A stretch of DNA of 43,875 nt. Source: Planctomycetaceae bacterium (GTDB lineage Bacteria > Planctomycetota > Planctomycetia > Pirellulales > Pirellulaceae). Of this stretch, positions 1-43,875 are shown one piece after another; position 1 is the stretch's first letter, and each line of letters begins with the position of its first letter. The stretch covers positions 1 through 43,875 of the forward strand of contig SKZY01000168.1 of assembly GCA_007127095.1 (NCBI GenBank), in the 5' to 3' direction. Under the pieces are notes generated by a model. It had not been told where the DNA came from. It made no database searches and worked only from the letters and a program-made list of their open reading frames with translations. The translations under genes were made by a program, and so were the position numbers.

Positions 1-103
1 CGCTCCACCCGGGGCTACTGCCGATGGCCGCTTCGCGGCATGTGGCAACGAAAATCTTGGCCTCGACGCGCAAAACGGAATCGATCGACGGATGGTGCCT
101 GAG
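1..103 (+). repeat. interspersed repeat, copy 1 (cut by window edge)
   Basis: It starts CGCTCCACCCGGGGCTACTG and continues through GATGGCCGCTTCGCGGCAT and ATCTTGGCCTCGACG to a GGATGG end. The copy at 478-582 shares this order with scattered substitutions. The left end may lie outside the window. Confidence 0.75.
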
Positions 104-206
104 TGATCGATGGGTAGCGCCCCAAATCGCTAGACGGAAACCCTATCCAGGCGTTGAGCAAAAACGACTCGGTTCCCCCCTCCTCCGAGCCGCGAAGCTG
201 GCGACA

Positions 207-227
207 GGCAGTAGCCCCGGGTGAGCG
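207..227 (-). repeat. partial inverted copy of the interspersed repeat
   Basis: Read on the minus strand this is CGCTCACCCGGGGCTACTGCC, the first 21 bases of the repeat with one base missing. Similarity is not obvious beyond that. Confidence 0.6.
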
Positions 228-477
228 CAGGCTTGCTTTGCGAGCCAAGCTTGACCCACGGTCTAAGAACCATGACACTCGGCGACGAGCAAACGATTCA
301 CCACATCGCTCGATTCAATCGAGTCGCAACCGGCAATGCCGACAACGCTGCTGGCGCGACCGGCTTCCGTTGGATTGCGACTCGGCAGGATTGATTGGGT
401 TTGTGTATCGATCGCTCGTCGCTTGAATTGTTGTACCCACAAACCCCGGGTTCCGCTCGACTTGCGGAGCTCGTCAG

Positions 478-582
478 CGCTCCACCCAGGGCTACTGCCG
501 ATGGCCGCTTCGCGGCATTTGAAACGGATATCTTGGCCTCGACGTTCTCGATAGAAATCATCGATGGATGGCACCAAAATGG
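478..582 (+). repeat. interspersed repeat, copy 2
   Basis: It begins CGCTCCACCCAGGGCTACTG and follows copy 1 for about 100 bases, sharing the GATGGCCGCTTCGCGGCAT core and the ATCTTGGCCTCGACG segment. The two copies are direct repeats 477 bases apart and have diverged by substitution, so this is old decayed material and not a recent duplication. Confidence 0.75.
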
Positions 583-846
583 AGACGAGCGGTGGTTGGC
601 ACCAAAATCGTCATCTGCTGCGCCCGGCGGTACCGGTGCGAGCAATCACCCAAGCGACCCCACAATCATCCACGCCCGGCGGGCGATACGATCAAAATCC
701 GATCGACCGCCGCGGAGGCTCTCCAGAATTCGCAACAACTCGGCCGCGCACCCCTCAGAAGAACCAAAAATCCCTGCCGTCACAATTCGGCCAAAAATGC
801 GACATCAAAAAGGCCGGTAACAGATTCTGCCGTTGACATGCTGCCA

Positions 847-864
847 GCACTGAAATTTCAGTGC
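847..864. promoter_or_regulatory. 18-bp perfect palindrome
   Basis: GCACTGAAATTTCAGTGC is its own reverse complement. It lies in the gene-free region, more than 350 bases from the nearest gene end, and is followed by a C run, not a T run, so it is not a standard intrinsic terminator. It could be a protein-binding site or a repeat remnant; nothing assigns a role. Confidence 0.4.
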
Positions 865-1059
865 CCCCCGTGTGGTTCAGATCATCCGGATTGTATCCAG
901 GCACCGGCGCCTTATCCACCAGGGGGTGGGGGTTTGCATGTTCCTCAAGGGTAGCCGGCCGCGGCGACGTTCTCGATCGCGGTGGGGCGGGCGGTGCGCC
1001 CAGGGTTGGTCTGCGACCCCTGCGGGGTCGAACGGATTTTTGGTTGGCCAGCCCCCGGG

Positions 1060-1107
1060 TGCGCTGCGCGACCCGGGGCTAATGGCTGTCATGCCTCCGG
1101 CATGCCG
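1060..1107 (+). repeat. diverged copy of the interspersed repeat
   Basis: The segment around ACCCGGGGCTAATGGCTGTC followed by ATGCCTCCGGCATGCC matches the ACCCGGGGCTACTG core and the following self-complementary element of copies 1 and 2. Here the inner hairpin is GCATG-CCTCCGG-CATGC-like in place of GCCGCTTCGCGGC. Confidence 0.45.
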
Positions 1108-1115
1108 AACGGCAG

Positions 1116-1172
1116 CATCCCAGAGGGATTCAAGCCATTGGCCGACGGTCGAGTGAAGCGAACATCGCCAGA
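1116..1172 (+). repeat. dispersed repeat, left copy
   Basis: ATCCCAGAGGGATTCAAGCC, then ATTGGCCGACGGTCGAG, then GCGAACATCGCCAGAC matches a segment at 43289-43361 near the other end of the window with regular substitutions. No ORF explains it. It is probably one member of a genome-wide intergenic repeat family. Confidence 0.6.
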
Positions 1173-1231
1173 CGGCAACCTCGCCCGAGTATTGCTTGGC
1201 CAGGCCGGGGCTGTGTTTCCATGTACTGGTG

Positions 1232-2386
1232 CTAGAACCGGATGCCGGACGCGAACCTCAGACCGATCAGGCCGAGATCTTGATTGGCATTCCTCGTTCC
1301 CGCACTGCCGCCGAGAATCGAGTCGGAGTTCGTCGAGTTGCCGGCGTCGTACCAGACCATGCCGACGAAGCCGCCTTCGGCCATCAGTTCGAGGTTTCCG
1401 ATACAGCGGGTCCAATTGGCTCCCAGTTCGAGTTCCATCACCGGACGCAGACTGTTGCTGAACAGCGATGCGGTGGTCGTTGCGGTCGGTCCGAGCAGGG
1501 GATCGTTGATCCCCGTGGCGACCTGGCGGCTCTCTCCGAATAACACCGATCCGCGGCCGAGTCCGTAGACCGATAGATTGGTATGCCCGATTTCACGAAA
1601 CGCCTGCATCGCGAATGTCGGTCCGGCGCCGTTGAACGTCTGCGATGCCTGCAGCGTGCTCGTTCGTGTCCCGACTCCGATAAGCGTTGTCGTTTCGGAA
1701 ATGAGACTGCCGTCGTAGGTTTGGCCGATGTGGGCATATCGAACGCCAGACGAGAGCAACAGGGTGCTGCGACCCATCGTCGTTTTCCAAATCGCTTCCA
1801 GGTCGATCACGTCCATCCGTAATCGACTGGAGAAGTCGCCGTCGACGACGGTTGTGGTGAACAGCGCAGCGGGTGTGGAGCCGAAACTGCCGCCGGTTCC
1901 TAATGGCGAGGGTCCGTTGATCGTGCCATCGGCCGCGGAAAATCCGTCGATCGCCAGATTGTCGCTGGAATCCAATGTCCACCAACGTCCACGAACCCCC
2001 AAACCCCGCTCACCGGCGAACCCGATCTGGACCAGCGGTGCGAAACTGGCTCCATGATCGAAGTCGGTCTGAGTCGAAACCCCGCCGAGGCTGCTGGCGA
2101 ATGCCGGATTGCTGCCACTCCAACTCGGGCTGAGTACGTAGAAGCCGAGGTCACCGAACCATCCGGAACTGCCCTCATCAGCGACATCAAACCGGCCGGG
2201 GGAGTGAAAATACTCGCGTGACGTCACGACGACAGCGGTGTGGGACGAATCGGGCAAGGCTCCCACGGCGCTACCGACCGCGGGCGATTGACTGGGCCCG
2301 GCGTCAGCGGCATGGGCCTCCACCGCCGGTAGGGTGAGTGCCAACGCCGGTAAACACAAGAACGAGAAAACAGCAATCCGTCGCAT
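1232..2386 (-). CDS. outer-membrane beta-barrel protein (Lpg1974/BBP7-like)
   Basis: This 384-residue protein has an N-terminal signal peptide (MRRIAVFSFLCLPALALTLP, cleavage probably near AHA-ADA). The mature part alternates polar and hydrophobic residues and ends in a C-terminal Phe (ASGIRF), as outer-membrane barrels do. The order of blocks, a DVIDLEAIWK strand, an SSGVRYAHIGQTYDG segment, an FNGAGPTFAMQAF segment and a late LGLIGLRF strand, fits the Legionella Lpg1974-type major outer-membrane family and related planctomycete barrels. I chose the ATG at 2386 because AAGGA lies 8 bases upstream and a signal peptide follows directly. It is transcribed away from the symporter. It is probably a pore or surface protein; substrate unknown. 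Confidence 0.75.
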   Translation of the reverse strand: MRRIAVFSFLCLPALALTLPAVEAHAADAGPSQSPAVGSAVGALPDSSHTAVVVTSREYFHSPGRFDVADEGSSGWFGDLGFYVLSPSWSGSNPAFASSLGGVSTQTDFDHGASFAPLVQIGFAGERGLGVRGRWWTLDSSDNLAIDGFSAADGTINGPSPLGTGGSFGSTPAALFTTTVVDGDFSSRLRMDVIDLEAIWKTTMGRSTLLLSSGVRYAHIGQTYDGSLISETTTLIGVGTRTSTLQASQTFNGAGPTFAMQAFREIGHTNLSVYGLGRGSVLFGESRQVATGINDPLLGPTATTTASLFSNSLRPVMELELGANWTRCIGNLELMAEGGFVGMVWYDAGNSTNSDSILGGSAGTRNANQDLGLIGLRFASGIRF

Positions 2387-2853
2387 CTCTGATATCCTTA
2401 AACTGCGATGATCCGCGAACCGTAGCATCCCGCCGGGTTCGTTGGGTTATTGAGTATGTCACCCAGTGGCATCACGAGCGGGCAGCTGCCCTGTGTGCCG
2501 AACAAGCCTGTCTCGCCCGCCCGCCGACGATCGCCCGCTTCACCATCCGGCGAACGAAAACGCCCCGAGTCGACCGACGCCAGACAGACTCCGCCTCTGC
2601 TTGACAACGATTACCAACAGCATCGACCCGTTTGCCGAAGAATTCATTAAAAACGGCATCGGGTGGCACGACGCGGAGAACAGATGCAACCACGGCAACC
2701 GATCCGACCGGTCCAATCGGCGCAAGCGTAACGGCAGGGAACCAGCGTCATCGGCCGCGCCATCGGCGCCCGGTTGCGTTAATATGGCGACCCGTCGGCG
2801 TGCGGGTGTACCGCCGCGGCCATCCTTTTCCGCGGGCGATACTGAGGTAACCA
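2387..2853. other. divergent intergenic region, no gene seen
   Basis: These 467 bases separate the minus-strand beta-barrel gene from the plus-strand symporter, so they should hold both promoters. I cannot assign clear -35/-10 boxes. A TTGACA is present near 2602 without a good -10 partner. The open frames here are shadows that run into the symporter gene. Confidence 0.5.
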
Positions 2854-4362
2854 TTGGACTTTCGCATCTCCGCGGTCGATTCGACGATCCTGGCGGTCTA
2901 TGTCGCGATAACGCTGGCATTGGGGCTTTGGATCGGGCGTGGATCGGGGACACTCAATCGATTCATGGTCGGAGGTCGCGACCTTCCCTGGTGGGCGGTG
3001 CTGGGGTCGATCATCGCTACCGAGACGAGTGCGGTGACGTTCCTGAGCATTCCCGGGCTGGCTTTTGTCGGCGGCGGCAACTTTTTCTTCCTGCAGTTGG
3101 CGATCGGGCTGATCATCGGCCGGATGATCGTGGTCGTCTGGCTATTGCCGAGCTTTTTTCGCGGTGAGTTGTTCACCGCCTATGAGGTCCTCAAGTCGCG
3201 ATTTGGGGTATTGACCCAACGGACCGCGGCCGGCATTTTCATCGTCACTCGCACCGTCGCCGACGGCCTGCGGCTCTATTTGACCGCCATGGTGCTCGGC
3301 CAAGTGACTGGGATGAGTTTGACCGTTTGTGTATTGTCGATCGGCGTGGTCACGATCATCTACGCGACCTATGGCGGGATCCGCAGCGTCGTCTGGAACG
3401 ACTGCATCCAACTTGTCGTCTACCTGATCGGCGCCGTCGTGGCGATCGCCGTGATGGCCGACCGACTACCCTCGGGCTTTCCGGGGATCGTCGAGTTCGG
3501 ACGCGAGACCGGACGATTCGCCGTCATCGACCGCTCCCCGTTTTCGTTCGCTTCACAGAACCTCTGGGCGGGGATCATCGGCGGTATTTTTCTGACACTG
3601 GCGACGCATGGGACCGACCAGATGATGGTCCAGCGATACCTTTGCTCACGGAGTCTCGGCCAGGCACGGCTGGCGGTTGCCCTCAGCGGTCCTCTGGTGG
3701 CCTTGCAATTCGCGCTGTTCTTACTGGTCGGTGTCTCGCTGGCGGCCTGGGTGCGGTTTACCGGAGCGGAGATGCCCGAGGACAACGATGCGGTATTCGC
3801 CGCGTTTATCGTCCAGCACATGCCGGTGGGAATCTGCGGCTTGACGTTGGCAGCGGTATTCAGCGTCGCCATGTCGACCCTGTCGAGTTCACTCAGCAGC
3901 AGTGCATCTTCGGTAGTCAGCGATTTCATCAAGCGTGAACGTCCGACGACGGGGATCGCGACCGGCATCGTTGCGGAGGACCGGCGGTTGACATACTGGG
4001 GACGCCTGTGGACCGTGACGTTTGGCGTTTTGCAGATGGTTGTGGCGATTGTCGTGATCCATTCGCCATCGCTGCTCGCAGGTTCGGCGGTCAATCAAGT
4101 GATCACCGTCGCCGGTTTTGCTGCTGGGCTGATCGTTGGTGTTTTCCTGCTCGGTCGCTCCTCACGCCGCTTTGCCCAGCGGAGCGGAGTGATCGGGATG
4201 CTGGTCGCATTTCTGGTCACCAGCGTGCTGATCTATCCACCGATCGAGGTACCATGGGCGATCAACGGTTGGTGGGCGGCACTGATCGCCAGTTCGGTCT
4301 GTTTTTTGGTCGCCTATCTAATCGACATCGTGTTTCCAGCCCGTCAGGATTATCCGGCATGA
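2854..4362 (+). CDS. sodium/solute symporter (SSS family)
   Basis: This 502-residue inner-membrane protein has about 13 hydrophobic segments. The first spans roughly residues 8-27, followed by the family-typical VGGRDLPWWAVLGSIIATE block (about 39-57). The Ser-rich helix AVFSVAMSTLSSSLSSSASS matches the sodium-binding TM8 region of SSS transporters. The start is TTG at 2854, with GAGGT a few bases upstream and no nearby ATG in frame giving a full first helix. The stop codon overlaps the ATG of the next gene (ATGA at 4359-4362), so the two are probably translated together. The partner enzyme suggests a sugar, amino-sugar or peptidoglycan fragment as substrate, which is inference. Confidence 0.9.
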   Translation: MDFRISAVDSTILAVYVAITLALGLWIGRGSGTLNRFMVGGRDLPWWAVLGSIIATETSAVTFLSIPGLAFVGGGNFFFLQLAIGLIIGRMIVVVWLLPSFFRGELFTAYEVLKSRFGVLTQRTAAGIFIVTRTVADGLRLYLTAMVLGQVTGMSLTVCVLSIGVVTIIYATYGGIRSVVWNDCIQLVVYLIGAVVAIAVMADRLPSGFPGIVEFGRETGRFAVIDRSPFSFASQNLWAGIIGGIFLTLATHGTDQMMVQRYLCSRSLGQARLAVALSGPLVALQFALFLLVGVSLAAWVRFTGAEMPEDNDAVFAAFIVQHMPVGICGLTLAAVFSVAMSTLSSSLSSSASSVVSDFIKRERPTTGIATGIVAEDRRLTYWGRLWTVTFGVLQMVVAIVVIHSPSLLAGSAVNQVITVAGFAAGLIVGVFLLGRSSRRFAQRSGVIGMLVAFLVTSVLIYPPIEVPWAINGWWAALIASSVCFLVAYLIDIVFPARQDYPA

Positions 4363-6746
4363 GCAATCCATTGAGCCACCGATTATTCCGTCAGCGCCTT
4401 TCGCTAGCCGTGATTTGCGTGACGATCGGTCTCGGTTTCCGCCCAAGGGTCGTGGTGGGATGTGAGCCCGCGGGAGGCCTTACGATCGCGTCACCCGAAC
4501 AGGTCGGCCTGGCACCCGACTCGTTCGGCGAGATTCCGTCTCTGATCGATCAGGCGATCGCGGACAAAAAAATGCCCGGCGCGGTGGTGTTGATCGGACA
4601 TGCTGGGGTGGTCGTTTACTACCAAGCCTTTGGTGATCGTCAAATCGAGCCCGAACGGTTGCCGATGAAGCCTGACACCGTCTTCGATTTGGCATCGTTG
4701 ACCAAGCCGATCGCCACGGCGACGAGTGTCATGCGGCTGGTCGAGTCCGGCATCGTGTCGCTCGATGACCCGGTCGCCAAGCATCTTCCCGAGTTTGGGG
4801 TACGGGACAAGCAAGACATCACGATTCGTCAATTGATGCTGCACATCGGTGGCTTGATCCCCGACAACTCGTTGGCCGATTACCAGCAAGGTGCGGATCA
4901 GGCTCGCGATAATCTTCTCGGTCTGGGGCTCAGTTATCCGCCGGGATCGAAGTTTCGCTATTCCGATGTCGGCTTCCAGGTGCTTGGCGAATTGATCGCA
5001 GCCAAAACAGGCAAGAGCGTCGCCGAGTACACGGCCGAGTCGATCTTTCGCCCGTTGGGGATGCAGGAAACGGGCTACCTACCGGAGGACGCGTTGCGTC
5101 AGCGGGCCGCGACGACGCAGCAGCGAGAAGGCCGCTGGATGGTCGGCGAAGTCCATGACCCGCGAGCCTATCTGACCGATGGCGTCGCCGGCCATGCCGG
5201 ACTGTTCAGCACGGCGACCGATCTGGCCATCTATGCTCAAATGATGCTCGGCGGTGGTCGCTACGGTGACGTCACGATCTTGAGTGACGAATCGGTCGCG
5301 TTGATGACGTCACCGGTGGAAGTCCCCGGCGGTATCCGAGCCCTCGGTTGGGACAAACGTTCGGGCTATTCATCCAATCGCGGCAAATCGATGAGCGATG
5401 CCGCATTCGGCCACGGCGGTTTTACCGGTACCGCGATCTGGATCGATCCCGACCTGGACCTGTTCGTGATTTTCCTCAGCAATCGCGTTCACCCCGACGG
5501 CAAAGGCAACGTCAACGCGTTGGCCGGTCAGATCGGAACGCTCGCCGCCGACGCTGTGATCGCGGCGCGGGCCGCTGAGGGTGAGGCGGGTGGCCGATCG
5601 GGGGATGCTATCACGGCGGTGCGGACCGGGATCGACGTGCTGGTCGATCAACAGTTCGCTGCCCTGGCCGGACGCCGTGTCGGGTTGATCACCAACCACA
5701 CCGGCATCGCTCGCGACGGAACACCGACCCGCGTTTTGATGCACCGCAGTCCGGCGTTGAAGTTAGTCGCTTTGCTGAGCCCGGAACACGGCATCGCCGG
5801 GCGACTCGACCAGCCGCGGATCGATGATTCGGTCGACCCTGACACGGGGTTAAAGGTTTTCAGTCTCTACGGCCGCGATCGCAAGCCTTCCACGGAGTCG
5901 CTGGACGGGATTGATACGCTTGTCTTTGACATCCAGGACATCGGTTGTCGTTTCTACACCTACATCTCGACGATGGGCGAAGCGATGCGGGTTGCCAGCG
6001 ACCAAGGCTTGCGATTCGTCGTGCTCGATCGCCCCAACCCGATCAACGGTGTCGATATCGGAGGCCCCCTACTCGATGCGGGCAGCGAATCGTTTGTCGG
6101 CTATCACACGATCCCCGTTCGTCATGGCATGACGGTGGGAGAGATCGCTGGGATGTTGAAGGCCGAATTGGCACTCGATCTCGACTTGGACGTAATCGGC
6201 TGCGACGGTTGGGACAGGCGTGACTATTGGGAACGCACCGGACTGATCTGGGTCAATCCGTCGCCGAATATGCGAAATCTAAATCAGGCCTTGCTGTACC
6301 CCGGGGTTGGCTTGCTGGAAACGACCAACCTATCGGTCGGACGCGGGACCGACACCCCTTTCGAATTGATCGGCGCCCCATGGTTGGATGGCCCGCAAGT
6401 CGCCGCTGAATTGATGCGACACGACCTGTCTGGAGTGATTTTCATTCCGACCCGGTTCACCCCCGATTCGAGCAAGTTTGAAGGCGAAACCTGCCAAGGG
6501 ATTCAAATTCTGATCACCGACCGTGCCGAGATCGACCCGATCGCAGTCGGGATCACGATCGCGGCAACCTTGGTCAAGCATCATCCGCAGCAGTGGAAAA
6601 CCGATGCCTACAACCGGCTGCTGAGCAACCGAGCGGCCTTCGACGGCGTGGTGGGGGGGCGTCCGGCCGGTGAATTACTCGAGACGTTCGACGGCCCGTT
6701 GGAGTCGTTTCGCCAACGTCGTCAGCCGTTTCTGTTGTATCGCTGA
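4359..6746 (+). CDS. serine hydrolase (beta-lactamase class C/AmiE-like) fused to NamZ-type muramidase (DUF1343)
   Basis: This 795-residue protein has two enzyme domains. Residues about 45-400 are a beta-lactamase/transpeptidase-like serine hydrolase with the SxxK motif SLTK (Ser113, Lys116), a YSD motif at 201-203 in the Tyr-x-Asn position, and HGG at 352-354. Residues about 422-795 are DUF1343: the hallmark VFDIQDIGCRFYTYISTMGE and VLDRPNPING blocks are present. DUF1343 includes B. subtilis NamZ (YbbC), an exo-beta-N-acetylmuramidase (GH171); its operon neighbour AmiE (YbbE) is a beta-lactamase-fold N-acetylmuramyl-L-alanine amidase. The N-terminus (residues 14-27 hydrophobic) looks like an export signal; VVGC at 32-35 could be a lipobox but follows an Arg-Pro-Arg. 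It overlaps the symporter by ATGA. I infer peptidoglycan-fragment degradation outside the cytoplasm. Confidence 0.85.
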   Translation: MSNPLSHRLFRQRLSLAVICVTIGLGFRPRVVVGCEPAGGLTIASPEQVGLAPDSFGEIPSLIDQAIADKKMPGAVVLIGHAGVVVYYQAFGDRQIEPERLPMKPDTVFDLASLTKPIATATSVMRLVESGIVSLDDPVAKHLPEFGVRDKQDITIRQLMLHIGGLIPDNSLADYQQGADQARDNLLGLGLSYPPGSKFRYSDVGFQVLGELIAAKTGKSVAEYTAESIFRPLGMQETGYLPEDALRQRAATTQQREGRWMVGEVHDPRAYLTDGVAGHAGLFSTATDLAIYAQMMLGGGRYGDVTILSDESVALMTSPVEVPGGIRALGWDKRSGYSSNRGKSMSDAAFGHGGFTGTAIWIDPDLDLFVIFLSNRVHPDGKGNVNALAGQIGTLAADAVIAARAAEGEAGGRSGDAITAVRTGIDVLVDQQFAALAGRRVGLITNHTGIARDGTPTRVLMHRSPALKLVALLSPEHGIAGRLDQPRIDDSVDPDTGLKVFSLYGRDRKPSTESLDGIDTLVFDIQDIGCRFYTYISTMGEAMRVASDQGLRFVVLDRPNPINGVDIGGPLLDAGSESFVGYHTIPVRHGMTVGEIAGMLKAELALDLDLDVIGCDGWDRRDYWERTGLIWVNPSPNMRNLNQALLYPGVGLLETTNLSVGRGTDTPFELIGAPWLDGPQVAAELMRHDLSGVIFIPTRFTPDSSKFEGETCQGIQILITDRAEIDPIAVGITIAATLVKHHPQQWKTDAYNRLLSNRAAFDGVVGGRPAGELLETFDGPLESFRQRRQPFLLYR

Positions 6747-6786
6747 GGACCCATCGATGCGGCGAAACACCGAATTAGTAGGGCGA

Positions 6787-7911
6787 TCAGTCGAGGTCGG
6801 CCATCGATTGGCTGACCATCCAACTGACCAAATCGGCCGGATCGTTTGAGAGGCGACGTTGATCGATCTGCCGTTGGGCCCAGGTCGGACGATCATTGAT
6901 GCTCAACAGGTGAGTCAGCTCATTGTCACAACCGAGTAGAGCCGCCGTTGGCAGTAGCTCAGTCGCCAAGCGGCGAATCGTTTCGCGAGCCGGCACCAGG
7001 CGGTAGGTCTCGCTTTCGACCAGTTGGGCATCGATCCCGTACCTGGCCGCTCGCCACTTGTTTTGTCGGACCAGCATCGGGTGACAATCGTGCTGATAGG
7101 TCCCTTCGTCGATCTCATCGGACAACTTTTTGACCAGGCAATGAACCATCGCGACCAGCCCCGCCGTATCGCTGAGGTTGCCTGGCATGTCACAAATCCG
7201 GACTTCTACGGTGCCAAAGTTGTGGTGCGGGCGAATGTCCCACCAAATCTCGCGGATCGATTGGATGAAGCCGGTTTCGACCAGGTGGTTGATCAACCAA
7301 ACGTATTCACTCCAATTTCGCATGAAGGGCGGCAACCCGGCGGTCGGCAGCCCTTCCAGAACGCGAGTCCGCCAGGAGTACAAGCCGGTGTTGCGGGCCT
7401 CCCAAAACGGGCTGTTGCAACTCGCCGCGAGCAAAACCGGCAAATAACGCAGCATCCGGTCGCAAATCATCACCGCCTTATCGCCCGAATCGACTCCGAC
7501 GTGGACGTGCAAGCCGAATGTGATCAATTGCCGGGCGGTATCCTGTAGCAACGAGACGAGCCCTCGGTAGCGATCGTCATCGGTCACCGACTGGTCTTGC
7601 CAGGACGAAAACGGGTGCGTGCCCGACCACAGCAGGTCGACGCCGAGCGGATCGGCGGCCGTGCGGAGCAAGCGGAGGTTATCCCGCAATTGACCAATCG
7701 CCTCGCCGGCGGATTGGCAGACATCGCTGTTGAGTTCGATGTAGCACTGCATTAGTTCGGGCTTGATCGCACCGTGACGAGGCTCGGGCAAGGCATCAAA
7801 CAGTTCGGCGCTGGACGAGCAGAGCCCGCCACCATCGCGTTCGACCAACGCCAACTCGATCTCGACGCCCAGCGACGGGTTTTCTGACCTGTTGAACTCG
7901 ATCCGCGACAT
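6787..7911 (-). CDS. carboxylate-amine ligase, glutamate-cysteine ligase type 2 (YbdK-like)
   Basis: This 374-residue protein carries the GCS2 family signature at the N-terminus, NPSLGVEIELALVERDGG. It also has the ELNSDVCQ block, SGTHPFSSWQDQ near residue 95, and FGLHVHVGV near residue 134, which are ATP/metal and substrate-binding regions in YbdK-type ligases. YbdK has weak glutamate-cysteine ligase activity; the true substrate of most members is unknown, so glutathione synthesis should not be assumed. It is last in a minus-strand run, 27 bases after the M20 amidohydrolase, so it is probably co-transcribed with an enzyme that breaks amide bonds. The 3' end faces the serine hydrolase-NamZ gene with a 40-base gap and no clear terminator. 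Confidence 0.85.
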   Translation of the reverse strand: MSRIEFNRSENPSLGVEIELALVERDGGGLCSSSAELFDALPEPRHGAIKPELMQCYIELNSDVCQSAGEAIGQLRDNLRLLRTAADPLGVDLLWSGTHPFSSWQDQSVTDDDRYRGLVSLLQDTARQLITFGLHVHVGVDSGDKAVMICDRMLRYLPVLLAASCNSPFWEARNTGLYSWRTRVLEGLPTAGLPPFMRNWSEYVWLINHLVETGFIQSIREIWWDIRPHHNFGTVEVRICDMPGNLSDTAGLVAMVHCLVKKLSDEIDEGTYQHDCHPMLVRQNKWRAARYGIDAQLVESETYRLVPARETIRRLATELLPTAALLGCDNELTHLLSINDRPTWAQRQIDQRRLSNDPADLVSWMVSQSMADLD

Positions 7912-7938
7912 AATGAGACTCGCTCGGGGTGAAAAGGA

Positions 7939-9252
7939 TCAATGAAGCGAGGGACGGTGGTTCGTCCCCTTGAGAGTCACACCGTCGGCATCCCCTTTGG
8001 GGTCACACCAGCGGATAACGGCGTGGGCAAGGACTTCCGCACCGATCGCCAGCGCCCGTTCATCGATGTCGAACAGTGGGCTGTGCAGCGGTGGTGCCGG
8101 CGAGGCGGTGGCACAGCCGAGCCGAAACATCGCCCCACGTACTCGCGTCAAGTAGTTCGCGAAATCCTCGCCACCCATACTAGCGTGTCGAATCATCTGC
8201 ACGTTGCGATCGCCTACCACCGCCCGCCCGGCTTCGATCAGTAGGTTGACCAGTTCGGGATCGTTTTTGACCGGCGGCGGCCCCGACAACCAACGACAGA
8301 CAACTCGGCCACCACAAGCGGCTGAAATCCCGTTCGCCAGCCGTTCGATCTGTTCGATCGTCTTAGCGCTGACAGCGGCGTCCAAAGTTCGCAGCGTCCC
8401 GCGAACCACGACCTGATCGGGGATCACGTTCGCCAATTGTCCGCCATGGATCTGACCGAAAGTCAGGACGACCGGATCATGCGAGTTATTGACACGAGGA
8501 ACGAATTGGTAGATCGCGCTGATCAACTGTGCCGCGATCGCGATCGGGTCGACCGCTTCATGCGGCCGCGCTGCGTGACCACCACTGCCGTGAATCTCCA
8601 GTTCCAATTCATGGCAATCGGCGGTGAAGTCGCCATGGCGAACGCCGATCGAGTTGACGACCCGCGAGGGGTCGACGTGGATACCCAATAATTCGGCTAA
8701 ACCGTCAACGGCACCGGCTTGGATCATCTGCAGTGCGCCCTGGTTGGTTTCCTCTGCGGGCTGAAAGATCGCCCGACAGCGGATCGGCCACGGCAACAGC
8801 CCCGCCCGGTCGAGTTCGGCCAGCACCAGGATCGCGCCGAGTACGATCGTCGTGTGTGCGTCGTGCCCGCAGGCGTGCATGACGCCGTCGACGCCGCTGC
8901 GATACGTCACACGTTTTTCATCTTGAATCCATAACGCATCGATGTCGCCGCGGATGCCGATCCGAGGTCTTTCGGGGGCCGAATCGCCCGCCGTACGATC
9001 TTGGGAATCCGCTCCCAAGCCCGACCCGCTACCGACATCGACCCAGAGGCCGTGGCTGCCGGGTAGGATCACCGGTTCGAGATGCTCAGCGGCCAACACA
9101 GAGGCGATGTAGCGAGTCGTCTTGACCTCAGCCCCACTCGGCTCGGGATGCCGATGCAGGTGACGACGGATCTCGCAAAGTCGTTCGAAGCGACGCTGCA
9201 GCGACGCGCCGAGTTCACCCGCCCAGTTCAGCGAAGCCTTCGAAGGATGCAT
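7939..9252 (-). CDS. M20 family metal-dependent amidohydrolase
   Basis: This 437-residue cytosolic enzyme is of the peptidase M20D / N-acyl-amino-acid amidohydrolase (hippurate hydrolase-like) group. Visible motifs: RRHLHRHPEPSG at 29-40, GIRGDIDAL at 99-107, MHACGHDAHTT at 125-135 (Cys128 and His130 as metal ligands), FQPAEETNQGALQMI for the catalytic Glu pair, and GGEDFANYL near the C-terminus. It should cleave an acyl or peptidyl group from an amino acid. The substrate cannot be read from sequence. It starts 40 bases after the DUF3467 gene and ends 27 bases before the YbdK-like ligase. The ATG at 9252 has no obvious ribosome-binding site. Confidence 0.88.
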   Translation of the reverse strand: MHPSKASLNWAGELGASLQRRFERLCEIRRHLHRHPEPSGAEVKTTRYIASVLAAEHLEPVILPGSHGLWVDVGSGSGLGADSQDRTAGDSAPERPRIGIRGDIDALWIQDEKRVTYRSGVDGVMHACGHDAHTTIVLGAILVLAELDRAGLLPWPIRCRAIFQPAEETNQGALQMIQAGAVDGLAELLGIHVDPSRVVNSIGVRHGDFTADCHELELEIHGSGGHAARPHEAVDPIAIAAQLISAIYQFVPRVNNSHDPVVLTFGQIHGGQLANVIPDQVVVRGTLRTLDAAVSAKTIEQIERLANGISAACGGRVVCRWLSGPPPVKNDPELVNLLIEAGRAVVGDRNVQMIRHASMGGEDFANYLTRVRGAMFRLGCATASPAPPLHSPLFDIDERALAIGAEVLAHAVIRWCDPKGDADGVTLKGTNHRPSLH

Positions 9253-9292
9253 ACGACTATGGATTCAGTTCAAGCTTGTAGGGATCAAGCGG

Positions 9293-10195
9293 TCAGTATG
9301 ACGGCGGATCGTTATCGGTCCGGGGGTGATCATCGGAACGACGTGGAGGCTGTTGCTGCGGCGGAAGTTGTCGCATCGCTTGCTGCAACGATTCGAGCAA
9401 CCGAGGGATCTGCCCCGCAGCGAGAAAGACTCGGGCGCTGACGGCCGATTGAGGATAAAAGCTGGTCAAAAAGTCGAGCCCGAACTCGCTCGCGCCATGT
9501 CCGATCATCACTCCGTTGGCGTAGGCGCCGCTGAGGACATGTTCGGGGATTTTGAGATCGTCGTAGATTTCCTGCGGCGTCGGTCGGCGAACGGACGGCG
9601 GCTGATGCCCCGTTCCCCCCATCGATTCGGACGTTTTGCCGGTCGCTGCTTCGCCCGAGCCCGTTTTCGTGGGCGGCGATTGCCCTGGCGGCGTCGACGG
9701 AGCGGCCGGTGGAGTCGCCCCCGGAAAAACGTCCGTCGACCCGAAAGCCGAACCGAGCTTGCTGGGCGAGTTTAAATCGCCCGATTCGGCAGCCGCAGCC
9801 GCCTCGGCTGCGGTTTGAGACGCTGGTGGCGCCGTCGGAATAATAGGGCCTCCCGGCTGCGGTATGCCGGTCGCACCGATCGCGGTAGCCGGACTACCAG
9901 TCCCGGCGAGTTGGCGGGGGACGCCGAAACGGTCGCGGTACAGGCTCCAATTTTTTGCCAACGCTTCGATGAACTGTGGCATCACGGCATGCGGAATGAT
10001 CACCCGCGCGGCGACCTTGTGGGGCCGCCCGATCGTCTGCAAAAAATCGATGATGAACTCCGTCGGCCCGCTGACGACGATCGCGCCGGTGCTGAACGCC
10101 CCGTCGGCGACATGGTCGGGAACCCGTGCCCGCAGGTGCGGTGAATTATCCTGCGGCTCCGGGCGGTCTGCTGGTGACGGGGACCCATCGTGCAT
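9293..10195 (-). CDS. double-DUF3467 protein
   Basis: This 300-residue protein has two DUF3467-like domains joined by a long Pro/Ala/Gly-rich linker. Domain 1 (about 25-92) contains FSTGAIVVSGPTEFIIDFLQ and an AARVIIPHAVMPQFIEAL segment. Domain 2 (about 214-278) contains AYANGVMIGHGASEFGLDFL and SARVFLAAGQIPRLLESL. The linker (about 95-205) is low in complexity and probably unstructured. DUF3467 proteins are normally about 100 residues with a single domain and no known role. I chose the ATG at 10195; the frame stays open further upstream but overlaps the permease gene and lacks family similarity. It lies 44 bases downstream of the ABC permease and 40 bases upstream of the M20 gene. Confidence 0.75.
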   Translation of the reverse strand: MHDGSPSPADRPEPQDNSPHLRARVPDHVADGAFSTGAIVVSGPTEFIIDFLQTIGRPHKVAARVIIPHAVMPQFIEALAKNWSLYRDRFGVPRQLAGTGSPATAIGATGIPQPGGPIIPTAPPASQTAAEAAAAAESGDLNSPSKLGSAFGSTDVFPGATPPAAPSTPPGQSPPTKTGSGEAATGKTSESMGGTGHQPPSVRRPTPQEIYDDLKIPEHVLSGAYANGVMIGHGASEFGLDFLTSFYPQSAVSARVFLAAGQIPRLLESLQQAMRQLPPQQQPPRRSDDHPRTDNDPPSY

Positions 10196-10239
10196 GTCAG
10201 TACTCTTTGAATTCGGAACAAGATTGCCGAGCCTACAGC

Positions 10240-11925
10240 CTAGGTGGTTGGTTCGCGATTGCCGAGGCCCAACGGGTCGGTTTCCGGTTCGGCGATCAGG
10301 GTCAATCCGGCCATCCTGCGGTATTCCGCTTCGACCCGCTCCGGAGTCGCCAATCGCTGTGGCAGAACGCGTTGTCCGAGCAGCATCAGGTGACCAAAAA
10401 AAGCGATCGCTCCGGCGGCTGCCACCAGATAGACGACCTCGCTTTCCAACCGACCGCGGATCGCCAATTCGAGCGTCCATGCCCAATTCGGGGACTGCCA
10501 AATGCTGTACTCGTATTGCCGATAATCGTTCAGATGCAGCCCCAACCCGTACGGCACGACCGCCATCAGCAGCAACGTCACCGCTAAGGCGGCGATACCG
10601 ACGCGCGCGTCGACCGGGTTTCGCTGACGTAGAAACGAGATGATCCCCCGCACCCCGACGAAACCGATCGAAAGGTAGGCGATCACCAAACCGGTCGCTG
10701 TTCGGATGGTCTCGGCCTGCTGGCCGGAGAGTGACGCTTGCGAGGACGACTCGGCATAGAGCCAGTTGGCGGCCGTCGCCGTTGCTACCAAGGTCGTGAT
10801 GGCGAATACGAATCCCGTCGCCGGACCGGGCGTCAACCAGGTAAAAAACAGTCTGCCGACAAAGGTTCCCGGCAATTCACGTCGAATCCGCGGCGTCAAT
10901 GACGGCGATTCAGCAGCCATCATCGCCCCGACAATCATCCAAAACAGAATGACATAGCCGAGCAGCAATATCGCGGCCGATATCCCGAACATCCCGTTCG
11001 TTTGGTTCGGATAGGCCATCACGGAAAAGGCAGAGACCGCGACCACGGCGAACATATGTACCAGCGAAGCGACCCGCACCTTGGTCGACCGGTTCTCACT
11101 CGCCGGCGTCAATTTGGCCGCTGTCGCGACCAACAAGATGCCCATCAAGGAAACCGAAATCGCCAGCGTAGCGACGACGATGAACGCGGTTTGAGAGGCG
11201 GACAACGGGTTGCCGTTGCGAATCAGATTGATCGCCAGCGTACCGATACCGATCTCGGCTGACAGCAGGATCGCCATCACCGCCAGCAACGCCGCGATCT
11301 GTCCCGTTCGCCCCGGCGAGACCGGCGCCAAAAACAAGGCGACCATGGTCAAACCGATTCCCGCCAACATCAAAATCCCGACCAACAGTCCGAGCGTTGG
11401 CAGGTCGATCCCGCGAAGGGTGTAGGCGTAGGCGACGCAGGGAAACAGGACGATGAAATAAAGCATCATCTGCAAAGCCGCGCTGCCGAGTTTGCCCGTG
11501 ACGATCTGAACGGGCGACAACGAAGTGACGGTCAACAGTTCGAGCGTCCCGTCATCGACTTCGCCCTCGAGCGACCGATAGGCGGCTAAGGGGACGACCA
11601 ACAACATCGGCACGGCGAGCACGAAGTAGTAGCCGACCAACAGTCGTGGGGCTGACGGCGAATAGTAAATCTGCGGCATCTGTAGCAGACTGCCGATCAC
11701 CGACCAGGCGAATGCGGCGAGCAGGAGCAACGAAAAGGTGACGACGAACTGACGACTTTTCAGCGCCTGACGGGTCTCCTTGACCAGGATCGGGTTGATC
11801 GAATCGCCCCAACGGGTCGCTTCGTCATCGACCCACTGCAGCCACCCCGGAACCCGCGCCGCGGATTCGCCGCCTCGCAAGATCTCGACCAGACTGGCAT
11901 CACGAGCCCCATCGGTTGCGGTCAT
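10240..11925 (-). CDS. ABC-2 type transporter permease
   Basis: This 561-residue integral membrane protein begins with a cytosolic stretch containing NPILVKETRQALKSRQF, the typical entry into ABC-2 permeases. About 12 hydrophobic segments follow, with a polar gap near the middle. An EGEVDDGTLELLTVTSLSP loop after the second helix is typical of gliding- or copper-export-type ABC-2 permeases. The start ATG overlaps the stop of the ATPase gene (ATGA, 11922-11925), giving a translationally coupled exporter pair. Substrate unknown. Confidence 0.88.
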   Translation of the reverse strand: MTATDGARDASLVEILRGGESAARVPGWLQWVDDEATRWGDSINPILVKETRQALKSRQFVVTFSLLLLAAFAWSVIGSLLQMPQIYYSPSAPRLLVGYYFVLAVPMLLVVPLAAYRSLEGEVDDGTLELLTVTSLSPVQIVTGKLGSAALQMMLYFIVLFPCVAYAYTLRGIDLPTLGLLVGILMLAGIGLTMVALFLAPVSPGRTGQIAALLAVMAILLSAEIGIGTLAINLIRNGNPLSASQTAFIVVATLAISVSLMGILLVATAAKLTPASENRSTKVRVASLVHMFAVVAVSAFSVMAYPNQTNGMFGISAAILLLGYVILFWMIVGAMMAAESPSLTPRIRRELPGTFVGRLFFTWLTPGPATGFVFAITTLVATATAANWLYAESSSQASLSGQQAETIRTATGLVIAYLSIGFVGVRGIISFLRQRNPVDARVGIAALAVTLLLMAVVPYGLGLHLNDYRQYEYSIWQSPNWAWTLELAIRGRLESEVVYLVAAAGAIAFFGHLMLLGQRVLPQRLATPERVEAEYRRMAGLTLIAEPETDPLGLGNREPTT

Positions 11926-12914
11926 TGCACCAACCCCTCGGTCACCTGCAGAAAGACGTCTTCGAGGCTTTTCGAACGCGCCGTGATCTCGGCGATTTCA
12001 AAACCGGCCACGACCAACTCGCGGAGCAACGCTGCCTGATGCGACACATCACCGATGAATTCCAGCCGCACCAACTGACCGTCGACCAGCAGGTGACGGA
12101 CCGAGTCGCGGCCGGAAAGCCACTCAGCCATCTCTCCCGCGCGATCGAGGACGCGAATCACGAGATCACGGTGTTGAGCCCGTTCCCGCTGGATCTCCTC
12201 GACCGACCCGGTCGCCAGCAATCGCCCTTGCTCGATGATCCCTACCGAATCACACATCTCCGCCAATTCGGTCAAAATGTGACTGCTGACCAGCACCGTC
12301 TTGCCGCGATCGGCTAACTCACTGATCATCCGCCGCAACTCGATTCGGGCTCGCGGGTCGAGCCCCGCGGCCGGTTCGTCCAGGATCAGAACGGCCGGGT
12401 CATGCACCAAAGCTCGACCGAGACAGAGCCGCTGCTTCATCCCTTTACTCAGCCCCCGGATCGGCTTTTCTGCCATCCCTCGGGTCCCGGTGAAGTCGAG
12501 CACCCAGCGGAGCCGCCGGATTCGGTCACGGCCGACCAGGCCATAGGCACGGGCGAAAAAGTCGAGGTATTCCCAACAGACAACGTCGCGATAGGTTCCG
12601 AATGAATCGGGCATGTAGCCGAGTTGATGTCGAACCAACTCAGGGTCGTTGATCACCGAAAATCCGTCGACAAATGCCTCTCCGAAACTCGGCAAGTCGA
12701 GGGTGGCGAGGATTCGCATGCTGGTCGTCTTCCCAGCACCGTTCGGACCGATGTAGCCGAATACGTTCCCCCGTTCGACGGAGAACGAGACGTCGCTGAC
12801 CGCTTTCGTTTTGCCAAAAAAACGGTGCAGTCGCCGCAACTCGACACAGACCGATCGCTCACGATGGACACCGCCATGTCGGGCGACGTCGGCCGCCAAC
12901 ACCGAGCCCGTCAT
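11922..12914 (-). CDS. ABC transporter ATP-binding protein
   Basis: This 330-residue protein has every ABC ATPase motif. Walker A is GPNGAGKT at 56-63, the signature LSKGMKQR is at 155-162, Walker B is VLILDEP at 175-181 and the switch His is His212 in VSSH. The Q-loop position reads GYMPDSFGTY, with Asp in place of Gln, as seen in the GldA-like branch that pairs with ABC-2 permeases. A C-terminal segment of about 90 residues follows the ATPase core. It overlaps by four bases with both its upstream gene (12911-12914) and its permease (11922-11925). Confidence 0.93.
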   Translation of the reverse strand: MTGSVLAADVARHGGVHRERSVCVELRRLHRFFGKTKAVSDVSFSVERGNVFGYIGPNGAGKTTSMRILATLDLPSFGEAFVDGFSVINDPELVRHQLGYMPDSFGTYRDVVCWEYLDFFARAYGLVGRDRIRRLRWVLDFTGTRGMAEKPIRGLSKGMKQRLCLGRALVHDPAVLILDEPAAGLDPRARIELRRMISELADRGKTVLVSSHILTELAEMCDSVGIIEQGRLLATGSVEEIQRERAQHRDLVIRVLDRAGEMAEWLSGRDSVRHLLVDGQLVRLEFIGDVSHQAALLRELVVAGFEIAEITARSKSLEDVFLQVTEGLVQ

Positions 12915-15331
12915 CGCAACACTCCCATCACGTAATGGATGCTCTCGACGACCCTGGCCGATTCCACCGCGATGCAGTCGGCGGTCGGATCAGCGACACT
13001 CAGGAACGTTCCCAACGGCAAACCGGCCCGGGTCTGAAGATTGCTGCGGAGCCGCCATTCCAGTTCACCTTCGGGGATGGCGATGCGTTGTGGCGGGATC
13101 CGCTTTTCGAACATTTCGCTCGTCGCTAGCAAATTCACCATGTCCAAGCGGGTCCCCATCGAGGAGTTCCTGCGAAACATACCTGGCGGCGACGCGGGGA
13201 GCTGTCGCAGGTAAAAGTCGCCGATCTGTTCCGCCAATTGCTGGTCAGCCATGCGACGGGCTGGCTGAGTCTCACCGCCGGCCAAACGCTCGACGAACCA
13301 ATAATCGCCCGCGGAATCGCGGATCACCACTTCGCGAAGCTCGTAATCGAAAGCACTCTCAACCGCCCTCGACTGCTGGGCATCCTCCGCGAAAAGTCGC
13401 AAACCACCGGCGGCTTCCAGTGGCCGATAGCCGACAAATTGACGCTGCTGGCGAGACGGCAAAAACGACTGGTCCAGCCGCAACCAATCGCTGTCGAGCC
13501 GAATACTTCCCGGTGGCGAACCGTCGCCCTGCCGCATTTCATACCAATTGTCGAAGTCGCCGGGATAGTAAGGCTCGACACGAGCATCGCTGGGAAACCG
13601 CAATCCGGCGGCGGGACGTACACCCGCAAACAGCGTCGAACGCCAATAACGGACCGCGGCACCCGAATCGTCGCAGATCAGCGTCATCTCGCGGATCCGC
13701 GTCTGCGTGCCCAGTCCGTCGGCGATCAATCCGTAGCCGACCAGCAATAAGGTCGTTACCGCGGCCAACAACGGGGCGACGAAAAACATCAGATAGCCAC
13801 GCCCCATCCGGCTCAATTTCAGGTAGGCCACCGGACCGACCACGGTCACGAAGATCGCGATCAACGTCAAAAACGTGTAGACAGGCGGTTGCGCGACGCC
13901 GGGAATCACCCAATTCCAGAACCGGCCGTCGCCGACGATCGGGTCGACTCCGCGGGTCAATACACTCGACGCATGCCCGCCGGTCCGGTCGAGCATCCGC
14001 CGCCATTGGCTCCAACTGCCGCCCCCGTCGTCTTGGTAGGTGGAAACGACGATCAACCCGGCGCCGAACGGTACTCGCGCGGAATGCTGAGGCCCCTCAT
14101 CACGCTCCCGACTGCGGAGCCACTCACCGATTTCCTGATCCGGTGAGCGGCCCAGCCCTTGCCCTCGATTCAACAGCATATCGCGAAGCGCGCGGTTCGC
14201 TTGCACCAGATCGGTCGACAACCATTGCTCCGCCCCACCAAGGCTAGGGATCGGAAACGGGTATTCATTCGGAAACCTTTCGCCGTCGATCAATTCGACA
14301 CCTTGATTCGCCGCATCGGCATCGGCCTCGTCCGCCTCTGGTGGGCTGACCGGAGTCTCCCTAAACCGACCGATCACCTCGTCAACCGACGGAGCTTCGG
14401 TCAGCCACAGAGCCCCACCGCAGCGGACGAACTGTCGCAGAGCCAAGACCGACGCGGGCCGATTCGCCTGCAACCAATCGAGCGTCGACCAGCTGACGAC
14501 CCAGATGTGGCTGCGGTCGAATCCGAGCCAGCCTTCCGGTAATTCCTCAACGGTCAAATAATCGAGACCGACGTCATTGCCGTATCGCACAAGCATCGTC
14601 AGGCGGTCGTAGTCGCTGAGCAGGTTTGGCACCGACAACAACTCCGGTGCCATCGAAACCATCAACACCCGCAGTTCCTCGACATCGGCGGCATCACGGG
14701 CGTCGGAGAGCGGCGGAGAACCGGGAGACGCAACCCAGGCGATACGCCCCTGAGCCGAAGCGACCCAGTCAGCCTGTAATTCATCGATCTTGCGAGTGAG
14801 AAAGCCACCGGCGGCATCGATATCACTGTCGTAGCCGGCGAGCGGCTGACCAGCTTCGAACACTCTGACCCGCGGGCGACCGCCGAGAAACCACTTCGGC
14901 AGATAAAACGTTTCGTCGAACTGACGTGCCCCTTGTGACAGCTCGACGACGACTTCGAAATGGTTCGCCCGCCGGATCGGCGAAGCCGACTCGGGGCTGA
15001 CCTCGATTCGCAGCGTCAACCGTCGATCCTCCGCAAACGACGACGCCGACGGTCGGACGAGCACCCTCAGGGGCCATTGACCGAAGCGGTCGGTCGAGCC
15101 GAAGCGGGCTGCGAGCGTGAATCCGACCGGCGTCGAACCGCGGGCCGGCAACTGGATCGACTCACCGTCGATCAACGGATCGGCCGGAAGCGATTGCGCG
15201 ACTGCCGCCACAGAAAAAACGGCTGCCAACAAAGTTCCCCAGATCGCCACCAACACTCGGCAACCGAGTAGCCGGCGGAGCAACCGCGACCATGATTTCG
15301 GTTGTCGTTGATGGTTGATTGCGACGTCCAT
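12911..15331 (-). CDS. large membrane-anchored accessory protein of the ABC operon
   Basis: This protein of about 806 residues has a signal-like hydrophobic segment at about 25-46 (VLVAIWGTLLAAVFSVAAVA), a long extracytoplasmic part, two strong hydrophobic helices near 481-505 and 511-535, and a further polar C-terminal domain of about 270 residues. The middle contains a glutamine-amidotransferase-like or DUF4350-like segment (LRQFVRCGGALWLTEAP), without a catalytic triad that I can see. The layout recalls GldG-like partners of ABC-2 exporters. Its stop overlaps the ATPase start by ATGA. I chose the ATG at 15331; a TTG three codons upstream is the alternative. The name of the family is uncertain, but the operon link is clear. 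Confidence 0.75.
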   Translation of the reverse strand: MDVAINHQRQPKSWSRLLRRLLGCRVLVAIWGTLLAAVFSVAAVAQSLPADPLIDGESIQLPARGSTPVGFTLAARFGSTDRFGQWPLRVLVRPSASSFAEDRRLTLRIEVSPESASPIRRANHFEVVVELSQGARQFDETFYLPKWFLGGRPRVRVFEAGQPLAGYDSDIDAAGGFLTRKIDELQADWVASAQGRIAWVASPGSPPLSDARDAADVEELRVLMVSMAPELLSVPNLLSDYDRLTMLVRYGNDVGLDYLTVEELPEGWLGFDRSHIWVVSWSTLDWLQANRPASVLALRQFVRCGGALWLTEAPSVDEVIGRFRETPVSPPEADEADADAANQGVELIDGERFPNEYPFPIPSLGGAEQWLSTDLVQANRALRDMLLNRGQGLGRSPDQEIGEWLRSRERDEGPQHSARVPFGAGLIVVSTYQDDGGGSWSQWRRMLDRTGGHASSVLTRGVDPIVGDGRFWNWVIPGVAQPPVYTFLTLIAIFVTVVGPVAYLKLSRMGRGYLMFFVAPLLAAVTTLLLVGYGLIADGLGTQTRIREMTLICDDSGAAVRYWRSTLFAGVRPAAGLRFPSDARVEPYYPGDFDNWYEMRQGDGSPPGSIRLDSDWLRLDQSFLPSRQQRQFVGYRPLEAAGGLRLFAEDAQQSRAVESAFDYELREVVIRDSAGDYWFVERLAGGETQPARRMADQQLAEQIGDFYLRQLPASPPGMFRRNSSMGTRLDMVNLLATSEMFEKRIPPQRIAIPEGELEWRLRSNLQTRAGLPLGTFLSVADPTADCIAVESARVVESIHYVMGVLR

Positions 15332-15477
15332 CCGATGCAAGAGATCCGAGAAATAGCGATTGGGGGGCCGTGAGCAGGTCCGAAACGCGAGGACGTCGCC
15401 ACCGCCTCAACCGCTTCAATCGATCCTCGATATAGTCGCTGATATCAACTCCGCCAACAAGCATGCGGCCGATCAGA

Positions 15478-16713
15478 TCAAGTCCTGGGATGAACTCGCA
15501 ACGTCAACAGAGCCAGTTCGGGGCGACAATTGATTCTCATCAAATGCGTCCCGCAGAGACCACGTGAAACGTGCATCGTCGTCGGTGTCTTGTAAAACGT
15601 CCCCGAAGCGTAGCGACTGCCATGCCAACTCGGGCTCAACAGCGGCCCGGCCAACGGTAGACGGCCTTGGCCGCCATGGGTGTGTCCGGCCAGCATCAAC
15701 TCGATGCGGTGGCGACGGGCCCAGGCGAGTTGATCGGGACTATGGGAGAGCAACAGCCGGAAATCCGCGGCCTGCGTCAGCACCGAGTCGCTTTGCGGCG
15801 CGCCGAACCAAGGGCGCTCGTTCCCCAAAACCAGCGAATTCACGGATGGGGCGCATTCCTCGCCGGCGGCGGCCCGCAGTTCGACCCGCAGGCACTGTCC
15901 GCCGACATCGCGCCACCCGATCCGCGACATCGCCGTTCGGATCGATCGCGGGTCCGCGATCCGCGTATCGTGATTTCCGAGCACGAAGTAGCAGCCGTCG
16001 GACGCTCGGGCCAGCCCCACCGTGGATTCGAGCCATTCGATGCACGCGGCGCGATCGATCAGGTCCCCGGTCAAAGCGAAGAGGTCGGGCGACCAACGGT
16101 TTGCCCGCTGCACCGCATAGGCGGTCCACTGCGGCGCTACATGCCCGGTGAAATGGAGATCGCTGAGGTGGGCGATCCGGTAGCCATCGAGCCGATCGGG
16201 TAGACCGGCCACTGGCAACTCGATCTCCTCGATCGCCAGTTCAAAAATCTGGTTCAGTGGCAGCTTGGCTGCTAAACGACACTTCAGCGAACTCGCCAAC
16301 GGTTGTCGCAACTGGTCGGCGACGCGAACAACTTCGCTGCGGCGCTGCGTGGCGAGCGTTTCGAGTCCCCACAGCGGCCGCCACAGCAACCAGGGGATAC
16401 CGAGCAGCGGTAAGGCGGCCAGACAGAGGCCACCATAGATCCGCCAACCGAGCGGCAATGCCGTTAGCGTGACGGGTGCCGAGTCGGCTGCGTTCGAACC
16501 GAGATCGGTCGCCGTAGCGCCCTCGATGGCGTCGCCGATGACGAACCAGGCCACGACCGGCAGGACGAGGCAGTTGATCAATAACAACTTCGAGGCCGAC
16601 TTGATCCAACGGCGCCGCAGGCCGGTGGCATTGACCCGGTTGTACGCCGCCAGATGGAGCGAAAAATGGCCCACCAGGACCGCCAACAACACGCCCCACG
16701 CCGCCAGACTCAT
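15478..16713 (-). CDS. membrane-anchored metallophosphoesterase
   Basis: This 411-residue protein has three or four N-terminal hydrophobic segments (about 3-22, 42-60, 88-114) followed by a calcineurin-like phosphoesterase domain. Its motifs are in order: HLSDLHFTG (Asp185, His187), LTGDLID (Asp217), LGNHDT near 246, LLSHSPDQ and AGHTHGGQ. The arrangement matches YaeI/YkuE-type phosphoesterases, which act on phospholipid or phosphodiester substrates at the membrane. The ATG overlaps the stop of the SixA-like gene (16710-16713), so the two phosphatases are co-translated. Confidence 0.9.
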   Translation of the reverse strand: MSLAAWGVLLAVLVGHFSLHLAAYNRVNATGLRRRWIKSASKLLLINCLVLPVVAWFVIGDAIEGATATDLGSNAADSAPVTLTALPLGWRIYGGLCLAALPLLGIPWLLWRPLWGLETLATQRRSEVVRVADQLRQPLASSLKCRLAAKLPLNQIFELAIEEIELPVAGLPDRLDGYRIAHLSDLHFTGHVAPQWTAYAVQRANRWSPDLFALTGDLIDRAACIEWLESTVGLARASDGCYFVLGNHDTRIADPRSIRTAMSRIGWRDVGGQCLRVELRAAAGEECAPSVNSLVLGNERPWFGAPQSDSVLTQAADFRLLLSHSPDQLAWARRHRIELMLAGHTHGGQGRLPLAGPLLSPSWHGSRYASGTFYKTPTTMHVSRGLCGTHLMRINCRPELALLTLRVHPRT

Positions 16714-17279
16714 GAATCGCTGGGGGGCTGATTTCTGCCGCGGAGTACTTCATGCCCCGGCAGATCTTTCGGCCTTTGAAAGGCGATCACACGCCGCGGT
16801 CGCGGGCCCTCCAAGTCATCGGCAGCCAATGGCTCGCACTGCACAACCGAGATCGCCGCGGTCGGCATACCGCTCTCACGGCCCGTCAATTCACTGACCA
16901 GATACCCGATCCCCGGGTTATGGGCGATCACCATCGCGACCTTGGGACGGCGACCATCGGCGGTGATCGCGTCACAGCGAATGTGCTCGCGGAGCGTAGA
17001 CGGCGTCGCCATGTACAAAGCCCCGCTGTAGAGGACCAACGGCTGATGCGTCCAAACGCTCAGCAAGCCGTCGACCGTTTCCCTGACACGGGTCGCTGTC
17101 GAAGCCAAAATCACCTCCGGCAGATATCCGGTTTCGGCCAACCAGTTCGCCATCCGCGGCGCGTCATGACGTCCGCGACGGTTCAGCGGCCGATCATGAT
17201 CGGTCAATGACGGGTCATCCCAACCACTTTTCGCATGCCGCATCAGACAGAGGACGATCGAATCGGTGGACGGTGCCAT
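16710..17279 (-). CDS. SixA-like histidine phosphatase
   Basis: This 189-residue cytosolic protein of the histidine phosphatase superfamily carries LMRHAKSGWDD at 12-22 (Arg14, catalytic His15), followed by DHDRPLNRRGRHDAPRMA, ASTATRVRETVDGLL and the second-His block VAMVIAHNPGIGYL. This is the SixA layout, a phosphatase that removes phosphate from phosphohistidine in HPt domains in E. coli. No histidine kinase or HPt gene is nearby. It is slightly longer than E. coli SixA (161 residues). Confidence 0.88.
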   Translation of the reverse strand: MAPSTDSIVLCLMRHAKSGWDDPSLTDHDRPLNRRGRHDAPRMANWLAETGYLPEVILASTATRVRETVDGLLSVWTHQPLVLYSGALYMATPSTLREHIRCDAITADGRRPKVAMVIAHNPGIGYLVSELTGRESGMPTAAISVVQCEPLAADDLEGPRPRRVIAFQRPKDLPGHEVLRGRNQPPSDS

Positions 17280-17609
17280 GGCGAAGTGCCGTTTGCAACA
17301 AGAATAGGGATCGTTGATGCCCGATCAGTGCGGACGATGTCGGTGGGAGCGAGGCTTCGGGCCGATTACCTGACCGCGGTTGGCCGCTCACCGCAAGGTA
17401 GCGATGAGCGGCCTGCCGCGGGCAGATCGGTGGCCCGAAGCCTCACTCGACCGGGCGCTGCGGGTCGGCGAAGTCGCGGGAGGGAGGTACGACTTACCGG
17501 CGCGCCGCCGACAAGCTCGCAAGGCCCGGGTCGGGTGCAGGATACCCGGAGGGATTCGCCGATGCGAGCGTTTCAAGCGGAGACGAGGCGTGGTAGCGAT
17601 CAGCAAGGC
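17280..17609. other. intergenic region holding a large palindrome
   Basis: No gene is supported in these 330 bases. The main structure is the imperfect palindrome at 17351-17444, listed separately. The rest is GC-rich and without a visible promoter or terminator. Confidence 0.55.
17351..17444. repeat. 94-bp imperfect palindrome
   Basis: Two 40-base arms (17351-17390 and 17405-17444) flank a 14-base spacer. The outer 13 bases match perfectly (GAGGCTTCGGGCC / GGCCCGAAGCCTC). Inside, CCGCGG and GGCCGCTCA pair with CCGCGG and TGAGCGGCC. By hand I count 32 of 40 paired positions. It has no T run, so it is not a simple terminator. The size and form fit a REP/BIME-like or MITE-like element; there is no transposase nearby. 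Confidence 0.75.
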
Positions 17610-17930
17610 TCAGCTCGCTGCCAACCGCTTTTCCACCGGTGCCGAAGTGCGAGCCCGCTCCCGTTTGCGTGGCTTGTGCTGACCCCATTCCTTGGTCAGC
17701 ATCTCAAAAACCTCGCCGGTTTCGTATCGCACGATGTTTTTGCCCTCAGGGATCGGGCCGATCAATCCGCGGAAAACTGGCATCCCGCGGAGTCCGAGGT
17801 CGGTACTGCAATCATCGACACCGATCTGCTGATAGGAATCCAAAAGAGGAGCGGGATCGGGATAGTCTTTGACCAACAACGATCCGTCGGAGGCTCGGGC
17901 GACGACGCGGAACGTATCTTTTTTTGCCAT
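17610..17930 (-). CDS. small hypothetical protein
   Basis: This 106-residue protein of no family I recognise begins MAKKDTFRVVARASDGSLLV and ends in a basic tail (KPRKRERARTSAPVEKRLAAS). It has no signal peptide or membrane segment. The middle (GVDDCSTDLGLRGMPVFRGLIGP) looks like a folded domain. Codon use resembles the neighbouring genes, which is why I keep it. No Shine-Dalgarno is visible before the ATG at 17930. It lies between the palindrome and thyA, on the same strand as thyA, 227 bases downstream of it. Confidence 0.6.
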   Translation of the reverse strand: MAKKDTFRVVARASDGSLLVKDYPDPAPLLDSYQQIGVDDCSTDLGLRGMPVFRGLIGPIPEGKNIVRYETGEVFEMLTKEWGQHKPRKRERARTSAPVEKRLAAS

Positions 17931-18157
17931 CGTGAATTAACAGAATCAGGTTTGCAGGAGGATCGGAGGAAGATCACCTCGACAACAGTGTCTTCGGTCC
18001 TCACGGTCGGTCCGGCGAGAAAACCGTGACCGCGCCACACGACGGGTACAGACGCTTTGCCAGGACCATCTGAAACAGCACCGACAGGCCGCAAGTCGGG
18101 CACCGTCGTCACGTCCGCTACCGCCGCGCCACGGCGACCGACCACCGCGATCGCTAC

Positions 18158-18952
18158 TCAGACCGAGACCGCTGCCTTGATCGCCGGATGGGGCCGGTAA
18201 TCGACCAGCTCAAAGTCTTCGAATGCGAACCCGTCGATCCGCTCCGGGGTCGTGGCGATCCGCATCGTCGGTAGGCTCCGAGGCGTTCGTGACAGTTGCA
18301 GTTCCGCTTGCTCGAAATGGTTGCGGTACAAATGCACGTCGCCGAAGGTGTGTACGAAATCGCCCGGACGCAGACCGGTCACCCGCGCCATCATCATGGT
18401 TAACAAGGCGTAACTGGCGATGTTGAACGGGACTCCTAAAAAATAATCCGCGCTCCGTTGGTAAAGCTGACAACTCAGCCGCCCAGCGGCGACGTAGAAC
18501 TGAAACAGCAGGTGACAGGGCGGCAACGCCATCCGATCGACGTCAGCCACATTCCAGGCCGACACGATCAATCGCCGCGAATTCGGGTTCGTGCGAATCT
18601 CTCGTTCGACCCACGCGATCTGGTCGATCGTCTCGCCGCTGACGGTCGGCCACGAACGCCACTGATGGCCGTAAACCGGCCCCAGGTTTCCCTCGGCATC
18701 AGCCCATTCGTCCCAAATCGTCACGCCGTGACGATTGAGCCAACCGACGTTGGTATCGCCACGAAGAAACCACAACAGCTCGATGATGATCGACCGCAGG
18801 TGCAGCTTCTTGGTCGTCAACAGCGGAAAGCCCTGCTCGAGATCGAACCGCAATTGACGGCCGAACAGACTCCGCGTCCCCGTGCCGGTCCGGTCATCGC
18901 GGTCGACGCCGGTTTCGATGATTTCGCGGAGCAGATTCAGATAGGATTCCAT
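18158..18952 (-). CDS. thyA: thymidylate synthase
   Basis: This 264-residue enzyme is exactly the length of E. coli ThyA. It methylates dUMP to dTMP using methylenetetrahydrofolate. The catalytic Cys146 lies in [13 protein letters not shown], as in E. coli. Other landmarks are [14 protein letters not shown] at 18-31, [11 protein letters not shown] at 58-68, [18 protein letters not shown], and HLYRNHFEQ near the C-terminus. No dihydrofolate reductase gene follows it. The neighbouring genes give no sign of a pyrimidine operon. Confidence 0.97.
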
Positions 18953-19041
18953 AGCGGTCAGACCGATTTCTAAAAGTAACGGCGGTGATCGATCGTCGAC
19001 GGGCCGCCTGGACAGCGGGCCTCGTCACGACCCGATCGCGA

Positions 19042-21435
19042 TCAAGCGCTGACCGACCGCCGGACGGGATTATCAGCGACGCGGCCAGAGAACGTCCAGT
19101 GACGATCGCTGGTCATCCGCAGATCAGCCGGATCGAAGCCGCAATCGGCGAACATTTTCCTCGCCTCGTCCAGCGTCAATGCCGCGAACAACGAATCGCG
19201 GAGCATCTGGCGGGCTGCCTCAGGCTCCGATGCCGCGTGGGCAGCTACCAGCGATTCAACGGCGGCGGCGGTCGATGGTCGAAATAGATCGCGGACAAAC
19301 AGTCGACCACCGGGCTTCAGCAACCGCTTAGCCGCTGCGACGGCGAGTACCGGATCGGGCAGGTGGTGGATCAACGAATTGCAGATCACCGTATCGGCAA
19401 TCGCGGGTTCGAACCCCGCCAATCGCTTGCAATCGGCTTGAACCAACTCGATCCGCCCCTTCAACGATTCAAGCTCCAGCCGTCGGTTTGCCAGGTCGAG
19501 CATTTCGGCACTGGCATCGATCGCCATCACGCGTACGTTTGTGACGCGGCGACATAACTCGATGGGAATCAACGCCGTGCCGGTGCCGAGATCGACGACA
19601 TCGCTCCCCAGGTCGCCCTCAGCCAACAAATCGTCGACGAATTGCCGGTTTACCGCCTCGTGATCCATCTGGTCGTACAGTTCCGCCTCCTCGCGGGTAT
19701 CGATCAATTCGGGTTCGAGCAGCCGAGCGTTGAGCGCGCCGGCCGGTGCCGAACGAATGCCGGTGACCGCCTGCGAATCGTCCGGACCGTCGGGCAAGCG
19801 TGGCGGAACCGGGAGCACGAATCCCCATAACAAAAGCAGGCCGGCGGAACCTCCGTAGCCGGCGGCATACTCCAGCGTGAGGTGACGGTAGTCGGTGGCG
19901 AGTATCCAATCGCCCCAGGACTCGGGCCCCATTGGTAAAAACAAACGGTTCTCCGCCAACGGCGAATGGATGACCCCGAACAGAGTCAACAGGCCGCAGC
20001 AACCGAGCACAATCGCAGCCAGGCGAAGTTGCCGATCGATGATCGCGGTCAACACCCAAGCCCACAACAAGCTTGTCAAGATGAAGCTGTTGGAGAGCAT
20101 CGTCAGCGTCGTTAACTGCTCCTTCAGACGCGGGTCGCCGAGACTGTCGAAGCCGAAACCGGAGGCGAGCGCTGCCGGGTCACCGAACAGCTGGTTCGGA
20201 AAAGACAATGCCAGGAACGCCAGCGCAGGGATACAGCCGAGCGCGACAGCCGGATAGTGCCGCCGCGGTGTCGCGGCAAAGCTCTGAGCGGTGATTTCCA
20301 AGCCGATGAAGACCAAAATCGGCAGTACCACCGGGATCGGTAGGTAGGCGTTGAACCATTCGAAATAGCCGACGATGCCGGCGGCACCGATGAACATCGC
20401 GGTGGCCAACGAGTAGGCGGCCCGACCGCCCATCGCTTTGTAGGCCGGGTGGCCGATGTAGGGCGTCGTTTGGATCACGCCACCGGACAGCCCGGCGACC
20501 AAAGTCGCTGCCCCTTCGATCCCGACGACCGACCCGGTGTCGTAATCGTCGCCAGCCGCAGCGGCCGATTCGGTGCAGTCGATCCCGCCGACAACCGTCA
20601 TCAGGGCGAACGGCAGCGCGATCGGAAAGTACGGGATCGCATCCTGAATTGCCCCCAGCCAACCGAACGACCAAGCCGCCAACCAATCGCTGGGCAACCA
20701 AGCCACCCCCGGCGGTTCGGGCATCCGGTAGCCGTCAAACCCCAAGGCGATCATCAGGTAGTAGACCGCACCGGCGACGATCAGGGCGCCGACCGTACCG
20801 GGTAGGCGCCCCGGCAACGACACCCGCCCGATCAACGTGGTCAAGACGATCACCAATGCCAACATACCCGGCAGCGGGTGGGCGAAGATTTCCAACATCG
20901 GCATGAAGCTGATCAAGACCAAGGCGATCGCCGCCAGCGAGCCGAGCAATCCCGCCCGCGGCACGGTAGCCCGGACTCGGTTGCAAACCGGAGCACAAAT
21001 CAGCTTGAACACGCCACTCAGTACCAAACACCAAATGCCGATGTGCCAGGTCCGCGTCGCCGCCTCCGTCACCTCCAACCCGAGCACGTCACGGCCGGCG
21101 ACAAACGACGGCCCCAGAATGAAAAACACCATCCCGAACAACGACGGGGTATCGATCCCCAGCGGCATCGCGGTGACATCGTCGCGGCCGGTCCGCTTCG
21201 CCAGCCGAAACGCCAAGGCAAAAAAGGCGAGGTCGCCGACCAAGACGCCGAGCGCCGTTCCCGGCACCATCGTCCGGATGATGAACTCACCCGGGAAGCC
21301 GAAGGCCGTCGACAGCAGCAGCACCAGCAATAACAGATTGGCGACATTGTCGAACATCAACCCGAAGAAGGCGTTGATGTCGCCAGGACGTGCCCAGCGG
21401 TATCGGTGGACCGGCGACGGGGGCATGGACCGCAA
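19042..21435 (-). CDS. NCS2/AzgA-like permease fused to a SAM-dependent methyltransferase
   Basis: This single open frame of about 797 residues has two unrelated parts. Residues 1 to about 545 are a permease with about 12 hydrophobic segments. DDVTAMPLGIDTPSLFGMVF, GGIDCTESAAAAGDDYDT and GGVIQTTPYIGHPAYKAMGG resemble the nucleobase-transporter (NCS2/AzgA) fold. After a polar linker, residues about 590-797 form a class I methyltransferase with motif I VVDLGTGTALIPIEL (about 613-627), the acidic motif II MAIDAS and motif IV NSLIHHLPDP. The start is best read as TTG at 21435, with GAGGAG 7 bases upstream; the ATG at 21426 lacks a well-placed site. No stop or frameshift lies between the parts. 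Substrate and methyl acceptor are unknown. Confidence 0.85.
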   Translation of the reverse strand: MRSMPPSPVHRYRWARPGDINAFFGLMFDNVANLLLLVLLLSTAFGFPGEFIIRTMVPGTALGVLVGDLAFFALAFRLAKRTGRDDVTAMPLGIDTPSLFGMVFFILGPSFVAGRDVLGLEVTEAATRTWHIGIWCLVLSGVFKLICAPVCNRVRATVPRAGLLGSLAAIALVLISFMPMLEIFAHPLPGMLALVIVLTTLIGRVSLPGRLPGTVGALIVAGAVYYLMIALGFDGYRMPEPPGVAWLPSDWLAAWSFGWLGAIQDAIPYFPIALPFALMTVVGGIDCTESAAAAGDDYDTGSVVGIEGAATLVAGLSGGVIQTTPYIGHPAYKAMGGRAAYSLATAMFIGAAGIVGYFEWFNAYLPIPVVLPILVFIGLEITAQSFAATPRRHYPAVALGCIPALAFLALSFPNQLFGDPAALASGFGFDSLGDPRLKEQLTTLTMLSNSFILTSLLWAWVLTAIIDRQLRLAAIVLGCCGLLTLFGVIHSPLAENRLFLPMGPESWGDWILATDYRHLTLEYAAGYGGSAGLLLLWGFVLPVPPRLPDGPDDSQAVTGIRSAPAGALNARLLEPELIDTREEAELYDQMDHEAVNRQFVDDLLAEGDLGSDVVDLGTGTALIPIELCRRVTNVRVMAIDASAEMLDLANRRLELESLKGRIELVQADCKRLAGFEPAIADTVICNSLIHHLPDPVLAVAAAKRLLKPGGRLFVRDLFRPSTAAAVESLVAAHAASEPEAARQMLRDSLFAALTLDEARKMFADCGFDPADLRMTSDRHWTFSGRVADNPVRRSVSA

Positions 21436-21513
21436 AACGCGACTCCTCGGCGGCAGTGATTGATTCGACCACGACCCACGCGCGGTCGTGACGTATGGTA
21501 TCACCGCCTATTA

Positions 21514-21575
21514 TGCGTGGGATCGCAATGAGTGGGGTCGCATGGCTGCATGCGTGGGACCGCGTGGCTGCATGC
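21514..21575. repeat. short direct repeats between genes
   Basis: GCGTGGGATCGC (21514-21525) and GCGTGGGACCGC (21551-21562) alternate with two perfect TGGCTGCATGCG copies (21542-21553, 21564-21575). They occupy most of the 149-base gap between the fusion gene and the exported-protein gene upstream of it. Confidence 0.6.
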
Positions 21576-21584
21576 GGCCCGCCG

Positions 21585-22469
21585 TCAGTCGGTCGGGAAA
21601 GCCGAAAACTCGACCTCGTCGAAACTGGATATCATCTGACCCGCTTCGGAGATCTTCTTCCGATCGAGATCGCTCAGCCGCCCCACGTAGAGGTGCTCGG
21701 CGCGGTACTCCCGCGTCTTCAATCCTCGCCGTACCTCCAACTTGATCTGCCGCGGCAGTGTCTTTTCGGCCGCCAAAAACTCCGCCAACGTCATCCGTGC
21801 GAATGGCGGCGACCCGACGTGGCGGGCAATGTTCAACCGACAGGCCCAGACCGTAAACGCGGCGTATTCGGCGGCTACTCCCTCATGCAGCGACGACTGG
21901 GTCGTGACGACATATTTGGTGTCACCAAACTCCAGCGTGTAGCGATCGCGAGTCCCGTCGGGGACGACTTTGGCGCCGATCCCCAGCGCCCGCTCAGCAC
22001 CCGATTCGATCGCTGCGGCCCGTACCTGAGCAGAAATCTGGATCAATGATTCGGTCGAAATCGAGGTCCGAACACGTTGGACTTTGTGCAGCAGGATGAT
22101 CCGGCTGCGTCCGGGATCGAAAATCGAGACCGTGGCTCCGGTCCCGACCGGCAAGTCGTAGACGACGCCCGCATCGAACAGCAGCAGATGCTGTGATTGC
22201 GGCTTGACCTGCGTCCCTTCGAACAGATCGGTCTCGACGCGGAACGTCAATGGCGACGCTGCCGCCGGGGCGACGTACTTGACCGCGGTCACTTCGTCGG
22301 CGCGAGCCATCGCGGCCGCACCACTGAAAAGGCCGAAACAGGTCGTCAAGAACCAACGGCGGCCAGCCAGCGAACGGTCTTCAACCGGTTGTCGGTCAAT
22401 CGCGACTCGAAGACCTCGCCGCGATCGGTGAAGAGATTCAGGGAATAATCGAGTGGGCACAGCAGACAT
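21585..22469 (-). CDS. exported hypothetical protein with Tat-like signal
   Basis: This 294-residue protein is of no family I recognise. The N-terminal region has a twin-arginine-like motif, GRRWFLTTCFGLFSG (Arg37-Arg38), with a hydrophobic stretch and a possible cleavage site after AMARA near residue 57. The mature part (about 235 residues) is soluble and rich in beta-type segments (HLLLFDAGVVYDLP, SRIILLHKVQRVRTS, RYTLEFGDTKYVVTT). I chose the ATG at 22469 with AGGAT 10 bases upstream; the frame is open further upstream, but that part is basic and overlaps nothing useful. It sits between the ketosynthase-like gene and the permease fusion on the same strand. Confidence 0.65.
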   Translation of the reverse strand: MSAVPTRLFPESLHRSRRGLRVAIDRQPVEDRSLAGRRWFLTTCFGLFSGAAAMARADEVTAVKYVAPAAASPLTFRVETDLFEGTQVKPQSQHLLLFDAGVVYDLPVGTGATVSIFDPGRSRIILLHKVQRVRTSISTESLIQISAQVRAAAIESGAERALGIGAKVVPDGTRDRYTLEFGDTKYVVTTQSSLHEGVAAEYAAFTVWACRLNIARHVGSPPFARMTLAEFLAAEKTLPRQIKLEVRRGLKTREYRAEHLYVGRLSDLDRKKISEAGQMISSFDEVEFSAFPTD

Positions 22470-22680
22470 AGCGATCAGCCGATCCTGGGACAGAAGCATT
22501 AGCCAACAGTACGACCAGCGCGGAATCGAGATCCGCGACCGGCGGCGACGTTTACCAGAAGCTAGGGCAGAGAATCGTCTCACGTCCAGTGCGAAAATCG
22601 CGACCCTCGCGGCGTTCGGAAAAGCGGTCCGAACGGTTTCGAATCGGCATCATCACCAGTCCGACAGATCGTCGCCAGGA

Positions 22681-24009
22681 CTACGCATCGCAAGCGGCGA
22701 TCTGGATCGCCGTCGCCTGCCCTTGCGGCGTGACGTTGACGCTGACAAAGCTGTCGCCCGCTGGCGTCCCCGGACCGGTCACGAGGTTGATCTCACAGGC
22801 CGGATCAGGCTGGTCGCAATTTCGGATCGGGAACAGTTCGCCGCCCAGGCAAAGCGTACTGGCGATGATCTCGACCATTCCGCCTCCGGCACCGAGATTG
22901 CCGAAATGCCCTTTCGCCGTGGTCACCGGGACCTGCGGACGGGCGTCCCCGAAACAGACCTGAATCGCCTCGGCTTCGGCCAGATCGCATTCGGGGGTAG
23001 CGAGGCCATGAGCGTTGACGTGGCCGATCGACTGCGGTCCGCGTTGCAGGGTCGCCATCCGCATCGCGTTGACCATCGCCCCCCGCAGCATCCCCGATCG
23101 CTCCGTCGGCGGTACGGCACTGCTACCGCCGCCGACGATCTCGGCCAGGATCGGTACGCCCCGCTTGCGGGCGTTGGCGAGCGTTTCGACGATCAACGCA
23201 CCGGCACCTTCGCCGAGCACCGATCCGCTTCGGCGGACATCGAACGGACGACACGACGACGCCATGTCGTCTTCGCTGGCCGGGCGCGGGAGCGTCGCTA
23301 ACTTCTCCTGCATCGCCGCGTGCAACGACCGGAAGGGCTGAATCCGCGACCCCGTCGAACCGACGACCATCACGTCGGCGTGACCACGCCGCAACGTCGA
23401 ACAGGCTTCCCAAAGCACTGCGGCCGGCGAGGCTTCGCGGAGTGTGATCGAGTTGTTCGGCCCGCGGAGATCGTTGAAGATCGCTACATGGCTGGCCGGC
23501 ATATTCGGCAAGTATTTCAACAGCCACAACGGATTGACCTGGTGCAATCCCTTAGTCGCCCAATCGCGAAAACAAAACTCGCCGTTCTCGTCTCGGCAAT
23601 TCTGAATCCCGGCGGCGAACTCTTCCGGCAAGGTCATGATGTAATCGCACCCGAAGAGCACTCCGGTCCGATCGGGATCGCGAGACTCGGGCGTCAGTTC
23701 GGCGTCGTGGATCGCCAATTGCGCCGCGGCGACCCCCATTTCGATCTCACGACACATCAGCTTGGAACTCTTGCGGATCGTCCGCTGCAACGGCTTGTCG
23801 AGCGGACCGTAATCCTCGATTTTGCCGGTGAAATCACGGACCTCCGCCCCATGGTCAACCGACAAAACCCCCGTCGGGACGCGGGTGAACTCGCCGATCC
23901 CGCTGCGGAATGACCGTAGCCCGTCGATCAACTGGTCCGGCGAACAACCGAGCGGGCTGACGACGCCCAGCCCGGTGATGACAATGCGGTCGGATTGGGA
24001 GTCGTTCAT
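22681..24009 (-). CDS. beta-ketoacyl-ACP synthase homologue without catalytic Cys
   Basis: This 442-residue protein is a FabF-type ketosynthase by overall sequence: RIVITGLGVVSPLG at 8-21, GEGAGALIVE at 267-276, and VNAHGLATPECDLAEAEAI (His334) near the C-terminal half. The active-site region reads GPNNSITLREASPAAVLWEA (183-202 approximately), so the Cys of the canonical TACAS motif is Glu192. The second His of the KS triad reads GN at 370-371, and the glycine-rich GFGG loop is replaced by SVNVTPQGQATAI. It is therefore unlikely to condense acyl chains like FabF and may be a chain-length-factor-like or non-condensing member. Start ATG at 24009; 24030 is possible. No ACP or other fatty-acid gene is nearby. 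Confidence 0.88.
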   Translation of the reverse strand: MNDSQSDRIVITGLGVVSPLGCSPDQLIDGLRSFRSGIGEFTRVPTGVLSVDHGAEVRDFTGKIEDYGPLDKPLQRTIRKSSKLMCREIEMGVAAAQLAIHDAELTPESRDPDRTGVLFGCDYIMTLPEEFAAGIQNCRDENGEFCFRDWATKGLHQVNPLWLLKYLPNMPASHVAIFNDLRGPNNSITLREASPAAVLWEACSTLRRGHADVMVVGSTGSRIQPFRSLHAAMQEKLATLPRPASEDDMASSCRPFDVRRSGSVLGEGAGALIVETLANARKRGVPILAEIVGGGSSAVPPTERSGMLRGAMVNAMRMATLQRGPQSIGHVNAHGLATPECDLAEAEAIQVCFGDARPQVPVTTAKGHFGNLGAGGGMVEIIASTLCLGGELFPIRNCDQPDPACEINLVTGPGTPAGDSFVSVNVTPQGQATAIQIAACDA

Positions 24010-24145
24010 CGATCGAAAAAACGGAGGCATCGAGCAAGGGAAACGGGGCGTGACGGTACCTCACCGCCCAGTCGCCTCGCAACGACCCAGTTTGCGCAAT
24101 CCAGACGGATCGGCAAGGCGTAGGGCGGTCGAAAATCGTCGCCGA

Positions 24146-25378
24146 TCAGTAACGGCCCCGGTTGGTCGTACCGAGTCGGTCGGCGACTTGCGGTGCCGCA
24201 GGCAGGTTCTCGTTCACCCGTCCACGAAACTCGACGAACATCAAGGCATCGGCACGCCCCGCCGTCGTTCCGGTCAACGAGTTGAAATTCAAAAGCGGGA
24301 TCGACGAAGCCGAGCGGTCGGGACTCGCCACCACACCACACGACAGCAACAACACCATATCGGCCGGCCAGCGGAATCGTTCCTTCAACCGCCAACTGAC
24401 AACCTGCGGGACATCGACACGAGCGCGATACATCTCTCCGCTAGGCAGCGGTAGATCGAGGTCGACCGGGACGAGCTTATCAACTTGGTCGATTTCGACC
24501 TGAATCACACAATCGATCGTCCGCCGATCGACCGAGACGAGCGGACTGATTTCCATCCGATATCCCTCCTGCACCTCACCGGTCTGTGGTTCATACGGAG
24601 GCCAACCCGTCGGGGCTGGGCGGATGTTTTGGATGTAGTTGCGTCCCCGTGTACTGGCCAGTTTTTCGGTCTGACCGTTGTGCGTGACCAGATCGACCGT
24701 CTGGATTTCGCGAACGTCCGACCTTTGTCGCAACATCGACATCACCATCGCGGCGTTCTCCTTGGTCAGCAACCACGCTTGCAGCCCCGCCGAGTTGACA
24801 CTGACGTGCTGCATCAACATGTGGGTTCGGGTTCGCCAGTTCGGACTGCCGACCGTCATCACCCGCAGATTCATCATCTGAGGGTCCATGTCTCCGGCCG
24901 TAAAACGTTCGACCATCTCCGCGACGACCTGGTGAACCTCGGGCGTGTGATAGACCGATAAGGAGTCGCGATCGGCGCTCAAAAAACCGAACGGCTCGCT
25001 GAACCAGAGGTCCGAACCGGTCTCCCGCAACACCCAATCGACGACCGCCTGATGCGGCCGATCGTGTTTGGTCAAGTACCCGGTATAGGGCCGTAGGTCG
25101 TACACTCGGTGCTCCTGGCCGTTGCCTTGCGGCAGCGTTCCGCCGCCTGATTTGACCGGAGTTTTCGGCAGATCGCCGCCGCCGTTTTGTCCGGCCGGCA
25201 TCCCTTGCAGGCTGGGCGGCGAGTCGGGGGCCTGGCCCCACAACTTCGCGGTCCCGACGCTGATCCAGACGATCGCGATCGCGCCCATCAGGAACGTCAC
25301 CGCCAGTCGCGATCGCCGCGCCAGTGGTGCGGTCCGGGACAACGACCCGGCGACGGTCCACGATACTGGTTCTCGCAT
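24146..25378 (-). CDS. membrane-anchored hypothetical protein, possibly secretin-like
   Basis: This 410-residue protein has one N-terminal hydrophobic segment at about 23-45 (RRSRLAVTFLMGAIAIVWIS), a Gly/Pro-rich stretch, and a large extracytoplasmic domain. Blocks such as VYDLRPYTGYL, YRMEISPLVSVDRRTIDC and VDVPQVVSWRLKERFRWPADMVLLLSCGVV are probably conserved among planctomycetes. The alternating strand pattern loosely recalls secretin (GspD-type) C-terminal domains, but I cannot confirm it. The ATG at 25378 has AAGGA 7 bases upstream, which decides the start over the in-frame upstream codons. It diverges from the fasciclin gene. Confidence 0.65.
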   Translation of the reverse strand: MREPVSWTVAGSLSRTAPLARRSRLAVTFLMGAIAIVWISVGTAKLWGQAPDSPPSLQGMPAGQNGGGDLPKTPVKSGGGTLPQGNGQEHRVYDLRPYTGYLTKHDRPHQAVVDWVLRETGSDLWFSEPFGFLSADRDSLSVYHTPEVHQVVAEMVERFTAGDMDPQMMNLRVMTVGSPNWRTRTHMLMQHVSVNSAGLQAWLLTKENAAMVMSMLRQRSDVREIQTVDLVTHNGQTEKLASTRGRNYIQNIRPAPTGWPPYEPQTGEVQEGYRMEISPLVSVDRRTIDCVIQVEIDQVDKLVPVDLDLPLPSGEMYRARVDVPQVVSWRLKERFRWPADMVLLLSCGVVASPDRSASSIPLLNFNSLTGTTAGRADALMFVEFRGRVNENLPAAPQVADRLGTTNRGRY

Positions 25379-25552
25379 GGTGTGATCCTTCGTCTTGGCT
25401 GGAGAAGTGTGCTGTGCGGATTTCGGACTTAATCGTCGCGCCGATCGCGTTGGCGACGACTCACACGGTTCTCTTAGGCGATGCGGGCTCGGCCGGACAA
25501 GACCGATCGATCCAGCCAAAGTCGAGTTTTTACTTAAGAAAAATTGTCGCAG

Positions 25553-25566
25553 CGGGACTTGTCCCG
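25553..25566. promoter_or_regulatory. palindrome in the divergent promoter region
   Basis: CGGGACTTGTCCCG has 6-base arms around TT. It lies 102 bases before the fasciclin start and 175 bases before the divergent gene start. It could be an operator or part of a dispersed repeat. A short hairpin fits as well, but no T run follows. Confidence 0.3.
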
Positions 25567-25667
25567 ACTCTAGAGTCTTCACGTCCACCGGGAAACAAGC
25601 CGCAGCGGTGAGACAACGTAATCGTGCATTGCGGATCGTCGATTTCTGTTCCTACCCGGAGTTTGTT

Positions 25668-26156
25668 ATGCGTAAGTTGATGATGATTTGTGCCGCAGCG
25701 ATGTTGTTCGTCGCACCGGTCCAAGCCCGTGCCGCCGACGCCGAAAAGTCGATCGTCGAAACGGCGGTCGCCGCCGGCAAGTTCAAGACGCTGGTTGCCG
25801 CTGTCAAGGCTGCCGACCTGGTTGATGCCCTCAGTGGTGAAGGCCCGCTGACTGTCTTCGCACCGACCGATGAAGCCTTCGCCAAGCTCCCCAAGGGCAC
25901 CGTGGAAACGTTGTTGAAGCCCGAGAACAAAGAGAAGTTGGTCGCGATTTTGACCTATCACGTTGCCGGTGGCAGCTATCCGGCCGCGAAGGTCGTCAAG
26001 ACCGACTCGATCAAGAGCCTGCAAGGTCAAAGCATCACCGTTTCCGTTACTGACGATGGTGTGAAGGTCGACAAGGCCAATGTGATCGCCACCGACGTGA
26101 TGTGCTCCAACGGTGTGATCCACGTCATCGATTCGGTCATCCTGCCGAAGGAGTGA
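25668..26156 (+). CDS. secreted fasciclin (FAS1) domain protein
   Basis: This 162-residue protein has a signal peptide ([20 protein letters not shown], cleavage near ARA-AD) and one FAS1 domain. The FAS1 landmarks are clear: [48 protein letters not shown], and [25 protein letters not shown] at the end. FAS1 proteins mediate adhesion or surface association. The ATG at 25668 has GGAG 7 bases upstream. The gene stands alone, followed by a clear intrinsic terminator at 26212. Confidence 0.95.
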
Positions 26157-26211
26157 TTTGACGAAAATCTTGGCAAAGCAGCGACTACGGCCTGCATCTG
26201 ACTGACGAAGG

Positions 26212-26247
26212 AATCTCGGCGAGTTTTTTAACTCGCCGAGATTTTTT
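26212..26247 (+). terminator. intrinsic terminator of the fasciclin gene
   Basis: Arms AATCTCGGCGAGTT (26212-26225) and AACTCGCCGAGATT (26230-26243) pair perfectly over 14 bases with a TTTT loop, followed by TTTT (26244-26247). It lies 56 bases after the fasciclin stop and is the strongest terminator in the window. Confidence 0.95.
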
Positions 26248-26389
26248 CGTTCAGAGATGAGCGGTTGATAGGGGTCGGTTGGTCGTTACGCTGTAGCTTG
26301 GATAACCCTGTTGAAACGCGGGTTCGATCGCGTTCGGGGGCGAACTGCCCCTAACGTCCGCCAAATTTTCTCAATCGAGCAGAGCGACC

Positions 26390-27700
26390 TTGCCCTCAAC
26401 CGCAGTCAATCACCCGGTCGGCCCCCGCAGTCAGGCGGCCTTTTCACGCGCGCTGAACCTGATTCCCGGAGGCGTCAACAGTCCGGCGCGAGCTTTCGGA
26501 GGCGTCGGCGGATCGCCGTTGTTCATCGAGCGTGCCGCGGGCCCGTATCTGTTCGATCTCGACGGTCGACGTTATCTCGATTTCATCGGGTCGTGGGGGC
26601 CGATGATTCTGGGCCATGCCCACCCCGAGGTGATTGAGGCGATCCAGCGATCGGCGGAGCGAGGGACCAGTTTTGGTGCCCCGACCGAGGCGGAGAGCGA
26701 ACTGGCCGAGCGGATCATTCGGGCCGTGCCGAGCGTGGAGCGGGTCCGGTTGGTCAACAGCGGCACCGAAGCGACGATGAGTGCCATTCGGGTTGCCCGC
26801 GGCGTGACGGGACGCGACAAAATCGTCAAGTTCGCCGGCAATTACCACGGACATGTCGATTCATTGCTGGTTTCGGCCGGCAGTGCCGCGGCGACGCTGG
26901 GGGTCCCCGATTCGCCAGGAGTGACTGCCGGTGCAGGCGGTGACACAATCGTCCTGCCCTACAACGACATCCCCTCGTTGGTATCGACCTTTGACCGACA
27001 CGCCGGTGAAGTCGCCGCCGTGATTCTGGAACCGGTGGTGGGGAACATGGGATGCGTCATCCCGACAGCCGATTTCCTGCGCGAATTGCGGGAATTAACC
27101 CGTCGCGATGGAGCGGTGTTGATTTTCGACGAGGTGATGACCGGATTCCGACTTTCACTCGGCGGCGCTCAATCTCTCTACGGCGTCACCCCCGACATGA
27201 CGACGCTCGGCAAGATCGTCGGTGGCGGGATGCCGCTGGGTGCGTATGGCGGCAAGGAAGAGATCATGCGTCATGTGTTGCCGGCCGGGAAGATTTTTCA
27301 AGCGGGTACACTGAGCGGAAACCCGGTAGCGGTCGCCGCCGGGAACGCGACGCTCCGGCTGCTCGAATCCGACCCGCCGTACGACTACCTCGAATCGCTC
27401 GGCCAGCGACTCGCGGACGGGCTTTCCGCTGCCGCTGCAGATGCCGGAATCGCTCATCAGGTTCAGCGGGTCGGCAGCATGATGACCCTGTTTTTCAACG
27501 CTTGCCCGGTGCTCAATTGGCGAGATGCCGATCTCAGCGACCGCGACGCCTTTGCCCGCTATTTCTGGGGACTGATCGGCCGCGGCGTCTACATGCCATG
27601 CAGTCAATTTGAGGCACTGTTCTTCGGCAAAACGCATACGATCGAGCAGGTCGACGAAACGATCGATGCGGCTCGTCAGACCTTCGCCGACTGGGGTTAG
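26390..27700 (+). CDS. hemL: glutamate-1-semialdehyde 2,1-aminomutase
   Basis: This 436-residue PLP enzyme converts glutamate-1-semialdehyde to 5-aminolevulinate, the first porphyrin precursor in the C5 pathway. Landmarks are IPGGVNSPARAFGGVGG at 25-41, NSGTEATMSAIRVAR at 123-137, FAGNYHGHVDSLL at 148-160, FDEVMTGFR, and the PLP Lys275 in TTLGKIVGGGMPLGAYGG. A TTG at 26390 is the only start that leaves a normal N-terminus; no ATG lies nearby and the Shine-Dalgarno is weak. It is a single gene facing a minus-strand gene. Confidence 0.96.
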   Translation: MPSTAVNHPVGPRSQAAFSRALNLIPGGVNSPARAFGGVGGSPLFIERAAGPYLFDLDGRRYLDFIGSWGPMILGHAHPEVIEAIQRSAERGTSFGAPTEAESELAERIIRAVPSVERVRLVNSGTEATMSAIRVARGVTGRDKIVKFAGNYHGHVDSLLVSAGSAAATLGVPDSPGVTAGAGGDTIVLPYNDIPSLVSTFDRHAGEVAAVILEPVVGNMGCVIPTADFLRELRELTRRDGAVLIFDEVMTGFRLSLGGAQSLYGVTPDMTTLGKIVGGGMPLGAYGGKEEIMRHVLPAGKIFQAGTLSGNPVAVAAGNATLRLLESDPPYDYLESLGQRLADGLSAAAADAGIAHQVQRVGSMMTLFFNACPVLNWRDADLSDRDAFARYFWGLIGRGVYMPCSQFEALFFGKTHTIEQVDETIDAARQTFADWG

Positions 27701-27735
27701 GTCCGACTGGGGGATACGATCGGTCGACACGTCGC

Positions 27736-28107
27736 TTATCGTCGATCGTTCCCGTAGTAGCCGGGCACCGGCACGTTGACCGGCACGTAGAGAATATTTC
27801 GCGTCGGATAGCGACTTCGCATGAAGGGGTTCGACGACAGGGTCGGCCGAGCCTGCTCGGTCCAAATCCGTATCGCCCACGCTTTTTCGATCGCCCGCCG
27901 GCGGCGTTCCTGGGCGGCTCGCAAGGCATCCTCTCGAGCCTCTTCCTCGGCCCGTGTGATCGATGAATGGTCAGCATTTTCGGCATCCCAAACTTCTTCA
28001 AACGCGATTCGGGGTGAACCGTCGACCTTTCCGTTTTGGGCACCCGCGGTCCCGGCCCAAGCGGCGGCTAATCCACAAAATGCCACAATCGTTCGTAAAT
28101 GGTGCAT
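27736..28107 (-). CDS. small exported hypothetical protein
   Basis: This 123-residue protein has a signal peptide (MHHLRTIVAFCGLAAAWAGT, cleavage near GAQ). The mature part has a charged helix, AEEEAREDALRAAQERRRRA, and ends RNILYVPVNVPVPGYYGNDRR. No family is recognised. I chose the ATG at 28107 because the signal peptide starts there; the frame is open upstream but that part looks like a shadow. It converges with hemL (35-base gap). Confidence 0.65.
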   Translation of the reverse strand: MHHLRTIVAFCGLAAAWAGTAGAQNGKVDGSPRIAFEEVWDAENADHSSITRAEEEAREDALRAAQERRRRAIEKAWAIRIWTEQARPTLSSNPFMRSRYPTRNILYVPVNVPVPGYYGNDRR

Positions 28108-28395
28108 CGTTTCCAGTCCCTGCTGACGTTCGGCGTTCCGTTCGACTTTGGCTTCGACAACCGCTCTGTCAGAGAATGGGTGAAACCGGTTGAAAACCTG
28201 GGAATGACGGGAACACACGTGAACTTTGACGGTCCCGTACAATTTTCCGAATGCGCCGATCAGGGATTGGTCGGAGTGGCCACCGAGTAACGGAAACCGG
28301 GCTAACTGCCGATTGTGGATTGAAACGCTGATCATCTGCCCTATCATGGAGGTGTTGAGAGACCCGTTTCCTCGCATCCAAAGAGAGACTTTAAA

Positions 28396-28809
28396 ATGCG
28401 AATTTCACTCCGTTTGTTTTCTGCAGCTTGTGTGTTGGTTGCCGCGGTCGGTTGCCAGCCCGCCGACGATGTTGATACCTCGACCGACCTCGACTTCGGT
28501 GTCGACGCCGGGGAAGCCAGCGACATGGGCGATTCGAACCTGACCGCGACCGGCGAGATCCCTGAGATCGAGTCGCCGACGACGACCGAGCAGGCGATCG
28601 AAGCGGTCGAAGAAGCGGCTGCCGATGCTTCAGATAGTGCTGCAACCGCTGCGGATGCCGCTGCTGAAAAGGCTGAAGAGGTTCAGGAAGTCACGGCTGA
28701 AAAGGCTGAAGAGGTGAGCGAGGCCGCCGCCGAGAAGGCCGAAGAGATCAAGGATTCGACCGAAGAGACTTTGGAAGAAGCCATCGAATCGGTCAACGCA
28801 CCCGAGTAA
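28396..28809 (+). CDS. lipoprotein with 11-residue helical repeats
   Basis: This 137-residue protein has a lipoprotein signal peptide ending VAAVGC (Cys20 lipidated). The mature part is very acidic and Ala/Glu-rich. Residues 90-133 are four tandem 11-residue repeats: AEKAEEVQEVT, AEKAEEVSEAA, AEKAEEIKDST and EETLEEAIESV. These should form an amphipathic helix or right-handed coiled coil. It ends SVNAPE, without a C-terminal Lys for Braun-type attachment to peptidoglycan. AGAGAG precedes the ATG by about 8 bases. A terminator at 28860-28888 follows. Role unknown; a structural envelope or membrane-surface role is inference. Confidence 0.85.
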   Translation: MRISLRLFSAACVLVAAVGCQPADDVDTSTDLDFGVDAGEASDMGDSNLTATGEIPEIESPTTTEQAIEAVEEAAADASDSAATAADAAAEKAEEVQEVTAEKAEEVSEAAAEKAEEIKDSTEETLEEAIESVNAPE

Positions 28810-28859
28810 TTCGTAACTGGTCGGCCGTCATTCGTTCGGCTCGACTCATCGAAATGCAG

Positions 28860-28888
28860 CAGAGCCACGGGGATCACTCGTGGCTCTG
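28860..28888 (+). terminator. terminator of the lipoprotein gene
   Basis: CAGAGCCACG (28860-28869) pairs perfectly with CGTGGCTCTG (28879-28888) across a 9-base loop, followed by TTCGTTTT. It lies 51 bases after the lipoprotein stop and before glpK. Confidence 0.8.
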
Positions 28889-28971
28889 TTCGTTTTCGCT
28901 CGAAAGTTCGATGACGACTTCGATTTTTCGGGTCAATCGGCGGATCTCTTCTTTTCTGTTAGGCGGCGACA

Positions 28972-30465
28972 ATGCGAGTGATCATGGCCTTGGACCAAGG
29001 GACCACCAGTTCCCGGGCGATTTTGTTTAACCAACAAGGTGAAATCGTCACCTTGGCTCAGCGAGAGTTCACGCAACATTACCCACAGCCGGGTTGGGTC
29101 GAGCACGACGCGTCCGAAATCTGGCAAACGCAGCTCGATGTCGCCCGCGAAGCACTCGACCAAGCCGGTTTAACGGCCGCTGATGTCGTCTCGATCGGAA
29201 TCACCAACCAACGCGAAACGACACTGGTCTGGGATCGGAAAACGGGTGAGCCGATTCACCATGCCATTGTCTGGCAAGATCGCCGCACCGCGGGCGACTG
29301 TGACCGGCTTCGTACGGCCGGACTGGTCGAGCTGGTGCAGCGGAAAACCGGCCTGCTGATCGATGCTTATTTCTGCGCCACCAAATTGCGTTGGTTGCTC
29401 GATCAGGTTCCCGATGCCCGTCGCCGCGCCATGGCGGGCGAATTGGCTTTCGGTACGATCGACAGCTGGCTGATCTGGAAACTGACCGGTGGACGTGTCC
29501 ACGCCACCGACGTCACCAATGCGTCGCGAACGATGTTGCTGGACATCGATCGCTGCCAATGGGACGACGAATTACTCCAAGCTCTTGACATCCCCCGGAA
29601 ATTGCTGCCCGAGGTGCTTCCGTCGAGTCACGATTTCGGTGTCACCGAAGCCGACTTATTCGGCCGCGCGATCCCGATCGGCGGTGCCGCTGGCGACCAG
29701 CAATCGGCTTTGTTCGGACAAAATTGCACCTCCAGCGGGATGGCCAAAAACACCTATGGGACCGGCTGCTTCGCGCTGATGAACCTCGGCGAACAGCGAA
29801 AAACGAGCGGTTGTGGGCTGTTGACCAGTGTCGCGTGTACAACCGGTGACCAGCGGCAGTACGCGATGGAAGGAAGCATTTTCATCGCTGGGGCCGCGGT
29901 CCAGTGGCTCCGAGACGGACTCGGGATCATTCGGTCATCGGCGGAAGTCGAACCGCTCGCCGCGAGTGTGCCCGACAGCGGTGGCGTCTATCTGGTCCCC
30001 TCCTTTGCCGGCCTCGGGGCGCCTCACTGGGATGCCTATGCCCGCGGTACGATCGTCGGGATCACCCGCGGCACGACATCCGCTCACATCGCCCGTGCCG
30101 CCTTGGAAGGGATCGCCTTCCAGGTCGCCGAAGTGCTCGACGCGATGAAAACCGATGCCGGACATGAGATCACCGAACTGCGGGTCGACGGCGGGGCTGC
30201 CAACAACGACCTGTTGATGCAATTCCAAGCCGATATCCTCGGCGTGCCGGTCGTTCGTCCGCGGATCGTCGAAACGACCGCCCTGGGTGCCGCTTTCCTG
30301 GCCGGATTATCGAGTCGAATGTGGGATGACGCCAGCCAAATCGAGTCGATTTGGCAGAGCGAAAAGGTGTTTCAACCCGCGATGTCGGACGACGAAGTTG
30401 CCGGCCGTCGCCAACGCTGGGACGACGCGCTGCAGCGGTGCAAGCAATGGGTCGACCCCGCCTGA
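28972..30465 (+). CDS. glpK: glycerol kinase
   Basis: This 497-residue FGGY-family enzyme phosphorylates glycerol to glycerol-3-phosphate with ATP. Landmarks are [19 protein letters not shown] near the N-terminus, [25 protein letters not shown], the glycerol-binding [12 protein letters not shown], and the FGGY C-terminal block [21 protein letters not shown] with the [19 protein letters not shown] segment. It is followed 28 bases later by glpD, so the two are probably an operon. No glpF facilitator gene is present in the window. Confidence 0.97.
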
Positions 30466-30493
30466 GGATCGGACCGAAAGTTAGGGAGACGAA

Positions 30494-32062
30494 ATGAAAC
30501 GCGCGGAATCGCTGCGACGGATCGACGAACGGCAATCGCCCTGGGACCTGTTGGTGATCGGCGGTGGCGCCACCGGTGTCTCGATCGCGCTGGATGCCGC
30601 CAGCCGTGGATTGGACGTCCTGCTCGTCGAACAATCCGATTTCGGCAAGGGGACTTCCAGCCGTAGCACCAAATTAGTCCATGGCGGCGTTCGCTACCTC
30701 GAACAGGGCAACCTGACACTCGTCCGCGACGCACTGCGAGAACGATCACGACTGCGCCGCAACGCTCCGCTGTTGATTCACGACCTGCCGTTTTTCATCC
30801 CCTGTAACAACCTGTTTCAGCGTTTCTATTTCTGGATCGGACTGAAACTCTACGATTTCCTGGCCGGCAGCCGTGAGTTCGGGCGTTCTCGCGCCGTCGG
30901 CCGGGATGCCGCCGCCGAGCGTCTGCCGACGCTGCGGCCAGAAATACACCGCGGCGGAGTGATTTATCACGACGGCCAATTCGATGATTGCCGATTGTTG
31001 ATCCATATCGCCCGAACGGCGACGGAGCACGGCGCTTGCTTGGTCAATTACATGCCAGCGACCGGACTGAAGAAAGACGCTCAAGGGCGGGTCACGGGCG
31101 TGGTTTTGAACGATCAGGAAACCGGGATCGAGCGAACGGTCGAGGCCCGCTGTGTGATCAATGCCGCAGGACCGTTCTCCGATGCGGTCAACCGGTTGGA
31201 TGCCCCCGATGGTCGTCCACTACTTGCCGCCAGCCAGGGCGTCCACATCGTCTTGCCGCGCCATTTCTTTCCAGGTGACACCGCACTGATCGTCCCTCGC
31301 ACCTCGGATGGTAGGGTGCTGTTCCTGATCCCCTGGCACGATCAGGTCGTGGTCGGGACGACCGACACGCCGATCAGCGAAGCGGTGCTGGAGCCTCAAG
31401 CCCAAGAACAAGAAATCACGTTCTTACTGTCGACCGCTACCGAATACTTGACTCAACCGCCGACCCGTCAGGACGTCACCAGCCTGTTCACCGGCATCCG
31501 TCCGCTGGTCAAGAACGATCGCAGTTCGCGGACCGCGTCGTTGTCACGCGACCACTCGATCACGATTTCTCCGTCAGGGGTCGTGACGATCCGCGGCGGC
31601 AAATGGACAACGGTCCGCAAGATGGCCGAGGATTGCGTCGACCGAGCGATCGCCTCCGCCAAACTCACCGCCTCGCCCTGTCGGACGATGACGCTCGCTC
31701 TGCACGGCCCTGCCGAGAGACCCGCCGAGTTCGCCACCGGCGTTTTCGATTCTCCCGATGCGGCCGCCATCGAACGACTGGTCGCCGCGTCTCCCGACTT
31801 GGCCGAGACGTCCACCGGTTTGCCGAATCTGCGGCGGGTCGACGTCGTTTGGGCCGTCCGTGAAGAGATGGCCAGAACGATTGAAGACGTGCTGGCGCGA
31901 CGTAGCCGATGGCTATTCCTCGACTCGGCAGCTTGCGTCGCCGCCGCCCCAGAAGTCGCTCGCTGGATGGCGGCGGAACTGGCAACTGACGACGACTGGC
32001 AAAGCGATCAAGTCGAGCGGTTTACGGCCGTCGCAGCCAATTACCGGTTGCCATCAGGGTGA
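30494..32062 (+). CDS. glpD: FAD-dependent glycerol-3-phosphate dehydrogenase
   Basis: This 522-residue peripheral membrane flavoenzyme oxidises glycerol-3-phosphate to dihydroxyacetone phosphate and passes electrons to quinone. The FAD site LLVIGGGATGVSIALDAASR starts at residue 19, followed by the family motif TSSRSTKLVHGGVRYLEQG. The substrate-side segments WHDQVVVGTTDTPI and TIRGGKWTTVRKMAEDCVD are intact. AGGGAG lies 6 bases before the ATG. It completes the glpK pathway step. The 3' end overlaps the convergent dinB-like gene by 9 bases, leaving no space for a terminator. Confidence 0.96.
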   Translation: MKRAESLRRIDERQSPWDLLVIGGGATGVSIALDAASRGLDVLLVEQSDFGKGTSSRSTKLVHGGVRYLEQGNLTLVRDALRERSRLRRNAPLLIHDLPFFIPCNNLFQRFYFWIGLKLYDFLAGSREFGRSRAVGRDAAAERLPTLRPEIHRGGVIYHDGQFDDCRLLIHIARTATEHGACLVNYMPATGLKKDAQGRVTGVVLNDQETGIERTVEARCVINAAGPFSDAVNRLDAPDGRPLLAASQGVHIVLPRHFFPGDTALIVPRTSDGRVLFLIPWHDQVVVGTTDTPISEAVLEPQAQEQEITFLLSTATEYLTQPPTRQDVTSLFTGIRPLVKNDRSSRTASLSRDHSITISPSGVVTIRGGKWTTVRKMAEDCVDRAIASAKLTASPCRTMTLALHGPAERPAEFATGVFDSPDAAAIERLVAASPDLAETSTGLPNLRRVDVVWAVREEMARTIEDVLARRSRWLFLDSAACVAAAPEVARWMAAELATDDDWQSDQVERFTAVAANYRLPSG

Positions 32063-32566
32063 CTGCGTATCGTCTGCCGTCGGGCCGTAGATCGCCGGAA
32101 CAGGAACTTGGTTTAGCCGGTAATAGACACTCAAAATGGCCCGGTGGTGAATCAGGTGGCTGATCACGAAAGTCCGCACGACGGCACCCCTCGGCATCGT
32201 AAACAGCTCTTTACCGCGCTCGAACAACGACCACATTTCACCCAGGGCGTGGTCATCGACCGCCGCGATCGCCGCCCGCGCTTGAGCGACATTCTGGTCG
32301 AATTGATCGAGAATCGTCTGACGATCGGATAAGTTCGGTGTCGCGTAAGGTGGGCCACCGACCGGATCGATGTCGAATGACGATTCGGTCAATACGCCTT
32401 CGACCCAACCGACGATTTCGACCAAGTGGTTAGCGTTCCAGCCGATCGTGTTCGACTTCTCGTTCGGTCGCCAATCGAGCAACGATTCCGGGAGGCGTTC
32501 GAGTAATTTCCGGGTGATCGCCATTTCGTGATCAAACTCGGGCAACGTCGATTCGGCGTAACTCAT
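32054..32566 (-). CDS. DinB-like putative metal-dependent protein
   Basis: This 170-residue protein of the DinB/YfiT four-helix group has the conserved His in NANHLVEIVGW (His47) and the HxxxH pair in ISHLIHHRAIL, which together form the metal site. An FDHEMAITRKLLERLPE N-terminal helix and a LDWRPNEKSNTIGW turn fit the family. DinB members act in thiol transfer or hydrolysis, often on bacillithiol or mycothiol; the role here is unknown. I chose the ATG at 32566 over the open upstream frame. It diverges from the SDR gene and overlaps the end of glpD. Confidence 0.8.
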   Translation of the reverse strand: MSYAESTLPEFDHEMAITRKLLERLPESLLDWRPNEKSNTIGWNANHLVEIVGWVEGVLTESSFDIDPVGGPPYATPNLSDRQTILDQFDQNVAQARAAIAAVDDHALGEMWSLFERGKELFTMPRGAVVRTFVISHLIHHRAILSVYYRLNQVPVPAIYGPTADDTQSP

Positions 32567-32661
32567 GTCTTTCTCGGTGATTGCGGGATGGAATTGGTCG
32601 TCGATATGATACGCCGTTCGACCGGCCCGCCGCGACTCGACACCCTCCGGAACTTCACACG

Positions 32662-33522
32662 ATGTCATCACCTATCGATCGAGCCGCTTCCCCGTTTTCG
32701 CTTTCCGGACACTCGGCGTTGGTAACCGGATCGACCCAAGGGGTGGGCGCCGCGATCGCGGTCGCGATCGCTCGGGCCGGCGGCAACGTTTGCCTGCATG
32801 GTCTGCGGCGCGATGCGTTGGCCGACGAGACACTTGCCCGCTGTCGTCAGTTCGGGGTTCAGGCCGAATTGGTGACCGCCGACTTGGCCCCCGCTGACAC
32901 CGCGTCGGCTGAAGCGACCGCTGACCGGTTGGCCGCTGCGGTCGAGTCGGTGTTGCCCGGCATCGACCTGTTGGTGAACAACGCGGGGACCTATGTCGAC
33001 CTGCCGTTTTTAGAAATGACGGCCGAACGATACCGCCTGACGATGCGATTGAACGTCGACGCCCCGTTTTTCCTAACCCAACGTTTCGCCCGACGATGGG
33101 TCGCCGCAGGAGTGGCGGGGCGAGTCTTGATGACCGGATCGATCAACGGCCTACTCGCCGAACCCGACCACGTCGCCTACGACGCCAGCAAGGGTGCCGT
33201 CGCCGCAATGGTCCGGTCGCTCTGCGTCGCCCTGGCACCGCTGAACATTCGCGTCAATTCGATGGCCCCCGGATTGGTTCGGACACCACTGACCGGCAGC
33301 GTGCTCGACAACGACGCCGACGTCGATCGCTGGATGCGGCTGCACACGCCCAACGGGCAAGTCCCGGATGCTGCCGTCTGCGGCGACACCGCGGTATTTC
33401 TGCTCAGTGACGCCGCCAAGCACATTCACGGCCAAACGCTGTTGGTCGATGGCGGCATGAGCGTCTGGCAACAACCCGACCTACCGCCGTCGCTTCGCGG
33501 TCATCTCGATCTCAGCCGCTGA
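32662..33522 (+). CDS. short-chain dehydrogenase/reductase
   Basis: This 286-residue classical SDR has the nucleotide motif TGSTQGVGAAI (from Thr22), NNAG at 106-109, catalytic Ser160 in MTGSING, and the Tyr173-Lys177 pair in YDASKGAV. C-terminal blocks VNSMAPGLVRTPL and GQTLLVDGGMSVWQQ are typical. The substrate is not readable. The N-terminus of about 14 residues before the Rossmann fold is normal. It starts 96 bases from the divergent dinB-like gene and its 3' end overlaps hemQ by 11 bases. Confidence 0.9.
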   Translation: MSSPIDRAASPFSLSGHSALVTGSTQGVGAAIAVAIARAGGNVCLHGLRRDALADETLARCRQFGVQAELVTADLAPADTASAEATADRLAAAVESVLPGIDLLVNNAGTYVDLPFLEMTAERYRLTMRLNVDAPFFLTQRFARRWVAAGVAGRVLMTGSINGLLAEPDHVAYDASKGAVAAMVRSLCVALAPLNIRVNSMAPGLVRTPLTGSVLDNDADVDRWMRLHTPNGQVPDAAVCGDTAVFLLSDAAKHIHGQTLLVDGGMSVWQQPDLPPSLRGHLDLSR

Positions 33523-34354
33523 AGCCGCAGTGCCGCAGGATTTCGTCTCCGGTAGCGCGATAGCCGGTGTAGAACGGCCCGAATTCGGCGTACTTGGCAC
33601 TCGCCTCGTCGAACCGCATCTTGTAGACGATCTCCTTCAAATATTCAGGATTCCGCGCCCACAGCGTGACCATCCATTCCCAATCGTCCAACCCCACGCC
33701 GACAGTGATCACTTGACTGACCCGACCGGCGAAGCTGATGCCGCTGCGGGCATGTTCGGCCATCAATTCGCGTCGATGAGAAAAGGGCGTGGTGAACCAG
33801 TTCGCCCCGACCACACGGCTTTTGTTCATCGGATAAAAGCAGGCCGCCGGCCATTCGGGAAACTCGGGCCGCAAACGCTGGTGATTCATCATCGGTAGCC
33901 GATCGGCATAACCCTGGACGCGGGCTTCCAGTTCGGGCGAATCGGCTGCCATCCCTTCCTGAATCAGGTTTTCGCGAAATCGCTCGACGCTCGGCACGTA
34001 TTCGCTGACCTCGCTCATCGAGACAAACGACCAGGTCGGCTCGATCATCGCCGCCAGCGGACCGCTCATGATCGCTTGATGGACCGCGTCGACCTGCAGC
34101 GGGTCCGGGTCCATCACCATCACTCCGAAGTCGGCTTTGTGCCCGCTGATGATGTACCCCTGAATCCGCTCCGGTCGATCACCCGCTGGTGGATCGATCG
34201 CGGCGACAAAATCGGCTTGGCCCACGGCCCCAGCTCGCTGTGGGCCAAGAAAGCGATAGAAGTAATGGCCACAGTGCCAGCCTTCCTCCGGTGTCAGCGA
34301 ATTGGGGGGCGGGGCGGTTTGAGTATGGGGTGGCCGTGACGGGGCGACGTTCAT
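33512..34354 (-). CDS. hemQ: coproheme decarboxylase / peroxide-dependent heme synthase
   Basis: This 280-residue protein of the chlorite dismutase superfamily is of the HemQ (ChdC) type. It decarboxylates iron-coproporphyrin to heme b. The HemQ motif CFYPMNKSR holds Tyr174 and Lys178; His201 in LMAEHARSGISFAGRVSQ fits the axial heme ligand. The C-terminal block GLDDWEWMVTLWA and FDEASAKYAEFGPFYTG is characteristic. The N-terminal 20 residues are Pro-rich and may be a mis-set start or a genuine extension. HemQ implies the coproporphyrin-dependent heme branch; hemL lies 6 kb away. Confidence 0.93.
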   Translation of the reverse strand: MNVAPSRPPHTQTAPPPNSLTPEEGWHCGHYFYRFLGPQRAGAVGQADFVAAIDPPAGDRPERIQGYIISGHKADFGVMVMDPDPLQVDAVHQAIMSGPLAAMIEPTWSFVSMSEVSEYVPSVERFRENLIQEGMAADSPELEARVQGYADRLPMMNHQRLRPEFPEWPAACFYPMNKSRVVGANWFTTPFSHRRELMAEHARSGISFAGRVSQVITVGVGLDDWEWMVTLWARNPEYLKEIVYKMRFDEASAKYAEFGPFYTGYRATGDEILRHCGFSG

Positions 34355-34482
34355 GCGAGACTACCTGTGGGAGCGGTTTACGGTCCAAGGTGACCAGCAT
34401 AACAGCCGAATCCGAAAGCTGACCAGGCGACCCTTTGCCGTGGGGCTGCCAAGCGACCGCCGCACCGCTTGACGGAGCCTGG

Positions 34483-35481
34483 CTACACCTTGTCCTGCCA
34501 AGCGACACGGAGCGATTCGAGCCCGGCGGCGGTCGAAACCTGCGGACGGTAGCCGAGAATCCGCTTGGCGGCGGAGATATCAAAGTAATGATCGCGAGCC
34601 AGCTGCGCCGCCAAAAAACGGGTCATCGGCGGTTCCCGTTCAACCCCCGCGAGCCGATAGATTGTCTCCAGCGTCGCCCCCACCCGCCACGCTGTCGCCA
34701 GACTGATCGCCCGCGTCGGTGCCGGTACGTTGGCGATCTCCAACACCCGTGAAATCCAGTCCCAGCAGCCAACCGGTTCATCCTGTGTGATGAAAAACGG
34801 CCGACCACCACCCTCAGGGTCGACCTTAGTGAGGTGATCGAGTGCCGCCAGATGAGCCGCGGCCGCATTGTCGACATGCACCGTATCGATGCGGTTCTTG
34901 CCGTCGCCAACGATAACCAAGCGACGGCGACGCGCGCGGTCGATCAGCCGCGGAAAGAGGTGCGGATCATCGGCTCCCCAAATCAAATGCGGACGAAGGG
35001 CTGCCGTGTGGAGCTGGCCGACAGCGTGGGCCGCTAACACCGCCCGTTCGGCGATCGCTTTGGTGTCCGAATAATGACAGAGATGCTTGGCGGGGTACGT
35101 CGCCGATTCGTCGATCCCCGACTGATTACCACCGTCGAACGTGACGCTCGGGCTGCTGCAGTGAACCAGCACCGGAACCCTGCGGCGGTGGCAGCCCGCG
35201 ATCACGTTCTCGGTTCCCAACACGTTCACGCGGTGGTATCGTGACCAGGCTCCCCAAACCCCCGCGATCGCGGCGCAGTGAATCACCGCATCGACCCCTT
35301 CACACGCGCGATCAACCGTGTCGGCATCGCTGACGTCACCCCGCCGCAGGTCGACTCCTCGATCTTGCAGGTCGTGATACTCGCCGCGAGCCAAGCCTCG
35401 TACCCGATCACCGCGGCGCAATAACTGAGCACTGATCGATCGACCGAGAAACCCGCCGCAACCAGTAACCAATACCAACAT
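34483..35481 (-). CDS. OleD-like NAD(P)-dependent reductase (3beta-HSD/epimerase family)
   Basis: This 332-residue extended SDR begins with LVTGCGGFLG (residues 4-13). Catalytic Tyr137 and Lys141 lie in HYSDTKAIAE. The blocks VHCSSPSVTFDGG, LRPHLIWGADDPHLFPRLI, GDGKNRIDTVHVDNAAAAHL and EPPMTRFLAAQLARDHYFDISAAKR closely follow OleD, the 2-alkyl-3-ketoalkanoate reductase of long-chain olefin biosynthesis, and related 3beta-hydroxysteroid dehydrogenases. No oleA, oleB or oleC is in the window, so the assignment to olefin synthesis rests on sequence alone. I chose the ATG at 35481. Confidence 0.85.
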   Translation of the reverse strand: MLVLVTGCGGFLGRSISAQLLRRGDRVRGLARGEYHDLQDRGVDLRRGDVSDADTVDRACEGVDAVIHCAAIAGVWGAWSRYHRVNVLGTENVIAGCHRRRVPVLVHCSSPSVTFDGGNQSGIDESATYPAKHLCHYSDTKAIAERAVLAAHAVGQLHTAALRPHLIWGADDPHLFPRLIDRARRRRLVIVGDGKNRIDTVHVDNAAAAHLAALDHLTKVDPEGGGRPFFITQDEPVGCWDWISRVLEIANVPAPTRAISLATAWRVGATLETIYRLAGVEREPPMTRFLAAQLARDHYFDISAAKRILGYRPQVSTAAGLESLRVAWQDKV

Positions 35482-35750
35482 GAATGTAGGCTCTTTCGGA
35501 AAACGGGACTGCCCCTGTGGAGGGCAATGGTATCTGCACAAGCCAAGTCAACGCCAGCGAAATAAAAGCCACGCCCCCCTTTTTTCAGGAAGGCCAACCA
35601 ACAGCGAGGCTGGGTTAAATATCTCGGCTACCCGAGTCGCAGCGTGAGACGGAATGCGGTCGTCGCTTTGCGACATGTGTAGATACCGATGGTGGAGGGC
35701 ACCTAACACATTTTTTTTCTGCTCGATCCTAACCTTTGGAGTACCGCAGC

Positions 35751-37454
35751 GTGATCGAACGAACTGCGAACCTGATCGATATCGAAGGCCGGCGAATCGG
35801 ACCTTACCGCATCGTCGTGGAGGATCGTCGGATCGCGGCCCTAGAGCCATTGCCGGGGGCTGATGAGGCGTCGTTGCCTTACGCCCTGCCGGGTTACGTC
35901 GATGCTCATGTCCACATCGAATCGTCGATGTTGGTCCCCAGCGAGTTCGCCAAGTTGGCGGTCGCCCACGGGACCGTCGCGACGGTCTCGGACCCTCATG
36001 AAATCGCCAATGTCGTCGGCGTCGCCGGTGTCGACTTCATGATCGAGAACGGACGCCGGGTCCCGTTCAAGTTCTTCTTCGGCGCGCCCAGTTGTGTCCC
36101 CGCGACCGCGTTCGAAACCGCTGGGGCGACGATCGATGCCGCCGCCATCGGCGAACTACTCGCCCGCGACGAGATCCTCTATCTGGCGGAGATGATGAAC
36201 TACCCCGGCGTTCTCGCGGGCGACCCTGAGGTACTTGCCAAATTGCGACACGCCGAGGCGACCGGCAAACCGGTCGATGGTCACGCACCCGGAATTCGCG
36301 CTGCAGAGGCAAACGCTTATGCCGCCGCGGGGATCACGACCGATCATGAGTGCGTGTCGATTGAGGAGGCGATCGACAAGCTCAACGCGGGGATGAAAAT
36401 TTTGATCCGTGAAGGGAGCGCCGCCAAAAACTTCGACGCCTTGTTCCCACTGATCGATCGCTTCCCAGGACGCATCATGTTCTGCAGCGACGACAAACAC
36501 CCCGACGACCTGCTTCACGGCCATATCGACGAACTCGTCCGGCGGTCTCTCGCCGCAGGCGCCGACCTGTTTCTCGTCCTGGCCGCCGCCTGCCTAACAC
36601 CGGTACGTCATTACGGACTGCCGGTCGGCACGCTACGAGTCGGAGAACCCGCCGATTTTCAAATTATCGACAACTTGACCGACTTTAAAACGCTGGAAAC
36701 GGTGATCGATGGTCAGCCGGTCGCTTCCCAAGGCGAGCCTTTTTTCGCCTCGGTCGCCTGCCAGCCGATCAATCGCTTCGAATGTCATCCGAAACAGGTC
36801 GAGGATTTTCTGGTCTCGGCGACGTCGCCGGCAGGAGAACGCTCTGGCATCGATCCTGCAAAAGCCTCCGATGGATCGCCTGATTCGGTCTCGGTACGTG
36901 TCATCGAAGCGATCGATCGCGCTTTGGTCACCGGAGAACGAACGGTCGAACTGCCGCTCCGCAGAGGACACGTGTTAACCGATCCGGCCCGCGACATCCT
37001 CAAATTGACGGTCGTCAACCGCTATCAAGACGCTCCGCCCGCCGTCGCCTTCATTCACGGATTCGGTCTGAAGTTGGGAGCGATCGTGTCGAGCGTCGGT
37101 CACGATTCGCACAACATTTTGGCGATTTCGGGCGACGACGAATCGCTCTGCCGAGCGGTCAATCGCGTGATCGGCGTTCGCGGAGGGATCGCGGCGATCG
37201 ACGGTTCGGAAGGACATCTGCTCCCGCTACCGATCGCCGGACTGATGACCGATCGCCCGGGCACCGACGTGGCCGCGGAATACCAGGCGATCGAACGGTT
37301 CGTCAAGCAACGGCTCGGTTGCCCGCTGACCTCGCCGTTTACGACCCTGTCCTTCATGGCCCTGCTGGTCATCCCGTCGCTGAAACTGAGCGACTTGGGA
37401 CTGTTCGACTGCGGGACCTTTCGACTACTCGGTCAAGCGAACACCAGCGGCTGA
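35751..37454 (+). CDS. ade: adenine deaminase
   Basis: This 567-residue metal-dependent amidohydrolase converts adenine to hypoxanthine. Metal ligands His53 and His55 lie in DAHVHIESSM (51-60). Family blocks are GTVATVSDPHEIANVVG, FFGAPSCVPAT, YLAEMMNYPGVL, KPVDGHAPGIRAAEANAYAA, ITTDHECVSIEEA, ILIREGSAAKNFDALF and FCSDDKHPDDLLHGHIDELV. I start it at the GTG at 35751, with GGAG 9 bases upstream; a TTG at 35736 is in frame. The stop is one base from the convergent peroxidase stop. No purine operon surrounds it. Confidence 0.94.
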   Translation: MIERTANLIDIEGRRIGPYRIVVEDRRIAALEPLPGADEASLPYALPGYVDAHVHIESSMLVPSEFAKLAVAHGTVATVSDPHEIANVVGVAGVDFMIENGRRVPFKFFFGAPSCVPATAFETAGATIDAAAIGELLARDEILYLAEMMNYPGVLAGDPEVLAKLRHAEATGKPVDGHAPGIRAAEANAYAAAGITTDHECVSIEEAIDKLNAGMKILIREGSAAKNFDALFPLIDRFPGRIMFCSDDKHPDDLLHGHIDELVRRSLAAGADLFLVLAAACLTPVRHYGLPVGTLRVGEPADFQIIDNLTDFKTLETVIDGQPVASQGEPFFASVACQPINRFECHPKQVEDFLVSATSPAGERSGIDPAKASDGSPDSVSVRVIEAIDRALVTGERTVELPLRRGHVLTDPARDILKLTVVNRYQDAPPAVAFIHGFGLKLGAIVSSVGHDSHNILAISGDDESLCRAVNRVIGVRGGIAAIDGSEGHLLPLPIAGLMTDRPGTDVAAEYQAIERFVKQRLGCPLTSPFTTLSFMALLVIPSLKLSDLGLFDCGTFRLLGQANTSG

Positions 37455-37455
37455 A

Positions 37456-38016
37456 TCAACCCTTCGACAACTCAGCTTCGACCGCTTTGAGCAATTCGGC
37501 GTCAGCCGGAGCAACCCGGGGTGAGAAGCGGTTGACGATCTGGCCGTCGCGACCGATCAAGAATTTTTCGAAGTTCCAACTGATCTTCCCGCTGCCGACC
37601 GGTTTGGTCGATTGCGAAGTCAGGTATTGATACAGTGGCGCGGCACCGCTGCCGTTCACCTCAACCTTGCTGAACAGCGGAAATGTGACGCTGTACTTGG
37701 TGCTGCAAAATTGCTTGATATCGGCTTCGGTGCCCGGTTCCTGGCCGCCGAACTGATTGCAGGGAAAGCCGAGGACGACCAAACCTTTGTCGCCATACTT
37801 CTCGTACAACGATTGCAAACCGGCGTACTGCGGCGTCAGTCCACATTCGCTCGCCACATTGACCACCAACACCACCTTGCCCCGATAATCCTCCAAATTG
37901 ACCGCTTCCCCATCGATCGACTCGACCTTGAAGGAAAGGGCGTCCTGATTCTCTTCGGCTCTGGCGGAAAGGGTCATGGCAAAACACGTCAACAGTGCGA
38001 GTAATTTGGTCTTCAT
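37456..38016 (-). CDS. exported glutathione peroxidase family protein
   Basis: This 186-residue protein has an N-terminal signal peptide (MKTKLLALLTCFAMTLSARA) and a thioredoxin-fold peroxidase domain. The peroxidatic Cys58 is in NVASECGLTPQY, followed by GFPCNQFGGQEPG (Cys86, Asn87, Gln88) and ISWNFEKFLIG (the Trp-Asn of the catalytic tetrad). It is a Cys, not a selenocysteine, enzyme. Most bacterial homologues use thioredoxin or another thiol, not glutathione. The signal peptide implies a periplasmic or envelope location. It is convergent with ade, with one base between stops. Confidence 0.92.
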   Translation of the reverse strand: MKTKLLALLTCFAMTLSARAEENQDALSFKVESIDGEAVNLEDYRGKVVLVVNVASECGLTPQYAGLQSLYEKYGDKGLVVLGFPCNQFGGQEPGTEADIKQFCSTKYSVTFPLFSKVEVNGSGAAPLYQYLTSQSTKPVGSGKISWNFEKFLIGRDGQIVNRFSPRVAPADAELLKAVEAELSKG

Positions 38017-38118
38017 CTTCGGTTTCACAAATTGGCAACGAATCGGTAAAGGAACAACCTTGGTCCAATTGTAACGGCTAGCCAAGGAGCGGTGGGGTAC
38101 GGATTCATAGGGCTACGG

Positions 38119-39063
38119 CTACGGTTCCGGCGGCATCGTTTTGGTGGCATCGAGTGATCCGACCACCTCGGCGACCGACACGGCACCGAGGCTGGCGATC
38201 GCCGCCGGTAAGCGGTCGATGATCCGCATCGATGCCTGTGGATCGTAGTAATTCGCGGTACCGATCTGGACGGCCGAAGCGCCGGCAACGATGAATTGCA
38301 TCACGTCATCGAGGTTGGCGATCCCACCGATTCCGACGATCGGAATCGGGACCGCCGACCGCACCTGATGGACGCACCGCAAGGCGATCGGTTTGATCGC
38401 CGGACCGCTCATCCCACCCATCACGTTGCCCAGCATCGGACGCCGCTTTCGCCAATCGATCGCCATCGCCAACACGGTATTGATCAAACAGACGGCATCG
38501 GCACCGCCACCCGCAGCGCCACGCGCGATATCGGCGATCGAGGTCACATTCGGCGTCAATTTGGCGAGGATCGGCACTCGACAGCGGTGTCGGACGGCCG
38601 CCACGACACGCTCGCACGATCGCGGATCGGTGCCGAAATCGACCCCGCCGCTAACGTTCGGACAGGAAAGATTGAGTTCGATCGCTGCCACACCATCAGC
38701 TTCGCCGACCTGCTCGGCCAAGGCGACAAAGTCGTCCTCGGTACGTCCAGCGACGCTGACGATGATCGCCGTCCCGATCTCCCGCAAGTACGGCAAATGG
38801 TGATTGAGAAACGTCTCCACTCCGTCATTGTCCAGCCCGATCGCATTGAGCAAGCCCGCCGATACCTCGACGGTCCGCCACGGAGCGTTGCCGATCCGTG
38901 GCATCGCGGTGATCGTCTTGGGAAGTATCCCACCGAGTCGCCGACAATCGACGATCCGCTCCATCTCGCGGGCGTAACCGAAAGTACCCGAGGCGACCAT
39001 CACGGGGTTGGTCAGACGCAGGCGGCCGAGTGTTACCGACAGATCGATCGGCGGGTTGCTCAT
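38119..39063 (-). CDS. pyrD: dihydroorotate dehydrogenase, class 1B-like
   Basis: This 314-residue FMN enzyme oxidises dihydroorotate to orotate in pyrimidine synthesis. The catalytic Cys134 lies in ELNLSCPNVSGG, as in cytosolic class 1 enzymes. Other blocks are PVMVASGTFGYAREME, LLNAIGLDNDGVETFLN, ILAKLTPNVTSIADIARG and IVGIGGIANLDDVMQFIVAGASAVQIGT. Class 1B enzymes normally work with PyrK, which is absent from the window. The ATG overlaps the coaB stop by four bases, suggesting coupled translation. Confidence 0.95.
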   Translation of the reverse strand: MSNPPIDLSVTLGRLRLTNPVMVASGTFGYAREMERIVDCRRLGGILPKTITAMPRIGNAPWRTVEVSAGLLNAIGLDNDGVETFLNHHLPYLREIGTAIIVSVAGRTEDDFVALAEQVGEADGVAAIELNLSCPNVSGGVDFGTDPRSCERVVAAVRHRCRVPILAKLTPNVTSIADIARGAAGGGADAVCLINTVLAMAIDWRKRRPMLGNVMGGMSGPAIKPIALRCVHQVRSAVPIPIVGIGGIANLDDVMQFIVAGASAVQIGTANYYDPQASMRIIDRLPAAIASLGAVSVAEVVGSLDATKTMPPEP

Positions 39064-39746
39064 GGTTGATCGCGATTCGAGGCAGTTTCGGAGCGGGTGT
39101 GCGTCGACACCGGGACTTGGAGTCCGAGTCGCCGAAAAATCACCTCGATGATCCGATCGGCCACGGATTCTTTGCTGCCGGCGATCGCTTCGACCAACGT
39201 CCCGTCCGCGGCTAAGATCTCCACTTGGTTGTCAGTAGAATCGATCGCGTCGGGACCGTTGCTGACGATCAGGTCGCAGTGCTTCTTTTCCAGCTTGACG
39301 ATCGCCCGAAAACGACGGTCATCGGTTTCCAAGGCAAACCCGATCACCCGTTGATCGGAACGTTTCGACTGGCCTAACGTGGCGACCACATCTCGGGTTT
39401 CGATCAGCTCGATCGTTAACGGTTGCCCGGTCTTGGCGATCTTTTGCGAGGCGACCTGTTGCGGTTGGTAATCACACGGGGCTGCGGCCCCGATCGCGAC
39501 GTCACAACCGGTGAACTGCTGCGACGCCGCAGCCAACATCTCGTCGGTCGTGACCACGGGGATCACCGTCGCGGACACCGGATAGGTCACGGCCACCGGA
39601 CCGCTGACGATCACCACTTCGTGACCACGTTCGATGCAAGCTGCTGCCAACGCGGCCCCCATCCGCCCACTCGAGGCGTTAGTCAAATAGCGGACCGGGT
39701 CGAGATACTGACGGGTCGGCCCCGAGGTGATCAAAATCTTAGCCAC
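39060..39746 (-). CDS. coaB: phosphopantothenate-cysteine ligase, stand-alone CoaB domain
   Basis: This 228-residue protein matches the CoaB half of bifunctional CoaBC: LITSGPTRQYLDPVRYLTNA then SSGRMGAALAAACIERGHEV at the N-terminus, DVAIGAAAPCDYQPQ, GFALETDDRRFRAIVKLEKK and DLIVSNGPDAIDSTDNQVEIL. It joins 4'-phosphopantothenate and cysteine in CoA synthesis. The CoaC decarboxylase half is missing here, so it must be encoded elsewhere. It overlaps pyrD by ATGA and is followed upstream, 10 bases away, by the TerB-like gene. Confidence 0.93.
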   Translation of the reverse strand: MAKILITSGPTRQYLDPVRYLTNASSGRMGAALAAACIERGHEVVIVSGPVAVTYPVSATVIPVVTTDEMLAAASQQFTGCDVAIGAAAPCDYQPQQVASQKIAKTGQPLTIELIETRDVVATLGQSKRSDQRVIGFALETDDRRFRAIVKLEKKHCDLIVSNGPDAIDSTDNQVEILAADGTLVEAIAGSKESVADRIIEVIFRRLGLQVPVSTHTRSETASNRDQP

Positions 39747-39756
39747 ACCGCATCCG

Positions 39757-40101
39757 TCAGTTGGCCAAACAGCGGCTGATCAACGCATCGACTTCGGGCA
39801 AGCCGTAGCCGAGTTTCGCGGCACAAATCGCGAACAAACGCTTTTCGTTTTCGTCCAAAATCCCGTCGGCGGCCATCATCCGCAACATATCGATCAACAG
39901 CGATTCCGCATCGTCGCGGTCTTGTGGCAGACTGACCGACGCGCCGTCCTCCAACGCGAACCGGATCGCCGCTTGCAGTTCCTGCTCGCCCAGTCCCAAC
40001 TCGATGCAGCGGTCGGTAAGGTAATTGACCTCGCGTTCTCCCAAGGAACCGTCGGCGAGCGCCATCACCATCAAGTTTTGCATTCGGACCGAAGGTTCCA
40101 T
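39757..40101 (-). CDS. TerB-like all-helical protein
   Basis: This 114-residue protein has two similar halves, each with an Ala-Asp-Gly element: LMVMALADGSLGEREVNYLT and MLRMMAADGILDENEKRLFA. This is the TerB/DjlA N-terminal fold, which binds metal at the paired acidic loops. It has no signal peptide or membrane segment. Its stop lies 10 bases before the coaB start, so TerB-like, coaB and pyrD probably form one transcript. Many TerB proteins have nothing to do with tellurite; the role here is unknown. Confidence 0.8.
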   Translation of the reverse strand: MEPSVRMQNLMVMALADGSLGEREVNYLTDRCIELGLGEQELQAAIRFALEDGASVSLPQDRDDAESLLIDMLRMMAADGILDENEKRLFAICAAKLGYGLPEVDALISRCLAN

Positions 40102-40293
40102 CGCCGGTAATCCAGGTTGGCAGAGATACAGGAACGCAAAATCGCCGCCCGAAAGGTTCGGTGCCGGCGGACTCGACGGCGCCGGTGACCAGCGATTTGA
40201 CAGTCTGAAAGTCTACCAGAGTCCGCGAAACCCGAAACCGGTCAAGTCCGCACCGCCCGACCGAACGTATCCAAAACCATCGCGATATCTCAG

Positions 40294-41682
40294 ATGCTCA
40301 CGCCCTCAGCCAACGTCACCGCATCACCAGCCAAATCGATTTGGCGTTCGCTCTCTCATCTCCAACGCTGCCGCGTGGTGGCCGCCGCGCGAAAACAATT
40401 GGCCGATGACGCCGAGTGGTTGGCAGAGCTCTGCGAGAGCGACCAGCGGACCGATCCGGTCGAGACGGTAACCGCCGAAATTACCCCGCTTTGCGCCGCA
40501 CTGAAGTTCATCGGAAAAAACGGCCCGTCGATCCTTCGCTCCCAGCGATTCGGCGTTCGCGGCCGACCGATCTGGTTGTGGGGCGTTACCAGCGAGGTTA
40601 GCCGTGTCGCCTGGGGCGATGTGTTGATCCTGGCGGCTTGGAATTACCCGCTGCTATTGCCGGGCGTCCAGATCGCACAAGCACTCGCCGCCGGAAATCA
40701 CGTCTGGTTTAAGCCCGCCCCCGGCTGCGAAAAGATCGCGGCGGTCCTGGTCTCGGCCTTCCTTCGCGCCGGCGTTCCGCAAACGGCTCTGTCGCTGCTA
40801 CCCAGCTCGCCAGCGGCAGCACAGCAACGGATCGACGACGGCGTCGATCTGGTCGTCCTTACCGGCGGATCGACCTCGGGACGTGCCGTGATGACCCGCT
40901 GTGCTCAGACGCTGACTCCATCAATTATGGAACTCAGCGGCTGCGATGCGGTGCTGATCGGTCCCGGCGCGGACCTCGACCATGCCGCCAAAACGATCGC
41001 CTTCGGACTCACTTTCAATGCCGGGGCGACCTGCATTGGCCCCCGACGGTTGGTCGTTTCGCCAGACCAGCTCGCCGCTTTGGTCGATCGTTTGCGTGAA
41101 CACCTCGGCGAAGCACCGCCCCAAGTCGTGCATCCCGCGGCACGCAAGGCGGTCGTCGCGGCAATCACCGATGCCCAGCGCCGGGGAGCCGTCGACATTC
41201 TCGGTCCACAACAAACCACCGACGTTCTCGGCTCACGAGGCGAACTGCGGCCACGGATCTACTCAGGCGTCGGCGCCGATTGGAAAATCGCTGACGGCGA
41301 CCTGTTCGCCCCGGTCGCGTCTCTGCTCGAAGCGGCCGATGACGAGGCGATGGTGCAAATCGTCAATCGCTGTCGCTACCGGCTCGCCGCCTCCGTCTTC
41401 GGGCCGCCGCTGTGGGCCCGCTCCTTAGCCGATCGCCTCGATGTCGGCCATGTTTCAATCAATGACATGATTTTCCCCACAGCCGATCCGCGAATCCCCT
41501 TCGGCGGCCGCGGCCACAGCGGTTTCGGGGTCACCCGCGGCGCGGCCGGCCTGCTGGCAATGTCCCAGCCCAAAGTGACCGCGATCCACCGTGGTTCGGT
41601 GTTTTTGCACCTGCGAAAACGCGGGCCAAGTGATTTAGCTGCCGCCCTGAAGCTGCTGCGGGCGTCTCACGGCGGAAAGTAA
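40294..41682 (+). CDS. aldehyde dehydrogenase family protein
   Basis: This 462-residue protein has the catalytic set of NAD(P)-dependent aldehyde dehydrogenases. Asn117 is in AAWNYPLLLPG, Lys140 in HVWFKPAPG, the Gly-rich VVLTGGSTSGRAVM follows at 187-200, Glu213 in SIMELSGCDAVLI and the nucleophile Cys247 in NAGATCIGPRRL. The C-terminal block PFGGRGHSGFGVTRGAAGLL is typical. It is shorter than classical ALDHs at the N-terminus, as in the coniferyl-aldehyde / short-ALDH group. Substrate unknown. It stands alone between the TerB-like gene and a small hypothetical gene. Confidence 0.9.
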   Translation: MLTPSANVTASPAKSIWRSLSHLQRCRVVAAARKQLADDAEWLAELCESDQRTDPVETVTAEITPLCAALKFIGKNGPSILRSQRFGVRGRPIWLWGVTSEVSRVAWGDVLILAAWNYPLLLPGVQIAQALAAGNHVWFKPAPGCEKIAAVLVSAFLRAGVPQTALSLLPSSPAAAQQRIDDGVDLVVLTGGSTSGRAVMTRCAQTLTPSIMELSGCDAVLIGPGADLDHAAKTIAFGLTFNAGATCIGPRRLVVSPDQLAALVDRLREHLGEAPPQVVHPAARKAVVAAITDAQRRGAVDILGPQQTTDVLGSRGELRPRIYSGVGADWKIADGDLFAPVASLLEAADDEAMVQIVNRCRYRLAASVFGPPLWARSLADRLDVGHVSINDMIFPTADPRIPFGGRGHSGFGVTRGAAGLLAMSQPKVTAIHRGSVFLHLRKRGPSDLAAALKLLRASHGGK

Positions 41683-41801
41683 CGCATCCCGGCATCCAGT
41701 GGGAGCAACTTTCGATCTTGCGAGCGGGTCGGCGATTGGGTGAATATCGGGGCACTGGTCACCCATCCCCTCGCCACATCCCCCGCAGTACCGAGAAATT
41801 C

Positions 41802-42113
41802 ATGGACACGCTGGACTTCTCCCGCTCATCGGTCGAACCACTGAGCGGTCCGGTCAGTACCCTCTACGCGATCTATCACGAAATTGCGGCTCGCGACCAT
41901 CGCTGTCGCCTGCAAGCCTTGTACGGCGATGAACCGCCACCGGTTGGGCATACGCCGTTCCGCCCGTTGCCGCTGGCCCACTTCGCAGCCCGCTTCGAAA
42001 AGGCCAAGTTGCTGCCTGACGGCGAACGACAATTCCGCTGCCAACTCGCCCGCTGGGCCAAGTGTCACGGGATCGACTGCTTGGCTTTCGTCGTCTCCCG
42101 CCGCGCCGCCTGA
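41802..42113 (+). CDS. small hypothetical protein upstream of the PLC-like gene
   Basis: This 103-residue protein of no family I recognise starts MDTLDFSRSSVEPLSGPVST and contains PFRPLPLAHFAARFEKAKLL and QLARWAKCHGIDCLAFVVSR. No signal peptide or membrane segment. GAGAAATTC precedes the ATG. It ends 51 bases before the PLC-like gene on the same strand and could be in its operon. Confidence 0.6.
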   Translation: MDTLDFSRSSVEPLSGPVSTLYAIYHEIAARDHRCRLQALYGDEPPPVGHTPFRPLPLAHFAARFEKAKLLPDGERQFRCQLARWAKCHGIDCLAFVVSRRAA

Positions 42114-42164
42114 CCGCAATCGCCGCAAGCCCCGCGGCATCCGACTAACGACCAGGAGCCTTCG

Positions 42165-43154
42165 GTGTCCTTGCTACCCTTGATCCTGCGGCGGATGCAC
42201 TGCCGCGGGACACACCAACGCTTCGCCCTCGATTCACTCGACCATGTCCAAACACCGGCCGGAAAACGGCTGGCACGGCTGCTGCTGAGGTACAACGATC
42301 GCTTCCTGACCGGAACCGTCGATCCCGACGAACGGTTTTGCGACTTCCAGAACCACTGCATCCATGTCCGCAGCGGGTATTGGGGCGGAGCACCGCGATT
42401 GGCGATGATCTGGTACGAGCGATTGCAAAGTCACCTTTCGGTCGGGCGGTTCGCCGAAGCAGCCTACGCTGCGGGTGTGTTGAGCCACTATTTCACCGAC
42501 CCGCTGCAACCACTGCATACCGCCCAGACAGACCGTGAACCGCTGGTGCATCGGGCGATGGAGTTAAGCGTTTATCGCAGCTATGACGATATTTTGCGGA
42601 TCTGGATCGAGGGCGACTTCAAGGTCGATTTCCGACTTGGTGACGGCGACGCTTGGCTCGCCCAAGCGTTGCTTAAAGGGGCTCGTTTCGCCAATCAAAG
42701 CTACGATCGATTGGTCGGAAGCTACGACTTGCAGCGTGGCAGCATCGATCCGCGGACCGGGCTGACCGACGACGCCAAGTTGACCTTTGCCGTATTATTC
42801 GGCTTGGCGATCACGGGATTAGCCAAGATCTGGGATCGCGCCGCTGCCGACGCCTGCCGTTCTATCCCGCTGCCAAAAACCGGGCTGCTGCTGCCAACCA
42901 CCGCCGCGACGGTCAAGATCGTACCCAAACGGATCCGAGCCGCATTCCACCTGCGTCGCGAACAACGCGCGGTGCTCAAGGTTTGGGACGAATACTCTCG
43001 ACTCGGCAAACTGGTGGATGAAATCCCCTCGGAGTGCTATGTCAAACAACAGGTTTGGCAGGTCTATCAACGCGAAATCGCCTGGCGCCAGCGGATCGCA
43101 AAGTTGAATGACGAAGCGACCGCGCACTGTAACGCGGATCGTCAGGTCGCCTGA
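42165..43154 (+). CDS. zinc-dependent phospholipase C-like protein
   Basis: This 329-residue protein carries the metal-ligand pattern of the zinc phospholipase C / P1 nuclease fold: Asp60 and His64 in CDFQNHCIH, His108 and Asp112 in AGVLSHYFTDPLQPLHTAQ, His118, and His129-x3-Glu133 in LVHRAMELS. No signal peptide is visible, so unlike secreted PLCs it may be cytosolic. Residues after about 190 form a helical C-terminal part of unknown role. The start is GTG at 42165 with GGAG 8 bases upstream. Family members outside Bacillus and Clostridium are mostly uncharacterised; an esterase or nuclease role is inference. Confidence 0.8.
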   Translation: MSLLPLILRRMHCRGTHQRFALDSLDHVQTPAGKRLARLLLRYNDRFLTGTVDPDERFCDFQNHCIHVRSGYWGGAPRLAMIWYERLQSHLSVGRFAEAAYAAGVLSHYFTDPLQPLHTAQTDREPLVHRAMELSVYRSYDDILRIWIEGDFKVDFRLGDGDAWLAQALLKGARFANQSYDRLVGSYDLQRGSIDPRTGLTDDAKLTFAVLFGLAITGLAKIWDRAAADACRSIPLPKTGLLLPTTAATVKIVPKRIRAAFHLRREQRAVLKVWDEYSRLGKLVDEIPSECYVKQQVWQVYQREIAWRQRIAKLNDEATAHCNADRQVA

Positions 43155-43288
43155 TTTTTTGTAAGGGCAGCAACCCAGTAGGGTGGCATTCTTAAGCACT
43201 CTCTAAAGTGCCTTTCGGGTTAATCGCCTTCGGGACTCAATCGCCTTTGAGACCCGGTCCAGCCAGACCGACCGGCGATCAGCGTCTG

Positions 43289-43361
43289 TATCCCGAAGGG
43301 ATTTTAGCCATTAGCTGCTAGCCATTAGCCGGTGGTCGAGCGGCGCGAATACCACCAGAAC
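43289..43361 (+). repeat. dispersed repeat, right copy
   Basis: TATCCCGAAGGGATTTTAGC, then CATTAGCCGGTGGTCGAG, then GCGCGAATACCACCAGAA follows the same order as 1116-1172. This copy has an extra AGCTGCTAGCCATT, apparently a small internal duplication of AGCCATTAGC. Confidence 0.6.
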
Positions 43362-43430
43362 ACTCGGGCATGGGCTTCGTCTGCTCTCTTTTTCTGGCTG
43401 GCCTCGTTTCGCTAACCAGATGTCAGCCCT

Positions 43431-43443
43431 GGTGAATTTCACC
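43431..43443. promoter_or_regulatory. operator-like palindrome upstream of the last gene
   Basis: GGTGAATTTCACC has perfect 6-base arms around a single T. It lies 265 bases before the truncated gene at 43709. It may be a binding site; nothing else supports this. Confidence 0.3.
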
Positions 43444-43708
43444 ATGTATCTTTAATCGATCTCTCGATTATCGAATCTCGCTGTACGCCGTAAAAATTGC
43501 TTTCCGACTCACGGAAATTGCCGTGATTTGATCGTTGAACACAGCGTACTGATTGGTGAGACGTAGGTTCGGTTTTTCTTCCAGGGGGGCTAACCGATCC
43601 TCGCGAACGCGATTTTCAAGATTCGGCGAAATGGTTTGCGGCTACCCAGCAACCCGGTTGTGGCCTGACGACTCACCAACCGTTTAGGAAAAAAACACAG
43701 AGATACCT

Positions 43709-43875
43709 ATGAGCTATTCACCAGAACACGAGTCCGATGTGCGCGTCGCGGAAACGAGTGGCAATGCGCACAACGGCGTGGGCGTCAATCGCGAAGTGAC
43801 CACCAACGCTGATCGAGAGCCCTTATTGAGTTGGGGAGCGATACTAGCCGGACTGTTCGTTCTGATCGCCATCAG
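43709..43875 (+). CDS. membrane protein, truncated by window end
   Basis: The first 55 codons of a gene that continues beyond the window. The product begins MSYSPEHESDVRVAETSGNA, a polar N-terminus of about 40 residues, and then enters a hydrophobic segment, LLSWGAILAGLFVLIAI. A SWGAILAG entry into the first helix is typical of a group of small bacterial membrane proteins (PhnA-like / stress-associated). The full family cannot be judged. Confidence 0.65.
   Translation, partial: MSYSPEHESDVRVAETSGNAHNGVGVNREVTTNADREPLLSWGAILAGLFVLIAI

What the first reader, a model, noticed from the sequence alone, without database searches (positions are those of the whole stretch)
19042..21435. Permease and methyltransferase fused in one polypeptide
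Seen: one uninterrupted frame encodes a 12-helix permease resembling NCS2/AzgA nucleobase transporters, then a linker and a complete class I SAM methyltransferase (VVDLGTGTALIPIEL, NSLIHHLPDP). Known: NCS2 permeases are normally stand-alone, and methyltransferases are not a usual partner domain. Inferred: the enzyme may methylate the imported compound as it enters (vectorial modification), or methylate a regulator of the carrier. Permease motifs diverge from classical uracil/xanthine carriers, so the substrate may not be a nucleobase.
Basis: partly seen in the sequence, partly recalled or inferred. Interest (0 to 1): 0.68.

Follow-up and report, generated by a model that had tools for sequence, protein, structure and literature searches.

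The report
Base transporter fused to a methyltransferase
In one genus of planctomycete bacteria, two neighbouring genes, a probable nucleobase importer and a methyl-transferring enzyme, have merged into one protein, a real but modest event that hints the two work in the same nucleotide-related pathway.

Summary
The fusion is real. Window 19042-21426 (-) encodes 794 residues: a UraA-fold permease, a variable linker and a complete class I SAM methyltransferase (MT). All 5 sampled genomes of the genus carry it uninterrupted, with divergent linkers and no Met at the MT boundary. One MAG of another genus shows an apparently independent second fusion (at least 6 of 199 family genomes). Elsewhere the two are separate genes, adjacent in 11 of 35 relatives outside the genus, sometimes in frame with one stop between. 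The recurring module is an ECF sigma factor and membrane protein (divergent), then permease > MT > thymidylate synthase > DHFR. Permeases of other phyla sit beside nucleoside transporters; two distant relatives lie in xanthine/guanine catabolism operons, and the one aligned shares our TM10 motif. A purine-like cargo is likely. MT also occurs without the permease (10 of 35) and is not the genome's UbiE. Best reading: an operon fusion of co-regulated nucleotide-metabolism genes, giving a membrane-tethered cytosolic MT. Methylation of the incoming substrate is possible, unproven. No report of the fusion appeared in the open-access text searched. New variant of a known kind.

The parts
19042..21426 (-). 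Fused permease-methyltransferase ORF, 794 aa plus stop
19792..21426 (-). Permease part, residues 1-545: UraA-like fold over residues 9-384, then extra membrane segments; conserved TM3 TAMPLGxDTP, TM8 TESAxxAGD, TM10 TTPYIGHPAYKxMG in this family
19732..19791 (-). Linker, residues 546-565 (model under pLDDT 50 over 546-586); variable in length and sequence within the genus, no Met
19045..19731 (-). Class I SAM methyltransferase domain, residues 566-794; SAM motif VVDLGTGTA, NSxxHH, RDLxRP, C-terminal SDRHWT
18158..18952 (-). Thymidylate synthase gene next downstream on the same strand; recurrent partner of the MT
21585..22463 (-). Unassigned gene next upstream on the same strand (C10; a longer GTG start gives 21585-22583); homologues in two other loci of the genus, in the place where most permease loci of other genera have the divergent ECF sigma factor

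Best explanation
It is an operon fusion. Ancestrally a divergent ECF sigma factor and its membrane partner faced an operon permease > methyltransferase > thymidylate synthase > DHFR. In this genus (and, it seems, once more elsewhere) the stop between the first two genes was lost and the MT lost its own start, giving one inner-membrane protein. The N-terminal UraA-fold carrier most likely imports a nucleobase-like ring compound, most probably a purine. Its C-terminus lies in the cytosol and tethers, by a flexible linker, an active MT that methylates a small molecule of nucleotide or pterin metabolism; the MT's target is not known and need not be the imported compound. The gain is fixed 1:1 expression and membrane placement of two enzymes of one regulated module. 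Shown: the fusion, its two apparent origins, the module, the folds (as predicted). Inferred: substrates, activity, topology, ancestral order, benefit.
For: Fused frame in 5 of 5 sampled genomes of the genus. Separate adjacent genes in 11 of 35 relatives outside the genus (hand sorting). Same-frame tandem genes with exactly one stop between them in 11 of the 33 loci that hold both halves on one strand (loci partly picked for this). The second fusion L150 groups with unfused congeners at support 0.999, apart from the genus clade, also 0.999. Module map: divergent ECF gene within 600 bp upstream of the permease in 41 of 51 permease loci, ThyA next after MT in 15 of 50 MT loci, the whole permease-MT-ThyA-DHFR run in 4 (loci partly picked for adjacency). 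UraA Z 21.8, UapA with xanthine Z 19.6. 14 of 49 scanned close same-strand neighbours of permeases outside the genus are CNT nucleoside transporters, plus one adenosine deaminase and one PnrA-type binding protein. Two relatives in xdhABC-permease-guaD operons; the one aligned shares TTxYIGHPAYKxMG and ESAxAAGD with ours, whereas two relatives without a purine operon read GHPGWK. MT motifs RDLxRP and SDRHWT invariant across 25 sequences.
Against: No biochemical evidence was found for either half. The permease lacks the classical NCS2 TM10 motif and has no PF00860 match. In the sister genera of the permease tree the permease and MT-ThyA-DHFR are apart, so the link is not obligatory. 21 genomes of family f8 match by the permease only. 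The window's own genus lacks the ECF gene upstream and its DHFR is on another contig. One relative permease lies in an AtzE/AtzH-type cluster, so the substrate may be another nitrogen ring; two others show no purine operon (one adenine phosphoribosyltransferase lies near the latter). 4 of 49 scanned neighbours are amino acid permeases. MT specificity cannot be read from the fold.
Confidence: 0.6

Rival explanations
1. Vectorial methylation: the tethered MT methylates the imported compound at the cytosolic mouth, trapping or detoxifying it, as group translocation does by phosphorylation.
For: Repeated adjacency and two apparent fusions; cytosolic C-terminus inferred from helix order and charges; carbonic anhydrase-SulP fusions are a precedent in the same fold class (title seen in the reference list of PMC3924187).
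Against: MT without a listed permease in 10 of 35 and apart in 8-10 of 35 genomes outside the genus, permease without MT in 1 of 35 and in 21 genomes of family f8. Where MT stands alone it still has thymidylate synthase next in 5 of 13 loci.
Confidence: 0.2
2. Neutral fusion: two operon neighbours merged with no functional gain; each half works as before.
For: Neighbours often lie in the same frame one stop apart; linkers are unconserved; the fusion was seen in only 6 of 199 family genomes, a lower bound because the match list is cut.
Against: Kept intact in all 5 sampled genomes of the genus, which are 71-93% identical to each other in this protein.
Confidence: 0.16
3. The MT regulates the carrier, or a partner of it, by protein methylation.
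For: Tethering would favour it; none specific.
Against: Structural neighbours are mostly small-molecule methyltransferases, which is weak evidence; MT present where the permease is absent.
Confidence: 0.03
4. Sequencing or assembly error joining two genes.
For: The genome is a draft in 475 contigs; raw reads not available.
Against: Same fused frame in 5 of 5 genomes of the genus with divergent linkers and no Met at the MT boundary.
Confidence: 0.01

Closest known systems
NCS2/NAT permeases (UraA, UapA, SVCT1)
   Same: Fold: UraA Z 21.8 over 314 residues, UapA Z 19.6, SVCT1 Z about 19; two cyanobacterial plasmid relatives annotated 'NCS2 family permease' and Roseobacteraceae ones 'xanthine/uracil/vitamin C permease'; nucleoside and purine gene context
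   Different: No PF00860 match in any of 35 family members; classical TM10 ENxGxxxxT[RK] replaced by TTPYIGHPAYKxMG; about two more membrane segments; MT fused
Class I SAM methyltransferases of the UbiE/CpaM/DVU_1556 neighbourhood
   Same: SAM motif and fold; the first Foldseek row is yeast Coq5, a UbiE relative by my recall
   Different: Below the curated cut-off of each of the 25 NCBIfam families shown of 42; own hallmark SDRHWT and RDLxRP; the genome has a separate true UbiE
Carbonic anhydrase-SulP fusions (Felce and Saier 2004; title seen in a reference list)
   Same: Carrier of the same broad fold class fused to a soluble enzyme (details recalled, not checked)
   Different: Methyltransferase instead of carbonic anhydrase; NCS2-like instead of SulP carrier
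Myxococcus MFS carrier Q1DA07 beside a SAM methyltransferase gene (passage of PMC3924187)
   Same: Carrier and methyltransferase as neighbours; the authors suggest a drug modified by methylation for detoxification
   Different: MFS carrier and separate genes

Membership tests
NCS2 (PF00860, Xan_ur_permease) | UraA-type fold | tested here: met
   Predicted model: Z 21.8 to UraA 5xls, 314 residues, rmsd 3.1; SLC26/SulP and Bor1 members of the wider fold class follow at about 17.4-18
NCS2 (PF00860, Xan_ur_permease) | Profile match to PF00860 | tested here: not met
   0 of 35 members match at E <= 1 (HMMER filters drop weak matches); hhalign to three PF00860 proteins gives probability 55.8 only
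NCS2 (PF00860, Xan_ur_permease) | TM10 signature ENxGxxxxT[RK] (motif recalled; present in the PF00860 protein shown) | tested here: not met
   Aligned segment reads TTPYIGHPAYKAMGGR
NCS2 (PF00860, Xan_ur_permease) | Nucleobase transport | not testable with these tools
   Only gene context: CNT neighbours, purine operons of two distant relatives
AzgA-type NCS2 | Closer to AzgA than to UraA-type members | tested here: inconclusive
   hhalign 0.7 to one AzgA-like sequence whose label is my recall
Class I SAM methyltransferase | Rossmann fold with DxGxG motif and acidic residue after strand 2 | tested here: met
   PF08241 1.7e-18; D54, G56, D79 invariant in 25 of 25 sequences, G58 in 90% or more; Z 17-19 to class I MTs
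UbiE/MenG | Score over the TIGR01934 cut-off 158.35 | tested here: not met
   53.4 bits; the genome's UbiE scores 246.7 on another contig

The most novel reading that the evidence does not exclude
A carrier that methylates its cargo: the UraA-fold permease hands an incoming nucleobase-like compound to the tethered MT, which traps or detoxifies it as the methylated form, a methyl-based analogue of group translocation that is wired to thymidylate synthesis and, in related genera, to its own ECF sigma factor.
Probability: 0.15. Interest if true: 0.8.

Novelty: new variant of a known kind. Interest (0 to 1): 0.42.

Why it matters
Two apparently independent fusions of the same pair are Rosetta-stone evidence that an unassigned purine-type permease family and an unassigned, often thyA-linked methyltransferase act in one process. 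The methyltransferase is present in 32 of 35 sampled relatives outside the genus, so this is a concrete, testable lead on a widespread planctomycete enzyme and on what the ECF sigma factor beside it controls.

Tried and rejected
Menaquinone methyltransferase (MenG/UbiE): rejected, a true UbiE lies elsewhere in the genome, although Foldseek's first row is Coq5. Sequencing artefact: rejected for the genus. Programmed read-through of the single stop in unfused loci: not pursued; in L120, L151 and L157 the MT has its own Met at or just after the stop. Fusion in G024, G093 and G131, suggested by long open-frame lengths: rejected, each has a stop between the halves. The labels FUSED for L124, L125 and L164 are script errors: those genes overlap in different frames. 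A long frame around the permease of G233 was checked last and is only upstream read-through with no MT. AzgA affinity: unsupported. Profile search of solved structures with the permease alignment: 0 matches at E <= 10. A first structure job was sent by oversight without an alignment and is useless (mean pLDDT 40.6). Alignment A3 seemed to place MT rows on the permease and was dropped. The MT substrate could not be narrowed by family scans. The hand sorting leaves 2 of 35 genomes (G018, G021) undecided at contig ends. No family absent from the list is claimed as excluded.

Paper searches showed no report of this fusion in their listings; they cover only open PMC text, most listed papers were unrelated, and I read passages of one paper only (PMC3924187).

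Full report
Observation. The frame at 19042-21426 (-) is open for 794 codons from its likely ATG. Pfam and NCBIfam assign only the C-terminal class I methyltransferase. The own genome (475 contigs, 95.57% complete) has a single copy; its other 5 matches cover only the MT part at 27-32% identity. An alignment-based AlphaFold2 model has mean pLDDT 82.2, pTM 0.69 and a low-confidence stretch 546-586 between the two domains. Second-look structural alignment puts the permease first with UraA (Z 21.8, 314 residues), then UapA with xanthine (19.6) and SVCT1 (about 19), and the MT with many class I methyltransferases at Z 17-19. Plain Foldseek has Coq5 first and SVCT1 second, both at 4.7e-06.

The fusion is old within the genus. 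Of 40 genomes searched, 5 belong to the genus (the own genome among them) and all 5 carry the full-length frame; the one TGA reported for G002 is its terminal stop (compare). The 35 others, sorted by hand from the rows: 11 have permease and MT as adjacent same-strand genes; 8 have both, apart; 2 have MT plus only a distant permease paralogue; 10 have MT only; 1 has permease only; 1 has neither; 2 cannot be decided at contig ends. In 199 genomes of the family, 193 match at E <= 1e-35. Uninterrupted fusions among the listed rows are the 5 of the genus plus G366 (L150); the row list is cut, so 6 of 199 is a lower bound. I fetched every listed genome outside the genus whose permease row had an open frame of 750 or more (most, G024); apart from G366 none is fused. 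The 8 other near-full-length rows (G287, G305, G338, G294, G358, G311, G400, G330) have one or more stops between the halves. Among 119 genomes drawn from the phylum no fusion showed apart from the own genome, nor among 146 of the order apart from G000 and G003; 0 of 156 matching plasmid records cover 80% of the protein. In the named genome collection, 4 of the 80 loci kept (of 121 found) match nearly the full length; all four are titled Planctomycetaceae bacterium, and the three of them with short contigs have the contig lengths of G001, G002 and G004.

Origin. Of the 33 loci that hold both halves on one strand, 6 are fused and 11 have the MT in the permease's frame with exactly one stop between (L120, L151, L152, L153, L155, L156, L157, L158, L159, L163, L166); others overlap in another frame or lie further apart. 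Many were fetched because one search flagged them, so this is not a rate. In the genus the stop is gone and no Met stands at the MT boundary. For the closest pair (L116, L119) linker changes by codon position are 12, 8, 24 over 50 codons, against 38, 10, 149 over 545 in the permease. In three more distant pairs the third-position lean in the linker is weak or absent (22,12,22; 15,11,13; 13,10,21), where the linker alignment is also uncertain. So the linker is translated but under weak constraint at most. Trees of 56 permeases and 50 MTs give the genus clade support 0.999 in both, and place the L150 fusion with unfused congeners (0.999 with L190 and L191 for the permease, 0.991 with L190 for MT); several deeper nodes are poorly supported. 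In L190 the MT lies 4.65 kb from the permease, and L191 has none in its 14 kb. The second fusion rests on a single MAG.

Module. With reference proteins from the first 35 loci I mapped 64 loci. A divergent ECF sigma gene (one representative checked: Pfam Sigma70_r2 and r4) lies within 600 bp upstream of the permease in 41 of 51 permease loci, in 40 of them followed by a membrane protein with a trace of DUF1559 below cut-off (C2, one representative, E 0.027). None of the 5 loci of the window's genus has it (one, L116, has almost no upstream DNA); the unassigned gene C10 is there instead in 3. MT is followed by thymidylate synthase in 15 of 50 MT loci and then by DHFR in 8; these 15 span 11 genera by handle. 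The whole permease-MT-ThyA-DHFR run is in L123, L153, L155 and L195. The window has permease~MT then ThyA; its DHFR is on another contig. These loci were partly chosen for permease-MT adjacency, but L137-L149 were chosen for a stand-alone MT, and 5 of those 13 still have ThyA next. Against an obligate pair: 21 genomes of family f8 match by the permease only, and 38 of 146 genomes of the order match by neither at E <= 1e-35.

Permease substrate. The family is unassigned by Pfam and NCBIfam (35 members). Outside the genus the named collection gave 76 loci, nearly all from other phyla by title (L040 is titled Planctomicrobium). Their close same-strand neighbours number 52; I scanned 49 from 41 loci and left out 3 longer than 900 aa: 14 are CNT nucleoside transporters, 1 adenosine deaminase, 1 PnrA-type binding protein, 4 amino acid permeases, 4 PAP2 proteins, the rest singletons or unassigned, some of them likely spurious ORFs. 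Six plasmid-borne relatives at 31.5-33.7% identity were inspected out of 156 records with a match. Two (Roseobacteraceae) lie in xdhABC-permease-guaD operons. One lies beside AtzE- and AtzH-type genes. Two show no purine operon, though an adenine phosphoribosyltransferase lies near the Leptospira gene. One record is unannotated. The xdh-linked permease shares ESAxAAGD and TTxYIGHPAYKxMG with ours, while the two relatives without a purine operon read GHPGWK. A purine or similar ring is therefore the likeliest cargo, although the classical NCS2 motif is absent.

MT. In 25 aligned members D54, G56, D79, N125, H129, H130, RDLxRP and SDRHWT are invariant, so the enzyme is probably active. It is not UbiE. 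Its target is unknown; the recurring link with ThyA and DHFR points to nucleotide, folate or pterin metabolism, which is inference.

Verdict. Real, conserved, apparently twice-formed fusion; an ordinary operon-fusion mechanism; an unusual pair, not seen in the listings of the papers searched. Vectorial methylation stays open but is not required by the data.

Noticed in passing
L120-L129, L131, L133-L136, L150-L160, L162-L169, L190-L195, L198: A divergent ECF sigma factor, nearly always with a membrane partner carrying a weak DUF1559 trace, is the most constant neighbour of the permease in planctomycetes, but was not seen in the window's genus.
   Followed up: partly
L137, L139-L142, L193: The stand-alone methyltransferase sits directly before thymidylate synthase, and often DHFR, in genera where the permease is not next to it.
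   Followed up: partly
window 21585-22463: Unassigned gene C10 upstream of the fusion: no Pfam match at E <= 1, homologues in loci L117 and L118 of the same genus.
   Followed up: no
L205 (Paroceanicella plasmid pD4M1A): A distant permease relative, annotated 'regulator', lies with AtzE, AtzH-like, DUF4089 and cysteine hydrolase genes, possibly a carrier for an s-triazine or biuret-type compound.
   Followed up: no
window 22681-24030: A beta-ketoacyl-ACP synthase homologue well below the FabF cut-off (220.6 bits against 493.75), two genes upstream of the fusion.
   Followed up: no
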